DNA of 64,000 nt from Halogranum rubrum (GTDB lineage: Archaea > Halobacteriota > Halobacteria > Halobacteriales > Haloferacaceae): the NCBI RefSeq assembly GCF_900114455.1, contig NZ_FOTC01000003.1:1-64000 (forward strand). The letters run 5' to 3'. Numbering within the stretch: position 1 is the stretch's first letter; the number at the start of each line of letters is the position of its first letter. Positions 1 through 64,000 of the stretch are shown here, in pieces. Made by a program: the position numbers and the translations under genes. The notes below the pieces were generated by a model. That model was not told the DNA's origin, did not search any database, and was given only the letters and a program-made list of their open reading frames with translations.

Positions 1-432
1 GACATCCACGAGTGCCGTGACTTTCAACGTCCGAACATGGTAGTGCGTTTGGTTAGCGTAGTGTCTGCTCGGCTGGTCACGGTCAAAACGAGTCGAATCG
101 AGTGCGGCGTGGCCTGTGCGTTTCTCGGCTGACACGCCGAGAAACGCACGCCACGTCTTCGTCGAAATCCGAGCGAACCACCGGCGGAAGACGGTGAAAT
201 GAGGCAACCGTGTGAGTTCGAGTTCTTCGAGAACACCGGGCATCTCGCCGAGCCAATCAAGCGTCACACGATATGATTTCCCGAATTCGATGCGGAGTGC
301 ATGAAGCGCGAGCATCGCCCATTCGGCGAACCCGCCGCCCCCTGCGGGGGCGGCAGGTTCGTCAGGATTAGCGACAACTAGTTTAGCTTTCGCGACCGCA
401 TTACGGGTGAAGAGGCGGATCTCAGATACCAC
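1..432 (-). CDS. IS5-family transposase, N-terminal part (runs off left edge)
   Basis: An open minus-strand frame of 144 codons begins at a GTG (430-432) just after an in-frame TAG and has no stop before the window edge. It contains the tract FRRWFARIS followed by HAALDSTRFDRDQPSRHYANR, which matches the start of the catalytic domain of haloarchaeal IS5-group transposases; the Asp of ALDST would be the first residue of the DDE triad. The rest of the enzyme lies left of the window. I could not define the terminal inverted repeat between 433 and 600. The reading frame is intact as far as visible, so the element may be active or a left-hand remnant. Confidence 0.8.
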   Translation of the reverse strand, partial: MVSEIRLFTRNAVAKAKLVVANPDEPAAPAGGGGFAEWAMLALHALRIEFGKSYRVTLDWLGEMPGVLEELELTRLPHFTVFRRWFARISTKTWRAFLGVSAEKRTGHAALDSTRFDRDQPSRHYANQTHYHVRTLKVTALVDV

Positions 433-611
433 AACAATCTGCCTCTTCGTATTCTACGGCAATAACGCGGTTGTCGCGCTTCCGTCTAGCGAAGCTACAG
501 AGCCGAATATAGAGGATGAGTCTATCACTGTAAGTCAGAACGGTTGGACTATTGTGTTAATTTATCAATAGATATTTTGTCATAGAATCCCTTGCGAAGA
601 ATATCGTCCCC

Positions 612-1052
612 ATGAGTCAAACTCGTCCACGTCGTGAGATTCTGAAGATTGGGTTGGCTGGAATAACCCTTTTGAGTGGCTGTACTTCGTTTTCGTCAGT
701 CAATACTGAAGCTCAGAGAGAAACGAAAACGGATGTTTCACCAGGAAAAGTAGACTGCTCAGACGCTACACTCTCAGACCCAAAGATTACACCCCTCACC
801 TCCGGTGACACCCTCGTTGTAACTGGACGTGTTTTCCATACACCTGCACCCGACCTTCGGGGGTATATCATTGAAAGGAGTTGTCCCGAACAACGACGGG
901 ATATCCACGAGCCACTCGATTCTATCGGCGATTTTAGATTCACCTTCGAGTACGGACATCACGGAATAAAAGACAGTGCATTCTGGTTAGAGGGCTGTGA
1001 ATCACCCACTCCAGAGCCTGAAACGACGGACTGTTCAGATTCCAATTCCTGA
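612..1052 (+). CDS. Predicted Tat-exported lipoprotein, function unknown
   Basis: The 146-residue product starts with a twin-arginine signal (RPRREILKIG) and a short hydrophobic stretch ending in the lipobox LLSGC (Cys24), so it is probably exported folded and lipid-anchored outside the membrane, as usual for haloarchaeal lipoproteins. After a polar linker, the mature part has a beta-rich segment (SGDTLVVTGRVFHTP) and four further Cys residues that could form disulfides. I recognise no enzyme domain. The stop lies 8 bp before a copy of the dispersed repeat that punctuates this region. An AT-rich promoter-like stretch lies around 555-590. Confidence 0.75.
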   Translation: MSQTRPRREILKIGLAGITLLSGCTSFSSVNTEAQRETKTDVSPGKVDCSDATLSDPKITPLTSGDTLVVTGRVFHTPAPDLRGYIIERSCPEQRRDIHEPLDSIGDFRFTFEYGHHGIKDSAFWLEGCESPTPEPETTDCSDSNS

Positions 1053-1060
1053 TGTTTCTG

Positions 1061-1155
1061 GTGACCGACTTGCGCGCTGTATTCAGCACGGCCACAGAAA
1101 CCTCACCGAATGCTGTCAGAATTGTCGTGCAACACTTAGAGAGTGAGTTCAGCAC
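1061..1155. repeat. Dispersed repeat copy R1 (about 95 bp)
   Basis: The copy begins GTGACCGACTTGCGCGCT, continues with ATTCAGCACG, then TGTCAG and CGTGCAACA, and ends GTGAGTTCAGCAC. The same modules recur in the same order at 1507-1590, 2855-2944 and (first half only) 3591-3630. The copies are imperfect but clearly homologous by eye. Confidence 0.75.
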
Positions 1156-1171
1156 ACTTGTTCAGGTCTCG

Positions 1172-1402
1172 TCACGGATTAGCGACGGGTGAGCTACGCT
1201 GATAGATGAACCCGGCTAGTCCGAGACCCACGAGTAAAATGAGAAACCCGGGGATGAGATAGAAGAAATTCGGATTGCAAGCCTCGATTATTCTCTCGTG
1301 AGGACACATGAGGTTCTCGGGCTGGAAGGCGAGCCAAATCAAGATTCCACCACTCGTGACGCCGAGAAAGCTGAGTGCTTGAAGAAGCCGAACTTGAACC
1401 AT
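1172..1402 (-). CDS. Small two-helix membrane protein, unknown
   Basis: This 76-residue ORF encodes two hydrophobic helices, roughly residues 8-26 and 47-68, separated by a short loop with two Cys, and a basic-polar C-terminus. A TATA-like ACTTAG lies about 28 bp upstream of the ATG on the minus strand, which fits a leaderless haloarchaeal transcript. It is the only candidate gene between repeat copies R1 and R2 and is antisense to its neighbours. No family was recognised. Confidence 0.55.
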   Translation of the reverse strand: MVQVRLLQALSFLGVTSGGILIWLAFQPENLMCPHERIIEACNPNFFYLIPGFLILLVGLGLAGFIYQRSSPVANP

Positions 1403-1506
1403 ATCTCCCAGAAATCAGGGAGAATCTAAGTATCTTCTCTAAGCACAAGTGCTGATTTTTGTCACCAAATTACGTCGAACAGAGAGCGTTGACTGATATT
1501 TTGCAG

Positions 1507-1590
1507 TGACCGACTCGCGCTATGAGTTCAGCACGACCTTGAAAAGCTACCCAGTTGTTGTCAGGTGTGGCGTGCAACACTCAGAGGGTG
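1507..1590. repeat. Dispersed repeat copy R2
   Basis: It has the same module order as R1: GTGACCGACTCGCGC, TTCAGCACGACC, TTGTCAGG, GGCGTGCAACACTCAGAGGGTG. It is more diverged from R1 than R4 is. Confidence 0.7.
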
Positions 1591-1933
1591 TATCGGTCAG
1601 TGGTGCGAACCCTTTTTGTGTATTATTCTATACATAATCTGTGAACGAATATTCTGCAAGAAGCACTCTTACATACGTCGCGTAGATAATCGTCCTGCTC
1701 CTCCAAGTAGTACTCATGGGGGTGTAGCCGTGGTAGTCACGTTTCGTGTCGGTCATCAATACGGCGGGTATGACGTGCTGAAGAATAAGCGTCTCAAGAA
1801 TCATCACCGAACGTGGATCGACGGACGCCGTGCTGGTCAAGGATCACCAGTCTTCGGTCCATGGCGAGCAGAACGAGACGAACTGACTCAGTCGCCAGCA
1901 AATCACACACTATTTCTCTGACTGTTTAGCATA
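1591..1933. other. Gene-poor stretch between repeat R2 and the next gene
   Basis: I see no convincing gene here. One plus-strand frame (1565-1921) has implausible composition (Trp, Cys and His rich) and starts inside repeat R2. On the minus strand a short frame around 1815-1910 (ending RRSTFGDDS) looks protein-like but has no clear start, and may be a remnant. Confidence 0.4.
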
Positions 1934-2599
1934 GTGGAAGAAAATGCCAAGCGTACGGAGGCTATAATTTCACCAATGAATCCGACGGACCTCACGATTG
2001 AGATTGTCGACGCGACGACTGTGGTGGGGATACAGCCCGACGACCCGAATGAACCGTTTCAGATAGATTACTCGGTCAGGATTCCAAATAATCTATTCGC
2101 AATTGAGTGTCGTGTAATCCGCCAGAGCAGTGCTGAAGCGCCCCCGGCTATCGAGATTGGATTGCGGAACGTTGCTGACGAATCCCTCGCAGTGTGGTTC
2201 GGAATCACCCCACCGTTCGATGGATTCCCAGACATGGAGACAGGAGGCCAATCGTTGTGGCTCATCCCCGAGAAAGATGAGAAAGCGTACATCGAACCGA
2301 ATGCCCTGATTCCGACCCAGCCACAGGAGGGTCTGTGGCGGCTCATCCGCCGCTTCGATATCCCCCAACCAGCCACTGTCATAGAGATGGACCCGGACGA
2401 GGTGGTTCGACGGACGTATTCTATGCTGTTTCCTCCCGGATCTGAGTCGGAGGGCCAAGCCGCCACTAGCGACCTGACCAAAGTCTCTGGAATCTATACA
2501 TTCGAAGATCAGCATCGAGTGAAAGCACAGCCAGGGAAAGGAGGCGAGTCCTCGTTATGGGTGAAGACGACAGTCTCTGTCCGTATCAAGAGAGAATAA
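1934..2599 (+). CDS. Hypothetical protein, beta-rich, cytoplasmic
   Basis: The product is 221 residues from a GTG start at 1934; an ATG at 1976 is an equally plausible start and would remove 14 poorly conserved-looking residues. There is no signal peptide or membrane segment. The middle alternates hydrophobic and polar residues like a beta sandwich, and acidic content is normal for a halophile. An AT-rich TTTAGCATA lies directly upstream of the GTG. I recognise no family. The gene sits alone between repeat copies R2 and R4, as do the other genes of this cassette-like region. Confidence 0.65.
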   Translation: MEENAKRTEAIISPMNPTDLTIEIVDATTVVGIQPDDPNEPFQIDYSVRIPNNLFAIECRVIRQSSAEAPPAIEIGLRNVADESLAVWFGITPPFDGFPDMETGGQSLWLIPEKDEKAYIEPNALIPTQPQEGLWRLIRRFDIPQPATVIEMDPDEVVRRTYSMLFPPGSESEGQAATSDLTKVSGIYTFEDQHRVKAQPGKGGESSLWVKTTVSVRIKRE

Positions 2600-2722
2600 C
2601 AGACAGAGAGCGAGTTCAGCAGATCGATTAGTTGGTCAGGTGCCTTTTCATCGCGTTTGTGGTAGCTCAATCTACAATGGGGTTATTTTGACCGTAGAGT
2701 TTTGCTGTATCTCGGTGGAGTG

Positions 2723-2800
2723 ATGTCTCTGTACGTTCTCACGTGGTTGCTGCAAATCACGCTCGAACCAGACACATACCGATGTCAGACCCACTTCTAA
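2723..2800 (+). CDS. Possible micro-ORF, 25 residues, one hydrophobic helix
   Basis: An ATG-started frame encodes a peptide beginning MSLYVLTWLLQITLEP. The open frame extends upstream in protein-like sequence (WGYFDRRVLLYLGG) to a TAG near 2670, with only TTG as an alternative start. It overlaps the next micro-ORF in another frame, so the two could be a coupled pair or one small two-helix membrane protein split by a frameshift. Confidence 0.3.
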   Translation: MSLYVLTWLLQITLEPDTYRCQTHF

Positions 2801-2856
2801 CAGGCGTCGTCTTCACCACTCTACTGGCAGTGGTCTACGTAGTCTTCGAGCGATGA
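2782..2856 (+). CDS. Possible micro-ORF, 24-residue membrane peptide
   Basis: ATG at 2782 to TGA at 2854-2856 encodes MSDPLLTGVVFTTLLAVVYV plus VFER, a single clean transmembrane helix. Its start overlaps the end of the preceding micro-ORF and its stop abuts dispersed repeat R4. These two ORFs are the only coding candidates between R2/R3 and R4. Confidence 0.35.
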   Translation: MSDPLLTGVVFTTLLAVVYVVFER

Positions 2857-2944
2857 ATTCGCGCGCTCTATTCAGCACGATCACAGAAACCTCCCCGAAC
2901 CCTGTCAGGAGTCGCGTGCAACACTCAGAGGGTGAGTACAGCAC
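2855..2944. repeat. Dispersed repeat copy R4
   Basis: Modules GCGCGCTCTATTCAGCACGA, CACAGAAACCTCCCCGAA, CTGTCAGGAGTCGCGTGCAA and ACTCAGAGGGTGAGTACAGC follow the order seen in R1. A weaker possible copy (R3) lies around 2606-2650 (GAGCGAGTTCAGCA, GGTCAGGTGCC). Confidence 0.75.
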
Positions 2945-3064
2945 GGACTCGTGATGTAGTACTCGTTCAGATTTCGGTATCTACGCTTGGCTATTGTAAC
3001 AGAGGCTCTGCTGTGGCTCCGCAGAAAGTATTTATTGCAACGTCTGATAGTCTTGGTAAGAACC

Positions 3065-3541
3065 ATGCCCTCCTCTCGGCGGAACTTTGTACAAGGGTTC
3101 GGAGTCCTATCATTGGCTTGGCTCGCGGGTTGTACATCCACCCCCTCGTCACCTGCCTCTACAGAGTCCAGTACTACTTCCTCAACGGCTTCACCTACTC
3201 AAACTGGTGTGACCCCTGAGCCGTACAGTCCAGAACTCACTGTGGTGAGTCTCTCGAACGATGTACACACCGTTGGAGTGCGGTTAGGAGAATTTGAACA
3301 TATTCCAGACGGAAGGGGAACGCCAGTCGAGTCTGGAACATATGCATTCAACGACGAATTCGAGTTGGCACCAGCAGAGGAGGTAAAGCTACGTGAATAC
3401 AGAAAACCCGGTGAACATTATAATCTCGTGCTAATTATTGATGGGAATGTAGTTGTTGATGAATTCTTGGACGGCTATGAGGGGTTAACGATTGAGATAT
3501 TAGATGCTGAAACGGTGAACGTCGAACGATACTTTATCTGA
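3065..3541 (+). CDS. Predicted Tat-exported lipoprotein, function unknown
   Basis: I chose the ATG at 3065 because it puts a twin-arginine motif (SSRRNFV) at the N-terminus, followed by a hydrophobic core and the lipobox WLAGC (Cys23). Longer upstream frames would bury this signal. A Ser/Thr/Pro-rich linker (residues about 25-50) leads to a domain of roughly 110 residues that looks like a small beta sandwich, probably on the outer face of the membrane. Length is 158 residues. It lies between repeat copies R4 and R5. It is similar in plan, but not obviously in sequence, to the lipoprotein at 612-1052. Confidence 0.75.
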   Translation: MPSSRRNFVQGFGVLSLAWLAGCTSTPSSPASTESSTTSSTASPTQTGVTPEPYSPELTVVSLSNDVHTVGVRLGEFEHIPDGRGTPVESGTYAFNDEFELAPAEEVKLREYRKPGEHYNLVLIIDGNVVVDEFLDGYEGLTIEILDAETVNVERYFI

Positions 3542-3590
3542 ACGAGCTACATCGGCGCAACGACAATCAGCCGATAGGGGACAGCTGCCC

Positions 3591-3630
3591 GTGACCGACT
3601 TGCGCGCTCTATTCAGCACGACCACAAAAA
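3591..3630. repeat. Dispersed repeat copy R5 (first half only)
   Basis: GTGACCGACTTGCGCGCTCT is followed by ATTCAGCACGACCACA, after which similarity stops. The initial GTG opens a frame into the next gene, so the repeat may supply an upstream alternative start. Confidence 0.7.
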
Positions 3631-3698
3631 CCAATCAACAATTGGGGGATTTCAACAAGGCAAGGTCAAGCTATCTGACTGACCGAGAGACTTATAAG

Positions 3699-4496
3699 AT
3701 GTTAGATAAATCTGGATTTGTGATTAGTCATCAACAGAAACGGATGCGACTCGGGTTACTGACAGGAGGGCTTGCGTTTTGTGCCGGGTGGGCTGCTATC
3801 GCACTACTGGCCCCGCAGGCGGTTTTCGACGCTCCTCGATGGCAGAGTACGCTATGGATGTTCCTTGGCGCGAATGCTATCACACTGACTCAAGGGGCGT
3901 TCAATCAGAACACTGTCCAGCCAGTCACTGTCGCCGAACTGCCAGAGCTCGTCTATCTCATCCCAGTGGTAGCCGTCACCTTTGCCAGCGCCTACGTCTG
4001 TTACAATATTCGGACAAGTCGTGTGAAGCAAAACGTTTCAAACGCGATGGCCGCCGGAACTGGTTACTTCCTCACCGCTCTCGTAGCGATGATACTCTCC
4101 GACATTCGTCCCAGTATCACGGTTCTTCTAATGATAGCTCTCGTCTTCGGTGGCGGTCTTTGGGTCGGTTCAACCGTGATGGGCACACTCAGTCGGGGCA
4201 TCCCGTTCTTAGGTGTTGCATCACTCGGGACGGTGGTGACTGTTGGCGTACTCGTTCTCTTTGGAGGTGTAGCAATCCTCTCGGTAATCCAGGACTTTCT
4301 CGTAGTTACATTCGCGCCGACTGTTGCCGTTGGTGCAGGCTTCGGAGTTAGCCGTCAACTCGAGCGTCGCGGTAGGCGATCGGACTACCCCCGGATTTCC
4401 GGGCTTCAGCAGTTCTTCGAAGAATCATGGAAGGAAACGCTGGTAGTATCGCTGATCTTTTTTGCACTCTTGATCGGTCTCACCGGGGGTATGTGA
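3699..4496 (+). CDS. Multi-pass membrane protein, unknown
   Basis: The product is 265 residues with about seven hydrophobic helices, the first near residues 16-38 and the last near 245-262, and a basic cytoplasmic-looking loop (SRQLERRGRRSDYPR) before the last helix. The frame is open back to a GTG at 3591, but the first 15 residues of that longer version are encoded by dispersed repeat R5, so I prefer the ATG at 3699. No transporter family motif was recognised. It closes the series of repeat-separated genes at the left of the window. Confidence 0.65.
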   Translation: MLDKSGFVISHQQKRMRLGLLTGGLAFCAGWAAIALLAPQAVFDAPRWQSTLWMFLGANAITLTQGAFNQNTVQPVTVAELPELVYLIPVVAVTFASAYVCYNIRTSRVKQNVSNAMAAGTGYFLTALVAMILSDIRPSITVLLMIALVFGGGLWVGSTVMGTLSRGIPFLGVASLGTVVTVGVLVLFGGVAILSVIQDFLVVTFAPTVAVGAGFGVSRQLERRGRRSDYPRISGLQQFFEESWKETLVVSLIFFALLIGLTGGM

Positions 4497-4582
4497 ACGC
4501 GGAGGTGCTGAACCGCTGCTAAAGCAGGTTCTCGAAGAATCCCGATGTGTCCTACCAATTATATTGGCATGTTTAACAACAA

Positions 4583-4846
4583 CTACTGGTTTTCTAAGTC
4601 AACGGCCTCCAATTCACCGCTCAGGTACATCTCACCCAATTCAGTAATCCGATACATCGCCTTTGATTCATGCACGCGATTTAACAGGCCCTTCTCCACC
4701 AAAATTCGGCATCGTTGGGAGATATATCGCCGATTGTAGTCAATATTAAAAGCGATAGTACTCGGGTTCGCCGCGATCCCCGCTTCACTTAGCAACTCAA
4801 GTATGGCATCGTCCGCTCGGGTCATCCAACTAACACGGGGACGCAT
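4583..4846 (-). CDS. PhiH1-repressor-like winged-helix protein
   Basis: From the ATG at 4846 the 87-residue product begins MRPRVSWMTRADDAILELL, the typical start of haloarchaeal proteins resembling the repressor of halophage PhiH. The middle (STIAFNIDYNRRYISQRCRIL) is the recognition part of the winged helix and the end (YRITELGEMYLSGEL) is the wing and cap. An upstream ATG at 4891 would add 15 unusual residues. It is divergent from the nuclease operon starting at 4973, and a perfect inverted repeat lies between the two starts, so autoregulation and control of that operon are likely. Confidence 0.8.
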   Translation of the reverse strand: MRPRVSWMTRADDAILELLSEAGIAANPSTIAFNIDYNRRYISQRCRILVEKGLLNRVHESKAMYRITELGEMYLSGELEAVDLENQ

Positions 4847-4903
4847 TGAGACGTGATATTCAAAGCCACAGTAAAACCACACCGCTCTCAAAGAAACAAA
4901 TGT

Positions 4904-4931
4904 ACAAACGTACTCTACAACTTACGTTTGT
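4904..4931. promoter_or_regulatory. Perfect inverted repeat, probable repressor operator
   Basis: ACAAACGTA (4904-4912) and TACGTTTGT (4923-4931) are exact reverse complements separated by 10 bp, placing the half-site centres about 19 bp apart, close to two helical turns. The site lies between the divergent wHTH repressor gene and the nuclease-TFB-recombinase operon, just upstream of a TATA-like CATATAG (4933-4939). Confidence 0.6.
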
Positions 4932-4972
4932 GCATATAGTTATCTCCTCAGGGCACCTACGAGAATGATGTC

Positions 4973-6058
4973 ATGGAGCCAACTGCCGCCACCCTCGTCC
5001 CGAAAATCGGGAAAGAAAGCTTCACTCAGTGGCAACAGCACCGTGAAATCAGGCAGAACATCAAATCCGGTAAGACTTGGTTCAATCTGCCTCCACCAGA
5101 GAAGCCCCCGGAGCGGCACAGCCCACATCAATTGAATCAATGTCACCGGAAAGTCTACTACCAGCAACTCAACGCGCCCGAAGAATCGAGAGACCCATCA
5201 GGAATCTTCTGGACAGGAACGCAGTTCGAGGAAGAGTGGATGATGCCGTACCTCGAACACATCGCAAATGAAAGCGGTGCCTACATCCGGAATTCAATGT
5301 GGGTGGACTACACAGTCGATACGGATGTCGGTCCGATCCACATCCGAGGGATGACCGACCCGGTAATCGTTGACGAAGACAGCCGCCCAATTCTCCTCAC
5401 AGAGATTAAAACCAAACAATCGGTGAAGTACGCGACAGAACCAAGTGACCATCATGTCGCTCAAGCCTATGCTTACCTACGGGGATTATCTGAGGAGTGG
5501 GAAGTCGACCTCAGGGACGCGGTTCTCATCTACGGTGACCGAACAACACTCGAAATCCAGGTTTTCCATATCGAGTTTGACTTAGACCGCTGGCAGGATC
5601 TCGTGGTTGCTTGGGCAACTAATCATACTGTGTTTCGGATGAATCGAGAACTCCCTCCGGCTGACCCCGAGTTTGGGTGGGAGTGCAAGTTCTGCTCGTT
5701 CAAGCACCGGTGTGGTCGAGCGAAAGATTCGAAGTTCAGTGACGTCGATGCTTACGGGTTCTTGCCGCTCTTCAACGAGTATCCTGAAGCCAAGGTCATC
5801 GAGTACTTGGACAGTCATGATGGAGCGAAGCTTACTCCAACGCTTGCGAGTCGTTACCCGGATTTGATTGATCAGTACGAAGTATATGAGTGGGCGTGTC
5901 AGCGATGCTCTGCAATCTATTCGTTCGGCGTGATTGAATGGGACGGTAACACCGAGAGTCTACCATTATGTCCAGGGTGCGCTAATGAGGCGATACCTGT
6001 TCCGCTCGCTGAACCTGGACCGGAAGCACAGCGAATTCTAGATGAGGACGCACAATGA
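4973..6058 (+). CDS. Cas4/RecB-like PD-(D/E)XK nuclease with Fe-S cysteines
   Basis: The 361-residue protein has the architecture of Cas4-type exonucleases. Cys57 in QCHRKVYY and the trio Cys238, Cys241, Cys247 (CKFCSFKHRC) are the four expected 4Fe-4S ligands; Asp129 (GMTDP) and Glu144-x-Lys146 (TEIKTK) form the nuclease site. Gln164-x-x-Tyr resembles motif III. Beyond the usual family length a C-terminal zinc-ribbon-like piece has CxxC at 309-312 and 333-336. No CRISPR array or other cas gene is visible, so this is probably a Cas4-like nuclease of a mobile element. It starts an operon and overlaps the next gene by 4 bp. Confidence 0.8.
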   Translation: MEPTAATLVPKIGKESFTQWQQHREIRQNIKSGKTWFNLPPPEKPPERHSPHQLNQCHRKVYYQQLNAPEESRDPSGIFWTGTQFEEEWMMPYLEHIANESGAYIRNSMWVDYTVDTDVGPIHIRGMTDPVIVDEDSRPILLTEIKTKQSVKYATEPSDHHVAQAYAYLRGLSEEWEVDLRDAVLIYGDRTTLEIQVFHIEFDLDRWQDLVVAWATNHTVFRMNRELPPADPEFGWECKFCSFKHRCGRAKDSKFSDVDAYGFLPLFNEYPEAKVIEYLDSHDGAKLTPTLASRYPDLIDQYEVYEWACQRCSAIYSFGVIEWDGNTESLPLCPGCANEAIPVPLAEPGPEAQRILDEDAQ

Positions 6059-6873
6059 GTAAGTCCTCGAAAAACGAGCAGCTTTGGTTACAGAATCCCT
6101 CTCAGACAAAGCACTGTCCAAGCTGTGATTCTATTGACTTGGATTGTTCGATGAAAGGAATTGACGCGATTTGTAACGCTTGTGGATTTTTAATTCGGAG
6201 CTTCGCGAACATTGACCCTGAAAGTATTCCAAACAATCGCGGGTCCTCTGAAGCCGATGACGAGGCGAATTTGTCGTGGTTTGACTATTGCAAAGTATCG
6301 AATAGCACCGAATCTCAAATTGCAGCCGCGATTTCTGTGTTGGATGCCGTCTCAGATAAGTTCGACATTCCGGACAATGTGCGTGTTCAAACCGCTGAAC
6401 TGTATGGGGCGGTCGCAATCCGAAACTTCACCGATGGACGACTAACGGAATCTATCGTCGGATCACTCATCTATCTCGTTGCTCGTAAGTCTGGAAATGC
6501 AATTCCGCTTAGCCGGGTTGCCGAGCACCTAGAACTTGAGTCATCCAGACTTGACCGTCTTGTTCGCTTAGTTCAACAGGAGTTGGGAATGGAGCACGCT
6601 GGTTGTCTCCCCGAAGATTATCTGGTTTTCCTCTGCGCAACCCTTGGGTATTCGGAGGACGCCCGCCTTAACGCGTCTGAATTACTTTGTCAAGCCCATA
6701 CAGCGGGAATAACAAATGGTCGAAATCCTGTGGCAGTTGCTGGGGCGGCTTTGTACTGCTCTTCGGGTAGAGTTCACTCTCAGCAAGAGGTTGCGAAGGT
6801 AGCAGGTGTGTCAAAAGAGACCATTCGGGTCAGAATTCGTGAATTCCGCGACGAGGGCTTAATAGATGAGTGA
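6055..6873 (+). CDS. TFB-like (TFIIB family) transcription factor
   Basis: The 272-residue product has an N-terminal zinc ribbon (Cys21, Cys24, Cys40, Cys43) and two cyclin-like repeats at about 80-170 and 180-270, ending in a helix-turn-helix (EVAKVAGVSKETIRVRIREF) typical of the last TFB repeat. TFB recruits RNA polymerase with TBP at archaeal promoters. The ribbon-to-core linker is short and divergent compared with housekeeping TFBs, which fits an element-encoded variant. The start overlaps the upstream nuclease stop (ATGA) and the end overlaps the recombinase start by 8 bp, so the three proteins are translationally coupled. Confidence 0.8.
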   Translation: MSKSSKNEQLWLQNPSQTKHCPSCDSIDLDCSMKGIDAICNACGFLIRSFANIDPESIPNNRGSSEADDEANLSWFDYCKVSNSTESQIAAAISVLDAVSDKFDIPDNVRVQTAELYGAVAIRNFTDGRLTESIVGSLIYLVARKSGNAIPLSRVAEHLELESSRLDRLVRLVQQELGMEHAGCLPEDYLVFLCATLGYSEDARLNASELLCQAHTAGITNGRNPVAVAGAALYCSSGRVHSQQEVAKVAGVSKETIRVRIREFRDEGLIDE

Positions 6874-7807
6874 GTCTACAAAGCACTTATCTGACATTGC
6901 TGTGGAGGATGAGCGAGTTACAGCCGCAATCTACGCACGGACATCATCAATCGTCCAAAGGTTTGGTTATTCATTGGATGAGCAAGTTCGACTTTGTCTC
7001 GAACGGTGTCAACTGCTCGGGTGGGACACTCAGTATGTCTTCCGAGATGAGGCAGAGAGTGGAAAGAACATTGATAGACCGATGTTCCAGACAATGATGA
7101 CGACAGCTGAGCAGGGACTTTTTGACGTCATTGTGTTTTGGAAGCTCGACAGGTTTTCACGAAGTCTACTTCATGCAGTACAACTTGAATCCGAACTACG
7201 TGGGTTTGGAGTTGGACTTCACAGTATCACAGAACAGATTGACACAACCACATCCTCAGGTCGTTTCAATTTCAGAAACCTCGCGAGTGCAGCAGAATTT
7301 GAGCGAGATATGATCAAGGAGCGGACAAGGATGGGTCTGAAAGCGCTCGCGGTAGATGGTCGATGGCCGAACTCTCAGCCACCATTAGGATATGAACTGT
7401 CAATAGATGGGCGGCTACGTATCTCAGCCGAAGAAGCGAGACTCGTTAACCAGATTTTTGAACGGTACGTCGAGGTCAAATCAATGCCAGAGGTAGCTCA
7501 TGAACTCAATAGACAGGCAGTTTCTACAAAACGGGGAAATGAGTGGACGAGTCGTGCTGTTAGGGATGTATTGAGAAACGCGCTCTACATTGGCTGCTAT
7601 GTCGTTTCCGAGATTTCCAAGGATATTCCTGAGTACCAAATCGTATCAAAGGAGCTGTTTGAGAAAGCAACAACTATTCGATTCCGATTTCGAGGCCAAG
7701 GAAGCAGTCGTTCACGAATGGCGTTGCATCGGAAGCAACAATCAGTAGACCACGTGATTGATCAGTATCAATCCTTTATAAATCAAGACAGACCAGTCGA
7801 ACTCTGA
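6866..7807 (+). CDS. Serine recombinase (resolvase/invertase family)
   Basis: The 313-residue protein has the resolvase catalytic domain at about 18-165: the nucleophile in YARTSS (Ser27), the DEQVRLC helix, and KLDRFSR (Arg96, Arg99). This is followed by a recombinase domain (PLGYEL, RNALYIGCYV) that binds DNA in larger serine recombinases. It lacks the long zinc-ribbon and coiled-coil C-terminus of phiC31-type enzymes. It is the third gene of the nuclease-TFB-recombinase operon and is convergent with a second serine recombinase 6 bp downstream. Such enzymes cut and exchange DNA at short att or res sites. Confidence 0.85.
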   Translation: MSESTKHLSDIAVEDERVTAAIYARTSSIVQRFGYSLDEQVRLCLERCQLLGWDTQYVFRDEAESGKNIDRPMFQTMMTTAEQGLFDVIVFWKLDRFSRSLLHAVQLESELRGFGVGLHSITEQIDTTTSSGRFNFRNLASAAEFERDMIKERTRMGLKALAVDGRWPNSQPPLGYELSIDGRLRISAEEARLVNQIFERYVEVKSMPEVAHELNRQAVSTKRGNEWTSRAVRDVLRNALYIGCYVVSEISKDIPEYQIVSKELFEKATTIRFRFRGQGSSRSRMALHRKQQSVDHVIDQYQSFINQDRPVEL

Positions 7808-7813
7808 AGGGAT

Positions 7814-9172
7814 TCAATTTCTTTGAGCCCTTCGCATCCTCTCCAATGAGCTTTGATTGGGCCATTTGGATTGGTGTGAGCATTCCTTACACTCGTAATT
7901 GTGGACGGTAAACTCACCAGTCTCTCTAGTTCCGTACTTTCTCAGCTCTGTGCTCTCACAATTAGGACATACAATCTCGATTCGTGGGGCGGAACTATAC
8001 AGGCAATCGATTCCGAATTTGTCGGCGAAGTTGAACGGATTCATGCTCTGGTTTGAGCTTGAACTCTTTTTTGAGATCTCTTCGATAATCTCGTTTGCTT
8101 CCCTAAACACGGACTCATCAACAACTGCGAGCTCGGGACTATCTACCACTACTTTATCTCTCTCCACACGGTCCGTTTCGAGTTCCATCGTCGGTTTCCC
8201 GATGTGTAGTGGCTTTTTCAATCTCCGTTTCACTTGCCCGCCATCGAATGTAGGGATCTCGGGGTACTCCTCGCTGAGAATTTCACCGGTTGTGGAGTAT
8301 GTCTTTTCCTCAAGGAAGATCTCGTACATCCGCTTGACAACTTCAACTTGGTTTGAATCAGTCTCGATCCAATTGTCACCAGATTCGTGTTCAATCGCCT
8401 GGTAACCAATTGGAATATTGGGTCGAACAGACTGCCAACTTATCTTCTCCTCAAACTTACGCACCATGGTCTCAGTGGAACGAGTCACTCGCGCTTCCAT
8501 CGAGACCTGGGCCATGAGAGCCTCAAGAGTTGTGTTTATCAAATCGCTTATCTTCCCAGTAATGTCGACATTTTTCGTACCCATTATGAGCGTGATGTCG
8601 AACTTTGACTGTAGAAGGTAGACAAAATACAGCGTTTCAGCCGCGTTACGGCCGATTCGGCTGATTTCGTTCACATAGAGATGTGTGATTTTTCCTGTTT
8701 GGGCGAGCTCAAACACCTCCTTGATGCCTGAGCGGTCGAAGTCGGTGCCTGTCTCTCCATCCTCTGTTATTGGATCTCGGATTAATGTGACACCGTCCTC
8801 ACGTGCGCGTACAACGAGTTTCTTGACCTGTGTTTCCAGACTGTCGCCGTCTTTTGCCTGCTCTGCTGTGCTCACACGGGCATAGATAACTCCTCTTTTA
8901 CCGCTGTCTTCCACGGTAACGTTCTGAGCGTCGAGGTATTCCCGGGCAGACTCTTCTGACTCACTGGCACACTGTGTCTGACCATCCATTACTCGGTCAT
9001 TCACCGACTGTTCAACGACCGTTTCTGGCTCAGGCTCACACTGGTCATCAGACGGTTGAGACTCGACATCGCCCTCGCTACTTGCTTCATTTTTCTCTGA
9101 GTCGTCGTCGTATCTGTCGAAAGACGACTGATGCCCTTCTCCGAGTGTTGCTTGATGAGGACCGAACGCCAT
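7814..9172 (-). CDS. Large serine recombinase with C-terminal zinc ribbon
   Basis: From the ATG at 9172 the protein has 452 residues. After an acidic N-terminal extension of about 90 residues, the catalytic domain starts with GVIYARVSTAEQ (Ser101) and continues with the conserved YVNEISRIGRN. A recombinase DNA-binding domain follows (IPIGYQAIE, LKKPLHIGKP) and the last 60 residues carry CPNC and CKEC, a zinc ribbon. An ATG at 9340 is in frame but lies only a few bp from a TATA box (9343-9350), so it cannot be the usual start; the 56 codons it would add also look non-coding. A 170-bp region with repeated GTATGAT sequences precedes the gene. Confidence 0.8.
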   Translation of the reverse strand: MAFGPHQATLGEGHQSSFDRYDDDSEKNEASSEGDVESQPSDDQCEPEPETVVEQSVNDRVMDGQTQCASESEESAREYLDAQNVTVEDSGKRGVIYARVSTAEQAKDGDSLETQVKKLVVRAREDGVTLIRDPITEDGETGTDFDRSGIKEVFELAQTGKITHLYVNEISRIGRNAAETLYFVYLLQSKFDITLIMGTKNVDITGKISDLINTTLEALMAQVSMEARVTRSTETMVRKFEEKISWQSVRPNIPIGYQAIEHESGDNWIETDSNQVEVVKRMYEIFLEEKTYSTTGEILSEEYPEIPTFDGGQVKRRLKKPLHIGKPTMELETDRVERDKVVVDSPELAVVDESVFREANEIIEEISKKSSSSNQSMNPFNFADKFGIDCLYSSAPRIEIVCPNCESTELRKYGTRETGEFTVHNYECKECSHQSKWPNQSSLERMRRAQRN

Positions 9173-9216
9173 TAGCAACCACCTCCCGGGAAATTGCTCG
9201 TATGGTTTTGTGGAAG

Positions 9217-9350
9217 GTATGATCCCGGGAGCGTCTTGAACTCGTGTGGGATGTATGATTTCGGAGTGCGTTTTAAGCCATGGACAGACCTTTTCACCGG
9301 AGGTATGATACGTGCAGCGTACGCTGACCGAATCATACATCGGTTATATA
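9217..9350 (-). promoter_or_regulatory. Promoter region with GTATGAT repeats upstream of serine recombinase
   Basis: GTATGAT occurs at 9217-9223, 9253-9259 and 9303-9309 and inverted (ATCATAC) at 9332-9338. A strong minus-strand TATA element (TATATAAC) lies at 9343-9350, which predicts a transcript beginning near 9320 with a leader of about 150 nt. The repeats could be binding sites of the recombinase or of a repressor, or part of an att/res site. Confidence 0.45.
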
Positions 9351-9414
9351 CTCTGTCCAAATCGCCGTGGCTGTCGCTGTGAGGGGGGTGTGCGTACATA
9401 ATTATCTCCTGTAA

Positions 9415-10311
9415 TTAGTTACCGGAATTAGAGCTAATACTGTTGAGCAGATTCTCGTGCTCCTCACGAAGTTCGTCCTTGTCCATCTTCAGGTATCGAA
9501 CAGTGGAGCGAATATCACGATGACCCATCAGCTCCTTAATTTGGTAAATGTCCCCACCATTTCTCTGAATCCGGTTTGCGAAAGAGGCACGGAATCGATG
9601 AGTATACACATTCTCGATACCTGCCCGGTCACCAATTCGCTTGATGACCTGAAGAAGACCGTTCCGAGTGAGACGATTACCAGTTCGTGACTCGAACACC
9701 GGATCATCAGCATCCGCGTTTCGGACATTCCGATACCGCTCAAGTACTTCTGCGCACTCGTCAGAGAAAATCGCAGTGTACTCAGTGTGACCTTTCGCCT
9801 CAGTGATTTCAGCAGTCTTCTCATCAAGATCCACGTCACGGAATTCCAAATTCACTGCCGCCGAAGCTCGGACACCGGACGAGCTGAGAAACAAAACCAG
9901 AGCCTCGTCACGAAGCTTAGTAGTGTTCGTCACGAACATCTCAAGCTCTTCCTCAGAAAGCGGTTCGGGGTCTCCGCAGTGCCGTGGAAGGGAAGAGTAG
10001 TTCCCGAGTTCATCCATGCGCCCTGCGTGCTCAAAATAGTACTCAATCGCATTTTGCGTGTTGTTGATGTGGCTGTTCGAGTAACCTTCGTCAATCATCT
10101 CCTCTCGGAACTTCATCACGTGAACATCAGTAGGGGCGAGGGTCTCAACATCTTGGAGGAATGCCTTCGCCATTGTGACGTGCTGACTGACGGTTTTCGA
10201 TGAGAGGCTCTTCTTAACGCGCAGGAAGGTTTCAAAACCCTCCATGCTCTCCCGAAGACGCTCAGAAAACGACGTGGGCTCGTCTTCTTCAAGGGCAGTT
10301 ACGACACTCAT
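9415..10311 (-). CDS. Tyrosine recombinase / integrase (XerC/D-like)
   Basis: The 298-residue protein has a SAM-like core-binding domain (about 20-105, containing GYSNSHINNTQNAIEYYF) and a catalytic domain with the full active site: Arg148 (SGVRAS), His238 and Arg241 (THRFRAS), His264 (GHRDI) and the nucleophile Tyr273 (VRYLKM). It would act in integration or excision of the surrounding element. Its ATG overlaps the stop of a 55-residue gene upstream. A close relative lies at 19066-19893, sharing the YSNSH-NNT-NA-EYY tract. No tRNA is adjacent to this copy. Confidence 0.88.
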   Translation of the reverse strand: MSVVTALEEDEPTSFSERLRESMEGFETFLRVKKSLSSKTVSQHVTMAKAFLQDVETLAPTDVHVMKFREEMIDEGYSNSHINNTQNAIEYYFEHAGRMDELGNYSSLPRHCGDPEPLSEEELEMFVTNTTKLRDEALVLFLSSSGVRASAAVNLEFRDVDLDEKTAEITEAKGHTEYTAIFSDECAEVLERYRNVRNADADDPVFESRTGNRLTRNGLLQVIKRIGDRAGIENVYTHRFRASFANRIQRNGGDIYQIKELMGHRDIRSTVRYLKMDKDELREEHENLLNSISSNSGN

Positions 10312-10475
10312 TGGCTCTCCTCCAATTCTTCAAGACACGTATCGGGTACCAGCATCGGAAGTTCGTGCACTCGCTCCAGTTCGGTGGCCAACACTTGCTG
10401 GCTCGGAACGTGAGCGCGGTCATTCTGGCTGTCAGATCGGTGCCGGTCGATGGTTTGAGTTTGGGTTTCACTCAT
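10308..10475 (-). CDS. Small integrase-coupled protein, 55 residues
   Basis: A minus-strand frame from ATG 10475 to TGA 10308-10310 encodes a 55-residue hydrophilic peptide beginning MSETQTQTIDRHRSD and ending CLEELEESQ. The stop overlaps the integrase start (ATGA), which is the coupling usual for haloarchaeal operons, and the composition is acidic and protein-like. The C-terminal half (QQVLATELERVHELPMLV) could form one or two amphipathic helices. A role as excisionase or integrase partner is possible from position alone. A TATA-like TATATCC abuts the ATG, so the real promoter is probably further upstream (10550-10600). Confidence 0.6.
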   Translation of the reverse strand: MSETQTQTIDRHRSDSQNDRAHVPSQQVLATELERVHELPMLVPDTCLEELEESQ

Positions 10476-10693
10476 GGATATATGGTTCTCTATTAGCGCA
10501 AGCGACGTCGGAATCTCCTTTCCGGCGGGCGTCCTTCGTCGCTGCGTACCTCAGGATTCACGCAATTAATAGATAAGCGTTTATGGGTCCCAGAAGTCCT
10601 CTATCCCCTAAATTGGCATAAAGAAATATATAGCAAGAACAGCGGTGGTTGCTGTGTGGTATCAAACAACGCAGTACCGAACTCAGTGACTGA

Positions 10694-10885
10694 GTCAGCC
10701 ACAGTAATCTCGTTCATGAGGTTACGATTGAGACGCTCGGTGAGCAGGGTGAGGCTATCGCGAAGGTTGAACGCGGTTACGTCATCATTATCGACGGCAG
10801 CCAGCCTGGCAAAACGGTTGAAGTGGACATTCATGCGGTTCGTGAGAACGTCGTCTTCGCCGAGATTGTTGCATCTGAGTCGTAG
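10694..10885 (+). pseudogene. TRAM-domain protein remnant
   Basis: A plus-strand frame without any ATG, GTG or TTG at its 5' end encodes EVTIETLGEQGEAIAKVERG, then YVIIIDGSQPGKTVEVDIHA and VRENVVFAEIV, ending at TAG 10883-10885. This is a clear TRAM RNA-binding domain (the same domain as in haloarchaeal small TRAM proteins). An in-frame TGA at 10691 cuts it from upstream sequence, so the N-terminal part is missing or frameshifted. Neither alternative frame (10601-10978 minus, 10656-10994 plus) looks like a protein. Confidence 0.6.
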
Positions 10886-11056
10886 CGGATTCGGTTTAGA
10901 CTTTTTCTGGTGCTGGTCGCAGACACACTCTGAATCAACACTACTGTCTGCCTTCTCCAATACATCCGTACACATCAATCAGTTTGTATCCTAATAGCCC
11001 TCAATTATATTAATATTTTTGAACAAAGCTATATTTTGTATGTAAGGACGGAAAAT

Positions 11057-11875
11057 CTAATTTCTATCTATAATCTTATCAATCTGCTTGACAGCATCAT
11101 CAGTAAATCCTATGAATTCTATATTAAACTGGTCTTCAAACCACCCTCGGTTGTTCTCAATTATTCTGATAATATTGATTCCTGCCTCTTCAGCTAATCC
11201 TCCAGCAAGGTGTATAATCATTTTCCTGTCTGTCTTTGAGGAAAATGCCTTTACTTCAACCTCATCAGAGAGGGCCTCTGGGGTGATTTGTTTCACAAGC
11301 GCAAGCACTGCCATCCGACCAGTCCAGTTTTCTTCTATATCACCCTCTTCGTCATCAAATCTACCTAGATGATCTGGTGGTTCCCCAGCACCTTCCAATA
11401 CAGAGGTCGATGGCCATTCGGTATCATCCTCGTCAGGGTCAGGAAGAATATCAGGATCGAATAATCGGATTTCATCTTCAGAGATTGATTCTGGAAATGG
11501 GAACCGATCTTCACCGAATGCTTGAATGATATTCCCTGCTGCAAGTGCAGGTCTCAATATGTTAATATCGCATCGCTTATTCCACATTGCAATACCTGCA
11601 AGAAGATCTTCTCCTGATTCTGCACGTGCAACTTCCTTCTGGAAGAGCTCTGCCTGTTGTAGTGCATTGTTCTTAATAGATTCCTCTACCTCTTCCTCAC
11701 CTAACCGGCTCATTCCGATCTCCGAAGACTGAGTGTCAGAACGCAGATAACCCTCCTGGAACATCTCGCACACAAAGTCGGCGGCCTCGCCTTTTGAGGT
11801 CTCTTCATACTTGTTCGCTAATTTCTGAAGCATTTCCTCCCGAGAAACCCAATCAGTATTTCTGTCTTCGTCCAC
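11057..11875 (-). CDS. Hypothetical acidic protein, AT-rich gene
   Basis: The 272-residue product is soluble and very acidic. The N-terminal 80 residues are helical and resemble a winged-helix-like or helical bundle region (SREEMLQKLANKYEETSKGE). The C-terminal 80 residues (MIIHLAGGLAEEAGINIIRII) look like an alpha/beta fold. I recognise no family. Base composition is markedly lower in GC than the core genes to the right, suggesting recent transfer. It is divergent from the membrane protein at 11959, with an 83-bp shared promoter region; the two could form a functional pair. Confidence 0.65.
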   Translation of the reverse strand: MDEDRNTDWVSREEMLQKLANKYEETSKGEAADFVCEMFQEGYLRSDTQSSEIGMSRLGEEEVEESIKNNALQQAELFQKEVARAESGEDLLAGIAMWNKRCDINILRPALAAGNIIQAFGEDRFPFPESISEDEIRLFDPDILPDPDEDDTEWPSTSVLEGAGEPPDHLGRFDDEEGDIEENWTGRMAVLALVKQITPEALSDEVEVKAFSSKTDRKMIIHLAGGLAEEAGINIIRIIENNRGWFEDQFNIEFIGFTDDAVKQIDKIIDRN

Positions 11876-11958
11876 GAACTATGTATCAACTGAGAATGGT
11901 TAATGGTTGCTCCTGTGTAGTAATTAAAGCACAAGTATTGCGGCAGGATTATTAGTAG

Positions 11959-12708
11959 ATGAGGTTATATGACTCTCTCTCCGCTACATTCAATAACAAA
12001 AATGTCCAGATACTATTCTTAGCATTAGTGGTATTTACGTGGTCGTTTGGTCTAATAACCATCATTTCATTGGGCATATCAGATGAGAATTTCCTCAATA
12101 CGACAAGCTCCTTTGCAAATGTGGTCATTTCAGCAGCTCTAGCATATCTATACACCAAAATGATGAGTGTTCAAAACAAACAAGCATCGATACAAGGCAC
12201 CCAAACAGAATTGCTGAGAGCAAATCACGCACCGTCTATCGATATTTGTTCTGTTAATATTGTAAATAACAACGAAATACAAGTTGAGCTATCAAACTTC
12301 GGTAACGGGATTGCACAGGATCTTCAAACAGAAACCGAAGTAGAGTATTCCGCTGATTGGTGTATTATGAACGTAGGATATAGTAGTTTGAAATTGTCAG
12401 ATGATGATATTAATGATGAGCGAGATATATTACAACCTGGTGAAAGATGCCTACCGTATAAGGGGAACGTGGTTGTGAAATTCTACGATAAAGAAGAAGA
12501 TAGAGAACAGAAGATGACTATATCTGGATTTTTCAGAGAGGTTGCTAGGCACGATGGGGAATCTAAAATGTCTATAAGGGTAAATGTATACTACGAAAAT
12601 ATCATGGGCAACTCTGATTGCGATGAGGCATTTGTATCGACAGATTTGGTTATTGATGAAGAGACCGAATTTGGCGCTATTTCTAAAGATGTGGAACTAG
12701 AATTCTAA
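11959..12708 (+). CDS. Membrane-anchored hypothetical protein, AT-rich gene
   Basis: The 249-residue product has two N-terminal transmembrane helices (about 17-39 and 48-68) followed by a short coiled segment (MMSVQNKQASIQGTQTELLR) and a soluble beta-rich domain of 170 residues. The topology, with two helices, a linker and a cytoplasmic beta domain, is common in membrane-tethered sensors of unknown ligand. A TATA-like AATTAAAG (11920-11927) lies at the expected distance from the ATG. Low GC and divergent arrangement with the 11057-11875 gene suggest both arrived together. I do not recognise the family. Confidence 0.65.
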   Translation: MRLYDSLSATFNNKNVQILFLALVVFTWSFGLITIISLGISDENFLNTTSSFANVVISAALAYLYTKMMSVQNKQASIQGTQTELLRANHAPSIDICSVNIVNNNEIQVELSNFGNGIAQDLQTETEVEYSADWCIMNVGYSSLKLSDDDINDERDILQPGERCLPYKGNVVVKFYDKEEDREQKMTISGFFREVARHDGESKMSIRVNVYYENIMGNSDCDEAFVSTDLVIDEETEFGAISKDVELEF

Positions 12709-12977
12709 GCATGAAATGAAAAAATCCATAAACAACGATGTAAGAGACAAACTCGCTTGAACGATCAGCCAGTGAAAGGTAACGGACGCGCTAAATCACC
12801 AAGCGGCCAATCGGTAATTGTAGTTATGCGACTTGGAGTGAGACTCTTCGTACTCAGTATGGACATGAGACCGCTGTATTCAATAGCTACTCGCACCCAA
12901 CCGATCTCTCTGAGAGTGCTGGCAAGTTAACAAGCCACCCAAAATTATAAGTTTGTAAGTGAATAAGGCAAGAGTGG

Positions 12978-13376
12978 ATGACTGATCAAGAAGGAAAATT
13001 AAGCGATCTACTTGTCGACGAAGAGGAACTAAACGAAGAATTGCTCTTTGAAATACTGTCTGACTACATCCGAATCGGTAGTGAGAGCGGTAATCTGGTT
13101 ACTCAGCCTGCGTTTCGAGATCTCGACTCGAAACAGAAGGTACTAGTTGTTCTACTGGCACGGAAGGCGTGTACTGCACTCAACTTAGCCGACTCGGAGT
13201 GGATGACACCGACGGAGATCAGTGGCGAGAGTGGAGTAAAGAAAGGAACAGTATATCCGACAGTCAGAAAGCTCGCCGAGGATCTCAACATAGCAGAATC
13301 GGATGACGGGAATTACTGCATCCCGACGCATAATCTGGATAAAGCACGTAGCCTTATTCGAGGAGATTATCAATGA
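12978..13376 (+). CDS. Small winged-helix protein, paralogue 1
   Basis: The 132-residue product has an N-terminal part (LSDLLVDEEELNEELLFEIL, then IRIGSESGNLV), a hydrophobic helix (KQKVLVVLLARKACTAL) and a winged-helix core (TPTEISGESGVKKGTVYPTV). The same layout recurs at 13373, 13844 and 17442 (minus). In the helix-turn-helix, SGVKKGTVYPTVRKL aligns well with SGVAEGTVKPTVRDL of the 13844 gene. A TATA-like ATTATAAG (12943-12950) precedes it. The gene overlaps the next by 4 bp. DNA binding is inferred from the motif; targets are unknown. Confidence 0.7.
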   Translation: MTDQEGKLSDLLVDEEELNEELLFEILSDYIRIGSESGNLVTQPAFRDLDSKQKVLVVLLARKACTALNLADSEWMTPTEISGESGVKKGTVYPTVRKLAEDLNIAESDDGNYCIPTHNLDKARSLIRGDYQ

Positions 13377-13774
13377 CACTTGAAGACAAAATACAGAACC
13401 GTCTTGTCGCCGACACGGAATCGATTCTTGAAGATAACTTGGATCGCGTAGAGAAACTCTTCCAGTTCCATTCTGACGGTACAATAGATATTCAGCCACA
13501 ATATCGGGATATCACGCCTCAGAACCGAATCATGATTTATTTCACCGCTCAAAGATTTGCTAAAGAAGGAAATATTTCGGATACAGACACTTTAGATACG
13601 GATTTCTTCTACGAGCGCTTCGATAGAGGAGAACGAACTATACGCAACGATTTACAGGCTCTTCGAGAGTCCGGCTTCATTAGCAAAGATGGGCGTAGCA
13701 GTCATCGAATTGTCGTTGAGAACCTTCCAAAAGTGCTTACTCAGATCGAAGAAGACGTGAGCACAAACGATTAA
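13373..13774 (+). CDS. Small winged-helix protein, paralogue 2
   Basis: The 133-residue product shares the layout of its upstream neighbour: an N-terminal helix pair, a GTIDIQPQYRD segment matching the GNLVTQPAFRD position of paralogue 1, the central helix (PQNRIMIYFTAQRFAKEGN) and a DNA-binding-like helix (RGERTIRNDLQALRESGFI). Similarity is weaker than between paralogues 1 and 3. Its start overlaps the stop of paralogue 1 (ATGA), so they are one operon. Confidence 0.65.
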   Translation: MTLEDKIQNRLVADTESILEDNLDRVEKLFQFHSDGTIDIQPQYRDITPQNRIMIYFTAQRFAKEGNISDTDTLDTDFFYERFDRGERTIRNDLQALRESGFISKDGRSSHRIVVENLPKVLTQIEEDVSTND

Positions 13775-13843
13775 GATCGAGCTCATGCATGCCTTGTACT
13801 GTAGGACAAAATTGGAGATATAAATAAGGCTGAATTTCATTTC

Positions 13844-14242
13844 ATGGAAAACAAAGAACCCGACAATCCGTTAGATGAGGTATTTGTTGATGAGACCACA
13901 ATCGACGAAAAACGAGTTGCGTCGATACTGAACAATTACGCCCAGATTGGAGAAAATTCCGGGCGTTTGATTCCGAATTCGGAGTATGACGCTCTTACAG
14001 CAAAAGATAAGATACTGGTGACGCTTGTGGCTGAACGAGCCAAGCTGATTCGGGAAGAAGTCGAATCAGCATCTCTTGGACCATCCGCAATCAGCAATGC
14101 CAGTGGTGTCGCCGAAGGGACCGTCAAACCCACTGTGCGAGACCTTGCAGAAGATGGCTTAATTCGTGACGACGAAGATGGATACAGTGTTGAACCCTCG
14201 AAACTGAGACTTGTCGAAAACCGACTCGAAAACGATGAGTGA
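13844..14242 (+). CDS. Small winged-helix protein, paralogue 3
   Basis: This 132-residue protein aligns along its whole length with the 12978 gene: LDEVFVDETTIDEKRVASIL, IGENSGRLIPNSEYDAL, KDKILVTLVAERAKLI, then the helix-turn-helix NASGVAEGTVKPTVRDLAED. It has its own promoter-like TATAAATAAGG (13819-13829) and overlaps the following gene by 8 bp. It is probably a DNA-binding regulator or a structural nucleoid-like component of the element. Confidence 0.7.
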   Translation: MENKEPDNPLDEVFVDETTIDEKRVASILNNYAQIGENSGRLIPNSEYDALTAKDKILVTLVAERAKLIREEVESASLGPSAISNASGVAEGTVKPTVRDLAEDGLIRDDEDGYSVEPSKLRLVENRLENDE

Positions 14243-14648
14243 GAGTACAGAAGACCTTCGCAGCCAAGTCGAAGAGCTTGAGTCTCGAGTCGAGAAACTT
14301 GAAGAGCTCGCTAAGGAGGGGAACCTCCGAGACGATACGCCCGCGATGCGGGAATATGTTGAAGCAGCGAATCCTAACTCGCATGTTGAACGGGCAGTCG
14401 TCATCGGACATTTCCTTGAGCGATACGGTGGGGAGTCTTCCTTCAACACAAATGATGTCTCGGGAGGCTACGAGACTTGTCGTGTTCCGACCGCATCTAA
14501 CATGAGTGACGTGTTACTACGTGCTGAAGAACGAGGCCTGATTATGGTAGTCGACTCAGAGAGTCAGCAGAAGGAATGGAGAGTAACTGCCGAAGGAGAA
14601 AGATTCGTTGAGGACCTTCGTCAGAGCAATCAAGCTACCGAGAGCTAA
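14235..14648 (+). CDS. Coiled-coil plus winged-helix-like hypothetical protein
   Basis: I start it at ATG 14235, which overlaps the end of paralogue 3; an upstream ATG at 14211 is less likely. The first 35 residues form a leucine-rich coiled coil (LRSQVEELESRVEKLEELAK), and the rest resembles a winged helix (VERAVVIGHFLERYG, VLLRAEERGLIMVVDSE, KEWRVTAEGERFV). The product is 137 residues. The stop is immediately adjacent to the stop of the convergent HerA-like gene. The function is unknown, but coupling to the wHTH paralogue suggests they work together. Confidence 0.65.
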   Translation: MSESTEDLRSQVEELESRVEKLEELAKEGNLRDDTPAMREYVEAANPNSHVERAVVIGHFLERYGGESSFNTNDVSGGYETCRVPTASNMSDVLLRAEERGLIMVVDSESQQKEWRVTAEGERFVEDLRQSNQATES

Positions 14649-16376
14649 TCACACACCCACTAACTCTTCTGCTTCTTCCCGTCGTCGAGAACGTTTTCGG
14701 ATTTCGCTGATATCATCGATAGCTAAGTCAACGTAGGTCCGGCTACTGCGGGTCTCTTTTTTAACTACGTCTTCGGCAGCAAGAGCATTTACGGCGCTGC
14801 CGACATGGCTAGTCGTACTAATGTTGAGATGGTCTGCAATGTCTTCGTATGTCACAGGTTCACCATGCTCAATAATACACCCTATAGTTCCATCAACATA
14901 TCTGGGTGATGAGGCGCTCTCCTTTGCAATCTCAATCGCGTCCCTCACTGCATCGTTCGAAATGAACTCACGGTATGTTTGTATTTCTTCAGATGGTTGA
15001 TCTGCGTCGTAATTGCTTGCTCGGGTGGCAGCGAGCTCCGATTCCAGTTCGTCAATTCGCTCACGAAGCCGTTCTGCGTTGTCTGCGTTAGGTTCAATCC
15101 CAAGGGCATCTCCGAGTCGTTGGTACGCCTCAGTTGCCTCATTGACATTCGCTTCAAACTGCTTGAACTGGTATGAAGCTTCAACTTCTTCGTTTAACGT
15201 TGAGATTCGCTCTTCGAGTTCTTTGTTCTTACTTCGAAGCCGTTCATTCTCGGTGCGAAGTTTTCGGATAGTCTCATTCTTTTCCTCTCGAAGCTCCTCC
15301 AATGTCGCTTTGACATCACCACCTGTACTCGTGTCTACCTGTGCTAGAGCCTCACTGAACTGGTCTGCAAGTTTTGTGACGTCTTGTGCTTGCTCCAACT
15401 CTGACCGAAGTTCCTCGATTTGGTCATCCCGTTGTTCAAGCTTCTGCTCAAGCTGAGCAACCCGATCTCGGCGTTTCTGTTCGCGTTTAGAGATGGCCTC
15501 CAACTCATCAACGATGTCCCCACTTACTGACTTGAGATTCGGGCGCTCAATATCGTTGAGCCCCGGTGTTGCACCTGCGTCAAAAGTCGACTTTCGCTTG
15601 AACTGAACCCGCTTGATGAAGTCATTCCAGTCTGTCATGAGGAATGCTTCACCGTCGTCAAGCTCTTGGACAGTGTCCGCATAGTCACTGCCGAGAACAC
15701 GTCTGACGGCAGCAGTATCGTTGTCCCAAGTCAGCCGATGCCACACCAGCCAGTCACACTGTGTGATAAAATCTTTCTTAACGTCTGCGGGGCGTTGACT
15801 CAACCCACACAATCCTAATCCATGTTTCCGGCCTCTTTTCGCGACTTTAATCAACATTTGTCCGCACTCATTGAGACCTCCACCTTCCGGGATGTACTCG
15901 TGGATCTCTTCAACGAGCATCAGGAACGGCTTCTTACGCTTCTTTTCGAGAGCGAATAGTCGCTGTGCGACGCCTCGTATGAGGTTCTCGGCAACAGAGC
16001 TATCAAGATAACCAGAGACGTCAAGAATGATCGGCACGTTCTCATCGAGAGCCAATTCGGCGATTTTGGCGGCATGTTCCTCGCTGACCTGCAGGTCACA
16101 CTCTTCATCCGCACCGACATGGAGCATCTCATACTGTTCCTTGAGACCGTAGTACTCTCCATCAACATCAACAATCAGTAGAGGGAAACCCTGTTCGAGG
16201 AGTTCCTCTGCGATAACGCTTGCAGAGTTGGATTTACCTGCACCGGATTTGCCAGTAATAAATCCTCTCCCCGTTAGCACCTCAACAACTGGGAGAGAGG
16301 TGCCATCCTGGGAGATAGTCAATGTCCGTTCTTCCCCAGGGGGCGGTGTGTCGTTTCCACCGGTGTCCATACTCAT
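14649..16376 (-). CDS. HerA/DUF87-type ATPase with coiled coil and C-terminal winged helix
   Basis: The 575-residue protein has the Walker A motif GKSGAGKSN (residues 42-50), a DGEYYG loop (72-77) typical of HerA/VirB4-like pumps, Walker B FLMLVEEIHEY (151-161) and the SQRPADV sensor (193-199). Residues about 295-430 are a long heptad coiled coil and the last 90 residues contain a winged helix (TYEDIADHLNISTTSHVGSA). HerA-type ATPases move DNA or partner with nucleases. No nuclease gene is adjacent; the nearest is the Cas4-like gene at 4973. It has its own promoter (16419-16436) and stands beside an operon of wHTH proteins. Confidence 0.82.
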   Translation of the reverse strand: MSMDTGGNDTPPPGEERTLTISQDGTSLPVVEVLTGRGFITGKSGAGKSNSASVIAEELLEQGFPLLIVDVDGEYYGLKEQYEMLHVGADEECDLQVSEEHAAKIAELALDENVPIILDVSGYLDSSVAENLIRGVAQRLFALEKKRKKPFLMLVEEIHEYIPEGGGLNECGQMLIKVAKRGRKHGLGLCGLSQRPADVKKDFITQCDWLVWHRLTWDNDTAAVRRVLGSDYADTVQELDDGEAFLMTDWNDFIKRVQFKRKSTFDAGATPGLNDIERPNLKSVSGDIVDELEAISKREQKRRDRVAQLEQKLEQRDDQIEELRSELEQAQDVTKLADQFSEALAQVDTSTGGDVKATLEELREEKNETIRKLRTENERLRSKNKELEERISTLNEEVEASYQFKQFEANVNEATEAYQRLGDALGIEPNADNAERLRERIDELESELAATRASNYDADQPSEEIQTYREFISNDAVRDAIEIAKESASSPRYVDGTIGCIIEHGEPVTYEDIADHLNISTTSHVGSAVNALAAEDVVKKETRSSRTYVDLAIDDISEIRKRSRRREEAEELVGV

Positions 16377-16418
16377 AACTGCATCCTCATATGTTCTCGA
16401 GTGCTAAAAATGTATCTG

Positions 16419-16436
16419 ATGTTTAACATTTTATAA
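16419..16436 (-). promoter_or_regulatory. TATA box and short palindrome upstream of the HerA-like gene
   Basis: On the minus strand CTTATAAAATG (about 16426-16436) is a good archaeal TATA element. It overlaps the 11-bp palindrome ATGTTTAACAT (16419-16429), a position where a bound repressor would block TBP/TFB. Confidence 0.45.
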
Positions 16437-16501
16437 GTTCATCACATATCCCGTCTTTTTCTCCTTAGTATCAGTTTCCATGTATTTTGTGGACGAGTAA
16501 G

Positions 16502-17449
16502 CTACTCAAAATCACCCAACGACGAATCTGAGGACTCATCAGCAGAATCGTCCTCTCCATCTTGTTCTGGCGCAGGGTTTGGTTGGTTATCCTCTGACTG
16601 CATCTCGTTCTCTAGACCATCACTCTCATCGGCTGTGTACTCTTCACGCTCAGTAGGTTGCCCAGAACTGTTCCCTTCCCATCCCTCTTTGATACCTGCG
16701 ACTAAATTCTGCACATTGACAGGATCTTCTGTCCCATCCAAGTTAAGCTGAATTTCAAATGTAAACTGAGGATTTGACTGTAGCACCTTATCTAAACCCG
16801 CGATAGAAGGGTTTGTGTGGGTATGGCTTGCTCTCGAAGTGGAGTTCTCATTACTGGGCTCTGCGTTAGAAACCCCGTTTTCATCCACTTCTTCTGCTTC
16901 TTCAGGATTCTTTTCGCTGATGAGAGCTAGTAGTTCGTTAAGTGCTTCCTCATCTTCAATCTCGAGACGAGTCTGATTTCCCTTTCGTCCCACTACATAT
17001 CGTCCAACACCAGCTGCTTCTAATGTTTGTAAGAACATTGTTGCAGCCTTCTCTCGAGGGCCGTCTTTTAGATCATAATCAGAATTAACACGGATATGTC
17101 GGTCTACGTCTCTCCGTTCAAACACTTCATTACTACCCGATGTTGACATTTTCATCACAAGAGTAGCGTACGGCTCAAAGTTGGCAACAGCCTCGCGAAA
17201 TAGAGCCTCTCTACGTACCTCATCTTTGTTTGTCTGGGATATGTCTATTCCGAGATTAGTTGCCTTTATTCCTTTATCGGTCACTTGCATTAACCCAAGT
17301 GCCTTTGCATACTGGATATCGGAATGGGTAGTCCTCTTACTTGTCTCTGAAACGTCATATACTACTTCTTTTCTTTTTACAGTTGTCCCCACGAGTCCAC
17401 AAAGGTCGGATACGCGGTCCAAGTCTGCTGTTCGAGGAATATTAGGCAT
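16502..17449 (-). CDS. Winged-helix protein with long acidic tail, unknown
   Basis: I start it at ATG 17449 (MPNIPRTADLDRVSDLC), which overlaps the stop of the upstream gene. The 315-residue product has an N-terminal winged-helix-like region (about 15-70), a second helical domain (75-180) ending in LEIEDEEALNELLALI, and a Ser/Asp/Glu-rich low-complexity tail of over 100 residues interrupted by a short folded segment (FTFEIQLNLDGTEDPVNVQN). I do not recognise the family. It is the last gene of a three-gene minus-strand operon whose first genes are also small DNA-binding-like proteins. Confidence 0.65.
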   Translation of the reverse strand: MPNIPRTADLDRVSDLCGLVGTTVKRKEVVYDVSETSKRTTHSDIQYAKALGLMQVTDKGIKATNLGIDISQTNKDEVRREALFREAVANFEPYATLVMKMSTSGSNEVFERRDVDRHIRVNSDYDLKDGPREKAATMFLQTLEAAGVGRYVVGRKGNQTRLEIEDEEALNELLALISEKNPEEAEEVDENGVSNAEPSNENSTSRASHTHTNPSIAGLDKVLQSNPQFTFEIQLNLDGTEDPVNVQNLVAGIKEGWEGNSSGQPTEREEYTADESDGLENEMQSEDNQPNPAPEQDGEDDSADESSDSSLGDFE

Positions 17450-17855
17450 CACTCTGCACCTGCTCCCGTGCATCTTTTAGATAGCTCACAGCAGCCTGAA
17501 CGTGGTGGGGCCGAATCACGTACCCTCCACGCGACTCATCGGATTCAACGAACTCTAGATCTCCTGAATAGTTCTGAACCGCACTCCCACTGGAATCTAG
17601 GTGTTCTGCAAAAGCACCACTCGCTGCGCCCTGCTCAGATTCCTCGCGCTCCCCAAGAATCACACTTGCTTCACGAAAGAGCAACTGAGCGACGAATCGC
17701 TGCTTATTCCCTAACTCGAAGTACGCGTCAAGGTAAATCGGATCTCCCGATTCCGAGTCGATTCCGATGAGTCCGCTAAGCACATCGCGGAGCGCCTGCT
17801 GGTCAACATCGTGTCGGTCCATATAGAGGTCGTTAAGGGGGTTCTCGTCTGACAT
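17442..17855 (-). CDS. Small winged-helix-like protein, paralogue 4
   Basis: The 137-residue product has the same plan as the plus-strand paralogues at 12978 and 13844: LNDLYMDRHDVDQQALRDVL, IGIDSESGDPIYLDAYFEL, then NKQRFVAQLLFREASVILGE. The SESG and the NKQRFVAQLLFREA positions align with paralogue 1 (SESG, KQKVLVVLLARKA). Its helix-turn-helix region is more diverged. It overlaps the next gene and follows the 17882 gene by 26 bp, so the three are one operon. Confidence 0.65.
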   Translation of the reverse strand: MSDENPLNDLYMDRHDVDQQALRDVLSGLIGIDSESGDPIYLDAYFELGNKQRFVAQLLFREASVILGEREESEQGAASGAFAEHLDSSGSAVQNYSGDLEFVESDESRGGYVIRPHHVQAAVSYLKDAREQVQSDA

Positions 17856-17881
17856 TGTTCTGATTCTATTGGTTGGATTGA

Positions 17882-18376
17882 TTACTCTGAGCGCTCTTCG
17901 ACGTTGAGCTCTTCATCGGCGTACGACTCTCCAGTTCGAGTGAGGTAGTAGGTTTTTTCACCGTCACGACGCCCAACTTCTCGAAGAAGACCGTTCTCGA
18001 CGAGCGTTGAGAGGTCTCGGGAGAGGTTTTTACCGAGTTCCACTTTTGCCTTTAGAGCGCGGTTTTGAAGCTCTGACTTCGAGAAGTCTTCCTGGCCTTC
18101 GACAGACTCGAGATACCACCCCACCAAAAGCGCTGCATCTCGCTTATACGAGATAGTCGCAGTGGTGTAGAGTTCACCTAACGAGATTGGCTTCCTAGGT
18201 GTACTTTGCTCCATCTGAACGAGTTCTTGGTCTCCGTCGCTCTGTAAGTATGTTTGTTGTAAATCATCGAAACGCTTCTCGACGAACTCACGATTTCCCG
18301 ACACCTCTACGGTAACGTCTCCTTGAGAGACGCGAATTTGGAAGGTATCTTCCTCTATGTTCGAATCTGAACCCAT
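17882..18376 (-). CDS. Hypothetical protein with winged-helix C-terminal half
   Basis: The 164-residue product begins MGSDSNIEEDTFQIRVSQGD; the N-terminal 45 residues (VTVEVSGNREFVEKRFDDLQ) are a pattern seen at the start of several haloarchaeal proteins. The C-terminal half (SKSELQNRALKAKVEL, LSTLVENGLLREVGRRDG, TYYLTRTGESYADEEL) is a winged helix. A TATA box TATAAATA on the minus strand near 18421-18428 is too close to the upstream ATG at 18403, supporting the start at 18376. It heads the three-gene operon. Confidence 0.65.
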   Translation of the reverse strand: MGSDSNIEEDTFQIRVSQGDVTVEVSGNREFVEKRFDDLQQTYLQSDGDQELVQMEQSTPRKPISLGELYTTATISYKRDAALLVGWYLESVEGQEDFSKSELQNRALKAKVELGKNLSRDLSTLVENGLLREVGRRDGEKTYYLTRTGESYADEELNVEERSE

Positions 18377-18705
18377 GTGTTCAGCAACACGTCTCTCACG
18401 CAACTACTTATGTATTACGCGTATTTATACACACTCGTCATCCTTTGTAGGAATTTCCAGTAAACGCCGCTTATGAGTGGCTATTAATGGTCTTCGAGAT
18501 ACCACACAATCTAATCTCTACACTAGATACGTATTGATACGCTATAATCGCCATACAGTGTGCAGGTTGTAAGATACCGTATTGTTACTAAACAGTGTTC
18601 TCTTGGAGCGCTGGTGCAATCCGTTTGTACTGGCAACGGTTCTCCAACTGAGCAAGAAAATTCCGAGCTGAGAGAGTAGTCGTGTTCCCCCTCGATCTCG
18701 ACAAT
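18377..18705. other. AT-rich intergenic region
   Basis: I see no gene here. It holds the TATA element of the 18376 operon (18421-18428, minus strand) and otherwise AT-rich sequence without an evident repeat. Confidence 0.5.
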
Positions 18706-19056
18706 TTATGAGTCATCTTCTACTGAATCAGAAATCCCTCCGTCGGCCTTACCTGCTTGCTCAAGAAACTGAAACAGTATTGTAGCACTGTCATACGCCC
18801 TTAACTCCTCAAGTGCTTGACGACCCCATGGAGTAAACCAATATATCTGCATATCAGGTTGATTCTCTACTTCAACCATTCCTCGTTGTTCAAGTTCGTA
18901 GAGAAAGGTCAGAACCGTAGTCGGTGATAGTTCAGAATTCAGACTAATTAAGTCAACAACTGTACGTCCGCCTTGAGACGAAGCAACAATTTGGAGTAAG
19001 AGCAGGTAGCGATTCGGAACGTCGACGAGCCACCGTGCGTCTGCTTCGATGGTCAT
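18706..19056 (-). CDS. MarR/winged-helix transcriptional regulator
   Basis: The 116-residue protein is a compact winged helix: NRYLLLLQIVASSQGGRTVV, then the recognition region NSELSPTTVLTFLYELEQRG and the wing (MVEVENQPDMQIYWFTPWG), followed by a helical tail. The tandem tyrosine integrase gene ends 9 bp upstream, so both are read from one transcript and this may regulate integrase expression or element maintenance. Confidence 0.72.
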   Translation of the reverse strand: MTIEADARWLVDVPNRYLLLLQIVASSQGGRTVVDLISLNSELSPTTVLTFLYELEQRGMVEVENQPDMQIYWFTPWGRQALEELRAYDSATILFQFLEQAGKADGGISDSVEDDS

Positions 19057-19065
19057 CTCTCCACC

Positions 19066-19893
19066 TTAGACATCCGTGTATCGGTCATATTGCTCGTCAA
19101 GTGCCTCACTACTCAAATGAACATATTTCATCGTGGCGGCGATGTCTTCGTGTCGCATGAGGGCCTTGACCACTGAGATGTCTGCCCCGTTCTCAATCAT
19201 ACTCGTGCCGAAGTAGTGACGAAACATGTGAACCGTAACTCGCTGGTCGATGTCCGCGTCACGCGCACGCCGTTTCACTATCTGCAAAAGCCCACTTCGT
19301 GTCAACCGGTTTTCTGACCGGGAGAGGAACAGCGACTCGTGTTCAGCATCTCTTTGCTGTAGATACTTTTCGATGGCGTCGGCGCAACTTTCCGAGATAC
19401 GAGCGATGCCATCTTTACCGAATTTCCCATCTCGTATCCTGAGTTTCCGTTTCTCAAAATCGACGTCGGTGACATCGAGATCACAGAGCTCTGACGCTCG
19501 AATCCCGCTCGATGCGAGTGTCTTGATGATTGCATAGTCACGGTAGGTATCGCAAGCATAGATGATGCGGCGGACTTGGTTGGCCGAGAGAATCTCCGGA
19601 AGTTGCTTGGGCCGGTTCAAGCGTTTGAAGTCGAACTCCTGATCGTGAAAGCTGTAGTAGTACTCGACCGCGTTCATCGTGTTATTCACGTGGCTGTTCG
19701 AGTACCCCTTATCCATCAGTTGCTCTTGGAAGTTCTTTGCTTCGCTCTGTTCGGGAAGCACGTCCTGGCAGCGGTCAAGGAAAACAGCGGCCATCATTCT
19801 GTGCTGGTCAACGGTCTTTTCGCTCAGTCCATGGTCGACTTTCAGATACCGCCTGAAATCGTCTAATATGTCGTCTCGCTTTGTTTCGTACAT
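19066..19893 (-). CDS. Tyrosine integrase adjacent to tRNA(CAU)
   Basis: I start it at ATG 19893 (MYETKRDDILDDFRRYL), giving 275 residues; an ATG 27 bp upstream is less usual. The active site is complete: Arg132 (SGIRAS), Lys at about 157-160, His222 and Arg225 (HMFRHYF), His248 (RHEDI), Tyr257 (KYVHLS). The core-binding domain contains KGYSNSHVNNTMNAVEYYY, nearly identical to the integrase at 9415. The gene lies 131 bp from the 3' end of a tRNA(CAU) gene, the classic position of an integrase at attR or attL. Confidence 0.88.
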   Translation of the reverse strand: MYETKRDDILDDFRRYLKVDHGLSEKTVDQHRMMAAVFLDRCQDVLPEQSEAKNFQEQLMDKGYSNSHVNNTMNAVEYYYSFHDQEFDFKRLNRPKQLPEILSANQVRRIIYACDTYRDYAIIKTLASSGIRASELCDLDVTDVDFEKRKLRIRDGKFGKDGIARISESCADAIEKYLQQRDAEHESLFLSRSENRLTRSGLLQIVKRRARDADIDQRVTVHMFRHYFGTSMIENGADISVVKALMRHEDIAATMKYVHLSSEALDEQYDRYTDV

Positions 19894-20024
19894 GCTTGTC
19901 TCACCTTGTGGTGGCCGCAAGCGTTCGGGTTGATGCCTTGTGGTCCGGGTGCTACCGGTGAGTTTGCACGAATAACGGCAGAGAACTGCCTACAGGCCTT
20001 ATAGCGAGTTGTGAAGAACCCAGA

Positions 20025-20099
20025 TGGGCCCTATCGGATTTGAACCAATGACCACTCGGTTATGAGCCGAGCGCTCTAACCAGACTGAGCTAAGGGCCC
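20025..20099 (-). tRNA. tRNA with CAU anticodon (Ile2 or elongator Met)
   Basis: This 75-nt cloverleaf has acceptor stem GGGCCCT/AGGGCCC with discriminator A, and anticodon arm CTCGG-CTCATAA-CCGAG, hence anticodon CAT. The T-arm contains GGTTCAAATCC. CAU tRNAs of archaea are Met or the agmatidine-modified Ile2; identity cannot be settled without comparing elongator Met. Its 3' end faces the integrase at 19893, making it the likely attachment site. Confidence 0.85.
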
Positions 20100-20212
20100 T
20101 CGTAGAGGGCTATTCTCGGGTATCCCTTTAGCGTTGCTTTGTTTGCGCGAATCGGGGTTCAGATAGAGTGTGAGAACGAAGACGCCGCTGAGGAGTCAGC
20201 CATCGAAAAAGA

Positions 20213-20317
20213 CGCCGTCGCCAGGACTCGAACCTGGGACCACCTCGTATCTGCGGTCAGCAGTCGAGGACTACTCACCCTAACAGCGAGGTGCTCTACC
20301 ATCTGAGCTACGACGGC
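20213..20317 (-). tRNA. tRNA-Asn (GTT) with 32-nt intron
   Basis: Exons are identical to the intron-less tRNA-Asn at 20695-20767 over the portions I compared: acceptor GCCGTCG/CGACGGC, discriminator G, anticodon stem CCTCG/CGAGG. After anticodon GTT and A37 a 32-nt insertion separates A37 from A38, the canonical archaeal intron position. The predicted bulge-helix-bulge is described with the intron entry. Total length is 105 nt, that is 73 plus 32. Confidence 0.88.
20249..20280 (-). other. Archaeal tRNA intron with bulge-helix-bulge
   Basis: The intron reads (RNA sense) GGGTGAGTAG, then TCCTCGACTG, CTGACCGCAG, AT. CUGU of the 5' exon pairs with GCAG near the intron 3' end, giving a 4-bp helix between two 3-nt bulges UA|G and AU|A, exactly where the splicing endonuclease cuts. 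Inside, GGU/ACC and the hairpin GUAGUC-CUC-GACUGC complete the structure. Confidence 0.82.
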
Positions 20318-20694
20318 TTGCTGTAGGTGTCTCTTTCCATGATTGTTTGAAAGCGGTTTCGTTTCTGTCGTTGAATGAACCGTGATAGCACACAACTGGA
20401 ACACTTCGATTATTTCGCAGTCGACTCTCCACATCGAGAGTCTGTGTATCTCGTCGCCGTCGACGAGGCGGCTCGCGAAAAGATGCAACTTCGACATCGA
20501 CCACCTGCGAACAATCAACGAAAGGGAATCAACTGGCACACCGGGTACGAACTAGACACGGTTTTAGAGGAAAATCGGCCACGCCTGACGACGTCGTACT
20601 CTACTCGCATCTGACGTGAAACGTGAGAATCGAGTACACGAGCCTCAAGAGTCTGAACTCACAACTGACGAAGTGAAATAGACTCGAAGAGAAG
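20318..20694. other. Spacer between the two tRNA-Asn genes
   Basis: I find no gene that I can support. Short frames on both strands (such as 20375-20614 plus) have unconvincing composition. No copy of an insertion element is evident. Confidence 0.4.
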
Positions 20695-20767
20695 CGCCGT
20701 CGCCAGGACTCGAACCTGGGACCACCTCGTTAACAGCGAGGTGCTCTACCATCTGAGCTACGACGGC
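20695..20767 (-). tRNA. tRNA-Asn (GTT), no intron
   Basis: A 73-nt cloverleaf with acceptor GCCGTCG/CGACGGC, anticodon loop CTGTTAA (GTT) and T-arm CCAGG-TTCGAGT-CCTGG. It is the same tRNA as the copy at 20213-20317 but without an intron. Confidence 0.92.
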
Positions 20768-20892
20768 TCGGTGTATCTCTACGTATTCGAGGTTCTCTGA
20801 AAGGGTTTTCGTTTTTGCTCGCCGTACGACGGTTTCGGTTCACTGCAGGCGACACCGATATCCTTTCGCCGTCACCGGCGAAATCCGGGGAC

Positions 20893-22293
20893 ATGACTAC
20901 CGAGGACGCCGACGAACTCGACCGCGTCGTCGCCGACGTCCGCGAGCGTATCGACCCTAGCTCGGCGGAACGAGCGCGCCTCGCAGACGCCGCCGCCGCA
21001 CTCACCGGGCGCGTCGAGGAGGCACTCGCCGACCGCTCCGTGACCGGTGACGTCGTCCAAGTCGGCAGCACCGCCCGAGGGACGTGGCTCGCCGGCGACC
21101 GAGACATCGACCTCTTCGTTCGGTTTCCCGAATCCCTCTCCCGTGAGGAGTTAGAGCGGTACGGGCTCGAAATCGGCCGCGAAGTGCTTCCCGACGGCCA
21201 CGAGGAGTTCGCCGAACACCCCTACGTCAAAGGCGAGTACGACGGCTTCGACGTCGACCTCGTCCCGTGTTACGACGTGCCCGCCGCGACCGACATCCAG
21301 TCTGCAGTCGACCGGACACCCTTCCACAACGCCTACCTCCTCGACCGACTCGACGATAGCCTCGCCGCCGACGTACGCGTGTTCAAGCGATTTCTGAAGG
21401 GAATCGGTGCCTACGGGAGCGACCTCCGAACGAAGGGCTTTTCGGGCTATCTCGCCGAACTGCTCGTCCTCGAATACGGTGGCTTCGAGTCGCTCGTCGA
21501 GGCGGCCGCCGACTGGCATCCACCCGTCGAGCACGACCCCGAGAGCCACGGCAGTCGGTCGTTTTCGGACCCGCTGGTCGTCATCGACCCGACAGACCCG
21601 GTGCGTAACGTCGCCGCCGTCCTGTCGGCGGAGAACGTCGCTCGCCTCCAGCACTACGCACGCGAGTTACTCGACGACCCTCGTGAGGAGTTGTTCTTCC
21701 CACCGGCACGGACGCCCATGACCGCCGAAGCCGTCGCCGCTCACCTCGACCGGCGCGGGACCGTTCCCGTCGCACTCGTCTTCGACGCTCCGGCCGTCGT
21801 CGAGGACCAACTCTACCCGCAACTGGAGAAGTCACTCGACGGCGTCGTCTCGGAACTCGACCGACGTGGGTTCGAACCGCTTCGGGCGACGACGTTCGCC
21901 AGCGAGAGCGGCGAGGAGCGCGACGCACCGTTCGACCGTGCCGTCGTGTTCGTCGAACTCAGTGTCGCGACACTCCCGACGATTCAGCGGCACGATGGGC
22001 CACCGGTCTACGTCCGTCAGCACGCGACGGGGTTCTTCGAGAAGTACGCCGACGCCGGCGCTGATGTGTACGGCCCGTTCCTCGACGGCGACCGGTACGT
22101 CGTCGAACGCGACCGCGAGTTCACGACGGCACGGGCGTTCCTCGAGAGTGACGCGCTGTTCGACGTGGCACTCGGTGCGCAGGTACAAGCGCAGTTAGAA
22201 GAATCGTACACGGTTCTCGTCGGTGACGAAGTCCTCTCGCTGGCCGACGAGTTCGGAACCGACCTGCGGGCTTACTTCGAGCCGAGGCCGTGA
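20893..22293 (+). CDS. cca: CCA tRNA nucleotidyltransferase (class I)
   Basis: The 466-residue enzyme adds CCA to tRNA 3' ends using CTP and ATP. The nucleotidyltransferase signature GSTARGTWLAGDRDIDLF (58-75) includes the metal-binding Asp71 and Asp73, with the third carboxylate in FDVDLVPCYD. Length and the RVFKRFLKGIGAYGSD and TKGFSGYLAELL tracts fit archaeal class I enzymes. I chose ATG 20893 (MTTEDADELD); an upstream in-frame start at 20815 runs into the tRNA-Asn flank. The gene follows two tRNA-Asn genes and its 3' end overlaps the convergent histone deacetylase gene by 22 bp. Confidence 0.92.
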   Translation: MTTEDADELDRVVADVRERIDPSSAERARLADAAAALTGRVEEALADRSVTGDVVQVGSTARGTWLAGDRDIDLFVRFPESLSREELERYGLEIGREVLPDGHEEFAEHPYVKGEYDGFDVDLVPCYDVPAATDIQSAVDRTPFHNAYLLDRLDDSLAADVRVFKRFLKGIGAYGSDLRTKGFSGYLAELLVLEYGGFESLVEAAADWHPPVEHDPESHGSRSFSDPLVVIDPTDPVRNVAAVLSAENVARLQHYARELLDDPREELFFPPARTPMTAEAVAAHLDRRGTVPVALVFDAPAVVEDQLYPQLEKSLDGVVSELDRRGFEPLRATTFASESGEERDAPFDRAVVFVELSVATLPTIQRHDGPPVYVRQHATGFFEKYADAGADVYGPFLDGDRYVVERDREFTTARAFLESDALFDVALGAQVQAQLEESYTVLVGDEVLSLADEFGTDLRAYFEPRP

Positions 22294-23285
22294 GTCGAGC
22301 GGAGTTCGGCGATTAGTTCTTCGCTCTTCTCGCCGGGTTCGTCGTCGGGGGCTATCGGTTCGCGGCCGTCGAACGTCTCGTGGACCGTCGCGACGCCCTC
22401 CGAGAGCGTATCTAGTCCGTACCCGCCTTCGAGGACGAAACAGAGGGCGGCGTCCACCTGTTCGCATATCTCGCGGACGCGGTCGGTCATCAGTGCGTAG
22501 CCCTCCGTCGAGACACGCATCCGAGAGATGGGGTCGTGGCGGTGGGCGTCGAACCCCGCGGAGACGATGAGCAGGTCGGGGTCGAACCGGTCGAGAGCGG
22601 GGGTGAGGAGTTCGTCGATAGCGAGCATGTAATCTGCATCACCCGCGCCGGCGGGGAGCGGGATGTTCTGTGTCGTTCCCTCACCGTCGCCGTCGCCAGT
22701 CTCGTCGGCGTCGCCGGTGCCGGGGTAGAGGCCCTCTTCGTGGATAGACGCGTAGAACACGTCACCGCGGTCGTAGAAGATGTCCTGCGTCCCGTTGCCG
22801 TGGTGGACGTCCCAGTCGAAGATGGCGACGCGTTCGGCGAGTCCGTCGTCGATGACGTCTTGGGCGGCGACGGCGGCGTTGTTGAAGAAACAGAAGCCCA
22901 TGGCGTCGTCACCGACGGCGTGGTGCCCCGGTGGTCGGCCGAGTGCGAAGGGGGTCTGCCGGCCGTCGCGGCCGTCGAGTGCCTCGCGGGCCGCCCACTG
23001 AGAGAGTCCAGCACTCTGAAGCGCGGCGTCCCACGTCTCTTCGCAGGCGACGGTGTCGGGGTCCCAGTTGCCGCCGCCACTCGCACAGAACTCCCGTACC
23101 TCTTCGACGTAGTCGTCGGCGTGGACGGCCGAGACGCCCTCTTCGGTAGCCGGGTCGGCGTCGACGTACTCGACGCCGTGGCGTTTCGCCAGTCCGCGTT
23201 TGATGGCACGGAGTCGGTCGGCCGTCTCTGGGTGGCGGGCACCGGTGTCGTGTTCGAGACAGGTGTCGCTGTAGCCGAAACGCAT
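22272..23285 (-). CDS. hdaI: Histone deacetylase family enzyme HdaI
   Basis: The 337-residue protein is a zinc-dependent class II-type deacetylase. It has the His pair GRPPGHHA (His121, His122), zinc ligands Asp159 and His161 in DWDVHHGNGT and Asp246 in SAGFDAH, and the catalytic Tyr in EGGYGLDT. From family knowledge, H. volcanii HdaI is a lysine deacetylase; histones in haloarchaea lack long tails, so the substrates may be other proteins. ATG 23285 overlaps the histone stop by one base (TAATG), so histone and deacetylase are co-translated. Confidence 0.88.
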   Translation of the reverse strand: MRFGYSDTCLEHDTGARHPETADRLRAIKRGLAKRHGVEYVDADPATEEGVSAVHADDYVEEVREFCASGGGNWDPDTVACEETWDAALQSAGLSQWAAREALDGRDGRQTPFALGRPPGHHAVGDDAMGFCFFNNAAVAAQDVIDDGLAERVAIFDWDVHHGNGTQDIFYDRGDVFYASIHEEGLYPGTGDADETGDGDGEGTTQNIPLPAGAGDADYMLAIDELLTPALDRFDPDLLIVSAGFDAHRHDPISRMRVSTEGYALMTDRVREICEQVDAALCFVLEGGYGLDTLSEGVATVHETFDGREPIAPDDEPGEKSEELIAELRSTHGLGSK

Positions 23286-23716
23286 TATTCGAAGAGGGAG
23301 AAGTACGTCTCGATGTCTTCGGCCTGGATGGTTCTCCGGTCGGCGTGGTGGGCGAGTTTGGCGGCGGCACTCGCGACGTTGTCGGCGTAATCTTCGAGGA
23401 TGTCCGCCAGGGCGATGCGAGCGCTCATCGACACACGATAACGGTCGTCGATGTCGAGGCGGGCGATTCGGTCGATGGGCGCGATGGGCAGTTCGAGGTC
23501 TGCACGCTCGACGACCTGTTCGACGCCGAAATCCTGAGCCATCAGCGTCTTTCGCCCGTCGTCGCTCGCGCACACCGCAGCATCCTTCGCGAGGTCTGCA
23601 CCGTGCACTTGGATACGACGTGCGAGTTCCTCGGCAGCGTCCGCACTCACCCGGAGATTGCCGGCGTTACGCCGGATGATAGTGTCCACCGGGGCGAACG
23701 GTAGCTCAACACTCAT
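23285..23716 (-). CDS. hstA: Archaeal histone, fused doublet
   Basis: The 143-residue protein contains two complete histone folds in tandem, about 2-68 (LPFAPVDTIIRRNAGNLRVS) and 75-141 (LPIAPIDRIARLDIDDRYRV), as in haloarchaeal HstA. Such proteins behave as a built-in heterodimer and wrap or bend DNA; in halophiles they are highly acidic and seem to act more like a transcription factor. ATG 23716 is used because the upstream frame extends into sequence without histone similarity. It is the first gene of a two-gene operon with hdaI. Confidence 0.93.
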   Translation of the reverse strand: MSVELPFAPVDTIIRRNAGNLRVSADAAEELARRIQVHGADLAKDAAVCASDDGRKTLMAQDFGVEQVVERADLELPIAPIDRIARLDIDDRYRVSMSARIALADILEDYADNVASAAAKLAHHADRRTIQAEDIETYFSLFE

Positions 23717-23850
23717 ACCCACATACCAGTTCGTCCGCTGTATAATCCTTTCCGTTAAGGCCTTTTCCACAGTCGAAACGGGAGTTGCTCTCCACTCGCC
23801 GCGTCGATTGGTTCCGATGGGTGCCGGACAGAGCGACGCCGCAGTGCTCG

Positions 23851-25329
23851 TCAGAACACGTCGGCGGCGTCGATGGTCCCCTCACGGAGCGTTCCACGGA
23901 CAGTGACCTCTTCGCCGAGCCGAAGCTTCGCGTCGGTCTGGACGCTCCGCGTCTTCGTTCCGTTGTCGAGAACGACGGGGTTGCCAGCCTGAACGACTGT
24001 CCCGGTGAACTCCACCGTCTCGCCGTCGGCGTCGGCGGCGTCGGACGTCTCGTCGGCCTTCGTCGCGACGGCTGCGGCCGCGCCGGACCCGCTCGCACTC
24101 TCACCCTCGCCAGCGGCGGCCGCTGCGTCGGCGCTCGTCGCGTTCGAAGCGCCGTCGCCGCCGAAGGCGTCGAGTCCCTGTTCGGCGGAGGCCGAGTCGC
24201 TCTCGTCGTCGCCGCCGATGCTGTCGCGCGTGACGCTCACCGTCGAGCGCCATCCGGCGGAGGCTTCCAGGTCCTCTTGCCAGCCGTCTTTGATTTCGAC
24301 GTCCGTGAGGACGACGTGGTCGGCGAGGTCGACGTCGGTGTCGGCCTTCTCGCCCCAGAGAGCGACCCGAATCTCACCCGTGTCGTCCTTGACGCGGATG
24401 TTTCGCACTTGGCCCTGCGACCCGTCGTCGCGGTCGAACGTTCGCTTCGGGTCGGTCTCGATGACGCCGCCCGCGATGTCGACCGTCTGGCCGATCTCCA
24501 AGTCCTCGATGTCGGCGGTGTCGGGGACGTACTGGACCTCCTCGTCGAGTTCCTCGACCGCACCGCGCGACCCGACGTGAAGTTCGAGCGACCCGTCTCG
24601 CTCGCGAACGTAGCCGTCGACGACTTCGACCGTCACGCCGGTAGCGAGTTCGTCGGCCCGGTCGGCCTGCTCGTCCCACAGGGTGACGCGCACGCGTCCC
24701 GTCTCGTCGCCGACGGTGAGGTTGGCGACGCGGCCCTCGGAGCCGTCGTCGCGGTCGAACGTCCGAATCTCGGAGGTGTCGAGCACCTTGCCTTTGAGGT
24801 TCACGTCGGAGAGACCGAGCGAGAGGTCTTCGACGCGGTAGGTGTCGAGCACCTGTACGTCGACGTCCTCGCCGGGAGCGGGTTCGGCCTTGTCGACGCT
24901 GACTTCGACGCCGTTGAACCCGTCTTTCGGGCGACCTGCGAGACGCAGTACCTCACCGACTTCGAGCGTGTCGACCACGTCGGCGGCCATCTCGTCCCAA
25001 AACGAGATTCGCACGCGACCCGTCGAGTCGGCGACTTCGACGTTGACGACGCGCCCGTCCTCGTCTTCACCGTCGCGCTCGAAGGTCCGGAGTTCGCCGA
25101 TGCTGACGACTTTCGCGAGGAACTTCACCTCGTCCATGCCCGGTTCGATGTCCGCGATGCCGCTCACCTCGCCACCCTGGTCTGTCAGTTCGTGGGCGAT
25201 GAGCATCGCTGCGGTCTCGTCGTCGGCGAGACCGCCCATCTGTTCGACTTTGTCGTTGACTGCCGCCTCGAATTCCTCGAAAGAAACCTCCGTGTCGAGG
25301 TCCTCGTAGACGTCCTCTATCGCGCCCAT
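23851..25329 (-). CDS. rpa2: Replication protein A, multi-OB-fold ssDNA-binding protein
   Basis: The 492-residue protein carries at least three similar OB folds: about 60-150, 165-255 and 270-365, each with the pattern ELRTFERDGEDEDGRVVN... RISFWDE, IRTFDRDDGSEGRVAN... RVTLWDE and KRTFDRDDGSQGQVRN... RVALWGE. An Ala/Ser/Asp-rich linker (about 385-440) leads to a fourth, shorter OB-like domain (TVEFTGTVVQAGNPVVLDNG). It coats single-stranded DNA in replication and repair. Start ATG 25329 (MGAIEDVYEDL). In H. volcanii the equivalent RPA2 lies beside hstA and hdaI, as here. Confidence 0.88.
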   Translation of the reverse strand: MGAIEDVYEDLDTEVSFEEFEAAVNDKVEQMGGLADDETAAMLIAHELTDQGGEVSGIADIEPGMDEVKFLAKVVSIGELRTFERDGEDEDGRVVNVEVADSTGRVRISFWDEMAADVVDTLEVGEVLRLAGRPKDGFNGVEVSVDKAEPAPGEDVDVQVLDTYRVEDLSLGLSDVNLKGKVLDTSEIRTFDRDDGSEGRVANLTVGDETGRVRVTLWDEQADRADELATGVTVEVVDGYVRERDGSLELHVGSRGAVEELDEEVQYVPDTADIEDLEIGQTVDIAGGVIETDPKRTFDRDDGSQGQVRNIRVKDDTGEIRVALWGEKADTDVDLADHVVLTDVEIKDGWQEDLEASAGWRSTVSVTRDSIGGDDESDSASAEQGLDAFGGDGASNATSADAAAAAGEGESASGSGAAAAVATKADETSDAADADGETVEFTGTVVQAGNPVVLDNGTKTRSVQTDAKLRLGEEVTVRGTLREGTIDAADVF

Positions 25330-25503
25330 AATCGTGTAGCCAAGCAAGGTGAGAGCGCGCTTAAGCGTTTTCTTTGCCAAAATGGGTCGTCGCCGTCGGG
25401 CGGTTTCTTTCGCCACTGAGTCGCCCGATTCGGTGTCGATACCATAGGCCGTCTGGTCCCGCTCTCCGACAAAAAGGTTCGCCTGCGTGCTGACACGTCG
25501 AGA

Positions 25504-26016
25504 CTACTGGTCGGCAGTCGTCACCGTCGTCTGCTCGCCCATGCTGTCGTGGACGACTTCGACCGTCGACGGAAGCGAGTCGTCGAAGGAGATGGTGGCC
25601 TCGTACTTCCGCTGGACGAGCGCCTGCGTACAGGCACCGTCGCCCTCTGCTTCGGTGGTGACGACGACGCGCAGCGCTCCGTCTTCGACCGTTGCATCCT
25701 GCAGGACTGGTTGGTGGCAGCCGTTCGGCCCTTGAATACAGCCAGTGACGACGACGTCGGGCGACTCGAAGGCGACGCTCGCCGTACCCGAGTCCGAACA
25801 GTCACCCATCGCTTCGAGAGTCGTCGACGCAACTGATGGGGCGCTCGGCGTCGCCGTTGGTGTCGCGGTCGGTGACGTCGTCGGTTCGTCCGACGCCGTC
25901 GACTCGTTCTCGTCCGAGTCACTTCCACCGGTGTCACCGCCGCCTGCGAGGCATCCTGCGCTCGCACTCACACTCAGTGTTGCTACGGCCGTCGTCAGGA
26001 ACGCTCGTCGGTTCAT
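25504..26016 (-). CDS. Predicted Tat lipoprotein, function unknown
   Basis: From ATG 26016 (MNRRAFLTTAVATLSVSASA) the signal has twin arginines and the lipobox SAGC, followed by Gly/Asp/Ser- and Thr/Pro-rich linker sequence to about residue 70. The 100-residue mature domain has four Cys (GDCSD, TGCIQGPNGCH, GACTQ) and a beta-rich pattern, probably a disulfide-stabilised extracytoplasmic domain of 170 residues total. No close family was recognised. Upstream codons from 26124 are discounted because they would precede the signal. Confidence 0.78.
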   Translation of the reverse strand: MNRRAFLTTAVATLSVSASAGCLAGGGDTGGSDSDENESTASDEPTTSPTATPTATPSAPSVASTTLEAMGDCSDSGTASVAFESPDVVVTGCIQGPNGCHQPVLQDATVEDGALRVVVTTEAEGDGACTQALVQRKYEATISFDDSLPSTVEVVHDSMGEQTTVTTADQ

Positions 26017-26259
26017 ATCTGTTAATTCGGTGGTAATTCTAAAGAGCTTTTGAAGGCACAAACAGCTCTTTGTCTCTCTGCTCGCTTCCCGAAGACTCCC
26101 TTTCGAGTACGTCATCTCAGGCACACGAGGGCAACGCCGTCGTGCGATTCTCTACCGTGTGTCCGTACACTCACACGGCGACTATACCGAGGTGCTTAAG
26201 TAAATGGGTCGAATTGGTTGAGTTGCAGACGCAGTGCGAGACTGCGTGTATGCACACAA

Positions 26260-26332
26260 GTCCTGGTAGGGTAGTGGACTATCCTCTTGGCTTGCGGAGC
26301 CAGGGACCGGAGTTCAAATCTCCGTCAGGACG
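26260..26332 (+). tRNA. tRNA-Arg (GCG)
   Basis: A 73-nt cloverleaf with acceptor GTCCTGG/TCAGGAC (one G-U), discriminator G, and anticodon arm TTGGC-TTGCGGA-GCCAG, giving anticodon GCG. T-arm GGAGTTCAAATCTCC. The 3' part of this tRNA is repeated twice downstream. Confidence 0.9.
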
Positions 26333-26844
26333 TCATTCTCTAGGAGACTACCACCACGAGAGCCCTCTGTGGCTCTCGTCCGTGTCGTCTCCCGTGCCGA
26401 CTCGACACGGAGATTTGAGCAGCGAACGAAGCCGAGCGTATGCGAGGCGAAGTGAGTGAGTTCAAATCTCCGTCAGGACGTTCGTTTCATCACCGGCGGC
26501 TTTGCCGCCGGTTTTCAGCGGGACCAACGGTCCCGCGCCATTCACGACCTGACTTGCCCCACGCTCGCGTCCGCTCGCGTGGGACTCCGTCAGGACGGTC
26601 AGTTCCGTCACCGACAGCTTCACCGCTAGTTTTCAGTGGAACAATCGGTCCTGCAAACCTGTCTGATCTGCCAACTCGACAGCCGTTGCTCGCAAACGTG
26701 TACCCTCGAACCCTCACGAGCAGCGCAGTTGCTGTCAACAGTGTCGATGGCTCATCGATCGTGGATCGTCGGTGAACCGCCTGTGTCGTCGCTCAGGACG
26801 TACTCGGTGGCGGCGCGACGAGTTCGGGAAGGCGCGGTGGAGGG
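26333..26844. other. tRNA-Arg downstream region with 3'-end echoes and hairpins
   Basis: No gene is supported. AGTTCAAATCTCCGTCAGGA plus CG (about 26460-26481) repeats the tRNA-Arg T-arm and acceptor end, and ACTCCGTCAGGACGG (26583-26597) repeats its last bases. The first echo is followed by two perfect hairpins, ACCGGCGGC-TTT-GCCGCCGGT (26492-26512) and GCGGGACC-AAC-GGTCCCGC (26518-26536). A decayed copy of the same hairpin block follows the second echo (about 26605-26655). Confidence 0.65.
26460..26481 (+). repeat. tRNA-Arg 3'-end echo
   Basis: About 22 bp identical to the 3' end of the tRNA-Arg gene at 26311-26332, preceded by GAACGAAGCCGAGCG and GAAGTGAGTGA-type sequence. It looks like an att duplication left by integration at the tRNA gene, but its function is unknown. 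Confidence 0.7.
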
Positions 26845-27093
26845 TCAGTTCTCGTGACCGTGGCGGCGGGGAACGTCTCGTTCAGGACTGCGGCGGGTGA
26901 CACTCGGGCGGGTCGAGGTGCTCAGTCGCTTCGGGAGGCGACGACCCGACAGGCGGAGGCGTCGACTGCGTTTCGGCGCAGGTTGCTGCTTGACCAGCCA
27001 CGCGTCGTGGCAGTCGGGGCAGTAGTAGCCGTGATACCGGTTCGTGTTCAGGTACGCGGCTCCGCAGTCGATGCAGGTCGGGTGAAGAGTCAT
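26845..27093 (-). CDS. Small zinc-finger protein
   Basis: From ATG 27093 the 82-residue product begins MTLHPTCIDCGAAYLNTNRY and continues YYCPDCHDAWL: two CxxC knuckles 19 residues apart, a typical short zinc ribbon. The rest is a strongly basic tail (KRSRRLRLSGRRLPKRL), unusual for a halophilic protein and suggestive of nucleic-acid binding. A TATA-like TATATAG lies at 27172-27180 on the minus strand, implying a leader of about 55-60 nt. Confidence 0.6.
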   Translation of the reverse strand: MTLHPTCIDCGAAYLNTNRYHGYYCPDCHDAWLVKQQPAPKRSRRLRLSGRRLPKRLSTSTRPSVTRRSPERDVPRRHGHEN

Positions 27094-27273
27094 CGGCCGA
27101 CACCCGAACGAGTCGTTCGAAGGGCGATACTTGCCATGTGTTATCACACAGGTTACTGTCGGTCGCGGAACTATATATGTATTCTCTCTCTTACCAGTCG
27201 GTAGGAGTACGCTAACCCCCGCCGACGGCGTCACGAAGCGTTATTGCCGTCCATCGAAAACACTCGACGAGCG

Positions 27274-27933
27274 ATGGAACGCACAGACGTGCCGAGTGAG
27301 ACGAACGAACACGAGTCGATAGACGACGCGCTTCGAGCGGGAGTCGCACTCTACAACGACGGTGAGCATCACGCCGCCCACGACGCGTGGGAGGACCACT
27401 GGCTCGAACTGGAGAAGGGGTCCGACGACGAACAGTTCCTCCACGGGCTGATTCAGTTTACCGCGGCTATCTACCACGCCCGGCGCGGCAACTGGTCGGG
27501 CGCGACGGGTCTCGCCGAGAGCGCAACCGAGTATCTCACCGCGCTGCCAACTCCCTACCGCGGTGTCGACGTCGACGCCGTTCGCACGTCGCTCCGGTCG
27601 CTCCGCAGCGACCCCGAGCGTATCGAACGTGGACGACCGCCCGCACTCACTGTCGACGGTGACGTACTGACCGCTCGTGACCTCGACTTCGACGTCGCTG
27701 CGGTGGCCGCGGCAGTCATCGCCGAAGAGTACGACCGATACGACGAAGCCGTCGTCGACGCGGGAATCGGGTTCGCACGCGAGGAGTTGGGCGGGGCACA
27801 GACCCGCTACATCACCTTCGTGATGGACTTTGCCGCCGACGCCGTGCACCGAGACATCATCTATCAACGGTTGGCAGAACACGTCGAGCGACGAGAGCAG
27901 CGAGCGAACGACGTCACCGGGTTGTTCGACTGA
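27274..27933 (+). CDS. DUF309 family protein
   Basis: The 219-residue protein has the DUF309 signature near its N-terminus: ALRAGVALYNDGEHHAAHDA followed by WEDHWLELEKGSDDEQFLHG and LIQFTAAIYHARRGN. The all-helical domain with conserved His residues is of unknown biochemical function. The C-terminal half (about 120-219) is a haloarchaeal extension. I start it at ATG 27274; the upstream TTG-started frame from 27244 adds unconserved residues. Confidence 0.8.
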   Translation: MERTDVPSETNEHESIDDALRAGVALYNDGEHHAAHDAWEDHWLELEKGSDDEQFLHGLIQFTAAIYHARRGNWSGATGLAESATEYLTALPTPYRGVDVDAVRTSLRSLRSDPERIERGRPPALTVDGDVLTARDLDFDVAAVAAAVIAEEYDRYDEAVVDAGIGFAREELGGAQTRYITFVMDFAADAVHRDIIYQRLAEHVERREQRANDVTGLFD

Positions 27934-28003
27934 GCGAGAGGCGGAGAGGGGAACGGAGGAGAGACGAGAAGACGGCGCGGAGGAGAGTGATGCAGAGCGC
28001 GGG

Positions 28004-28783
28004 TTACTGGTTCTTCGGGTGCTGTTCGAACTCTGCGGAGTTGTCGACGGGGTCGTAGCCGAGTACCTCGCGCGCCCGGTCGATGGAGTAGTACTTGCGT
28101 TCGTTGTCGCTGATGCCGTAGACGACTTCGTAGCCGTAGTCGGCCTGTAGACAGCGGTCGAAGAGGTGCGCACAGTCACGGTAGGAGAGCCACATCGCCT
28201 GTCCGCGTTCGTAGTTCCACGGCGGGTGACCGCGAGTGAGGTTGCCGATTCGGACGCAGACGACCGAGAGGTCGAAGTGGTCGTGGTAGTAGCGTCCGAG
28301 CGTCTCACCGGCGGCTTTGCTCACGCCGTAGAGGTTACTCGGGCGGGGGGCTTCCGACCCGTTGAGTCGGTACTCGTCGTGCGGGCGATACAGGTCGGGC
28401 GTTCGGTCGTCTGTCTCGTAGGCACCGACTGCGTGGTTCGACGAGGCGAAAGCGACTTTCTTCACGCCCGCTTCGACGGCGGCCGCGAACACGGTGTGCG
28501 TCCCGTCGATGTTGTTCCGGAGGACGCTGTCCCACGGCGCTTCGGGACGGGGGTCACCCGCGAGGTGGATAATCGCCTCGACTCCGTCGACGGCCTCTCG
28601 CATGGCGTCGTCGTCGGTGACGTCGGCGACGTAGACGGCGTCGTCGTCGACGCCCTCGGGGATCTTCTCTTTCGGAAGCGGTTCACGGTCGAGCAGTCGC
28701 CAGTCGTAGTCGTCGGCGAGGTCGCGCAGGATGGCCTGTCCAACGCGCCCGCCGGCACCCGTCAGCAGAACCGGGTCGTCCAT
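28004..28783 (-). CDS. azf: NAD-dependent glucose-6-phosphate dehydrogenase (SDR type)
   Basis: The 259-residue protein is an extended short-chain dehydrogenase: Rossmann motif TGAGGRVG (8-15), Ser115, Tyr152 and Lys156 (LYGVSKAAGE). It matches the haloarchaeal 'zwischenferment' Azf, which oxidises glucose 6-phosphate to 6-phosphogluconolactone with NAD+ in the oxidative pentose phosphate pathway and is unrelated to bacterial Zwf. The assignment rests on overall sequence recognition (APWDSVLRNNIDGT, FASSNHAVGAYETDD); a sugar-nucleotide epimerase of the same superfamily is the alternative. Confidence 0.78.
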   Translation of the reverse strand: MDDPVLLTGAGGRVGQAILRDLADDYDWRLLDREPLPKEKIPEGVDDDAVYVADVTDDDAMREAVDGVEAIIHLAGDPRPEAPWDSVLRNNIDGTHTVFAAAVEAGVKKVAFASSNHAVGAYETDDRTPDLYRPHDEYRLNGSEAPRPSNLYGVSKAAGETLGRYYHDHFDLSVVCVRIGNLTRGHPPWNYERGQAMWLSYRDCAHLFDRCLQADYGYEVVYGISDNERKYYSIDRAREVLGYDPVDNSAEFEQHPKNQ

Positions 28784-28876
28784 TCAGGAGCATATTGGTT
28801 CGTCAGAGGCTAAGTAACGTCCGGTTCTCCCCTACGACTCGACAGAATTTAGCGACCTGCAGTCGACTCAGTAGCC

Positions 28877-29221
28877 ATGCCGACAGACGCACAGGAGGCG
28901 TGTTTCGAGGCGGGTATCAAGTTCGGGACGCTCTATCACCAGTTCGCCGGCACGCCGGTCAGTCCCGCGTCGTCGCACAGTCTGGAGACGGCGATGGCCG
29001 AAGCCATCGAGAATCAACCACACTGTGCGGCCGTCTCCGTCGATATCCTCGACGAGGTGCTCGAAGAGACGCTCGCTGGACAATCAGCAGACTACACAGA
29101 ACTCACGGGACGCTTCATGGAAGTCGAGATGCGCATCGAGTACGACGGGGTGACTGTCCACACACGCATGGAGATGGACGGCGACTACCCGTTGATGAAA
29201 CTCGTGTCTGTCGACGAATAG
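28877..29221 (+). CDS. mptD: Archaeal dihydroneopterin aldolase MptD
   Basis: The 114-residue product begins MPTDAQEACFEAGIKFGTLYHQFAGTPVS... matching archaeal MptD (former DUF381) in length and in the EAGIKFGTLYHQF and MEVEMRIEYDG tracts. MptD cleaves 7,8-dihydroneopterin in the pterin route to methanopterin or folate-type cofactors. It is divergent from azf with 93 bp between starts. The assignment is by family similarity; active-site residues were not checked individually. Confidence 0.72.
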   Translation: MPTDAQEACFEAGIKFGTLYHQFAGTPVSPASSHSLETAMAEAIENQPHCAAVSVDILDEVLEETLAGQSADYTELTGRFMEVEMRIEYDGVTVHTRMEMDGDYPLMKLVSVDE

Positions 29222-29284
29222 GTGCCACGAGTTCGACCATCTCGGCGGGCGACCCGACTGATTACACTTTCACTTTCGGGCACG

Positions 29285-29292
29285 TTTTTAAA
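29285..29292 (+). promoter_or_regulatory. TATA box for the DUF5790 gene
   Basis: TTTTTAAA lies 25-32 bp before the ATG at 29317, so the transcript is predicted to be leaderless. Confidence 0.55.
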
Positions 29293-29316
29293 TGGAGGAA
29301 GGACAAAAGAAGGGTT

Positions 29317-29850
29317 ATGAGTAGTCAGTCGACGCTCGAAAACGACGACCTGTTCGGCGAAGCGGCGGCCGAGATGCGCGCGGATGTCGAAACGCATCTC
29401 CAGCAGGCGTGGGACGAACTGCCGGACAGCGACGACGTCTGGAACACAGAGGCTGACAACGTCCTCGGTGTACTCAACGGACTCCGCTCGGCGCTCGACG
29501 CTGGCGAAGCCGAGAAACATCTCCACCAGGCGAAGAAGTGGTACACGATGGGCGAACGTGCGGACGCCTTCGAGGACGCCGACGACCTCGTCGAGGAGAT
29601 TCAAGCGATAGAGGAGGTCATCGAGATGCTCGACGACGCCCGCGAACAGGTCGGCGGGCTGACGAGCACGATGCCGCAACTCCGCTCGGCGCTCGACGAC
29701 GCGGGCGTGGACGCGGACGACAGCGAGGACGCTGACGACGAGGACGAAGAGTCGGAGGCCGACGCGGAAGAGAGTGAAGCCGAGGACGACGACGAAGATG
29801 ACGACGAAGACGAAGGCGACGAGGACGACGAGGACGAAGACGACGAGTAA
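29317..29850 (+). CDS. DUF5790 family protein, acidic tail
   Basis: The 177-residue protein has a helical N-terminal domain (about 8-125; TLENDDLFGEAAAEMRADVE, EVIEMLDDAREQVGGLTST) and an extreme Asp/Glu tail of about 50 residues (EDDDEDDDEDEGDEDDEDED). The domain matches a conserved haloarchaeal family of unknown function. The long poly-acidic end is typical of halophile proteins but unusually extended. The TATA at 29285 supports this start over a long overlapping frame beginning at 28795. Confidence 0.75.
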   Translation: MSSQSTLENDDLFGEAAAEMRADVETHLQQAWDELPDSDDVWNTEADNVLGVLNGLRSALDAGEAEKHLHQAKKWYTMGERADAFEDADDLVEEIQAIEEVIEMLDDAREQVGGLTSTMPQLRSALDDAGVDADDSEDADDEDEESEADAEESEAEDDDEDDDEDEGDEDDEDEDDE

Positions 29851-29866
29851 GCCCCGGTAACACTCC

Positions 29867-30604
29867 TCAGCGGTGGTCGGGACGAGCGACGTCTCGCGTA
29901 GCGACTGCTTCGAGGAGTGCCACGAGTGACTCACAGGCGAGCGTCAACAACGTCTCGCCACGCTCGGCGTCGCCGTCGGCCGGGTCACCGACGACGCCGT
30001 TCTCGGAGAACTCTGCCGAGTCGTGCGCGAGATTGACGTGTGACTTCCAGTCGCCCCAGCGGTCTGCGGCCCCGGCACGAGCCTCTTCGATTCGGTCTTC
30101 GTGGACCGTCTCCGGCGCGATGTGACGCAGTAGCGCCGTCTCCAGTGGCCCACCGTGTCCCATATCTGCGGCGTGTTCACCGACCGCTTCGAACCAGGTG
30201 AAGGCGACGGCGTAGGCGTCGTCGTGGCGCGTGATAGTCCCTGTAACTTCTCGGAGGGCATCGACGTTACCGCCGTGGCCGTTGACGACGACGACTCGGT
30301 CGAAGCCGTGACTGGCGAGACTCTGGACGGTCTCGCGGACGTACGACCGGAACGTCTCGGGAGAGACCCACAGCGTCCCCGTGAACTGGCGGTGCTCTTC
30401 GGCGATTCCGACAGGGATGGCTGGGGCGACGACCACCTCGTCGTCGTAGGCGTCGACGGCCGCGTCGGCGACGGCGGCGGCCGTCACCGTGTCGGTTCCG
30501 AGCGGTGCGTGTGGTCCGTGTTGTTCGGTACTCCCGACTGGGAGCACGGCGAGGTCGGTGTCGCAGGCGTCGACGTCGGTCCACGTCGCCTCTGTGAGGT
30601 GCAT
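29867..30604 (-). CDS. Creatininase-family amidohydrolase (ArfB/MftE-like)
   Basis: The 245-residue protein begins MHLTEATWTDVDACDTDLAV and has the metal-binding motifs of creatininase folds: GSTEQHGPHAPLGTD (Glu and His ligands, then Asp), and VNGHGGNVDAL. Related archaeal enzymes deformylate FAPy, an intermediate of riboflavin and F420 biosynthesis (ArfB), while others act on creatinine or mycofactocin; the substrate is not decidable here. Start ATG 30604. It is convergent with the DUF5790 gene. Confidence 0.75.
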   Translation of the reverse strand: MHLTEATWTDVDACDTDLAVLPVGSTEQHGPHAPLGTDTVTAAAVADAAVDAYDDEVVVAPAIPVGIAEEHRQFTGTLWVSPETFRSYVRETVQSLASHGFDRVVVVNGHGGNVDALREVTGTITRHDDAYAVAFTWFEAVGEHAADMGHGGPLETALLRHIAPETVHEDRIEEARAGAADRWGDWKSHVNLAHDSAEFSENGVVGDPADGDAERGETLLTLACESLVALLEAVATRDVARPDHR

Positions 30605-30703
30605 ACCGACCGCAGACGGGCGAGTGGCTTGTAAGCCTCGGTGACGGTGAGAGATAGAAACGGCCACAGCCGGTTTCAACGACGCCGACGTAGGTCGACC
30701 TGT

Positions 30704-31021
30704 ATGACCGACAGCGATTCTGACGACCGTGAGCAGGGTATCGACTTCGGTGACTTGGAAGACGAACTCGAATCGCACGACTATCCGGTGGCGAAAGACG
30801 ACCTCGTCGAGGAGTACGGCGACCGAGAACTCGACCTTCCGGAAGGGTCGACGACGTTCGGAGAGATTCTCGATGGGTACGAACCGACAGACGGTGACTT
30901 CGAGAGCGCCGACGACGTCCGCTCGGCCGTGATGAACATGGTCGGCGACGACGCGGTCGGTCCGGAAGGCTACAGTGACCGCGGGACCGGAACCGACGAG
31001 GACGAGAGCGGCGCAGTCTGA
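30704..31021 (+). CDS. DUF5789/DUF2795-like small protein
   Basis: The 105-residue acidic protein contains LEDELESHDYPVAKDDLVEE and YGDRELDLPEGSTTFGEIL, a pattern of small haloarchaeal proteins in the DUF5789 group, in which a short helical domain includes a conserved Tyr-Pro. I use ATG 30704 (MTDSDSDDREQ); an in-frame ATG at 30641 would add an Arg-rich non-halophilic stretch. Function unknown. Confidence 0.7.
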   Translation: MTDSDSDDREQGIDFGDLEDELESHDYPVAKDDLVEEYGDRELDLPEGSTTFGEILDGYEPTDGDFESADDVRSAVMNMVGDDAVGPEGYSDRGTGTDEDESGAV

Positions 31022-31055
31022 GCGAACACGGCGTTTCGAGCAGTCTCTTTTCGAA

Positions 31056-32996
31056 CTAGTCGTTCTGTGCTTCCGTCCGGGCTTGTCGGCGACTGGCCCG
31101 CTCGACGAACTCGTCGGGGAGTTCGTCAATCTCGCCAGCTTGCACACCCCAGAGATGCGCGTAGAGACCGTCTTCGGACAGGAGGTCGTCGTGCGTACCA
31201 CGTTCGACGATACGGCCGTCTTCGAGGACGACGATCTGCTCGGCGTCTTTGATAGTCGAGAGGCGGTGGGCGATGGCGAACGTCGTCCGGTCTCTGGTGA
31301 GTCTGTCGAGCGAGCGCTGGATGAGCATCTCCGTCTCGGTGTCGACGTCGGACGTCGCCTCGTCGAGGACGAGGATGTCGGGGTCTTTGAGGATGGCGCG
31401 AGCGATAGAGAGGCGCTGGCGCTGTCCTCCCGACAACTTGACGCCGCGCTCGCCGATTTCGGTGTCGTACCCCTCGGGGAGGTTCTGGATGAAGTCGTGA
31501 GCTTCGGCCGCCTTCGCAGCCTCGACGAGGGCTTCGTCGTCAGTATCGAACGTCCCGTAGGCGATGTTCTCTTTGACCGTCCCGTAGAACATGAACGTCT
31601 CTTGGCTGACGTAGCCGACGGACTGCCGGAGGCTCGGAATCGTCACCTCACGCAGGTCCTGGTCGTCGACTTCGATGCTTCCCTCGTCGACGTCGTACAT
31701 TCGGAGAAGCAGTTTCAGTACCGTCGATTTCCCCGCGCCCGTCGGTCCGACGAGTGCCAGCGTGTCGCCGCCGTCGACGGTGAACGAAACGTCTTCGATG
31801 ATGGTCTCGCCATCGTCGTAGCCGAACGTGACGTCGTCGTACTCGACGCGGCCGTCGGAGACGACCAGGTCGTCGGCGTCTGGGTCTTCGACGATACGCG
31901 ACGGTTCGTCCATCAGGCCGAAGATACGGGCGCTGGAGGCGCGAGCGCGCTGATACATGTTGATGATCTGCCCGAACTGGGCCATGGGCCAGATGAACTG
32001 CTGCGTGAGCAGGATGAACGTGACGAACTCCCCCTCGCTGAGCGTCCCGGTGAGTGGGCCGGGACCGGTGCCTTCGAGCACCCAGAGGCCGCCGACGAAG
32101 AACGTCACCGCGAACCCGATACCGGCGATGATGCGAAGTGCCGGGAAGAACTTGATCCGCGTGTTGATTGCGTCCCAGTTGGCGTCGAAGTAGCCCATCG
32201 AGGAGTCGTCGACGCGGTCGGACTCGAACTCCTCCGTGTTGGAGGTCTTGATGACTTGAATCCCGCCGAGATTGTTCTCCAGTCGGGAGTTGAGTTGACC
32301 GACCGAAGAGCGCACTTCTCCGTACTTCGGCTGGATAATTTCGACGAACTTCCACGTGAACAGGGCGATGAGCGGGACAGGAACCAACGCGATGAGTGCG
32401 AGTTGCCAGTTGTACGAGAAGAGGATGGCCGCGATGGCGAGCACCATGACAGAGAGGCGGAAGAAGGAGTTCATCCCGTCGTTGAGGAAGCGCTCTAAGC
32501 GATTGACGTCGTTCGAGAGGATGGACATCATCTCGCCGGTCTGTTTGTCGGCGAAGAAGTCCATGTTCAGCCGCTGCATCTTGTCGTAAGTGTCCGTTCG
32601 GATGGCGTGCTGGATGTGTTGTGCGAAGGAGTTCCATCCCCAGTTACGAACCCAGTGGAACGCCGCCCCGCCGAAGAACCCGAACACGATGAGTCCGATG
32701 GCGAGGTAGAACTGTCCAGTCTGTGACGCGGGGATGTAGGGTGCGACCCACGCCGTGGGGACGACTGGGAGCGCCTCGGCGAACGCCTTCTCATCGCGGA
32801 AGATGGCGTCGACGGCGACGCCGAGGACGACGGGTGGGATGAGGTCGAGGACGCGTGCCGCGATACTCGCGACGACGCCGACGACGAACTGGAGGGTGTT
32901 GTCGCCACCGTACTCTGAGAAGAGACGACGCATCGGGTTGTCGGCCCGTTCGCGTTGTTCCTCGAACGGGTCGTCTTCGTCGAGAGAAGTACTCAT
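31056..32996 (-). CDS. ABC exporter, fused permease and ATPase
   Basis: The 646-residue protein is a half-transporter of the lipid A/multidrug exporter type: six transmembrane helices in about 40-340, then a nucleotide-binding domain (about 380-610) with Walker A GPTGAGKST, signature LSGGQRQRLS, Walker B DILVLDEATS and the H-loop IAHRLST. It should act as a homodimer, exporting a hydrophobic substrate that cannot be named. ATG 32996 (MSTSLDEDDPFEEQ) is preferred over one 27 bp upstream. It stands alone between two oppositely oriented genes. Confidence 0.88.
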   Translation of the reverse strand: MSTSLDEDDPFEEQRERADNPMRRLFSEYGGDNTLQFVVGVVASIAARVLDLIPPVVLGVAVDAIFRDEKAFAEALPVVPTAWVAPYIPASQTGQFYLAIGLIVFGFFGGAAFHWVRNWGWNSFAQHIQHAIRTDTYDKMQRLNMDFFADKQTGEMMSILSNDVNRLERFLNDGMNSFFRLSVMVLAIAAILFSYNWQLALIALVPVPLIALFTWKFVEIIQPKYGEVRSSVGQLNSRLENNLGGIQVIKTSNTEEFESDRVDDSSMGYFDANWDAINTRIKFFPALRIIAGIGFAVTFFVGGLWVLEGTGPGPLTGTLSEGEFVTFILLTQQFIWPMAQFGQIINMYQRARASSARIFGLMDEPSRIVEDPDADDLVVSDGRVEYDDVTFGYDDGETIIEDVSFTVDGGDTLALVGPTGAGKSTVLKLLLRMYDVDEGSIEVDDQDLREVTIPSLRQSVGYVSQETFMFYGTVKENIAYGTFDTDDEALVEAAKAAEAHDFIQNLPEGYDTEIGERGVKLSGGQRQRLSIARAILKDPDILVLDEATSDVDTETEMLIQRSLDRLTRDRTTFAIAHRLSTIKDAEQIVVLEDGRIVERGTHDDLLSEDGLYAHLWGVQAGEIDELPDEFVERASRRQARTEAQND

Positions 32997-33151
32997 TGTA
33001 CTGTGGCCGGGCCGCGCGAACAAAAGTGATTCCCTACGAATCGAAACAAGAGGGAACTGCTAGCAGACGGACTATCGGGCAAGCTGCGTCGTCGATAAAA
33101 ACAGTCGATTTGAGGGGTCTCTCCGCTCGTGTACACTCTGGTCGTGTTCGT

Positions 33152-33301
33152 TCACTCACCCTGTTTGACAATCGGCGTGAGCGTCAGTGCGTACACCGTG
33201 TCGCACTCCGAACAGCGTACTCGGGTCGTAATCTCTTCGTCGTTCCCTCGTGTGAAGTCGGAAACCGATTCGCCGCACCCACACTCGAACTGAAATTCCA
33301 T
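33152..33301 (-). CDS. Tiny zinc-finger protein, 49 residues
   Basis: A minus-strand frame from ATG 33301 to TGA 33152-33154 encodes MEFQFECGCGESVSDFTRGN, then CSEC in the middle (EEITTRVRCSECDTVYALTL) and ends PIVKQGE. CGC at 7-9 and CSEC at 31-34 make a compact zinc site. Haloarchaea carry many such micro zinc-finger proteins; none has a clear function. The sequence composition and the Cys spacing make this a confident gene despite its size. Confidence 0.7.
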   Translation of the reverse strand: MEFQFECGCGESVSDFTRGNDEEITTRVRCSECDTVYALTLTPIVKQGE

Positions 33302-33423
33302 CTGGTCACCCACCGTATTGTCTCAGTCATCAATCAAATAGCTTCGCCCCTGCTATCGAGTCTCACGGGTGGATACCGAGCGGGCAACAGCGACCGATTG
33401 ACGGCCCGTGAAGACTGGGCGCG

Positions 33424-33690
33424 CTACACGACACGCGATTCGACGTCGGGATCGATACCCGCCTCGGTCAAATCCTGTCGAATGCGCTTTCGGAGTGGGT
33501 CTGGAACCGTCTCTCTCCCCACTGGAACTGCCGTCTCGCCGTCGCCTTTCACCTTCCAGTAGAGGATGCAGTCGCTCGGTTCGTAGTACTCGATACTGTA
33601 GTGATCGTCGGCGCCGCGATAGTGTACGCGTGCGGCGAACCCCTCGGCGTGCCACCCTTCGAGACTCGTGAGGGCGTCGACGGTGTCCAT
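33424..33690 (-). CDS. Conserved haloarchaeal hypothetical protein
   Basis: From ATG 33690 the 88-residue protein runs MDTVDALTSLEGWHAEGFAA, YYEPSDCILYWKVKG, ending in an amphipathic helix (DPLRKRIRQDLTEAGIDPDV). Alternating strands in the middle suggest a small alpha/beta fold. It lies 40 bp downstream of the DUF192 gene in the same direction and may share its transcript. Function unknown. Confidence 0.7.
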   Translation of the reverse strand: MDTVDALTSLEGWHAEGFAARVHYRGADDHYSIEYYEPSDCILYWKVKGDGETAVPVGRETVPDPLRKRIRQDLTEAGIDPDVESRVV

Positions 33691-33730
33691 ACGTCTCCAT
33701 GCCGCCCCGGGGACGAGGGGGTTTCGGTCG

Positions 33731-34225
33731 TTACTCCTCGCTCTCGATACGAATCTCGTCGCCAACTTCGATGCCGTGGTCGCTCGTGTATTCGTAGGGA
33801 ACTTCGAGGACGTACTTCCCGGTTCCTTCGTACCGGGTCAGTTGCCCCTCGCTCGCGTTCGGTTCGAGCGTGGCGTGGTGAATCGCCGTGATGGTGCCGT
33901 TGGCGTCGGCGAACACGATGTCGATGGGGAACGCCATGTCGCGCATGACGTACGCACGCTGACCCTCCGAGTCGTGGACGAACAGCATACCTTCGTTCGA
34001 GCCGAGTGACGCCGTGTCGCTCAACCCGGTGTACCGCTTCTCGAAGGTGTCGGAGACACGAACGTCGACTGTCGCGAGCGTCTCGCAACTGGGGTCGTCG
34101 ACGACGGTGACGGTGGTTCGTTCGTACTCATCCTCCGAGAGGTAGCCCAAGTCGTAGGCGGCAACACCGCCCGCGGTGAGGAGGAGGACGGCGGCGATGG
34201 CCGCGAGGATCGTCTGAGAGGACAT
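33731..34225 (-). CDS. DUF192 family protein, membrane-anchored
   Basis: The 164-residue product has an N-terminal transmembrane helix (5-24) and a DUF192 domain (about 45-160) with the characteristic VRVSDTFEKRYTGLSDTASL, EGMLFVHDSEGQRAYVMRDM and FPIDIVFAD tracts. DUF192 proteins are small extracytoplasmic beta-barrels of unknown biochemical role. The domain should face outside. It is upstream of, and probably co-transcribed with, the 33424-33690 gene. Confidence 0.85.
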   Translation of the reverse strand: MSSQTILAAIAAVLLLTAGGVAAYDLGYLSEDEYERTTVTVVDDPSCETLATVDVRVSDTFEKRYTGLSDTASLGSNEGMLFVHDSEGQRAYVMRDMAFPIDIVFADANGTITAIHHATLEPNASEGQLTRYEGTGKYVLEVPYEYTSDHGIEVGDEIRIESEE

Positions 34226-34309
34226 GCCAGACAGAAGGGGCGACGTGAGAGTAAGCGTTCCGGGACAGAAAGTAACCGTTATGCGTACGGCCCGGATTTG
34301 TCGGGGTAC

Positions 34310-34383
34310 GGGCTCGTGGTCTAGTTGGTTATGACGCGGCCTTTACAAGGCCGAAATCGGTGGTTCGAATCCGCCCGAGCCCA
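34310..34383 (+). tRNA. tRNA-Val (TAC)
   Basis: A 74-nt cloverleaf with acceptor GGGCTCG/CGAGCCC, discriminator A, anticodon arm CGGCC-TTTACAA-GGCCG (anticodon TAC) and T-arm GGTGG-TTCGAAT-CCGCC. Degraded copies of its 3' end follow at 34471 and 34587. Confidence 0.92.
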
Positions 34384-34470
34384 TATTTCTGTGGCGAACA
34401 ACGTGAGCCCAGAAACATCTGTGAGGGCGGTCGAACCTTGCGGCAACCGAGCGTAGCGAGGTTGACGGAG

Positions 34471-34492
34471 TGGTTCGAATCGCCCGAGCCCA
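34471..34492 (+). repeat. tRNA-Val 3'-end echo 1
   Basis: TGGTTCGAATCGCCCGAGCC plus CA matches the tRNA-Val T-arm to acceptor end with one base missing. It lies 88 bp beyond the tRNA. Confidence 0.7.
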
Positions 34493-34586
34493 TGTGAGTG
34501 TCGCTCGCGACAGCGAGCGACCGAAGTTCTACGTGAGGAAGGATTCGAAGCAGGGAACGAAACGAGCGTAGCGAGTGGAGTGACCG

Positions 34587-34609
34587 TGGTTCGAATCCGC
34601 CCGAATCCA
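34587..34609 (+). repeat. tRNA-Val 3'-end echo 2
   Basis: TGGTTCGAATCCGCCCGAAT plus CCA repeats the tRNA-Val 3' end with a substitution in the acceptor. It again follows GAGCGTAGCGAG. Confidence 0.65.
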
Positions 34610-34855
34610 CGACAATCCGCGAGCGACAGCGAGCAGTGTTCCGTGTACTGAGGGCGGTTGGAACCTGACGACGAGTGCGGCAAATTCCCGTCGGTTGCGT
34701 CCGCTCGAAGCAGACAGTCTAATCGAACAGAACGGATCACCAACCCGGCAACAGACCTATTAGCGGCGAGTGGTGACCCGAGGTATGGACACACCGCAGG
34801 ACCGACTTCGGGTACCTCCGGGACGTGGGCCGCGCGGGACGCACAGGAGTCGAGC

Positions 34856-35428
34856 ATGAACGGACGCTACGTCGCCGTCGGCGTCGCCCTCCTCGTCGTC
34901 GTCGCAGGCGGGCTAGTCGGCGTACTGTCGACCGGTGACGGCCCGGTAGACGGCGTCGTCGACTCCGTACTCGGGAACGACTCGGCGAGCGACGACACCG
35001 AGACTGGCGATGCCGACGACCAGTCGTCGAGCGGTGGCGACGGCGGGAGTAGCGGTGGTGACGCCGCCAGCGACGGCGGGTCTGCCAGCGAACCCGAGAC
35101 GGAGTTCGCCTTCGCCGTCCGCAACATCGAGAACTGTGGGCAGACCTGCCGAGACGTGACGGTCGAACTGACGAACACGATGGACTCCCCCGCGACGGAC
35201 GTCGAGGTGGACACGCGCATCACCACCGGCGGCGACGAAATCTGGTCGGCGAGTGAGTCGTTCGACGAAGTCGACGACGGAGCGTCGAAGACGGAGACAA
35301 AGCGTGTCAAACTCGGCTACTTCGACGCCGCGAAAGTCAAACAGAACGGCGGGACGATTCGCATCAAGACGACGGTGACGTGGAACGGCGGCGAGCAGAC
35401 GTTCAGCGAGACGCGAAAAGTCGCATAG
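34856..35428 (+). CDS. Membrane-anchored secreted protein, unknown
   Basis: The 190-residue product begins with a hydrophobic N-terminal anchor (MNGRYVAVGVALLVVVAGGL), then a Ser/Gly/Asp-rich linker to about residue 85, and a C-terminal beta-sandwich-like domain (FAFAVRNIENCGQTCRDVTV, TNTMDSPATDVEVDTRI) with a Cys pair CGQTC. The pattern resembles extracytoplasmic domains that comment on 'conserved relation between vectors' in halophile surface proteins; I cannot name a family. Start ATG 34856; the open frame upstream to 34658 crosses repeat-rich DNA. Confidence 0.7.
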   Translation: MNGRYVAVGVALLVVVAGGLVGVLSTGDGPVDGVVDSVLGNDSASDDTETGDADDQSSSGGDGGSSGGDAASDGGSASEPETEFAFAVRNIENCGQTCRDVTVELTNTMDSPATDVEVDTRITTGGDEIWSASESFDEVDDGASKTETKRVKLGYFDAAKVKQNGGTIRIKTTVTWNGGEQTFSETRKVA

Positions 35429-35487
35429 GGCGCGGCGGTCCAATTCCGAAATCCTTTTGCACCAGTCCGGCATCAGTTGGAGTGTAA

Positions 35488-35561
35488 GCCGCCTTAGCTC
35501 AGACTGGGAGAGCACTCGACTGAAGATCGAGCTGTCCCCGGTTCAAATCCGGGAGGCGGCA
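35488..35561 (+). tRNA. tRNA-Phe (GAA)
   Basis: A 74-nt cloverleaf with acceptor GCCGCCT/AGGCGGC, discriminator A, anticodon loop CTGAAGA (GAA), and T-arm CCCGG-TTCAAAT-CCGGG. It is followed by GAGCGTAGCGAG inside an imperfect inverted repeat GATTTCGAC...GTCGAAATC (35568-35606), but without a 3'-end echo. Confidence 0.92.
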
Positions 35562-35706
35562 CTTCTCTGATTTCGACCGACGAGCGTAGCGAGTCACGTC
35601 GAAATCCAGTGTGATACGTGTCTGGGGTTGTCCCAGAGAACGGCCGTAAACGGTGACGGTAACACGCCGATTTCTCCACCCTGTTCTTGCGGATGTCCCG
35701 TGCAGA

Positions 35707-36763
35707 CTACTCCGACAGCGACACGGGAGCGTTCGCTGTGGCAGACTCGTAGATGGCCTCGACGATTTCGACGGCCTTGCGCGCCTCGGAGTGGTCGAGA
35801 GCGAAGCGCTCCCCGGTGGCACGGGCGTCGAGGAAGGCGCGGTAGTTCGCGGCTTCGAGAGGAACAGGTGCGTCACCACCGTCTCCCTCGGGACCGAAGC
35901 GGGCGCGAACGTCCGCGTCGCTCGCTCGCTCCTTCCGAAAGCGCCACGTCGAGAGGCCGCCACCGCGGGTTTCGGCGGTTCCGTCCCGACCCGCAATCCG
36001 AAACTCCATCTCCGATCCAGGGAACATCGAGGTAGCTGCGAGAATCTGTCCGAGGGTGCCGTCGCGGTAGCGCAGGGTGGCGACGGCCGTGTCTTCGACT
36101 TCGATGTGGTCACCCTCGTGAGCGCGAGTGTCGGTGAACGCGAACACCTCGGCGACGGGGTTGACCCCGGGGGCGAGGTCCATGCCTGCGCCGGCGAGCC
36201 ACTGGATGGCGTCGACGGCGTGGATGGACTGGTTTATCAGGGCACCGCCGCCGTCCAACTCTCTCGTGCCCTGCCACGCGTCCTCGTAGTAGTCGTCGTC
36301 GCGCCACCACGGGACGTGGGCGGACGCCACCGAAAGCGTCCCGAAGCGCCCCTCCGTGACGGCGTCTCTGATCACGCCGAGCATGGGAGTGTATCGGCGC
36401 TGGAAGATGCCGCCGAGACGGACGTCAGCGGTCTCGCAGGCGGCGACCATCCGATCGATACGCTCGGTCAATCTCCAGCGGCTTCTCACAGAGCACGTCG
36501 ACGCCGTGTTCGGCGGCCGCCAGCGTGGGGGTGAGGTGGGCTCCGCTGGGCGTGCACACAGCCAGCACGTCCGGAGTCTCGGCGTCGAGCATTGCCGCCG
36601 TGTCGGTGTAGTAAGAACAGTCGAACTCGGCGGCGAAGGCTTCGCCTTTGGACTCGGTTCGACATGACCCGGCGACCAGTTCGGCGTCGTCGAGAGTAGC
36701 GATGGCTCGCGCGTGGGTTCGGCCGGCCGATCCGATGCCAGCGATAGCGATCTGGTGGTTCAT
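35707..36763 (-). pseudogene. Gfo/Idh/MocA-family oxidoreductase, frameshifted
   Basis: Two overlapping minus-strand frames together make one oxidoreductase of about 350 residues. The first (36763 down to about 36466) has the Rossmann start IAIAGIGSAGRTHARA and the family motif CEKPLEI; the second (from about 36466 down to 35707) continues TERIDRMVAACETADVRLGG and has DGGGALINQSIHAVDAIQWL and the acid-base region. In the DNA, GAGATT is followed by an extra G (or lacks two bases) at 36466-36471, which breaks the frame between LEI and TERID. It is either a recent pseudogene or a sequencing error; the remainder of both halves is intact. Confidence 0.82.
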
Positions 36764-36805
36764 TTGCGTCTGTTTGCGTCGCCGAGAGAAAAGTCCGTAG
36801 GCGTG

Positions 36806-36979
36806 TCAGTATCGTCTGACCTCGATGCCAATCGCCTCGAAGGTGACCGGTATGGAGGTGGCCAGTATGGCCTCGTCGTAGCGGTAGAGTTCCAGAGGGT
36901 CGGTAGTGATGGGTGCCTCGTCAGTGCCGCCCGCAGAGACAGTGACGTTCGACCCGCTGTGATAGACGCCGAGTGCCAC
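36806..36979 (-). CDS. Small ORF or C-terminal gene remnant, 57 residues
   Basis: A GTG-started frame encodes VALGVYHSGSNVTVSAGGTD, then EAPITTDPLELYRYDEAILA and ends FEAIGIEVRRY. The composition is convincingly protein-like, while the overlapping ATG frame (36760-36981) is Ser/Thr/Arg-rich and looks like a shadow. The frame stays open upstream into DNA that contains a GGAGCGAAGCGAG motif and a tRNA-like echo, so this may be the end of a truncated gene. No family recognised. Confidence 0.4.
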   Translation of the reverse strand: MALGVYHSGSNVTVSAGGTDEAPITTDPLELYRYDEAILATSIPVTFEAIGIEVRRY

Positions 36980-37173
36980 ACGAGTCGTCCCCGTCCTGGG
37001 AGCGAAGCGAGTGGCCGTTATCGACGAATCAGTAACACGACCAGATTTGAATCAGAGAGCGAGCGTGGTTCAAATCCCAGAGCCAGTGTTGTTCTACAGC
37101 CGACAACGACGAGTCACTGGTCCCGTTTCACGTGTGCGGTACTTTTCACCTCCCCCTGCAACCGTGAGACCGT

Positions 37174-37599
37174 ATGACCGACACGCTCGCGTTTCTCAAG
37201 CGACTCAAGCGCCCGTTGCTCCCCGTCATGGGACTCATCTACGTCGCCGCCGGCGTGATGCATTTCGTCTCGCCGAAGGCGTTCGCCCAAATCGTCCCGC
37301 CGTCGCTCCCGCGCCCGCTCGCACTCGTCTATCTCTCCGGTGTCGCAGAGATCGTCCTCGGTATCGGCGTCCTGATTCCGCGGACGCGTCGCCACTCTGC
37401 GTGGGGACTCGTTTTGCTCTTGCTCGCCGTCTTCCCGGCGAACGTCTACATGGCGACGAGCGACGTGGTGATCAAAGGCGCGCCGGAGTGGCTCAGGAAC
37501 CCCTCCGACGCGGCGACGTGGGCGCGACTGCCGCTCCAAGCCGTCTTGATTCTCTGGGCATGGTGGTACACGCAACCGCCGGCCGACGAATCAGCGTAG
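37174..37599 (+). CDS. DoxX-like membrane protein
   Basis: The 141-residue protein has four transmembrane helices (about 15-33, 48-66, 73-92, 115-134) with the loop MHFVSPKAFAQIVPPSLPRP, a layout seen in DoxX-like proteins. The family includes subunits of thiosulfate:quinone oxidoreductase and many uncharacterised members; nothing here assigns a substrate. Start at ATG 37174. Confidence 0.78.
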   Translation: MTDTLAFLKRLKRPLLPVMGLIYVAAGVMHFVSPKAFAQIVPPSLPRPLALVYLSGVAEIVLGIGVLIPRTRRHSAWGLVLLLLAVFPANVYMATSDVVIKGAPEWLRNPSDAATWARLPLQAVLILWAWWYTQPPADESA

Positions 37600-37645
37600 A
37601 GTGGGATGTTGGCCGAGAGGGACGTGTAAACGCAGAAACGACCGG

Positions 37646-37993
37646 TTACAGACAGCTCTCGTGGACGATTCGGTTCTCCGTGTTCGGACGTCGTGACTGT
37701 CCCACGACAATCGGTTCGCTGCAGGCTGCACAGCGCATTCCGTCGTCAGCGTCGCTCGTTGCGGTCTCAGTCGCTGCCGTTGTCGACTCGACTTCCGTCT
37801 CGGTGTCACTCGCAGACTGTTCTGCTTCGGGCTTGGCCACGACAGTGTAACCGATTCCGACCGCGCCGATGCCTGCCAGCACACTGACCAGTCGGTTCTT
37901 TCGATACGACGCGGCTGTGACGAGTGCCAGCGCGGCAGCAAGAAGGATACGGGCGAGTCGAGTGTTGTCGTCGACGGTTTTGTCGGACTCCAT
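37646..37993 (-). CDS. Membrane protein with C-terminal zinc-knuckle
   Basis: The 115-residue product (ATG 37993, MESDKTVDDNTRLARILLAA) has two short hydrophobic segments (about 13-26 and 34-51), an acidic linker, and a C-terminal CAACSEPI...HESC motif (two Cys, then His and Cys) that could bind zinc. The combination suggests a small membrane protein with a cytoplasmic metal-binding tail. Family and function are unknown. Confidence 0.68.
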   Translation of the reverse strand: MESDKTVDDNTRLARILLAAALALVTAASYRKNRLVSVLAGIGAVGIGYTVVAKPEAEQSASDTETEVESTTAATETATSDADDGMRCAACSEPIVVGQSRRPNTENRIVHESCL

Positions 37994-38070
37994 ACGGGTA
38001 GATTGTGCTCCACACCCTTGTAGTTCGTTCCTTTCTCGCCACCGCGCGCCGAGCAACACGAGAGTTGCGG

Positions 38071-38844
38071 TCACAAGAACCGGTTGCCACGTCGTTTGAA
38101 CGTCTTGCGTTGCTCGACAGACGGCATCGGACAGTAGTGTTCGTCCGTCGATGGATTTGGGCGAGTATCGAAGTCTGCGTCGGGGAACGCATCGACGAGG
38201 TCGATTGCGAAGTCGCTCACGACGTCACTGAGCCGTTGGGTCAGCGAGTGAAGCGTCTCTTCGTCTCGAATCGGGAGCGTTCGCTGCTCGATAATCGGGC
38301 CGGCGTCGAACGCTTCGACCATGACGTGTGCCGTCCAGCCGGTTTCGGCTTCGTCGTGATACAGTGCCCAGAATTCGGGTGCCGCGCCTCGGTACTTGGG
38401 AAGGAGAGAGGGATGGAGGTTGATGGCCCACTCGGGAGCGTCGAGGAGTTCCGACCCCAGTCGTTGTGCACAGACGAGTGAGAGGAGTAACTCGGGCGCT
38501 GCCGAACGGACCCGGTCGACGAAATTCGGGTCAGAGATGTCCGAAACCGTCTCCACCGGAACGTCGTGAGCCTTCGCGGCAGCGCGAACCGAGTGAAGTC
38601 GACCAGTGAGGCGACGCTGGTGCGCCGGAGAGAGTAACCCGAGTGCTGCTCCTTGCGCGTAGAGTCGCCCCATTCGAAGGCTATCGACCGGGCCGAACAT
38701 CCGATACTGCTGTCGAATCATGAGGTCCGACGACGGTGGCGCGAGGACGACCTTCTCGATGCGCTCGCTGTGCGCATCGAGGATGCGATCGATTGCCTGT
38801 GGAAGATAGAGCGGGACGTCGATGGTAAAGAGCCAGACGGTCAT
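38071..38844 (-). CDS. Formyltransferase-family protein
   Basis: The 257-residue protein has the N-10-formyltetrahydrofolate-dependent transferase fold with the signature NLHPSLLPKYRGAAPEFWAL and the following HVMVEAFDAGPIIEQRTLPI. This family includes methionyl-tRNA formyltransferase, GAR transformylase and sugar formyltransferases. Archaea do not formylate initiator Met-tRNA, so a role in sugar-nucleotide or other small-molecule formylation is more likely. The N-terminal 100 residues are divergent. It stands alone; no sugar-nucleotide genes are adjacent. Confidence 0.78.
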   Translation of the reverse strand: MTVWLFTIDVPLYLPQAIDRILDAHSERIEKVVLAPPSSDLMIRQQYRMFGPVDSLRMGRLYAQGAALGLLSPAHQRRLTGRLHSVRAAAKAHDVPVETVSDISDPNFVDRVRSAAPELLLSLVCAQRLGSELLDAPEWAINLHPSLLPKYRGAAPEFWALYHDEAETGWTAHVMVEAFDAGPIIEQRTLPIRDEETLHSLTQRLSDVVSDFAIDLVDAFPDADFDTRPNPSTDEHYCPMPSVEQRKTFKRRGNRFL

Positions 38845-38931
38845 AGGAGAGACTATTCAGTACACCGATAAGAATCTCAGCACTTCTGAGACGGTCCGTA
38901 CCGAACGACAGTCGGTTCAGCTAGAGGGCTG

Positions 38932-39057
38932 TCACAGCAACGACCGGAGTAGCCGAAGCGGGAACGTGACAATCGCGATGACGATGCTAATCGCTTCCTG
39001 CGCGAACGACCGAAGTGTAGCGAGCATTGCGAGAGGACGTACTCCGAAGACACGCAT
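38932..39057 (-). CDS. Small membrane-associated protein, 41 residues
   Basis: ATG 39057 to TGA 38932-38934 encodes MRVFGVRPLAMLATLRSFAQ, EAISIVIAIVTFPLRLLRSL, L: a basic start and an amphipathic-to-hydrophobic helix. A TATA element (TATATA, 39086-39092, minus strand) lies at exactly the spacing of a leaderless haloarchaeal promoter, which supports a real short gene. Function unknown. Confidence 0.5.
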   Translation of the reverse strand: MRVFGVRPLAMLATLRSFAQEAISIVIAIVTFPLRLLRSLL

Positions 39058-39085
39058 CCGGGGTCTGGCTGCACCTGCAAGGCGC

Positions 39086-39092
39086 ATATATA
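39086..39092 (-). promoter_or_regulatory. TATA box for the 41-residue ORF
   Basis: TATATAT on the minus strand centred about 32 bp before ATG 39057. Confidence 0.45.
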
Positions 39093-39155
39093 CCCGAGCA
39101 GCAGACCGTCCAGAGTCGAAGCAGCGGGTGGTCTCCCGACGAGAGCGTAGCCACA

Positions 39156-39806
39156 CTACAGGTCAGCGTCGAACGCCGAGTCGTCCGTCGATGTGAGTGC
39201 CGAGACGTCGACGGTTCGAGAAGCAGAGAAGGCGTCGCCGACGACGGTGAACGACGGAACGGTCGGCCTGTCGACGTCACCCGCTTCGACGACGAGACCA
39301 GAGACGCCTCCGAAGACGGACTGTAAGCCGCATCGGACGCTCTGAACCTCGTCGTTCGGAACGACGAGTCGGGTCTCCGTGAGTCGAGCGACGTCCCACG
39401 ACCCGAGTTCGGCCGGGACGTCTCCGTCTTCCGGGTGGAGTTCCACGCGGAACCCCCACGGCGTCATGACGAACGGCCGGCGGCCGTCGGCGTCGCGGAT
39501 ACTCCAGTCGTCGGTACGACGGACTCGGCTGACGACGGCGTCGAACGCCGAGGTGACGACGCCGAGATGGTCGAACCGGAACTGCCGACCGGGAGCGAGC
39601 GTGAGGTTGACCGCACCGGTTTGGAGGGTTTCGAGTCGAAGCTTCCACGCCTCGGGAATCGGGTCGTCCGGTGCGAGTGACGTGAACTCACCGTCGTCCC
39701 AGCCAAACCGACGAGCGAGCGGGATACCGGTGTCGGCGAGCGCCGTTTCGAGACTATCGACGTCGGGCGTGTTGTAGTGGAGGTGAAAGAGACGGGTCGA
39801 GACCAT
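39156..39806 (-). CDS. VOC-superfamily (glyoxalase/dioxygenase-like) protein
   Basis: The 216-residue protein (ATG 39806, MVSTRLFHLHYNTPDVDSLE) contains a vicinal-oxygen-chelate module: the first strand ends in His, FDHLGVVTSAFDAVVSRV supplies the second module start, and FVMTPWGFRVELHPED carries the typical Glu metal ligand. These folds bind a divalent metal and act as glyoxalases, dioxygenases or resistance proteins; the substrate is unknown. About 60 residues at the C-terminus extend beyond the usual domain. Confidence 0.65.
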   Translation of the reverse strand: MVSTRLFHLHYNTPDVDSLETALADTGIPLARRFGWDDGEFTSLAPDDPIPEAWKLRLETLQTGAVNLTLAPGRQFRFDHLGVVTSAFDAVVSRVRRTDDWSIRDADGRRPFVMTPWGFRVELHPEDGDVPAELGSWDVARLTETRLVVPNDEVQSVRCGLQSVFGGVSGLVVEAGDVDRPTVPSFTVVGDAFSASRTVDVSALTSTDDSAFDADL

Positions 39807-39889
39807 GGTGTCTCCGTCGCAGAAGGCGGACAAAAGCGTTCGCTGAACGCGGCTTCAGTAGAGTGGCGGTGGTCCGGACGCGACGTGGA

Positions 39890-40345
39890 TTACGCCGACC
39901 CACCGGACCGCTGTCCGGATATCTCGCTGACGACGAACTTCCAACCGAGGATGTCTTGCATCGGTTCGGTCTCGGAGAAGAGACTCGGGAACCACGCGTT
40001 GGCGTCGAGTGCGTCGCGAACGGCCGGCCACTCGTCGTCGTCGACCGGTTCGGCACGGCCAGTGACGATGACGCTCTGCCAATCGTGTTTGTCGGCGACG
40101 TCGTAGACGAGGAAACTCGCCGTCTCCGTCTCGCGCAGGAACGCCTCTTTCTTGCTCTCCTCGCCCGGCCGCAGTAGGACGAAGTAGAGATTCTCGCCGT
40201 CGTAACCGAACGAGATAGGAATGCCGTAGGCCTCGCTATCTCGGGCGAGCGAGAGGACACCGAACCCCTGTCGACGGAGGACGTCCTCGGCCTCGTCGGC
40301 GCTCATCTCGATTCCTTGCAGTCCGGCGAACGTATCGGAAGGCAT
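39890..40345 (-). CDS. Pyridoxamine 5'-phosphate oxidase-like flavoprotein
   Basis: The 151-residue protein has the split-barrel FMN-binding fold of the PNPOx family: RRQGFGVLSLARDSEAYGIP, LYFVLLRPGEESKKEAFLRE, ASFLVYDVADKHDWQSVIV and a terminal KFVVSEISGQRS. Members bind FMN, F420 or haem; haloarchaea carry many paralogues of unknown substrate. Start ATG 40345. Confidence 0.8.
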   Translation of the reverse strand: MPSDTFAGLQGIEMSADEAEDVLRRQGFGVLSLARDSEAYGIPISFGYDGENLYFVLLRPGEESKKEAFLRETETASFLVYDVADKHDWQSVIVTGRAEPVDDDEWPAVRDALDANAWFPSLFSETEPMQDILGWKFVVSEISGQRSGGSA

Positions 40346-40408
40346 AGACGAGATACGTACCGTGTGGATATAATCGTGTCAACAGTTCTCAGTAGGCGAG
40401 AATGCGAG

Positions 40409-41629
40409 TCATCCGCGCCCGCCAGCGAGTTTCTCGGCGTCGGGGAGCGTCCGTAGTCTGAGCATCGCGAGTGTGCCGACCAGCGGACCGACTGCGAGCG
40501 GAGCGAACGCCCAGCGCCATCCGAACGCCGCCGCGACGACGGGGACGAGTTGAATCGACCCGATAGTGAGCAGGAAGCCGACGGCGGTCTGTAACGTCAA
40601 CGCGGTGCCGACGTAGCTCCCTTCGGCGAGTTCCGAGAGCGCCGCCGAGAACTGCGCGGAGTCGGCGACGATGGTGAACCCCCAGACGAGGACGAAGGGA
40701 ACGAGCAGGGTGAGTGAGGTGCCGAAGAGGAACCCGGCGGCGACACAGCAACCGCCGCTGACGACCATGCTCGCACTCGTGAGCGTCGTTCGGCCCAAAC
40801 GGTCGGCGGCGAGGCCCGCGAGTATCGCCCCTGCGCCGCCGACGGCGATGGTGGCGAACGCGACGAGCGAGACGAGCGAGGGGTCGACCGAGGGAGACCC
40901 GCCAGCGTCGACGCTGGTCGCGAGATACACCGGAACCCACGTCCACACGGCGTAGAGTTCCCACATGTGTCCGAAGTAGCCTACGTTGGCGAGCAGTGCG
41001 CTTCGGTTGCCGAGGAGGCGTCTCACCGCCAACGGGTCGAACGGAGCGGCAGGCGACTGGTACGGACCGGGCTCGACGAACAATGCGAGGAGCGCGCCGA
41101 CAGTCGCGAGTGCGGCCGCACCGAGAAGCACGGTCCGCGGTTGACCGACGCCACCGACTGCTCGCAAGAGATGCGGGAGCGCCGACCCGACGGTGAGTGC
41201 GCCGACGAGCGTCCCGATGGCGAGTCCGCGTCCACGCTGGAACCAACCAGCGAGTAGTTTCATCCCGGGTGGGTAGACGCCCGCGAGGGCGACACCGGTG
41301 ACGAACCGAAGCACGATTGCCGGAAGCGCGCCGTCGACGACAACCGCCAGCGTCGCCGTCGCCGCCGCACCGACGAGCGCAGACGCGGCGACGAGGTGCC
41401 GAGGTCGTATCGTATCCGAGAGCGTCAAGAGCGCCGAGAGGAGTGCGCCGACGACGAACCCCAGTTGGACGGCGTTAGTGAGCCACGCCGTCTCGACGCT
41501 CGTGAGTCCCCACATCTCGGCGAGTTCGGGGGCGACGGCCGACGCACTGAACCACAGCGCCATCACGAACAGTTCGGCCGTCGCTATCAGTGCGAGTGCT
41601 CGCCACCTGTCGCCCACCGGCCGAGTCAT
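40409..41629 (-). CDS. Major facilitator superfamily transporter
   Basis: The 406-residue protein has twelve predicted transmembrane helices and the MFS loop motif between helices 2 and 3 in diverged form (LLTLSDTIRPRHL) as well as the repeat in the second half (GLAADRLGRTTLTSASM). The start MTRPVGDRWRALALIATAEL is preferred over ATG 41656. Proton-coupled transport is likely; substrate not predictable. Confidence 0.83.
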   Translation of the reverse strand: MTRPVGDRWRALALIATAELFVMALWFSASAVAPELAEMWGLTSVETAWLTNAVQLGFVVGALLSALLTLSDTIRPRHLVAASALVGAAATATLAVVVDGALPAIVLRFVTGVALAGVYPPGMKLLAGWFQRGRGLAIGTLVGALTVGSALPHLLRAVGGVGQPRTVLLGAAALATVGALLALFVEPGPYQSPAAPFDPLAVRRLLGNRSALLANVGYFGHMWELYAVWTWVPVYLATSVDAGGSPSVDPSLVSLVAFATIAVGGAGAILAGLAADRLGRTTLTSASMVVSGGCCVAAGFLFGTSLTLLVPFVLVWGFTIVADSAQFSAALSELAEGSYVGTALTLQTAVGFLLTIGSIQLVPVVAAAFGWRWAFAPLAVGPLVGTLAMLRLRTLPDAEKLAGGRG

Positions 41630-41745
41630 CGTCTGTCTCTCGTCGCGAGAGGGCAAAGGTCTGTGAGGTGTCTGTGGGTTCTGTAGCCGACCCAGTCGGA
41701 CGCGTCGCTTTTACCCGCGGGTCTCCAATCGCTCGACGGCACCCG

Positions 41746-42561
41746 ATGCACGCGACGACGCTCCACCGACCGACACACCGCGAGACGCTCTGGGCACTCG
41801 AAGAGGCGTTCGAGCGTGGCGACCTCATCACCGTCTTCGGTCGCTGTACCGTCGACTACGACGGGCGAGCGTCGAGTACGCTCGGACCGGGCAACCGCCT
41901 CGTCATCCTCAAACCCGACGGGTCGACGCTGGTCCACACCGACGAGAAGCGCACCCCGGTCAACTGGCAACCCCCTGGCTGCGAACACCACGCGAGCGTC
42001 CGCGACGGCCGACTCCGTATCCGGGGGACGCGACAGACACCGACAGAGACGCTCGACGTCGACTTCGAGCAGATTCACCAATTTTCGGCACTCTCCGTGA
42101 CCGGCGGGCGCGACCTCGACCTCCAGGGGAGTGAGGAGGACCTCCGTCAGCACATCCTCGGTGATCCGTCGCTCGTCGAACCGGGGTTCACACCGCTGGA
42201 GACGGAACGCGAGAGCACGGCCGGACCGATGGACATCTACGGGAAGGACCGAGACGACGTGCCCGTCGTCGTCGAGTTGAAACGTCGCCGAGTCGGTCCC
42301 TCGGCGGCGAGTCAACTCCAGCGGTACGTCGAAGCGCTCCACCGCGAGTTGGGCGACGGGGTCGAGGTTCGCGGGATTCTCGTCGCACCGTCGGTGACAG
42401 ACCGGACGAGTGCGCTCCTCGCCGAACAAGGGTTAGAGTTCGTCGCGCTCGACCCAGATACGGGGCAGCCTCCGGAAGACGAAGCGTCGGGAGACGTAGT
42501 GAGTGACTCGGAGGCAGAAGACGAGAAGGAGACGGCGGACGAGGACGACTCAGACGTCTGA
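41746..42561 (+). CDS. nucS: Mismatch-specific endonuclease NucS/EndoMS
   Basis: The 271-residue protein matches NucS in its N-terminal DNA-binding beta domain (AFERGDLITVFGRCTVDYDG, RLVILKPDGSTLVH) and C-terminal RecB-like nuclease domain with Asp163 (GPMDIYGKD), Glu177 and Lys179 (VVVELKRRRVGPSAASQL). NucS cuts both strands at G-T and other mismatches and provides non-canonical mismatch repair in many archaea and actinobacteria, working with the PCNA clamp. Its acidic tail is halophile-specific. The gene's 3' end overlaps the convergent amidotransferase gene by 12 bp. Confidence 0.93.
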   Translation: MHATTLHRPTHRETLWALEEAFERGDLITVFGRCTVDYDGRASSTLGPGNRLVILKPDGSTLVHTDEKRTPVNWQPPGCEHHASVRDGRLRIRGTRQTPTETLDVDFEQIHQFSALSVTGGRDLDLQGSEEDLRQHILGDPSLVEPGFTPLETERESTAGPMDIYGKDRDDVPVVVELKRRRVGPSAASQLQRYVEALHRELGDGVEVRGILVAPSVTDRTSALLAEQGLEFVALDPDTGQPPEDEASGDVVSDSEAEDEKETADEDDSDV

Positions 42562-43227
42562 CCCGGCGAGTCGCGCGAAGTTCTCGAACGTCCGCTCGAC
42601 GGTGACGGCCGAGAAGTCTCTGGACCCCTCCCAGCCGAAGTCGTCGGCGATGCGGGGAAGTAGGCGGTCGGTGAACTCCGGATGGTACTGGACGGTCCAG
42701 AGCGGCGCGTCCTCGTGGCGACTTCCGAGGTACGGGTAGTAGTCGGCCGAGGCGATGGGTTCCATCCTCTCGCCCAGTTCGGTGACGTGGTCGCCGTGGA
42801 CCATCGGAAGGGTCGAGGAGACGCCGTCGAACAGCGGGTCGTCTGCGAGTTCGGCGTCGACGAGTTCGGCGGTGAGACCGCGGTGTTCGACCGACCCACC
42901 GAGTGCGTCGTTGGCGAGTTGGTGGCCGAAGCAGACGCCGAGTGTGGGAATCTCGGCGTCGACGAGCGAGCGCACGAGCGTCCGGAGGTCGTCCATCCAC
43001 GGGTAGTCGCTGGACTCGTAGACGCCCGCAGTGCTACCGCTGAGAATCACGCCGTCGAGTTCTGACTCGTCGTCGCCGGTGACTCCGGCGAGTTCGCCGA
43101 CGTCGTCAATCTTGGGAACGTCGCCGTGAGCCACGTCGTGGACGCGGTGTTCGGGCAGATGGCGAGAAATTTCGGGGACGAAGTAGCGTTTGTCGCGGTC
43201 GACTTCGTTCTCCAGCACGAGGAGCAT
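42550..43227 (-). CDS. Class I glutamine amidotransferase
   Basis: The 225-residue protein (ATG 43227, [16 protein letters not shown]) has the full catalytic triad of class I GATases: Cys99 in [10 protein letters not shown], His182 and Glu184 in VQYHPEFTD. It resembles GuaA-type glutaminase subunits that release ammonia from glutamine, but no synthetase gene is adjacent, and haloarchaea keep a separate guaA; a stand-alone GMP-synthase-like amidotransferase is the cautious call. Confidence 0.82.
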
Positions 43228-43458
43228 CGGTCCCTGTTGACGGTACGGGCTGATAAACTCGGGTGTCGTCGGCAGGGCTGGTCGGTCGGTTGGACGCGAC
43301 GGTGGCGGTGCTGGAGACACCGGCTCGTCTCATCGAGTCGACACGCCAGTCTGTCGTACCCTCTCAAACCCGAGTGTGAGGCCCTCACAGGGCGCGAGAC
43401 CGAGGGACTGTATCGAAGGCTTTATTCACGGAGTCGGCGTTTTCCTGAACAAGTAACC

Positions 43459-43989
43459 ATGTCAGACAAACCGGCCTCCATGTACCGGGATATCGACAAT
43501 CGCCCGTACACGCGAAAGGAGTACATCACGGGCATTCCCGGCTCGAAAATCGCACAGCACAACATGGGTAACCTGCAGACTGGACCCGAGGACTACCCGG
43601 TCCAGATCAGTCTCCGTATCGAGGAGCAGTGTCAGATTCGTCACGGCTCGCTCGAAGCGGCACGACTGTCGGCCAACCGCCTGCTTCTGAAGCACGTCGG
43701 CCAGCCGAACTACAAGATGGTGCTCCGCAAGTTCCCCCACCACGTCCTGCGTGAGAACAAGCAGGCGACGGGTGCGGGTGCGGACCGTGTCTCCGACGGG
43801 ATGCGCCAGTCGTTCGGGAAACCGGTCGGCACTGCCGCCCGTGTCCCGCGTAACGGCGCAATCTTCACGGCCTACTGCAACCCCGAGGACGCCGAGACGG
43901 TCAAAGACGCGTTCCGCCGTGCCTACAACAAGATGTCGCCGCCGTGCCGCATCGTCGTCGAGAAGGGCGAAGAACTGCTCGTCTCCTAG
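43459..43989 (+). CDS. rpl10e: 50S ribosomal protein L10e (uL16)
   Basis: The 176-residue protein begins [20 protein letters not shown] and matches archaeal L10e throughout, including the conserved [19 protein letters not shown] and [20 protein letters not shown] tracts. It sits near the peptidyl transferase centre of the large subunit, where it is related to bacterial L16. TATA-like CTTTATTC (about 43418) lies 35-40 bp upstream. A hairpin-plus-T-run terminator follows. Confidence 0.96.
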
Positions 43990-44010
43990 ACGGCAATCCG
44001 TCCCGTTTTT
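43989..44010 (+). terminator. Terminator after rpl10e
   Basis: GACGG-CAAT-CCGTC (43989-44002) forms a small hairpin followed by CCG and TTTTT (44006-44010). The stem begins at the last base of the rpl10e stop codon. Confidence 0.55.
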
Positions 44011-44034
44011 CTCCTTCCGCTACTCCCGTAGCGT

Positions 44035-44910
44035 ATGCTACGCCTCGCGGTTACCACCCGCGCGGAGACGTTCGAGCGGATGCGTGACCCACTCGCCGAG
44101 CGCGGTGTCGACGTCGTCCACGTGCAAGCGAAAGAGCGGACGCTCGCGTTGACCGACCACGGTGACTCGTGGCCCGACACAGACGTGGGCTTCGTCTACC
44201 CCTCACGACTGATGGAGGGCGGTGCCGTCGACGCGTTCCTCGACGTCCCGTGGGTAAATGGTCGAGAAGCGATTCTCACCTCCCGAAACAAAGCCGGTGT
44301 CGTTGCCGCACTCTCACAGGCCGACGTTCCCGTCCCGCAGACGACGATGGTGTCGAACCCCGTCGGCGAGCGCGACGTGGTCGAGGCACTCGACGTGTTC
44401 GAGCGCCCGGTGGTCGTCAAACCGAACTCCACCACCAGAGGAATCGGCATCGCGAAGGCATCAGACCTCGATTCGGTGCTCGGTGTCGTCGACTATCTCG
44501 ACCTCTTGCACGACTACAAGGCGACGAGCGACCGGTCGTATCTCCTCCAAGAGTATCTCCCCGACGCCCGCGACTATCGGGCGATGGTCGTCGACGGCGA
44601 GTTCGTCGGGGCCGTCGAACGGCGTCTCCCGGAAGACGCGCTCGCAGAGGGACGGTGGAAACACAACGTCCACCGCGGCGCGGAGGCCGTCGGTGTCGAC
44701 TTACCGGACGAACACCGTCGACTGGCCGAACGCGCGGCCGAGGTGCTGGACATCCCGTATCTCGGTGTCGACCTGCTGGAGACCGAAGACCGCCTCGTCG
44801 TCAACGAGACGAACGCTCGGCCGACCATCGACACGGCAACGAAGTACGAACCGGGGTTCTACGACACGTTAGCGGGTCTCGTGAAGCGTACGGCAGAGCG
44901 GACGGCGTAG
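44035..44910 (+). CDS. RimK-like ATP-grasp ligase
   Basis: The 291-residue protein has the ATP-grasp domain: TSRNKAGVVAALSQADVPVP, PVVVKPNSTTRGIGIAKA (phosphate loop), and the C-terminal metal-binding LVVNETNARPTIDTATKYE. RimK relatives add glutamate or other amino acids to protein C-termini, to coenzyme F420 or to LysW carriers. Identity beyond the family is undecided. The gene starts 25 bp after the rpl10e terminator, so it has its own promoter. Confidence 0.85.
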   Translation: MLRLAVTTRAETFERMRDPLAERGVDVVHVQAKERTLALTDHGDSWPDTDVGFVYPSRLMEGGAVDAFLDVPWVNGREAILTSRNKAGVVAALSQADVPVPQTTMVSNPVGERDVVEALDVFERPVVVKPNSTTRGIGIAKASDLDSVLGVVDYLDLLHDYKATSDRSYLLQEYLPDARDYRAMVVDGEFVGAVERRLPEDALAEGRWKHNVHRGAEAVGVDLPDEHRRLAERAAEVLDIPYLGVDLLETEDRLVVNETNARPTIDTATKYEPGFYDTLAGLVKRTAERTA

Positions 44911-44984
44911 TCGGGAGAGAAAAGCGGGTGGCAGTTGCTCGCCGTGTGAGAGGAACGGACAGAGAACGCACCGAAGTTACTCGA

Positions 44985-45356
44985 CTATTCGACGTCGATA
45001 GCCGCCGAGTCCTCGATGCGGTCTAAGGTGACCTGGAGGACGCCGTTGTTGAACGACGCCTTCGCAGAGTGTTCGTCTACGCGCGCGGGGAGTCGGATAC
45101 GTTCGTCGTACTCGCGGCGGTCTGAGGCGGCGCTGATGGTCAGCACTTCGCCGTCGCATTTGAGTTCGATGGCGTCCTTGTCGACACCGGGAAGGTCCGC
45201 GACGAGTCGGATGACATCACCTTCGTCGAAGACGTCGACGTGGGTTTCGGTGGCGAACCCGCTCTGGTCGCGCGCGCCACCCGTCATGCCGTTCATCATC
45301 CGTTCAATCTCGTTGAAGATGTTGTCGAACGGATCGTCGCGGTCGTCTCTATCCAT
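44985..45356 (-). CDS. Small heat shock protein Hsp20
   Basis: The 123-residue protein has an alpha-crystallin domain: THVDVFDEGDVIRLVADLPG, VDKDAIELKCDGEVLTI, and the C-terminal signature KASFNNGVLQVTL. The N-terminal arm (DNIFNEIERMMNGMTGG) is the usual oligomerisation region. It would bind unfolding proteins during heat or salt stress. ATG 45356 (MDRDDRDDPF) is the start; an earlier ATG (45452) would place the helix in unrelated sequence. Confidence 0.9.
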   Translation of the reverse strand: MDRDDRDDPFDNIFNEIERMMNGMTGGARDQSGFATETHVDVFDEGDVIRLVADLPGVDKDAIELKCDGEVLTISAASDRREYDERIRLPARVDEHSAKASFNNGVLQVTLDRIEDSAAIDVE

Positions 45357-45569
45357 GTGCCATGGTATGCCACTCGCGCTCAAAAGCTTTCTGAAACATG
45401 GTATCTGTGCACGATACCCATAGTTGCTATCGAGGCCACAAGAACTGTGCACAGTCGCCGCGAACCGTCAGTATCGATACCGCACTCGGCGGTTCCCAGG
45501 CGGCTGACGAGACGAACTAACTCGAATATCGATTACACACCTGCCCATCCGAAAGCGATAAACGGGCGG

Positions 45570-45577
45570 GTTTTAAT
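45570..45577 (+). promoter_or_regulatory. TATA box of gapI
   Basis: GTTTTAAT lies 25-32 bp before ATG 45602, giving a leaderless transcript. An imperfect palindrome with GTGCAC at about 45406 and 45448 lies further upstream and could be an operator; no TACT-N7-GAGTA (TrmB-like) site is visible here. Confidence 0.55.
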
Positions 45578-45601
45578 AGTTTGAACGTAACTAACTCACA
45601 T

Positions 45602-46651
45602 ATGAGTGAAAAATCGCACCTGAACGCGGGCGACAGCGTCGACGAGGAGGAGGTCGTTCGTGTCGGCCTGAACGGTTTCGGACGTATCGGACGTAACGTC
45701 TTCCGCGCGGTCATGGACGACCCGCGCATCGAACTCGCGGGCATCAACGACGTGATGGACTTCGAGGACATGGCGTATCTCGCCAAGTACGACACCGTCA
45801 TGGGTCGACTCGACGGCGTCGAACTCGAAGACGGCCACCTCACTATCGAGGGAACGTCGGTCCCGCTCTACAACGAGCAGAGTCCCGCCGAACTGCCGTG
45901 GGACGAACTGGACGTCGACGTTGCCCTGGAGTGTACGGGCATCTTCCGGACGAAAGACGACGCGAGCGAGCACCTCAAAGGCGGCGCAGACAAGGTCGTC
46001 ATCTCGGCCCCGCCGAAGGGTGACAAGCCCGTCAAGCAACTCGTCTACGGTGTCAACCACGACGAGTACGACGGCGAGGACGTCGTCTCCAACGCCTCCT
46101 GTACGACCAACAGCGTGACGCCGGTGGCGAAGGTACTCGACGAAGAGTTCGGCATCAACTCCGGCCTGCTCACGACGGTTCACGCCTACACGGGCAGTCA
46201 GAGCCTCATCGACGGCCCGAAGGGCAAGACTCGCCGTGGCCGCGCCGCCGCCGAGAACATCGTTCCGACCTCGACCGGTGCCGCACAGGCCGCCACCGAG
46301 ATTCTGCCTCAACTCGACGGCAAACTCGACGGGATGGCCATCCGTGTTCCTGTCCCGAACGGTTCCATCACGGAACTCGTCGTCGACCTCGACGGCAACC
46401 CGAGCGCAGAGGACATCAACGAGGCGTTCCGCGACGCCGCCGACAACGAACTTGCGGGCGTACTGGGCTACACCGACGACGAAGTCGTCTCCTCGGACAT
46501 CCTCGGATGGCCGTTCTCTTCGACCGTCGACCTCCAGTCCACGAACATCGTCAACGACGGCGAGATGGCGAAGATTCTGACGTGGTACGACAACGAGTAC
46601 GGCTTCTCGTGCCGCATGCTCGACATGGCCGCGTACGTCATCGACGAGTAA
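45602..46651 (+). CDS. gap: Glyceraldehyde-3-phosphate dehydrogenase, bacterial type (GapI)
   Basis: The 349-residue enzyme is a class I GAPDH: Rossmann start RVGLNGFGRIGRNVFRA, catalytic Cys167 in SNASCTTN and His194 in TTVHAYTG. It oxidises glyceraldehyde 3-phosphate with NAD(P) and phosphate. In Haloferax the bacterial-type enzyme (GapI) is assigned to glycolysis and the archaeal type II enzyme to gluconeogenesis; both are in this window (this gene and 48955-50028). An extra N-terminal 18 residues (MSEKSHLNAGDSVDEEEV) precedes the usual start of the fold. It is followed at 180 bp by pgk. Confidence 0.93.
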   Translation: MSEKSHLNAGDSVDEEEVVRVGLNGFGRIGRNVFRAVMDDPRIELAGINDVMDFEDMAYLAKYDTVMGRLDGVELEDGHLTIEGTSVPLYNEQSPAELPWDELDVDVALECTGIFRTKDDASEHLKGGADKVVISAPPKGDKPVKQLVYGVNHDEYDGEDVVSNASCTTNSVTPVAKVLDEEFGINSGLLTTVHAYTGSQSLIDGPKGKTRRGRAAAENIVPTSTGAAQAATEILPQLDGKLDGMAIRVPVPNGSITELVVDLDGNPSAEDINEAFRDAADNELAGVLGYTDDEVVSSDILGWPFSSTVDLQSTNIVNDGEMAKILTWYDNEYGFSCRMLDMAAYVIDE

Positions 46652-46686
46652 CTCCCGCGAGACGCGTCGCGCCCAGTTCGGTACTT

Positions 46687-46697
46687 TCGCTTTTTTC
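46687..46697 (+). terminator. T-rich terminator after gapI
   Basis: TCGCTTTTTTC, with six consecutive T at 46691-46696, lies 40 bp after the gapI stop. Confidence 0.5.
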
Positions 46698-46832
46698 CCA
46701 GCGACGGAGCGACAGCAGTCCGCTCCGGAGTCGAGTGCGTAGCCTAACTGAGACCATCGAACTTGCCCGACCCCAACACACCGTTCGCCCGCTTCGTACC
46801 CACTAAGTGACTCGCCCGCGTCTCGCCGCGTG

Positions 46833-48041
46833 ATGACGTTCAAGACGCTCGACGACCTCGAATCCGGACAGCGCGTGCTCGTACGCCTCGACCTCAACTC
46901 GCCGGTCGAAGACGGCGAAGTACAGGACAACCGCCGGTTCGACCGCCACGCGACGACGGTCAAGGAACTCGCCGAGAACGACCACAGAGTCGTCCTGATG
47001 GCCCACCAAGGTCGCCCGGGTGACGACGACTTCGTCTCACTGGAACAGCACGCCGACATCCTCGCGGGACACATCGGAATGGATGTAGAGTTCGTCGCCG
47101 ACACCTACGGTGACGACGCGCTCGACGCGATTCGCTCGCTGGAGGGCGGCGACGTGCTTCTCCTCGAAAACACCCGGATGGTCGACGAGGAGCTACCGGA
47201 AGAGGACCCCGAGACGAAGGCCGAGACGGCATTCGTCAAGACGCTCTCCGAGGAGTTCGACGCCTACGTCAACGACGCCTACTCGGCGGCACACCGCAAA
47301 CACGCCTCGCTCGTCGGCTTCCCGCTCGTCCTCCCCTCGTACGCGGGTCGTGTCATGGAGTCCGAGTACGAGGCGAACTCCTCGATTGCGACCCGGGAGT
47401 TCGACGGCGACGTGACGATGGTCGTCGGCGGGACGAAGGCGACTGACGTCATCGGCGTGATGAACGCCCTCGACGAGAAAGTCGACCAGTTCCTGCTTGG
47501 AGGAATTGCGGGCGAACTCTTCCTCCGCGCCGACGGCCACGACGTCGGCTACGACTTGGAGGGGATGAACCTCTTCGACGAGCAGTGGGAGAAAAACGAG
47601 GAGACGATTCGGAACGTCCTCGACGAGAAGGGCGACCAAATCGTGCTCGCGACGGACCTCGCGTTCGAGGACGAGAACGACGAACGCGCCGAGATTCCGG
47701 TCGCAAGCATCACCGAGAAAGACACCGCCTACCTCGACGTCGGCAGCGACACCGTGGCGACGTACACGCCGTACATCCACGACTCCGAGGCCGTCTTCGT
47801 GAAAGGCGCACTCGGCCTGTTCGAGGACGAGCGGTTCGCCACCGGCACCACGGGCGTGCTGGAAGCTATCGCCGATACAGACTGCTTCTCCGTCGTCGGC
47901 GGCGGCGACACCTCCCGCGCAATCGAGATGTACGGCATGAGCGAAGACGACTTCTCGCACGTGTCGATTGCGGGTGGAGCGTACATCCGTGCGCTGACCG
48001 GTGAGTCGCTGCCTGCGGTGGAACTGCTGCAGGAGAACTGA
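46833..48041 (+). CDS. pgk: Phosphoglycerate kinase
   Basis: The 402-residue enzyme begins MTFKTLDDLESGQRVLVRLD and has RLDLNSPVE with the substrate-binding Arg/Asp/Asn, HQGRPGDDDF, NDAYSAAHRKHASLVGFP (matching the RAHAS position of classical PGK), and GGGDTSRAIEM near the C-terminus (the GGGDT nucleotide loop). It interconverts 1,3-bisphosphoglycerate and 3-phosphoglycerate, next step after GAPDH. A GTG three bases earlier is possible; ATG 46833 is used. The gene is 180 bp downstream of gapI, probably with its own promoter. Confidence 0.95.
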   Translation: MTFKTLDDLESGQRVLVRLDLNSPVEDGEVQDNRRFDRHATTVKELAENDHRVVLMAHQGRPGDDDFVSLEQHADILAGHIGMDVEFVADTYGDDALDAIRSLEGGDVLLLENTRMVDEELPEEDPETKAETAFVKTLSEEFDAYVNDAYSAAHRKHASLVGFPLVLPSYAGRVMESEYEANSSIATREFDGDVTMVVGGTKATDVIGVMNALDEKVDQFLLGGIAGELFLRADGHDVGYDLEGMNLFDEQWEKNEETIRNVLDEKGDQIVLATDLAFEDENDERAEIPVASITEKDTAYLDVGSDTVATYTPYIHDSEAVFVKGALGLFEDERFATGTTGVLEAIADTDCFSVVGGGDTSRAIEMYGMSEDDFSHVSIAGGAYIRALTGESLPAVELLQEN

Positions 48042-48050
48042 GCCGTCTCG

Positions 48051-48356
48051 TCACTCTGACGACTGTTTTTCGGCGAAGATACTGGCTGCACCGTCGACGA
48101 GAAACACGACGCCGACTGCGAACACGACGAGTGTGAAGAGGGCGCCGAGAGCCTCGCCGTCGGGATAGCGACCGGATGCACGAACTGCGAGAGTCAGACT
48201 CGCTTCGTACGTTGTCATCCCGACGAGGGCTGCACCGACGAGAACATTAGCGCTGGCACCGAGGACCGTGGAAGGCCCGGAGTCGAGAAACTCACCGATC
48301 GGGTCGTTCCGTCTGTCGCCCGCGTCGTCGGTGTCCACTGAATCGCTGGAGGGCAT
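48051..48356 (-). CDS. Small membrane protein, unknown
   Basis: The 101-residue product (ATG 48356) has two transmembrane helices, about 33-51 and 71-90, after an acidic N-terminal stretch of 25 residues (MPSSDSVDTDDAGDRRNDPI). It is convergent with pgk, 9 bp from its stop. No family recognised. Confidence 0.68.
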   Translation of the reverse strand: MPSSDSVDTDDAGDRRNDPIGEFLDSGPSTVLGASANVLVGAALVGMTTYEASLTLAVRASGRYPDGEALGALFTLVVFAVGVVFLVDGAASIFAEKQSSE

Positions 48357-48437
48357 CTCACCGAACCCTGCCGAGCGCCACCACCTCACTCTTCTGGTCG
48401 GCGACGTGTTGATTATGGGCCCACCGAAAGGACAGCT

Positions 48438-48929
48438 ATGCTCGTCGGCATCTGCTCAGACACGCACGACAACCTCGACATCGTGAACGCCGCTGTCGAC
48501 TACTTCACCGAACAGGACGTCGACGCCGTGGTCCACTGCGGCGACATCGTCTCGCCCTTCTCGGCGACGCCGTTCGATACGGAGTTCGACTTCTACGCCG
48601 TTCGCGGCAACAACGACGGCGAGTGGAACCTCCAGAACGTCGTCGGTGGGTTCGGAACCTATCTCGGTGAGATGGGCGCACTGGAGTTCGACGGCGTCGA
48701 CGTCGCCGTCTACCACGGGACGAGTGAGGGCCTCGTCGACGCACTCGTCTCCTGTGGCGACTACGACTACGTCTTCCGGGGACACACTCACCAACGAGTC
48801 CACGAAGAGCGTGAGGGAACCGTCCACGTCAACCCCGGTGGGCTTCCGATTCCGGCGGCGGACGACGAGTACTCCGTCGCGACGCTCGACACGGAGACGG
48901 GTGACGTCGAGCTGCAGAAAATCGAGTGA
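48438..48929 (+). CDS. YfcE/MJ0936-type metallophosphoesterase
   Basis: The 163-residue protein has all metal-binding blocks of small phosphodiesterases: GICSDTHDN, VVHCGDIVS, RGNNDGEW, VYHGTSEG and FRGHTHQR. Archaeal relatives (MJ0936) hydrolyse model phosphodiesters with Mn2+ or Ni2+; physiological substrates are unknown. ATG 48438. It stands between pgk and gapII in an otherwise glycolytic neighbourhood. Confidence 0.9.
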   Translation: MLVGICSDTHDNLDIVNAAVDYFTEQDVDAVVHCGDIVSPFSATPFDTEFDFYAVRGNNDGEWNLQNVVGGFGTYLGEMGALEFDGVDVAVYHGTSEGLVDALVSCGDYDYVFRGHTHQRVHEEREGTVHVNPGGLPIPAADDEYSVATLDTETGDVELQKIE

Positions 48930-48954
48930 GCTCAGGCGAGGCAGTCGAGACCGT

Positions 48955-50028
48955 TCAGTCGTCGGCGTTGCGCGGCGTGATACGCTTGCGGACGCCGCCG
49001 AAGACGCTCTCGAGGCCGACGCCGAGGTTCTCGTCGGTCTTTTCCATGCTCTCCTGTTGGTCGGCCGCGTCCATAATCGCGCGGATGGCGTCGACGTTCT
49101 CCGGGATGACGTCGGACTCCTGGTGGATGGACTGGAAGAGATACAGGTCGTTGTCTTCCACGGAGAGCGACTCGTCCCAGATACAGTTCTCCCAGAGGTC
49201 ACCGCGCGGACGACCCGTGTCCATCGCGAACTCCTTGAGTTGACCGGTGCCGCCGATGCCCGCGATGTCGGGGACGAGGAACAGTCGAGACTCCTCGTGG
49301 AGAAGGTCTCGGACCTCGTCGACGGACGGTGCCTCCGAGAGCGTGACGTTGACGCTGTGGAGGTGCATCAGGGTCGCAGGAACCTTCACGCCGACGGTGT
49401 CGATGTTCAGGTCGGGGAGGATGGTGTTGACGTCGGGACCGTGGTGGGAGGGAACCGTAACCGGGTCGGGGAGGATGTCGTTGATGGGTCCACGAGACGC
49501 GTCGGCCGGGTCGCCGCCGCGGCGGATGAGGGTGATGCGTGCCTTCTCGACGCCGAACGCCTCGTCGAGCGGGGCCATGAGTCGGGAGAGACCGGTCGTG
49601 TTACAGGAGACGACGCGGACGAACTGGACGTCGTCGTTGCGGGCGACGTCGTAGTTGGCGCGGGCGTTGAAACTCGCGTCGACGGCATCGGCGCTCTCGC
49701 CGCCTTGGAAGAGCGCGCGAGTGTCGTAGCGGCGGTAGAGTTCGCGGTTCTGTTCGCCGATGCCGGAGGGCGTGCAGTCGACGACGACGTCGGACTGCAT
49801 GACGAGGTCGTCGATTTCACCGGCGAGATCGATACCTGCGTTCCGGAAGGCGTCGGACTTCTCGGGAATCGCCGCGTAGAGAGGGTATCCCTTGCGAACG
49901 GCGGCTTCGGCTTCGTAGTTCGGGCGGGTCTTCGCGACACCGACGAGTTTCATGTCGGGCTGTGCCCGGACGGCGTCTGCAACTCGCTTCCCGATTGTCC
50001 CGTATCCGTTTACGCCGACCTTGATCAT
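48955..50028 (-). CDS. gap: Type II (archaeal) glyceraldehyde-3-phosphate dehydrogenase (GapII)
   Basis: The 357-residue enzyme begins [20 protein letters not shown] and has the catalytic Cys142 in [11 protein letters not shown], the archaeal-type motif. Archaeal GAPDH is phosphorylating, usually NADP-preferring and serves gluconeogenesis; this matches the second GAPDH of Haloferax. The conserved [11 protein letters not shown] and [10 protein letters not shown] tracts support the family. A candidate TrmB-type site lies upstream (50089-50104). The coexistence with the bacterial-type gap 3 kb away is discussed in the findings. Confidence 0.93.
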
Positions 50029-50088
50029 TTCGTCCGTCTCTGGACCACGAAGATAGATAGTTATTCCGGGTCTAAGTGTGCAGAAATT

Positions 50089-50104
50089 AACTCCGCGGCG
50101 AGTA
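50089..50104 (-). promoter_or_regulatory. Candidate TrmB-type regulatory site upstream of gapII
   Basis: On the minus strand TACT-CGCCGCG-GAGTT matches the sugar-responsive regulator consensus TACT-N7/8-GAGTA with one mismatch. It lies about 60-75 bp before the gapII start, a position suited to activation of gluconeogenic genes. Confidence 0.4.
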
Positions 50105-50226
50105 ACGGACGTGAATTTTTACGAATCCGGGTAACGGCTCTGCGACTGTCACGTTACCTCGTGGCACGCAGCGACGTATCGAGTGCGAGCGGAACAGCCT
50201 AAACCTGCCACGCACACTCCCCGTGT

Positions 50227-51216
50227 ATGAGTGAGACGAACGATACGAACGATACGAGCGACCACGTCGACGCGACGCTCCGTGACGCCGCAGAGACGGC
50301 TATCCGGCAGTGTATGAACCTCCACGCCGACGAGAGTTGTGCGATTATCACGGACGACAAGCGCCGACCCATCGGCGAGGCACTGTACGAGGTTGCCAGC
50401 GAGGTAACCGACGACGTGACCATCGTCCGCTATCCACCGGGGACCCAGCACGGCGAAGAGCCACCGGAACCCGTCGCCGCCGCAATGCGGAACACCGACG
50501 TCTTTCTCGCACCGACGACGAAGAGCCTCAGCCACACCCGCGCACGCGGAAACGCGAACGACGCAGGTGCTCGTGGGGCCACCCTTCCCGGCATCACAGA
50601 AGAGGTCATGCTCGTCGGGTTAGACGCCGATTACCGCGCGATTAAACAGCACTGTGACGACGTCCTCGCACAGGTCGAGGATGCCGACGAGATTCGCGTC
50701 ACCACGCCCGAAGGCACGGATATCACCTTCACACCGGGCGACCGCGAGTGGTTCGCCGACACCGGTATGGTCCACGAACCGGGGCAGTTCTCGAACCTCC
50801 CCGCAGGTGAGGTGTTCGTGAGTCCCGAAGACGTGAACGGGACCTACGTCGTCGACGGGACGATGATGCCCTACGGTCTCTTAACGGACGGCCAACAACT
50901 CCGTTTCGAGGTGGAAGACGGCTACGTCACCTCCATCAGCGACGACGAAGTGCGCGAACAGGTCGAGACGGCCGCCGAAGAAGTCGGACAGGACGCCTAC
51001 AACCTCGCGGAACTCGGTATCGGTACGAACGTCGGCGTCGACGAACTCGTCGGGTCGGTCCTCCTCGACGAGAAAGCCGCCGGCACGGTCCACATCGCCA
51101 TCGGCGACGACGCGGGAATCGGCGGCGACACGGACGCGCCGCTGCATCTGGACGGGATTTTGAAAGAGCCGACGGTGTACGCGGATGGGGAGGAAATCGA
51201 GTTGCCGAAGCCGTAG
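50227..51216 (+). CDS. M29-like aminopeptidase
   Basis: The 329-residue protein resembles haloarchaeal M29-type leucyl aminopeptidases: GEEPPEPVAAAMRNTDVFLA and TKSLSHTRARGNANDAGARG at the N-terminal half, and EVFVSPEDVNGTYVVDGTMM (with the metal-binding Glu), ELGIGTNVGVDELVGSVLLD and EKAAGTVHIAIGDD in the C-terminal half. These are two-metal exopeptidases acting on N-terminal residues in the cytoplasm. Metal ligands were assigned only by similarity to family tracts. Confidence 0.8.
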   Translation: MSETNDTNDTSDHVDATLRDAAETAIRQCMNLHADESCAIITDDKRRPIGEALYEVASEVTDDVTIVRYPPGTQHGEEPPEPVAAAMRNTDVFLAPTTKSLSHTRARGNANDAGARGATLPGITEEVMLVGLDADYRAIKQHCDDVLAQVEDADEIRVTTPEGTDITFTPGDREWFADTGMVHEPGQFSNLPAGEVFVSPEDVNGTYVVDGTMMPYGLLTDGQQLRFEVEDGYVTSISDDEVREQVETAAEEVGQDAYNLAELGIGTNVGVDELVGSVLLDEKAAGTVHIAIGDDAGIGGDTDAPLHLDGILKEPTVYADGEEIELPKP

Positions 51217-51748
51217 ATAGAGAGGCTGACGAGTCGGCTTTTTGGCCGGTTGCGACCGACAGCACCTGCTGTGGCGCGTGGCTTCGCGGCGTCTCGTCGC
51301 CGCGAGATGCTCGTGCGAGGGATGAGTACCGCAGGGAGCGAAGCGACTGAGGAACGCAGTCGGGTGGGGAGGATGTGGCTGTGGGCGGGCCTGAAAGGGG
51401 ACGCGTCACCGGAAGCTCTGCTTCCGGTTGCTCGCGAGAGCGAAGCTCTCGCCCTGTTCTCGGCGAAGGTGGACGACGCAAGCACCGCAGCGAGCGAAGT
51501 GAGTGAGGAGCGCAGCGAGGCCCCCGAGTCGAGAACGCGTGGGCTTTCCAAGCAGTTGCTGACCCAACGACACCGAAAGAGAACGCGTGGGATTTCGAGG
51601 AATCAGAAGCGTCGCCAGTGACGATTCGAAGGGACGGACAGCCCCTGGGACGGGACACTCCAGCAAACGCTCGTGAACATCGTGCCACACCCACTCGCAC
51701 CAGCACACAAAGAGCGGGTTTTTACGGCGTGACCGGATATGCACGGTT
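51217..51748. other. Repeat-rich intergenic region with tandem hairpins
   Basis: No gene is supported; the frames present lie in REP-like sequence. There are several AGCGAAGCGACTGAGG- and GAGCGAAGTGAGTGAGG-type blocks (about 51331-51350 and 51488-51515) and two adjacent perfect hairpins, ACCGGAAGC-TCT-GCTTCCGGT (51408-51428) and GCGAGAGC-GAA-GCTCTCGC (51434-51452). Confidence 0.55.
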
Positions 51749-52411
51749 ATGAGCCATCCAGGCCCCGACGCCGGCGAACGCGTCCCCCTGTCGTGTCCGT
51801 CGTGTTCGCCCTACGAGGCGACCGTCCACGAGGTGTTGAAACCCGGCGGTCACGTCACCGTCCGGTGTACCGAATGTAGCCACGTCCACAAGGAGAAACT
51901 CGAAATCGAGAAGGAGGTCCAGAAGGACGTCATCGTCTCCCAAGAGGGCGACTCCATCCGAACGACCGTCGACGCCCCACCGGACGAGACTATCGCTGTC
52001 GGCGAGGAGTTCATCGTCGACACCCCCGAAGCCATCATGCAGGTGCGCATCACCTCCATCGAAGTCGGCGAGGAACAGCGCGTCGACGAGTCGAAGGTCG
52101 AAGACGTCGACACCATCTGGACCCGCGTCGTCGACAACGTTTCCGTCGGCGTCACCGTCAACCCGAAAGACGGCCGCCGCGACGAGACGCGGAGTCTGAA
52201 GGTGCAGGTCCCGGGTGACTTCGAGTTCCGCGTGGGCGAGACCGAGGAGTTCGGCGACGAGAAGTTCTACATCAAGTCCATCCAAGTCCGCGACGACGCG
52301 GGCAACTACCGGTTCGACCAGTTCGACCAAGACGGCGACATGGTGTACGCGAAAGACGTAAAGCGCGTCTACGGCCGCGACGAGACCAGTTCCGCCTGGT
52401 CTGCGTGGTAA
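51749..52411 (+). CDS. HVO_0476-family zinc-finger protein
   Basis: The 220-residue protein begins MSHPGPDAGERVPLSCPSCS and has a zinc ribbon (CPSC at 16-19, CTEC at 40-43) followed by a beta-rich domain (about 70-215; VDTIWTRVVDNVSVGVTVNP, RRDETRSLKVQVPGDFEFRV). It matches the haloarchaeal HVO_0476 family, whose function is unknown; the ribbon and RNA-binding-like beta domain suggest a nucleic-acid role. The following methyltransferase gene starts 68 bp later. Confidence 0.82.
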   Translation: MSHPGPDAGERVPLSCPSCSPYEATVHEVLKPGGHVTVRCTECSHVHKEKLEIEKEVQKDVIVSQEGDSIRTTVDAPPDETIAVGEEFIVDTPEAIMQVRITSIEVGEEQRVDESKVEDVDTIWTRVVDNVSVGVTVNPKDGRRDETRSLKVQVPGDFEFRVGETEEFGDEKFYIKSIQVRDDAGNYRFDQFDQDGDMVYAKDVKRVYGRDETSSAWSAW

Positions 52412-52479
52412 TTCGCTAACTCCCACCACCGAACGGCGAGAGTGGCCAATTTTTGTCGGCAGCGACCGACCGCAGAGCT

Positions 52480-53466
52480 ATGCCTACGCAGGACCGTGAG
52501 GGACTTCCAGTCGAGCAGGTGGCACTCCTCTGGGCGGCCCGCCGAAGTGGCGTCCTCGACGCACTGCTGGAGAGCGCCGGAACGCCCGAAGCCGTCGCCC
52601 AGACGACCGATGTCACTCCCTACGCCGCTCGCGTGACCGTCGACGCACTGGAGACGATGGGCTTTCTCAAGCAGGTCGGCACGGAGTACGAGATAACCAA
52701 CCGCGCACTCGGCTTTCTCGCGAAGCGTGACGTCCGTTCCATCGGCCGTCTCCCGCACGCACTCGATTTGTTCGAGTTGTGGTCTGCGCTCCCGGAGACG
52801 ATGGCCACCGGCGATACGCCAGCAAAGCCACCGAACTGGACGCGAAACCGTCTCGGTGCCCACGCCGCGACGGACGAGGCTGTCGTCCGCGCCTGCGTGA
52901 CCGCCGCCGTCAGAGAGCATCGCAGACGGAAACGGAGTGCGGACCATTCGGACCCGACACACGTCCTCGACCTCGCCGGTGGGTCGGGTGTCTACGCCCG
53001 TGAGTTCGCTGCCCGCGGGTTCGACGTGACACTCGCCGACGACGCCGAAGTGGTCGACGTGGTCACACCGCTTCTCGAACCGACGTCAGTCGGCCTCGAA
53101 GCGACCGGCCTACCCTCGCTCGCTGGTTTCGGTGCAGAGCGCCGAGTCGACCTCGTCTTCGGTGTCGACGTGCTTCGGCGGTTCTCCGCGCAGACGAACG
53201 AGTCACTCGTCGGCGAGGCGGCCGAACGCCTCGCGCCGGCCGGGACGCTCGCCTTTGTCGACACGGTCAGGCGACGCGACGACGACGGTGGCGAGATGTC
53301 GGTCCGAGTCGCCGTCGACGCACTAGCGACCGGTGGAGGCGGAGTTCACGACGAGGCGACGGTCAGAGCGTGGTTCGAGGACGCCGGTCTCACCGACGTC
53401 GCTGTCCGAGACGTCCCCGGGACGGACAGGCAGGTAATCGTCGGACACACTCCGTCCGGGAGGTAG
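52480..53466 (+). CDS. SAM-dependent methyltransferase with N-terminal winged helix
   Basis: The 328-residue protein has an N-terminal winged-helix dimerisation domain (about 5-75; LPVEQVALLWAARRSGVLDA, TPEAVAQTTDVTPYAARVTV) and a Rossmann methyltransferase domain with the SAM loop VLDLAGGSGVYAREFA (about 160-175) and the acidic second strand LADDAEVVDVV. The layout is that of plant- and polyketide-type O-methyltransferases; substrate unknown. ATG 52480 is preferred over 52453. Confidence 0.83.
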   Translation: MPTQDREGLPVEQVALLWAARRSGVLDALLESAGTPEAVAQTTDVTPYAARVTVDALETMGFLKQVGTEYEITNRALGFLAKRDVRSIGRLPHALDLFELWSALPETMATGDTPAKPPNWTRNRLGAHAATDEAVVRACVTAAVREHRRRKRSADHSDPTHVLDLAGGSGVYAREFAARGFDVTLADDAEVVDVVTPLLEPTSVGLEATGLPSLAGFGAERRVDLVFGVDVLRRFSAQTNESLVGEAAERLAPAGTLAFVDTVRRRDDDGGEMSVRVAVDALATGGGGVHDEATVRAWFEDAGLTDVAVRDVPGTDRQVIVGHTPSGR

Positions 53467-53558
53467 CGCTCCACGACGTCGGCGTCATTACATCGAAGAG
53501 TCGGAAACCGGCGGACGCAAGCGCACAGTTGATTAGGACCCAACACCGAGTCGGGAGT

Positions 53559-54326
53559 ATGGATCCCGCCGTGCTCCGTGACGATATGGTCGACGGACTG
53601 GAGGAGGCGCTCTCCTCCGAGTTGGTCGACGAGGACGTCGCCATGGCGATGCGCACCGTCCCCCGCCACGAGTTCGTCGGCGACCGCGCCTACGAGAACC
53701 GCGACAGCGAACGCGGTGGGACACGCGTCCTCGCGCCTGGAACCGTCGCTCGAATGCTCTCCGGTCTCGACGCCGAACCCGGCGACGACGTGCTCATCGT
53801 CGGTGCGGGTGTCGGCTACACCGCCGCCGTCGTCGCAGACCTCGTCGGCGACCGCCACGTCCACGCCGTCGACATCAACCGAAGCGCGGTCATCGACGCC
53901 CGTGAGAACCTCCGGAAGGCAGGCTGTGAAGCCGTGCTCGTCGACTGCCGCGACGGGGCGAACGGAATGGCAGAATACGCACCGTTCGACTGTATCCTCG
54001 TCGAAGCCGCCGCCGTCCGTCCGCCGCGCGTACTCCTCGACCAACTCGCCGACGGCGGCCGACTCGTCATGCCGATGGGCGGTCCCGAACAGACGCTCGT
54101 CGCCGTCGAAGCGAGCGACGACAGCGAACCCAGCGGGTTCGACGTCGTCGACGAGTACGGCCCGGCGGCGTTCAACCCCATCCTCGTCGACGGCGAACAG
54201 GCGGGCGGGCTCTCGCGAAACCGGATGGAACGCGAGGACCGCGAGTTCGCCCAGCAGGGCTACTTCGCGAAGTCCGGGTGGGAGTACGAGTGGGTCGACT
54301 GGGACGACCGACTCGACGGTCGGTGA
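53559..54326 (+). CDS. pcm: Protein-L-isoaspartate O-methyltransferase
   Basis: The 255-residue protein begins MDPAVLRDDMVDGLEEALSS and has the PCMT features: RTVPRHEFVGDRAYENRD, the SAM loop DVLIVGAGVGYTAAVVADL, AVDINRSAVIDARENLRK and GGRLVMPMGGPEQTLV. PCMT methylates isoaspartyl residues to allow their repair in aged proteins. The C-terminal 25 residues (REFAQQGYFAKSGWEYEWVD) extend beyond the core. Start ATG 53559; the frame is open upstream but enters the previous gene. Confidence 0.9.
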   Translation: MDPAVLRDDMVDGLEEALSSELVDEDVAMAMRTVPRHEFVGDRAYENRDSERGGTRVLAPGTVARMLSGLDAEPGDDVLIVGAGVGYTAAVVADLVGDRHVHAVDINRSAVIDARENLRKAGCEAVLVDCRDGANGMAEYAPFDCILVEAAAVRPPRVLLDQLADGGRLVMPMGGPEQTLVAVEASDDSEPSGFDVVDEYGPAAFNPILVDGEQAGGLSRNRMEREDREFAQQGYFAKSGWEYEWVDWDDRLDGR

Positions 54327-54346
54327 CGCTCGATATCTATTCAACC

Positions 54347-54820
54347 TCACGACTCGCTTACGACCAATATCTCCGTGTTTCCGCGCTCGTCGGCGAACTC
54401 ACTTCCTGCCGGTGGCTTGATGTCGACGACGAGCGTGCCGTCTTCTTGATTCGGTCGGAGTGACGGGTCGACGCGGACAGAAGCCGTCCCGTCGCGTCCC
54501 GTCGTCGCCGTCTTCACCCCGTCGATGTCGGCGGTGCCGCCCGTGACGACGACAGTAGCGTCCGAAACCGGGTCGCCGTCGGACCCGACGACGGTCAGGT
54601 CGATAGTCTGGTCGCCCGGAGTGACGACTTCGGGCGAGGGTCGAGCGTCGAGTTCGGTGACCGAGAGCCCCTGCAACCCGCCGAGCATGTTCATCATCAC
54701 CGAGAGACTCGCGACGCCGACGACGAGCGCGATGACGAGGCGAATCGGCAACCCTTCGATGGCGCGTTCGTCGGTGTGAAAACCCTGCGACCGGTGGAGA
54801 CGCGTGAACCTGTCGAGCAT
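54347..54820 (-). CDS. Pilin-like or Ig-domain membrane-anchored protein
   Basis: The 157-residue product (ATG 54820) has a basic N-terminus followed by an uninterrupted hydrophobic helix (IEGLPIRLVIALVVGVASLS, about 27-50) and a beta-rich exterior domain (DQTIDLTVVGSDGDPVSDAT, KTATTGRDGTASVRVDPSLR) that looks like a bacterial-Ig/carboxypeptidase-regulatory-like sandwich. The preceding DERAIEG resembles a processing site of type IV pilin-like proteins but is not a clear match. It is convergent with pcm. Confidence 0.68.
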   Translation of the reverse strand: MLDRFTRLHRSQGFHTDERAIEGLPIRLVIALVVGVASLSVMMNMLGGLQGLSVTELDARPSPEVVTPGDQTIDLTVVGSDGDPVSDATVVVTGGTADIDGVKTATTGRDGTASVRVDPSLRPNQEDGTLVVDIKPPAGSEFADERGNTEILVVSES

Positions 54821-54911
54821 GGCCCGGACTGGTCTCGTTCTCGGTGATAAAGCTCCGGACAGTGGATGCAGAGCCAGAGGTTCATCTGTAAAGAGGTGAC
54901 CACCCACAGCC

Positions 54912-55988
54912 ATGCACGTCCTCGGACGCGACGAAGGGGCTGGAAGCCTTCCAACCGGACGACTCGGAACCTACCGCGCTCGCGACGGGAGCGCCGGTGC
55001 TCCGGTCGGCGTCGACTTCGACCGCCCCCACGCTGGCCTCGTCGTCGGCAAGCGCGGGTCGGGGAAGTCGTACACGCTCGGTGTGCTCGCGGAGGCTGCC
55101 GCCCGCGCATCGGGTGTCGCACCGGTCGTCGTCGACCCGATGGGTGTCTTCACCGGACTCGCCCGAGGCGACCCGACCGTTCCGGCGAGAGTCGTCTCTG
55201 ACCCCTCGGTTCGTGCAGACGCACTCGTACCCGCCGCATGGCCGAGACTCCTCGGCCTCGACTCGGCCGACGCAGCGGGAACACTCGTCTGGGAAGCCGC
55301 CAGTGCGAGGACGTCACTCGACGGGATGCGAGACTACGTCGCCGACGCCGACGCTACTCAGACGACCCGTCGGGCGGCGGAGAACCACCTTCGGCTCGCC
55401 GACTCGTGGGGCGTCTTCGAGTGCGATGGACTGACCCCGGAAGAGCTGTCGGGACCCGAGGCGACCGTCCTCGACGTCTCCGGACGACATCCGGCCGCGA
55501 TGAACGGCGTCTGCGCTGCCGTCGCCCACGGGCTGTACGACGCGCGAGTCGGAGCGGCCAGAGAGGAATCGGTCGTCGACCGTCTGCCGTGGCTCTTCGT
55601 CGACGAGGCGCACGCCTTCTTCGACGGCGTCGCGGCCGACGCGCTTCGGACACTGCTCACTCGTGGTCGTGCACCCGGCGTCAGCCTCGTCGCCGCGACG
55701 CAGCGACCCGGCTCACTCCCCGACGTGGCAGTCTCGCAGGCCGACCTGCTCGTCGCACATCGGTTGACCGCCGAGTCCGACGTCGCTGCGCTCGCGGCGG
55801 CTCAGCCGACCTACCTGGGAGACGCGATCGCGAACCGACTCCCAACGGAGACGGGTGACGCACTCGTCGTCGACGACGCCACCGAGTCGGTCCACAGTGT
55901 GTCGATTCGCGAGCGTGACACACCACACGGCGGCGCGAGTGCTCGTTCGAGTCACGTCCGTCTGAGAGGCGACCGGAGAGACCACTGA
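54912..55988 (+). CDS. HerA-like (DUF87) ATPase
   Basis: The 358-residue protein is a compact DNA-translocase-like ATPase: Walker A GKRGSGKSYTLG (47-58), DPMGVFTGL (131-139; the DxxGE-type loop in altered form), Walker B PWLFVDEAHAFF (222-233) and the arginine-finger-containing ATQRPGSLPDV region. It lacks the coiled coil and wHTH of the larger homologue at 14649. Partner genes are not evident; it may act in DNA repair like HerA, but no nurA lies nearby. Convergent with nothing; the crcB pair follows 52 bp downstream. Confidence 0.83.
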   Translation: MHVLGRDEGAGSLPTGRLGTYRARDGSAGAPVGVDFDRPHAGLVVGKRGSGKSYTLGVLAEAAARASGVAPVVVDPMGVFTGLARGDPTVPARVVSDPSVRADALVPAAWPRLLGLDSADAAGTLVWEAASARTSLDGMRDYVADADATQTTRRAAENHLRLADSWGVFECDGLTPEELSGPEATVLDVSGRHPAAMNGVCAAVAHGLYDARVGAAREESVVDRLPWLFVDEAHAFFDGVAADALRTLLTRGRAPGVSLVAATQRPGSLPDVAVSQADLLVAHRLTAESDVAALAAAQPTYLGDAIANRLPTETGDALVVDDATESVHSVSIRERDTPHGGASARSSHVRLRGDRRDH

Positions 55989-56040
55989 AGCTACTCGAAG
56001 TCGAAAGGTCCCTAAGCGCCGCCGCCGAGAGGACGGACGA

Positions 56041-56379
56041 ATGAAGCGGGTAGAGCCGCTCGTGCTGGTGGCCTGCGGTGGGTTCATCGGGGCAGTGCTC
56101 AGGTACGGCGTCGCCCTCGCACTCCCAGAGGTGGCTGGAACGCTCGTCGCGAACGTCGTCGGCAGCTTCGTCCTCGGATTCCTCGTCTCGGTGACGACGA
56201 CAGAGCGAATCCGCCTCTTTCTCGGCACCGGCCTGCTCTCGTCGTTCACCACGTACAGCACCTTCGCCGTCGAGACGACACAACTCGGCCCGCTCGCCGG
56301 AACGCTCAACGTCGGCGTGACCTACCTCCTCGGGTTCGTCGCTGCCGGGGCCGGACTCGTCGTCGGAGGCCGGCGATGA
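56041..56379 (+). CDS. crcB: Fluoride channel subunit CrcB/Fluc
   Basis: The 112-residue protein has the CrcB fold: GGFIGAVLRYGVALAL at the start (the G-x-x-x-R-Y motif), NVVGSFVLGFLV (conserved Asn), STFAVET (the Phe-box FSTYSTFAVE) and four transmembrane helices. Fluc proteins form dimeric, dual-topology fluoride channels that expel F-. This gene overlaps the next crcB by 4 bp, suggesting an asymmetric heterodimer. No fluoride riboswitch is evident in the 52-bp leader. Confidence 0.92.
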   Translation: MKRVEPLVLVACGGFIGAVLRYGVALALPEVAGTLVANVVGSFVLGFLVSVTTTERIRLFLGTGLLSSFTTYSTFAVETTQLGPLAGTLNVGVTYLLGFVAAGAGLVVGGRR

Positions 56380-56735
56380 ACCCACAGCCCGCACTCCTCG
56401 TCGGCGTCGGCGGAATGCTCGGTGCCGTCTCGCGGTATCTCGTCGGCGAGCGTCTGCGAGGCAGTCGTGGAACGCTCGTCGTGAACGTCGTCGGGAGCGT
56501 CTTCCTCGGTGCTATCGTCGCCGGGCAACTCTCGGGTGCGTTCAGCGAGTCGGCGGCGTTGCTGTTCGGGACGGGGTTCTGTGGCGCGTTCACGACGTTC
56601 TCGTCGTTCGCCGTCGAGGTGGCAAATCGGTCGGCAGACGGGAGAGAGGTCGCTGCAGGTCGGTACGCCGTCGTCAATCTGGTCGGCGCACTCGTCGGCG
56701 TCGCGCTCGGGACGCTACTCGTCGGGTTGGTGTAG
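56376..56735 (+). CDS. crcB: Fluoride channel subunit CrcB/Fluc, second copy
   Basis: The 119-residue protein has GGMLGAVSRYLVGERL, NVVGSVFLGAIVAG and FTTFSSFAVEV, again the complete Fluc motif set, with four transmembrane helices. The start overlaps the stop of the first crcB (ATGA). Tandem crcB pairs are typical of heterodimeric Fluc channels, where the two chains insert in opposite orientation. Confidence 0.92.
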   Translation: MNPQPALLVGVGGMLGAVSRYLVGERLRGSRGTLVVNVVGSVFLGAIVAGQLSGAFSESAALLFGTGFCGAFTTFSSFAVEVANRSADGREVAAGRYAVVNLVGALVGVALGTLLVGLV

Positions 56736-56816
56736 CAGTCGGTCGTCAAGCGGATACGCCTCGACGGATTGTTCGACGACGAGACGTCTCACTCAGCGTG
56801 TGAGGTCGATAGAAAA

Positions 56817-56953
56817 GCGCCCGAGGCGGGAGTTGAACCACGGTCGCTCCTTTCAGTCGCTCCCTGATTCGAATCCCTCTAGCGACGTTTAGAGATTCCA
56901 CTCGTCGTCACTCGGCGACGAGACACCTCGCTAGAGAGTTGGAATCAGAGAAA
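56817..56953. repeat. tRNA-Asp echo block A (direct repeat with block B)
   Basis: Read in the tRNA direction (minus), this block follows tRNA-Asp 1 and ends with an echo of the tRNA-Asp 3' end (56818-56839, GCGGGAGTTGAACC on the plus strand). A tract with GAAAGGAGCGACCG-type sequence precedes the echo. It is nearly identical to block B at 57781-57917; with the adjacent tRNA gene the direct repeat spans 56817-57026 and 57781-57990, 210 bp each. Confidence 0.7.
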
Positions 56954-57026
56954 CGCCCGAGGCGGGATTTGAACCCGCGTCACGACCGTGACAGGGTCGT
57001 ATGATGGGCCACTACACCACCCGGGC
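56954..57026 (-). tRNA. tRNA-Asp (GTC), copy 1
   Basis: A 73-nt cloverleaf with acceptor GCCCGGG/(C)TCGGGC (one G-U), discriminator G, anticodon loop CTGTCAC (GTC), and T-arm GCGGG-TTCAAAT-CCCGC. Three identical-looking copies lie within 1.1 kb. Confidence 0.92.
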
Positions 57027-57074
57027 ACACAAGCGTGAAAACGAGAGTGGCTCTCGTCTCACGAATCGAGCAAG

Positions 57075-57147
57075 CGCCCGAGGCGGGATTTGAACCCGCG
57101 TCACGACCGTGACAGGGTCGTATGATGGGCCACTACACCACCCGGGC
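57075..57147 (-). tRNA. tRNA-Asp (GTC), copy 2
   Basis: The same 73-nt sequence as copy 1, 48 bp apart. It is the nearest to the PD-(D/E)XK endonuclease gene, which ends just upstream of it. Confidence 0.92.
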
Positions 57148-57272
57148 TTGCTACACTCACGTATTTGCCGATGTATTAAATAAGACTTGCCATATCGAGA
57201 GAGGGCGGGGGTCGGTATCATGCCGCTCTTTCGGCTGAAATAGTCTTACGGCCATCACTCGGAACACTACCG

Positions 57273-57698
57273 TCATCCCTGCCGTAACTCCGCTACCTTG
57301 GTACTGAGGGTGTACTCGGTGGCTGGGTTAATCGAGGGATGGTCTATCTCTGCCTCTTCGATACGAAGGTACGTACTTCGCTTTCCAGCCTCTTCGACTG
57401 GCACCCAGTATAGCGACTCGGCGTCCGGACAAACGACCACGAAGGCTTCGATTCGGTCGTCGTACCCGACGTACGAAACGTCGCCGTCTCTCGTGGTCTT
57501 ACTAGCTGTTTTGAATCGGATACAACTCTCCTCGATCCATCCGGTCTTACACTGAAGACGGAACAATCCACCGTCGACGTCGACGACGAGGTCGTAGGGG
57601 TCGTTGTCTCCAAACGGAATCGAGACACTGAGTCCCCGAGAGACCAACTCTGCGAGTGCAGTTGCTTCTGTCTCGTCACCTCGCTGTTTCGTGTTCAC
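57273..57698 (-). CDS. PD-(D/E)XK homing-endonuclease-like protein
   Basis: The 141-residue protein begins MNTKQRGDETEATALAELVS, then FGDNDPYDLVVDVDGGLFRL and QCKTGWIEESCIRFKT. Asp36 and Gln49-x-Lys51, with the N-terminal Glu, form the PD-(D/E)XK site of the PDDEXK_5 group, which includes the group I intron enzyme I-Ssp6803I. It lies between tRNA-Asp copies and their echo block, so it may be the agent that moved or duplicated this locus. GC is lower than in the flanking core genes. No intron is visible in the adjacent tRNAs. Confidence 0.75.
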   Translation of the reverse strand: MNTKQRGDETEATALAELVSRGLSVSIPFGDNDPYDLVVDVDGGLFRLQCKTGWIEESCIRFKTASKTTRDGDVSYVGYDDRIEAFVVVCPDAESLYWVPVEEAGKRSTYLRIEEAEIDHPSINPATEYTLSTKVAELRQG

Positions 57699-57780
57699 AC
57701 CACAGAGTCGAGTCGAATTAGGACAAGTAGTTTCACCTGAAATCGGCGACGCCTCGCTTAGTAGTTAGCTCCGGTAAAAG

Positions 57781-57917
57781 ACGCCCGAGGCGGGATTTGA
57801 ACCTCGGTCGCTCACTTCGTTCGCTCCCTGATGCAAATCCCTCTAGCGACGTTTAGAGATTCCACTCGTCGTCACTCGGCGACGAGACGCCTCGCTGGAG
57901 AGTTGGAATCAAAGAAA
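57781..57917. repeat. tRNA-Asp echo block B
   Basis: It repeats block A with about a dozen differences. It holds the echo of the tRNA-Asp 3' end (57782-57803) preceded, in tRNA sense, by GGGAGCGAACGAAGTGAGCG. The conserved central stretch ACGTTTAGAGATTCCACTCG is shared with block A. Confidence 0.7.
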
Positions 57918-57990
57918 CGCCCGAGGCGGGATTTGAACCCGCGTCACGACCGTGACAGGGTCGTATGATGGGCCACTACACCACCCGGGC
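57918..57990 (-). tRNA. tRNA-Asp (GTC), copy 3
   Basis: The same 73-nt sequence as copies 1 and 2. It lies upstream (in tRNA sense) of echo block B. Confidence 0.92.
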
Positions 57991-58279
57991 TTGCTGCACT
58001 CCGTCCTTTCCCAGTGAGAGAGATAAGGCTTCTCATCTCGTCGCTCCGTGTGGTGAAGTGCCGAGGTTGGGGTAGAGAGACATGGAACGAGGCGAATCGA
58101 GATAGGCACAACGACTATACCACCGGGAACCATGAGTGGAGGTAACAGAGTCTCGTCGGCCGCCCTCCACGGCCGGAGAGCGGTGCGTGAGCGGCGGTTA
58201 GCAAGGACTAAATGGATGGGCCGTTTATGCCGCTGTAGTATCTCGTGATAGCTTCTCCCTACAGCCAACCCCATCCAAC

Positions 58280-58513
58280 ATGGTAGACGTAAGCCAACAC
58301 AACCTGGTTCCGGAGCATACTGTCCTCGACGAGCCGGAGCGCGTCGAGGAGGTACTCGAAGAGTACAACGTGGAGAAAACAAACCTGCCGAAGATCAAAC
58401 GGAAAGACCCGGCACTCCGCGACACGGATGCGGAGGTCGGCGACGTGATAGAGATCGTACGGGACTCCCGAACGACTGATCAAGCGGTCGTCTATCGACT
58501 GGTGGTCGAGTAA
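58280..58513 (+). CDS. rpoH: DNA-directed RNA polymerase subunit H (Rpo5)
   Basis: The 77-residue protein is the archaeal counterpart of the C-terminal domain of eukaryotic Rpb5: [40 protein letters not shown] and VIEIVRDSR. It is the first gene of the polymerase operon and its stop overlaps the rpoB2 start by one base (TAATG). An AT-rich GTTTATG about 58220 is the candidate TATA, leaving a leader of roughly 30-40 nt. Confidence 0.95.
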
Positions 58514-60078
58514 TGGACCGACAAGCACGAAGAACGGTTTCACGCGAGTATTTCTCGCAAGAACGGCTCGCAGAGCATCACTTCCGCTCGTTCAACAACT
58601 TCATGGAACGAGGGATGCAGGAGGTCGTCGCCGAGAAGGAGACGATCGAGACCGACATCGGCGACAAAGAGGGCGAAGAGCCCGTCTACGTCGAACTCGG
58701 CGACGTTCGCGTCGTCACCCCGCGTGTGCGGGAGGCCGACGGGTCGGAAGAACTCCTCTACCCGCAGGAAGCGCGACTTCGCAACATCACCTACTCCGCC
58801 CCGGTGTTCATGGAGATGTCCATCATCCGTGGCGGCGAGGAAGAAGAGGAAGTCGTCGTCGACTCCGCGGAGACCAAAGTGGGCCGGATGCCCATCATGG
58901 TCGGGTCGAGCAAGTGTAACATCGCGGGCTTCTCCGACGAGGAACTCGTCGAAATCGGTGAGGACCCCGTCGACCCCGGCGGCTACTTCATCGTCAACGG
59001 GTCGGAGCGCGTGCTCATGACCTCGGAGGACCTCGCACCGAACAAGATTCTCGCCGAGTACGACACGAAGTACGGCGACGAGATTCAGGTCGCAAAGACC
59101 TTCTCGCAGCGCCGTGGCTACCGTGCGCTCGTCCTCTGTGAGCGTAACCGCGAAGGTATCCTCGAAGTGTCGTTCCCCTCTGTCTCGGGCAGCGTCAACT
59201 TCGTCACGCTCGTCCGTGCGCTCGGACTCGAATCCGACGAGGAGATCGTCCACCGCGTCTCCGACGACCCGGAGATCGTCAAGTTCATGCTCGAGAACCT
59301 GGAGATGGCCGAAGTCCAAACACAGGAAGAAGCCATCGAGAAACTCGGCAAGCGCGTCGCCAGCGGGCAAGGTAAGAACTACCAGCTGAAACGCGCGAAC
59401 TACGTCATCGACCGCTACCTGCTGCCGCACCTCCACGAGGAGGGCGTCGAGGAGGAAGAGGTCCGCAGTAACAAGGCGTTCTACCTCTGTCGGATGGCCG
59501 AGGCGTGTTTCGAGCTCGCGCTCGGACGACGCGACTCCGACGACAAGGACCACTACGCCAACAAGCGTCTCAAGGTGTCGGGCGACCTGATGAAGGACCT
59601 GTTCCGGACGGCGCTGAACAAGCTGGCACGCGACGTGAAGTACCAGCTCGAACGCGCGAACATGCGGAACCGGAACCTCACCGTCAACACGGTGGTTCGC
59701 TCGGACGTGCTGACCGAACGGCTCGAACACCCCATCGCGACGGGGAACTGGGTCGGTGGGCGCTCGGGCGTCTCCCAGCTGGTCGACCGGACCGACTACA
59801 TGGGTGTGCTGTCTCACCTGCGTCGCCTCCGCTCGCCGCTGTCGCGCAGTCAGCCCCACTTCGAAGCGCGTGACCTGCACGCGACCCAGTGGGGTCGTAT
59901 CTGTCCCTCCGAGACCCCAGAGGGGCCGAACTGTGGGCTCGTGAAGAACTTCGCGCAGGCGATGGAGCTCTCACAGAACATCGAAGACGAACAGGCACTC
60001 AAACGCGAACTGGCGTCGATGGGAGTCGAAGGGATTCCCGGACTCGAAGGCGTCGAACCACAACCGGCAGACGACTAA
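58513..60078 (+). CDS. rpoB2: DNA-directed RNA polymerase subunit B'' (Rpo2N)
   Basis: The 521-residue protein is the N-terminal half of the split archaeal beta subunit: [20 protein letters not shown] at the start, [39 protein letters not shown] and [20 protein letters not shown] near the end. The split after this region, into B'' and B', is normal for halophiles and methanogens. It overlaps rpoH by one base; rpoB1 starts 1 bp after its stop. Confidence 0.96.
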
Positions 60079-60079
60079 C

Positions 60080-61906
60080 ATGGCTCAGGCACGAGAGGCG
60101 AAAGTCTACGTCAACGGGAGCTTGGTCGGGACGCATCCGGACCCCCACCAGCTCGCAGCACAGATTCGAGAAGCACGGCGTCGCGGCGACGTCAGCCAGA
60201 TGGTGAACGTCTCGGTCAAAGACCGCACCCGCGAGGTCATCGTCAACGCCGACGCGGGCCGCGCCCGCCGACCGCTCATCGTCGTCGAGAACGGCGAACC
60301 GCTCCTCGGCGACGAGGAGATAGAGGCCGTCGACAACGACGAACTGGAGTTCGAGGACCTCGTCGAACGCGGCTACGTCGAGTTCATCGACGCCGAAGAG
60401 GAAGAGGACATCTACGTCGCCGTCGACGAAGACGAGGTCTCCGAAGACCACACTCACCTCGAAATCGACCCACAGCTCATCTTCGGTATCGGTGCCGGGA
60501 TGATTCCGTACCCGGAACACAACGCTTCGCCGCGTATTACGATGGGTGCCGGGATGATGAAGCAGTCCCTCGGACTGCCCTCGGCGAACTACCGGATCCG
60601 TCCGGACACGCGTCAGCACCTGCTGCACTACCCGCAGCTTTCGATGGTCAAGACGCAGACGACGGAACAGATCGGCTTCGACGAGCGACCCGCGGCACAG
60701 AACTTCGTCGTCGCGGTCATGAGCTACGAGGGGTTCAACATCGAGGACGCACTCGTCATGAACAAGGGGTCTGTCGAGCGCGCGATGGCTCGCTCGCACT
60801 TCTTCCGTACCTACGAGGGTGAGGAACGCCGCTACCCCGGCGGTCAGGAAGACCGCTTCGAGATTCCGAGTCAGGACGTCCGCGGTGCACGCGGAGAAGA
60901 CGCCTACACGCACCTGGACGACGACGGCCTCGTGAATCCGGAGACGGTCGTCGACGAGAACTCCGTCCTGCTCGGCAAGACGTCGCCGCCGAGGTTCCTC
61001 GAAGAACCGGACGACATGGGCGGACTCTCGCCGCAGAAGCGCCGCGAGACGTCGGTCACGATGCGCTCCGGCGAGGACGGCGTCGTCGACACCGTCACGC
61101 TGATGGAGGGAGAAGACGGTTCGAAGCTCTCGAAAGTGAGTGTCCGCGACGAGCGTATCCCCGAACTCGGGGACAAGTTCGCGTCGCGACACGGCCAGAA
61201 GGGTGTCGTCGGTCACTTGGCACCCCAAGAGGACATGCCCTTCACGGAACAGGGCGTCGTCCCCGACCTGGTCATCAACCCGCACGCGCTTCCGTCGCGG
61301 ATGACGGTCGGTCACGTGCTGGAGATGCTCGGCGGCAAGGTCGGTGCACTCGAAGGGCGCCGTGTCGACGGGACCGCCTTCCAGGGCGAGTCCGAAGAGG
61401 AACTCCGTGGCGCACTCGAAGAGCACGGGTTCAACTCCGCCGGGAAGGAGGTCATGTACTCCGGTGTGACCGGCGAGAAGGTCGAGGCGCAGATCTTCCT
61501 CGGCATCATCTTCTACCACAAGCTGTACCACATGGTGAGCAACAAGCTGCACGCCCGTTCGCGCGGGCCGGTGCAGGTGCTCACCCGTCAGCCCACCGAG
61601 GGACGTGCCCGTGAGGGTGGTCTCCGTGTGGGTGAGATGGAGCGTGAGGTGCTCATCGGTCACGGTGCGGCGATGGCCCTCAAGGAGCGACTGCTCGACT
61701 CCTCGGACCGCGAAGAGGTCTACGTCAGCGCCGACACCGGAATGGTGGCGGTCGAGGACCGCGAGCAGCGACGTATCTACGACCCCATCACCGGGGACGA
61801 GGACAACATCCACAAGATCGAGGTCAGTTACGCGTTCAAGCTGCTGCTCGACGAGATGAAGGCGCTCGGCATCCGACCGAAGATCGAACTGGAGGACGCG
61901 GTTTAA
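60080..61906 (+). CDS. rpoB1: DNA-directed RNA polymerase subunit B' (Rpo2C)
   Basis: The 608-residue protein is the C-terminal half of the beta subunit: [71 protein letters not shown] and the C-terminal zinc-independent [20 protein letters not shown]. These contain the hybrid-binding and clamp-anchor parts. The strong minus-strand frame opposite is a codon-usage shadow. Confidence 0.96.
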
Positions 61907-61919
61907 GGAGAACTCAGCA

Positions 61920-64000
61920 ATGTCAATGCAAACACCCAAAGAGATCGGCGGCATCCAGTTCGGGTTGATGGACCCGGAGACGTATCGAGATATGTCCGCC
62001 ACGAAGGTCATCACAGCGGACACGTACGACGACGACGGGTACCCCATCGACATGGGGCTGATGGACCCACGGCTGGGCGTCATCGACCCGGGACTGGAGT
62101 GCCGTACCTGCGGACAGCACTCGGGGTCGTGTAACGGCCACTTCGGCCACATCGAACTCGCCGCACCGGTCATCCACGTCGGCTTCACGAAGCTCATCCG
62201 TCGGCTCCTGCGTTCGACCTGCCGTGACTGTGGTCGACTCGCACTCACGGAGGAAGAACAGGAGGAGTACCACGAGAAGCTTCGCCGCACGAAGGAGCTC
62301 GGCGAGGACTGGAGCGACGTGATGAAGGCGGCCGTTCGACAGGCACGGAAGGCCAAACGCTGTCCGTACTGTAGTTCGCCGCAGCACGACATCAAACACG
62401 AGAAACCGACCACCTACTACGAGGTCCAAGACGTCCTCTCGGGCGACTACTCGGAGCTCATCGCGCAGGCGATGCAACCCGACCCCGACGACGAGGACGA
62501 CGAAGGGATGTCGCCGCAGGCGCTCGCCGAGAAGACCGGCATCGACCTGCAGCGCATCAACGAGATCATGTCCGGTTCCTTCCGCCCGCGGAAGGAAGAC
62601 CGCAAAGCGCTGGAGAAGGCGCTCAAGATCGACCTGACCGAGGAGGACATGAACAAGCTGATGCCCTCGGACATCCGCGACTGGTTCGAGGACATCCCGG
62701 ACGAGGACCTCTCTTCGCTCGGTATCGACCCGAGCCGGTCGCGACCCGAGTGGATGATTCTGACCGTCCTGCCGGTGCCGCCGGTGACGGCTCGACCCTC
62801 TATCACGCTGGACAACGGCCAGCGTTCCGAGGACGACCTGACCCACAAGCTGGTCGACATCATCCGCATCAACCAGCGGTTCATGGAGAACCGCGAGGCC
62901 GGTGCCCCGCAGCTGATCATCGAGGACCTGTGGGAACTGCTGCAGTACCACGTTACGACCTTCATCGACAACGAGATTTCGGGCACGCCGCCGGCGCGTC
63001 ACCGCTCCGGTCGCCCGCTCAAGACGCTGTCACAGCGTCTGAAGGGTAAGGAGGGCCGCTTCCGTGGTTCTCTCTCCGGGAAGCGTGTCAACTTCTCGGC
63101 GCGTACCGTCATCTCGCCGGACCCGACGCTCTCGCTGAACGAGGTCGGTGTCCCCGAACGCGTCGCACGCGAGATGACGCAGACGATGAACGTCACCGAG
63201 CGTAACATCGAGGAGGCCCAACAGTACGTCCGCAACGGACCCGAGGGCCACCCCGGTGCCAACTACGTCAAGCGACCCGACGGTCGCCGCCTGAAGGTGA
63301 CCGAGAAGAACTGCGAGGAACTGGCCGAGAAGGTCGAACTCGGCTGGGAGGTCAACCGACACCTCGTCGACGGTGACATCGTCATCTTCAACCGACAGCC
63401 GTCGCTGCACCGGATGTCCATCATGGCGCACGAAGTCGTCGTGATGCCGTACAAGACGTTCCGCCTGAACACCGTCGTCTGCCCGCCGTACAACGCAGAC
63501 TTCGACGGCGACGAGATGAACATGCACGCGCTGCAGAACGAGGAGGCCCGCGCGGAGGCGCGCGTCCTCATGCGTGTGCAAGAACAGATTCTCTCGCCGC
63601 GCTTCGGTGAGAACATCATCGGCGCGATTCAGGACCACATCAGTGGGACCTACCTCCTGACGCACGAGAACCCGCACTTCACGGAGACGCAGGCACTCGA
63701 CCTGCTCCGTGCGACGAGTGTGGACACGCTCCCGGAACCCGACGGTGAGGAAGACGGTGAGCCGTACTGGACGGGTCACTCCATCTTCTCGGAGCTACTG
63801 CCCGACGACCTCTCGCTCGACTTCACGAGTTCGACCGGCGACGACGTCAAAATCGTCGACGGCCAACTCGTCGAGGGAACCATCGACGAGGACGCAGTCG
63901 GTGCGTTCGGCGGCGAGATTGTCGACACCATCACGAAGGTCTACTCGGAGACGCGTGCACGCGTGTTCATCAACGAGATTGCCTCGCTGGCGATGCGCGC
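61920..64000 (+). CDS. rpoA1: DNA-directed RNA polymerase subunit A' (Rpo1N), truncated by window edge
   Basis: 693 codons are visible from ATG 61920 (MSMQTPKEIGGIQFGLMDPE; a second ATG is at 61926). The N-terminal zinc-binding motif CRTCGQHSGSCNGHFGH, a second CRDC/CPYC pair, KEGRFRGSLSGKRVNFSART (the loop near the bridge), FNRQPSLHRMS and the catalytic NADFDGDEM (about 525-533) with its three Asp are all present. The rest and rpoA2 lie beyond the window. The gap to rpoB1 is 13 bp. Confidence 0.96.
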   Translation, partial: MSMQTPKEIGGIQFGLMDPETYRDMSATKVITADTYDDDGYPIDMGLMDPRLGVIDPGLECRTCGQHSGSCNGHFGHIELAAPVIHVGFTKLIRRLLRSTCRDCGRLALTEEEQEEYHEKLRRTKELGEDWSDVMKAAVRQARKAKRCPYCSSPQHDIKHEKPTTYYEVQDVLSGDYSELIAQAMQPDPDDEDDEGMSPQALAEKTGIDLQRINEIMSGSFRPRKEDRKALEKALKIDLTEEDMNKLMPSDIRDWFEDIPDEDLSSLGIDPSRSRPEWMILTVLPVPPVTARPSITLDNGQRSEDDLTHKLVDIIRINQRFMENREAGAPQLIIEDLWELLQYHVTTFIDNEISGTPPARHRSGRPLKTLSQRLKGKEGRFRGSLSGKRVNFSARTVISPDPTLSLNEVGVPERVAREMTQTMNVTERNIEEAQQYVRNGPEGHPGANYVKRPDGRRLKVTEKNCEELAEKVELGWEVNRHLVDGDIVIFNRQPSLHRMSIMAHEVVVMPYKTFRLNTVVCPPYNADFDGDEMNMHALQNEEARAEARVLMRVQEQILSPRFGENIIGAIQDHISGTYLLTHENPHFTETQALDLLRATSVDTLPEPDGEEDGEPYWTGHSIFSELLPDDLSLDFTSSTGDDVKIVDGQLVEGTIDEDAVGAFGGEIVDTITKVYSETRARVFINEIASLAMR

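Follow-up and report, generated by a model that had tools for sequence, protein, structure and literature searches.

The 64,000-nucleotide stretch of DNA analysed here (the window) forms one end of a 399-kb contig in a haloarchaeal genome of 4.57 Mb. The overlaps among its three plus-strand open reading frames (4973–6058, 6055–6873 and 6866–7807) measure 4 and 8 bp, which verified the originally predicted operon of a Cas4-like nuclease (NUC), a TFB-like protein and a serine recombinase (REC), and the PhiH-repressor-like gene said to lie upstream of it is also present. The three genes had been proposed as a possible complete module; however, a fourth member, the large serine recombinase REC2, and a candidate site had been missed. 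The features are listed below with their positions in the window.

4583–4891, minus strand: PhiH-repressor-like winged-helix (wHTH) protein, divergent from the operon, recognized by HTH matches
4901–4934: inverted repeat (arms 4901–4912 and 4923–4934), candidate operator
4973–6058, plus strand: Cas4/RecB-like Fe-S nuclease NUC with an added C-terminal zinc ribbon (profile matches, alignment, model)
6055–6873, plus strand: TFB-like protein with a zinc ribbon and two cyclin folds, lacking B-reader and B-linker (profiles, alignment, model)
6866–7807, plus strand: serine recombinase REC, 313 aa, with catalytic and recombinase domains (profile matches)
7814–9340, minus strand: large serine recombinase REC2 with a C-terminal Cys4 ribbon, convergent with the operon
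9217–9223 and 9253–9259, minus strand: two further half-sites, ATCATAC in the minus-strand reading, in direct orientation
9301–9340: 40-bp dyad, ATGTATGATTCGGTCAGCGT/ACGCTGCACGTATCATACCT in the minus-strand reading, just upstream of REC2 (probable start 9172), candidate crossover site or operator
9415–10311, minus strand: XerA-like tyrosine recombinase, directly upstream of REC2 on the same strand
19066–19920: second tyrosine integrase, adjoining tRNA-Met
20025–20099: tRNA-Met

The GC content, about 0.5 at first, climbs to 0.66 near 20–21 kb of the window, the second integrase lies at tRNA-Met, and in a same-genus genome homology to the window starts exactly at the 3' end of this tRNA gene. 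The first 20 kb thus resemble an island beside tRNA-Met, with the far end beyond the contig, and the tRNA gene is probably the insertion site, as the same-genus homology begins at its 3' end. A search of the window for a repeat of tRNA-Met that would mark the far end found none; the contig ends at base 1. The island also encodes a HerA-like ATPase (14649–16376, minus strand; PADLOC HerA, 2e-27) with several small wHTH genes around it, the only defence-type match among ten island proteins scanned. The position upstream of REC2 is occupied by a tyrosine recombinase in several relatives too.

The PhiH-like protein is a likely regulator of the operon; in most of the loci termed types A and B below, the divergent gene upstream of the nuclease belongs to family PHIH or c5. 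The inverted repeat before the operon, originally described as a perfect operator-like sequence, is real but near-perfect, with 11 of 12 bp complementary around a 10-bp spacer. By eye, a similar repeat with a 10-bp spacer was recognized at the equivalent place in two related loci (L107 and L032). A further dyad, CAATCGGCGATTGAGTAAG, lies between the nuclease gene and a DUF7344 gene. An initial reading of it as an att site was rejected; it is more likely an operator because it accompanies serine-type as well as tyrosine-type units and, in locus L067, precedes two operon starts.

NUC matched the PDDEXK_1 profile (2e-5) and the cas4 profile TIGR00372 (1.4e-9), the latter with 38.1 bits against a curated cut-off of 65, thus below the level for a CRISPR-associated Cas4. 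The hallmarks of the Cas4-like/RecB-like Fe-S nuclease superfamily (D, ExK, QxxxY and four cysteines) are all present, and D129, E144, K146, Q164, Y168, C57, C238, C241 and C247 are invariant in 25 homologues. Invariant in the same homologues are the four cysteines of the predicted additional C-terminal CxxC pair (C309, C312, C333 and C336), which is therefore genuine; C312 and C333 are at least 90% conserved in a second homologue set. The predicted model of NUC, of moderate quality (mean pLDDT 78), matches Cas4 and exonuclease folds, with Cas4 SSO0001 (4ic1, 1.8e-6) as the best Foldseek match. In line with the original observation of a nuclease lacking a CRISPR context, no cas genes were seen within the window and Cas1 had no match in the whole genome (99.99% complete), in a search that detected Cas1 in nine control genomes. 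Judged by Cas1, no CRISPR locus accounts for the nuclease, and an origin from such a locus outside the window, which had been named as a refutation, did not materialize. A casposon was rejected as well, the Cas1 integrase being absent. A halovirus or provirus reading was also rejected: no record of the nuclease was found in known phage genomes, and IMG/VR viral contigs yielded remote relatives only (22–30% identity). NUC resembles the solo-Cas4/MGE-Cas4 nucleases (PMC5704561) in its PD-(D/E)XK site, four Fe-S cysteines, non-CRISPR setting and link to mobile elements, but differs in its extra C-terminal zinc ribbon and represents a haloarchaeal family of its own, neighboured by recombinases or Orc1/Cdc6; the main text of that paper contains neither halobact- nor halophil-.

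The TFB-like protein matched TFIIB (PF00382, 6e-19) and scored 125 against NF001658 (cut-off 384), and its predicted model (pLDDT 85) matches TFIIB, with 1d3u_B as a Foldseek match. As in archaeal TFB and its paralogues, the zinc ribbon, two TFIIB cyclin repeats and the DNA-binding HTH are present, and the four ribbon cysteines are invariant. Unlike archaeal TFB, it is fast-evolving, in these loci always stands beside a serine recombinase, and lacks the B-reader and B-linker: in an alignment with two canonical TFBs, which have both elements, all 15 relatives are missing the entire stretch between GPEWR and HDKGL, these motifs included, while the polymerase-contacting zinc ribbon and the second HTH are retained.

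REC matched the Resolvase (7e-35) and Recombinase (7e-17) profiles. Both REC and REC2 contain the catalytic serine, the arginines and the recombinase domain of large serine recombinases, REC without the C-terminal zinc ribbon and REC2 with a Cys4 ribbon; translation of REC2 probably begins at the ATG at 9172. With a mean column identity of 58%, REC is well conserved, as compared with 40% for the TFB-like protein and 28% for REC2. The rapid change of the two putative specificity proteins, the TFB-like protein and REC2, would fit changing target sites.

A search for the conserved gene set in other haloarchaea, originally set as both check and possible refutation, found the genes together in about 30 loci (counted from our own ORF calls and profile searches). 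Of the order's 342 genomes, 23 have the REC family and 47 the nuclease family. The TFB-like gene adjoins REC in 32 of 32 distinct REC loci and REC2 is convergent near REC in 30, while the nuclease gene is directly upstream in 25, near but rearranged in two and absent in three, two loci being at contig ends. The order is TFB-REC in 21 loci and REC-TFB in 11, so the linkage outlasts reordering. Hosts of the module include Halococcus, Haloferax, Haloplanus (for example Haloplanus ruber), Halorubrum, Halobacterium (for example Halobacterium sp. KA-4) and Natrinema, and it was also found on one Haloarcula marina plasmid. Within the REC-TFB group (L035, L037, L050, L051, L067, L078), several REC2 frames open with hydrophobic-looking segments before the catalytic domain, under which lies a conserved motif, TAGGTGACyTGTCCAtCC...TGCATATAT; these segments could be either a genuine N-terminus or a non-coding site.

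The dyad before REC2 has an even centre, 16 of 20 matched positions and arms of up to 17 bp. Five genomes each have exactly one TATGAT-N22-ATCATA, in every case upstream of REC2; the TATGAT motif is common to only about seven loci, with different dyads or none elsewhere. A dyad of at least 14/20 was found upstream of REC2 in 17 of 30 loci as compared with 48 of 900 windows drawn at random from these loci (5%; binomial P around 1e-14, which treats the loci as independent, though they are partly related). Dyad classes, assigned by eye from motifs, change twice on the trees of TFB, REC and REC2, which is as few changes as three classes allow, versus six times on the nuclease tree. On these trees the TFB-like protein, REC, REC2 and the dyad class thus share one history. 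The position of the dyad also fits an operator, and it might be the operator of REC2 only, with the recombinases acting elsewhere: it lies just upstream of REC2, the extra direct half-sites resemble an operator array, and the dyad is single-copy, no second copy being found in the genome. We consider this rather unlikely, since the dyad class follows the recombinases and the TFB-like protein, not the nuclease, and 40 bp with arms of up to 17 bp is long for a simple dimer operator and suits large serine recombinase sites. One attempt to find an empty site or an attL/attR pair, a comparison of genome G173 with two same-genus genomes, found neither; synteny stopped at the module flank without a clean empty site. 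A flank in genome G202 maps into the middle of another contig.

Three arrangements were distinguished around the nuclease gene. Type A loci combine it with the serine unit (TFB-like protein, REC and REC2); type B loci have, after a short gene c13, the DNA-binding protein c6 and an Xer-like tyrosine recombinase, often twice; and in type C loci, often on plasmids, the nuclease is flanked upstream by Orc1/Cdc6 and downstream by a DDE transposase. Types A and B are intermixed on the nuclease tree, with nine switches between serine-type and tyrosine-type neighbours. A type B and a type A locus (L036 and L039) match at 87% identity between the start of the wHTH gene and the nuclease end, and then continue into different recombinase units. 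At the same identity of 87%, L037 and L039 have a 4.3-kb nuclease-REC-TFB-REC2 block in common and share nothing further in the stretches compared, and the sister nucleases of L061 and L128 stand beside units of opposite order. The neighbour of the nuclease has been repeatedly swapped among the serine unit, the tyrosine-recombinase unit and the Orc1/Cdc6 and DDE-transposase unit, and NUC is a separate haloarchaeal family inherited apart from the TFB/REC/REC2 unit. The original proposal of a mobile-element module thus holds as the best reading, but not as one co-inherited system, as the nuclease changes partners. As side observations, type B loci (L036, L041, L042, L052, L062) contain repeated c6/Xer-like pairs followed by two more tandem tyrosine recombinases, a multi-recombinase cluster that is reminiscent of recombinase-in-trio elements. 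In type C loci (L049, L056, L059, L063, L065, L077, L079 and others) the nuclease is accompanied by Orc1/Cdc6, a wHTH gene in divergent orientation and a DDE transposase of 600 aa, and this set may be a transposon-like unit of its own.

We somewhat favour the reading that the module is the site-specific recombination core of mobile, often defence-carrying haloarchaeal islands, with the TFB-like protein as DNA-binding partner. REC, REC2 and the TFB-derived protein form one co-inherited unit, in which REC2 and/or REC may act at the 40-bp dyad and the TFB-like protein may aid site recognition or set direction. The PhiH-like repressor probably holds the nuclease–TFB–REC operon off via the inverted repeat at 4901–4934. 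The nuclease would be an independently inherited helper beside units of three chemistries, and might process DNA ends in capture or transfer. The negative search for an empty site or an attL/attR pair, and HerA as the single defence-type match in the window's own island, speak against this reading. More tentatively, a TFB stripped of its polymerase-active-site elements could have been recruited as site-recognition or directionality partner of a two-recombinase shuffler of defence genes, a system that can be exchanged for tyrosine-recombinase or transposase units next to one shared Cas4-like nuclease.

The TFB-like protein was originally proposed to switch on the element's own promoters. As a transcription switch it would replace or modify the host TFB and activate promoters of the element, the recombinases being merely co-operonic; its fold is clearly that of TFB/TFIIB, with the RNA polymerase-contacting ribbon and second HTH kept, and the REC-TFB group motif ending in TGCATATAT, upstream of REC2, could be a promoter. 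This role is weakened because the B-reader and B-linker are missing in all 15 aligned relatives; moreover, the unrelated DNA-binding c6 fills the equivalent place in tyrosine-type loci, as expected of a recombinase partner. A promoter-switch role is thus doubtful, and we regard this explanation as quite improbable. Little credence is given to the accretion of independent mobile genes at a hot spot beside the nuclease gene with no functional link. Three recombinase chemistries by the nuclease, other tyrosine recombinases crowding the loci and a variable gene order would agree with it, but invariable TFB/REC adjacency (32/32), REC2 convergence (30/32) and congruent dyad classes are not expected of random accretion.

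PADLOC matches beside the modules comprise Avs2, DISARM DrmA and DrmMII, type I restriction, HmaC, DndD/PbeC and PbeA. The largest non-module gene within 6 kb had a match at or below 1e-10 in 11 of 20 loci and in none of 18 random control regions of the same genomes (Fisher P about 2e-4); the control is small (18 of 20 control regions were scanned), the scan of some test genes preceded the setting of the rule, and L074, one of the test loci, is neither type A nor B. In a single case, L061, a 66-bp direct repeat (the 3' end of the regulator gene) flanks 6 kb of defence-type genes, a segment that its relative L128 is without at that place; this suggests an insertion there, although the locus is rearranged. 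That the operon itself is an antiviral system with the nuclease as effector, as its location among defence genes and the Cas4-like fold might indicate, is very improbable, as it is without a sensor or known effector architecture, both recombinases keep their catalytic residues, and the same nuclease is found with Orc1/Cdc6 on plasmids.

With the large serine recombinases of TP901-1, A118 and SPbeta (YokA/SprA), the module shares Resolvase and Recombinase domains, catalytic residues and a long dyad by the gene, but here the recombinases are an unequal pair, REC is without the C-terminal ribbon, and attL/attR were not found. SCCmec CcrA/CcrB are likewise two large serine recombinases of a mobile island, and the best NCBIfam match of REC is the CcrB model, far under its curated cut-off; in contrast to SCCmec, the genes here are convergent, have a TFB-like partner and belong to a different host domain. 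The Gamma-Mobile-Trio islands of bacteria carry defence genes too and have a tyrosine recombinase module. No gene set homologous to that of these islands, named in PMC12715929, was found, and the module uses serine, not tyrosine, recombinases. We found no earlier description of the module in the open-licence literature; it is real, apparently undescribed so far and belongs with serine-recombinase mobile elements. The movement of archaeal defence genes is poorly known, and a conserved recombination unit with a candidate site would provide a handle on the mobility of haloarchaeal islands, and might yield an integrase tool that tolerates salt. If the TFB-derived protein is indeed linked to recombinases and not to promoters, a part of the basal transcription machinery would have been reused in an unusual way. 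Furthermore, the exchange of units beside one nuclease offers a way to test the role of a Cas4-like nuclease outside CRISPR.

An interspersed repeat of about 95 bp with the core GCGCGCTNTATTCAGCACGNCCACAGAAACC has window copies at 1061–1155, 1506–1600, 2850–2944 and 3591–3632. It was considered as the target of the module and rejected, being genome-wide with no tie to REC genomes. At up to three mismatches, 27 copies were found in the genome and none for the reversed control. Of 342 genomes, 39 contain the repeat, most of them at low copy number, and it occurs in L179 (G000:C6:500500-513500), L180 and L181. In L179, about a dozen looser copies in a single orientation are separated by one or few small genes, encoding lipoproteins, membrane proteins and an RHH/PIN-like pair, an arrangement resembling an integron-like cassette array.
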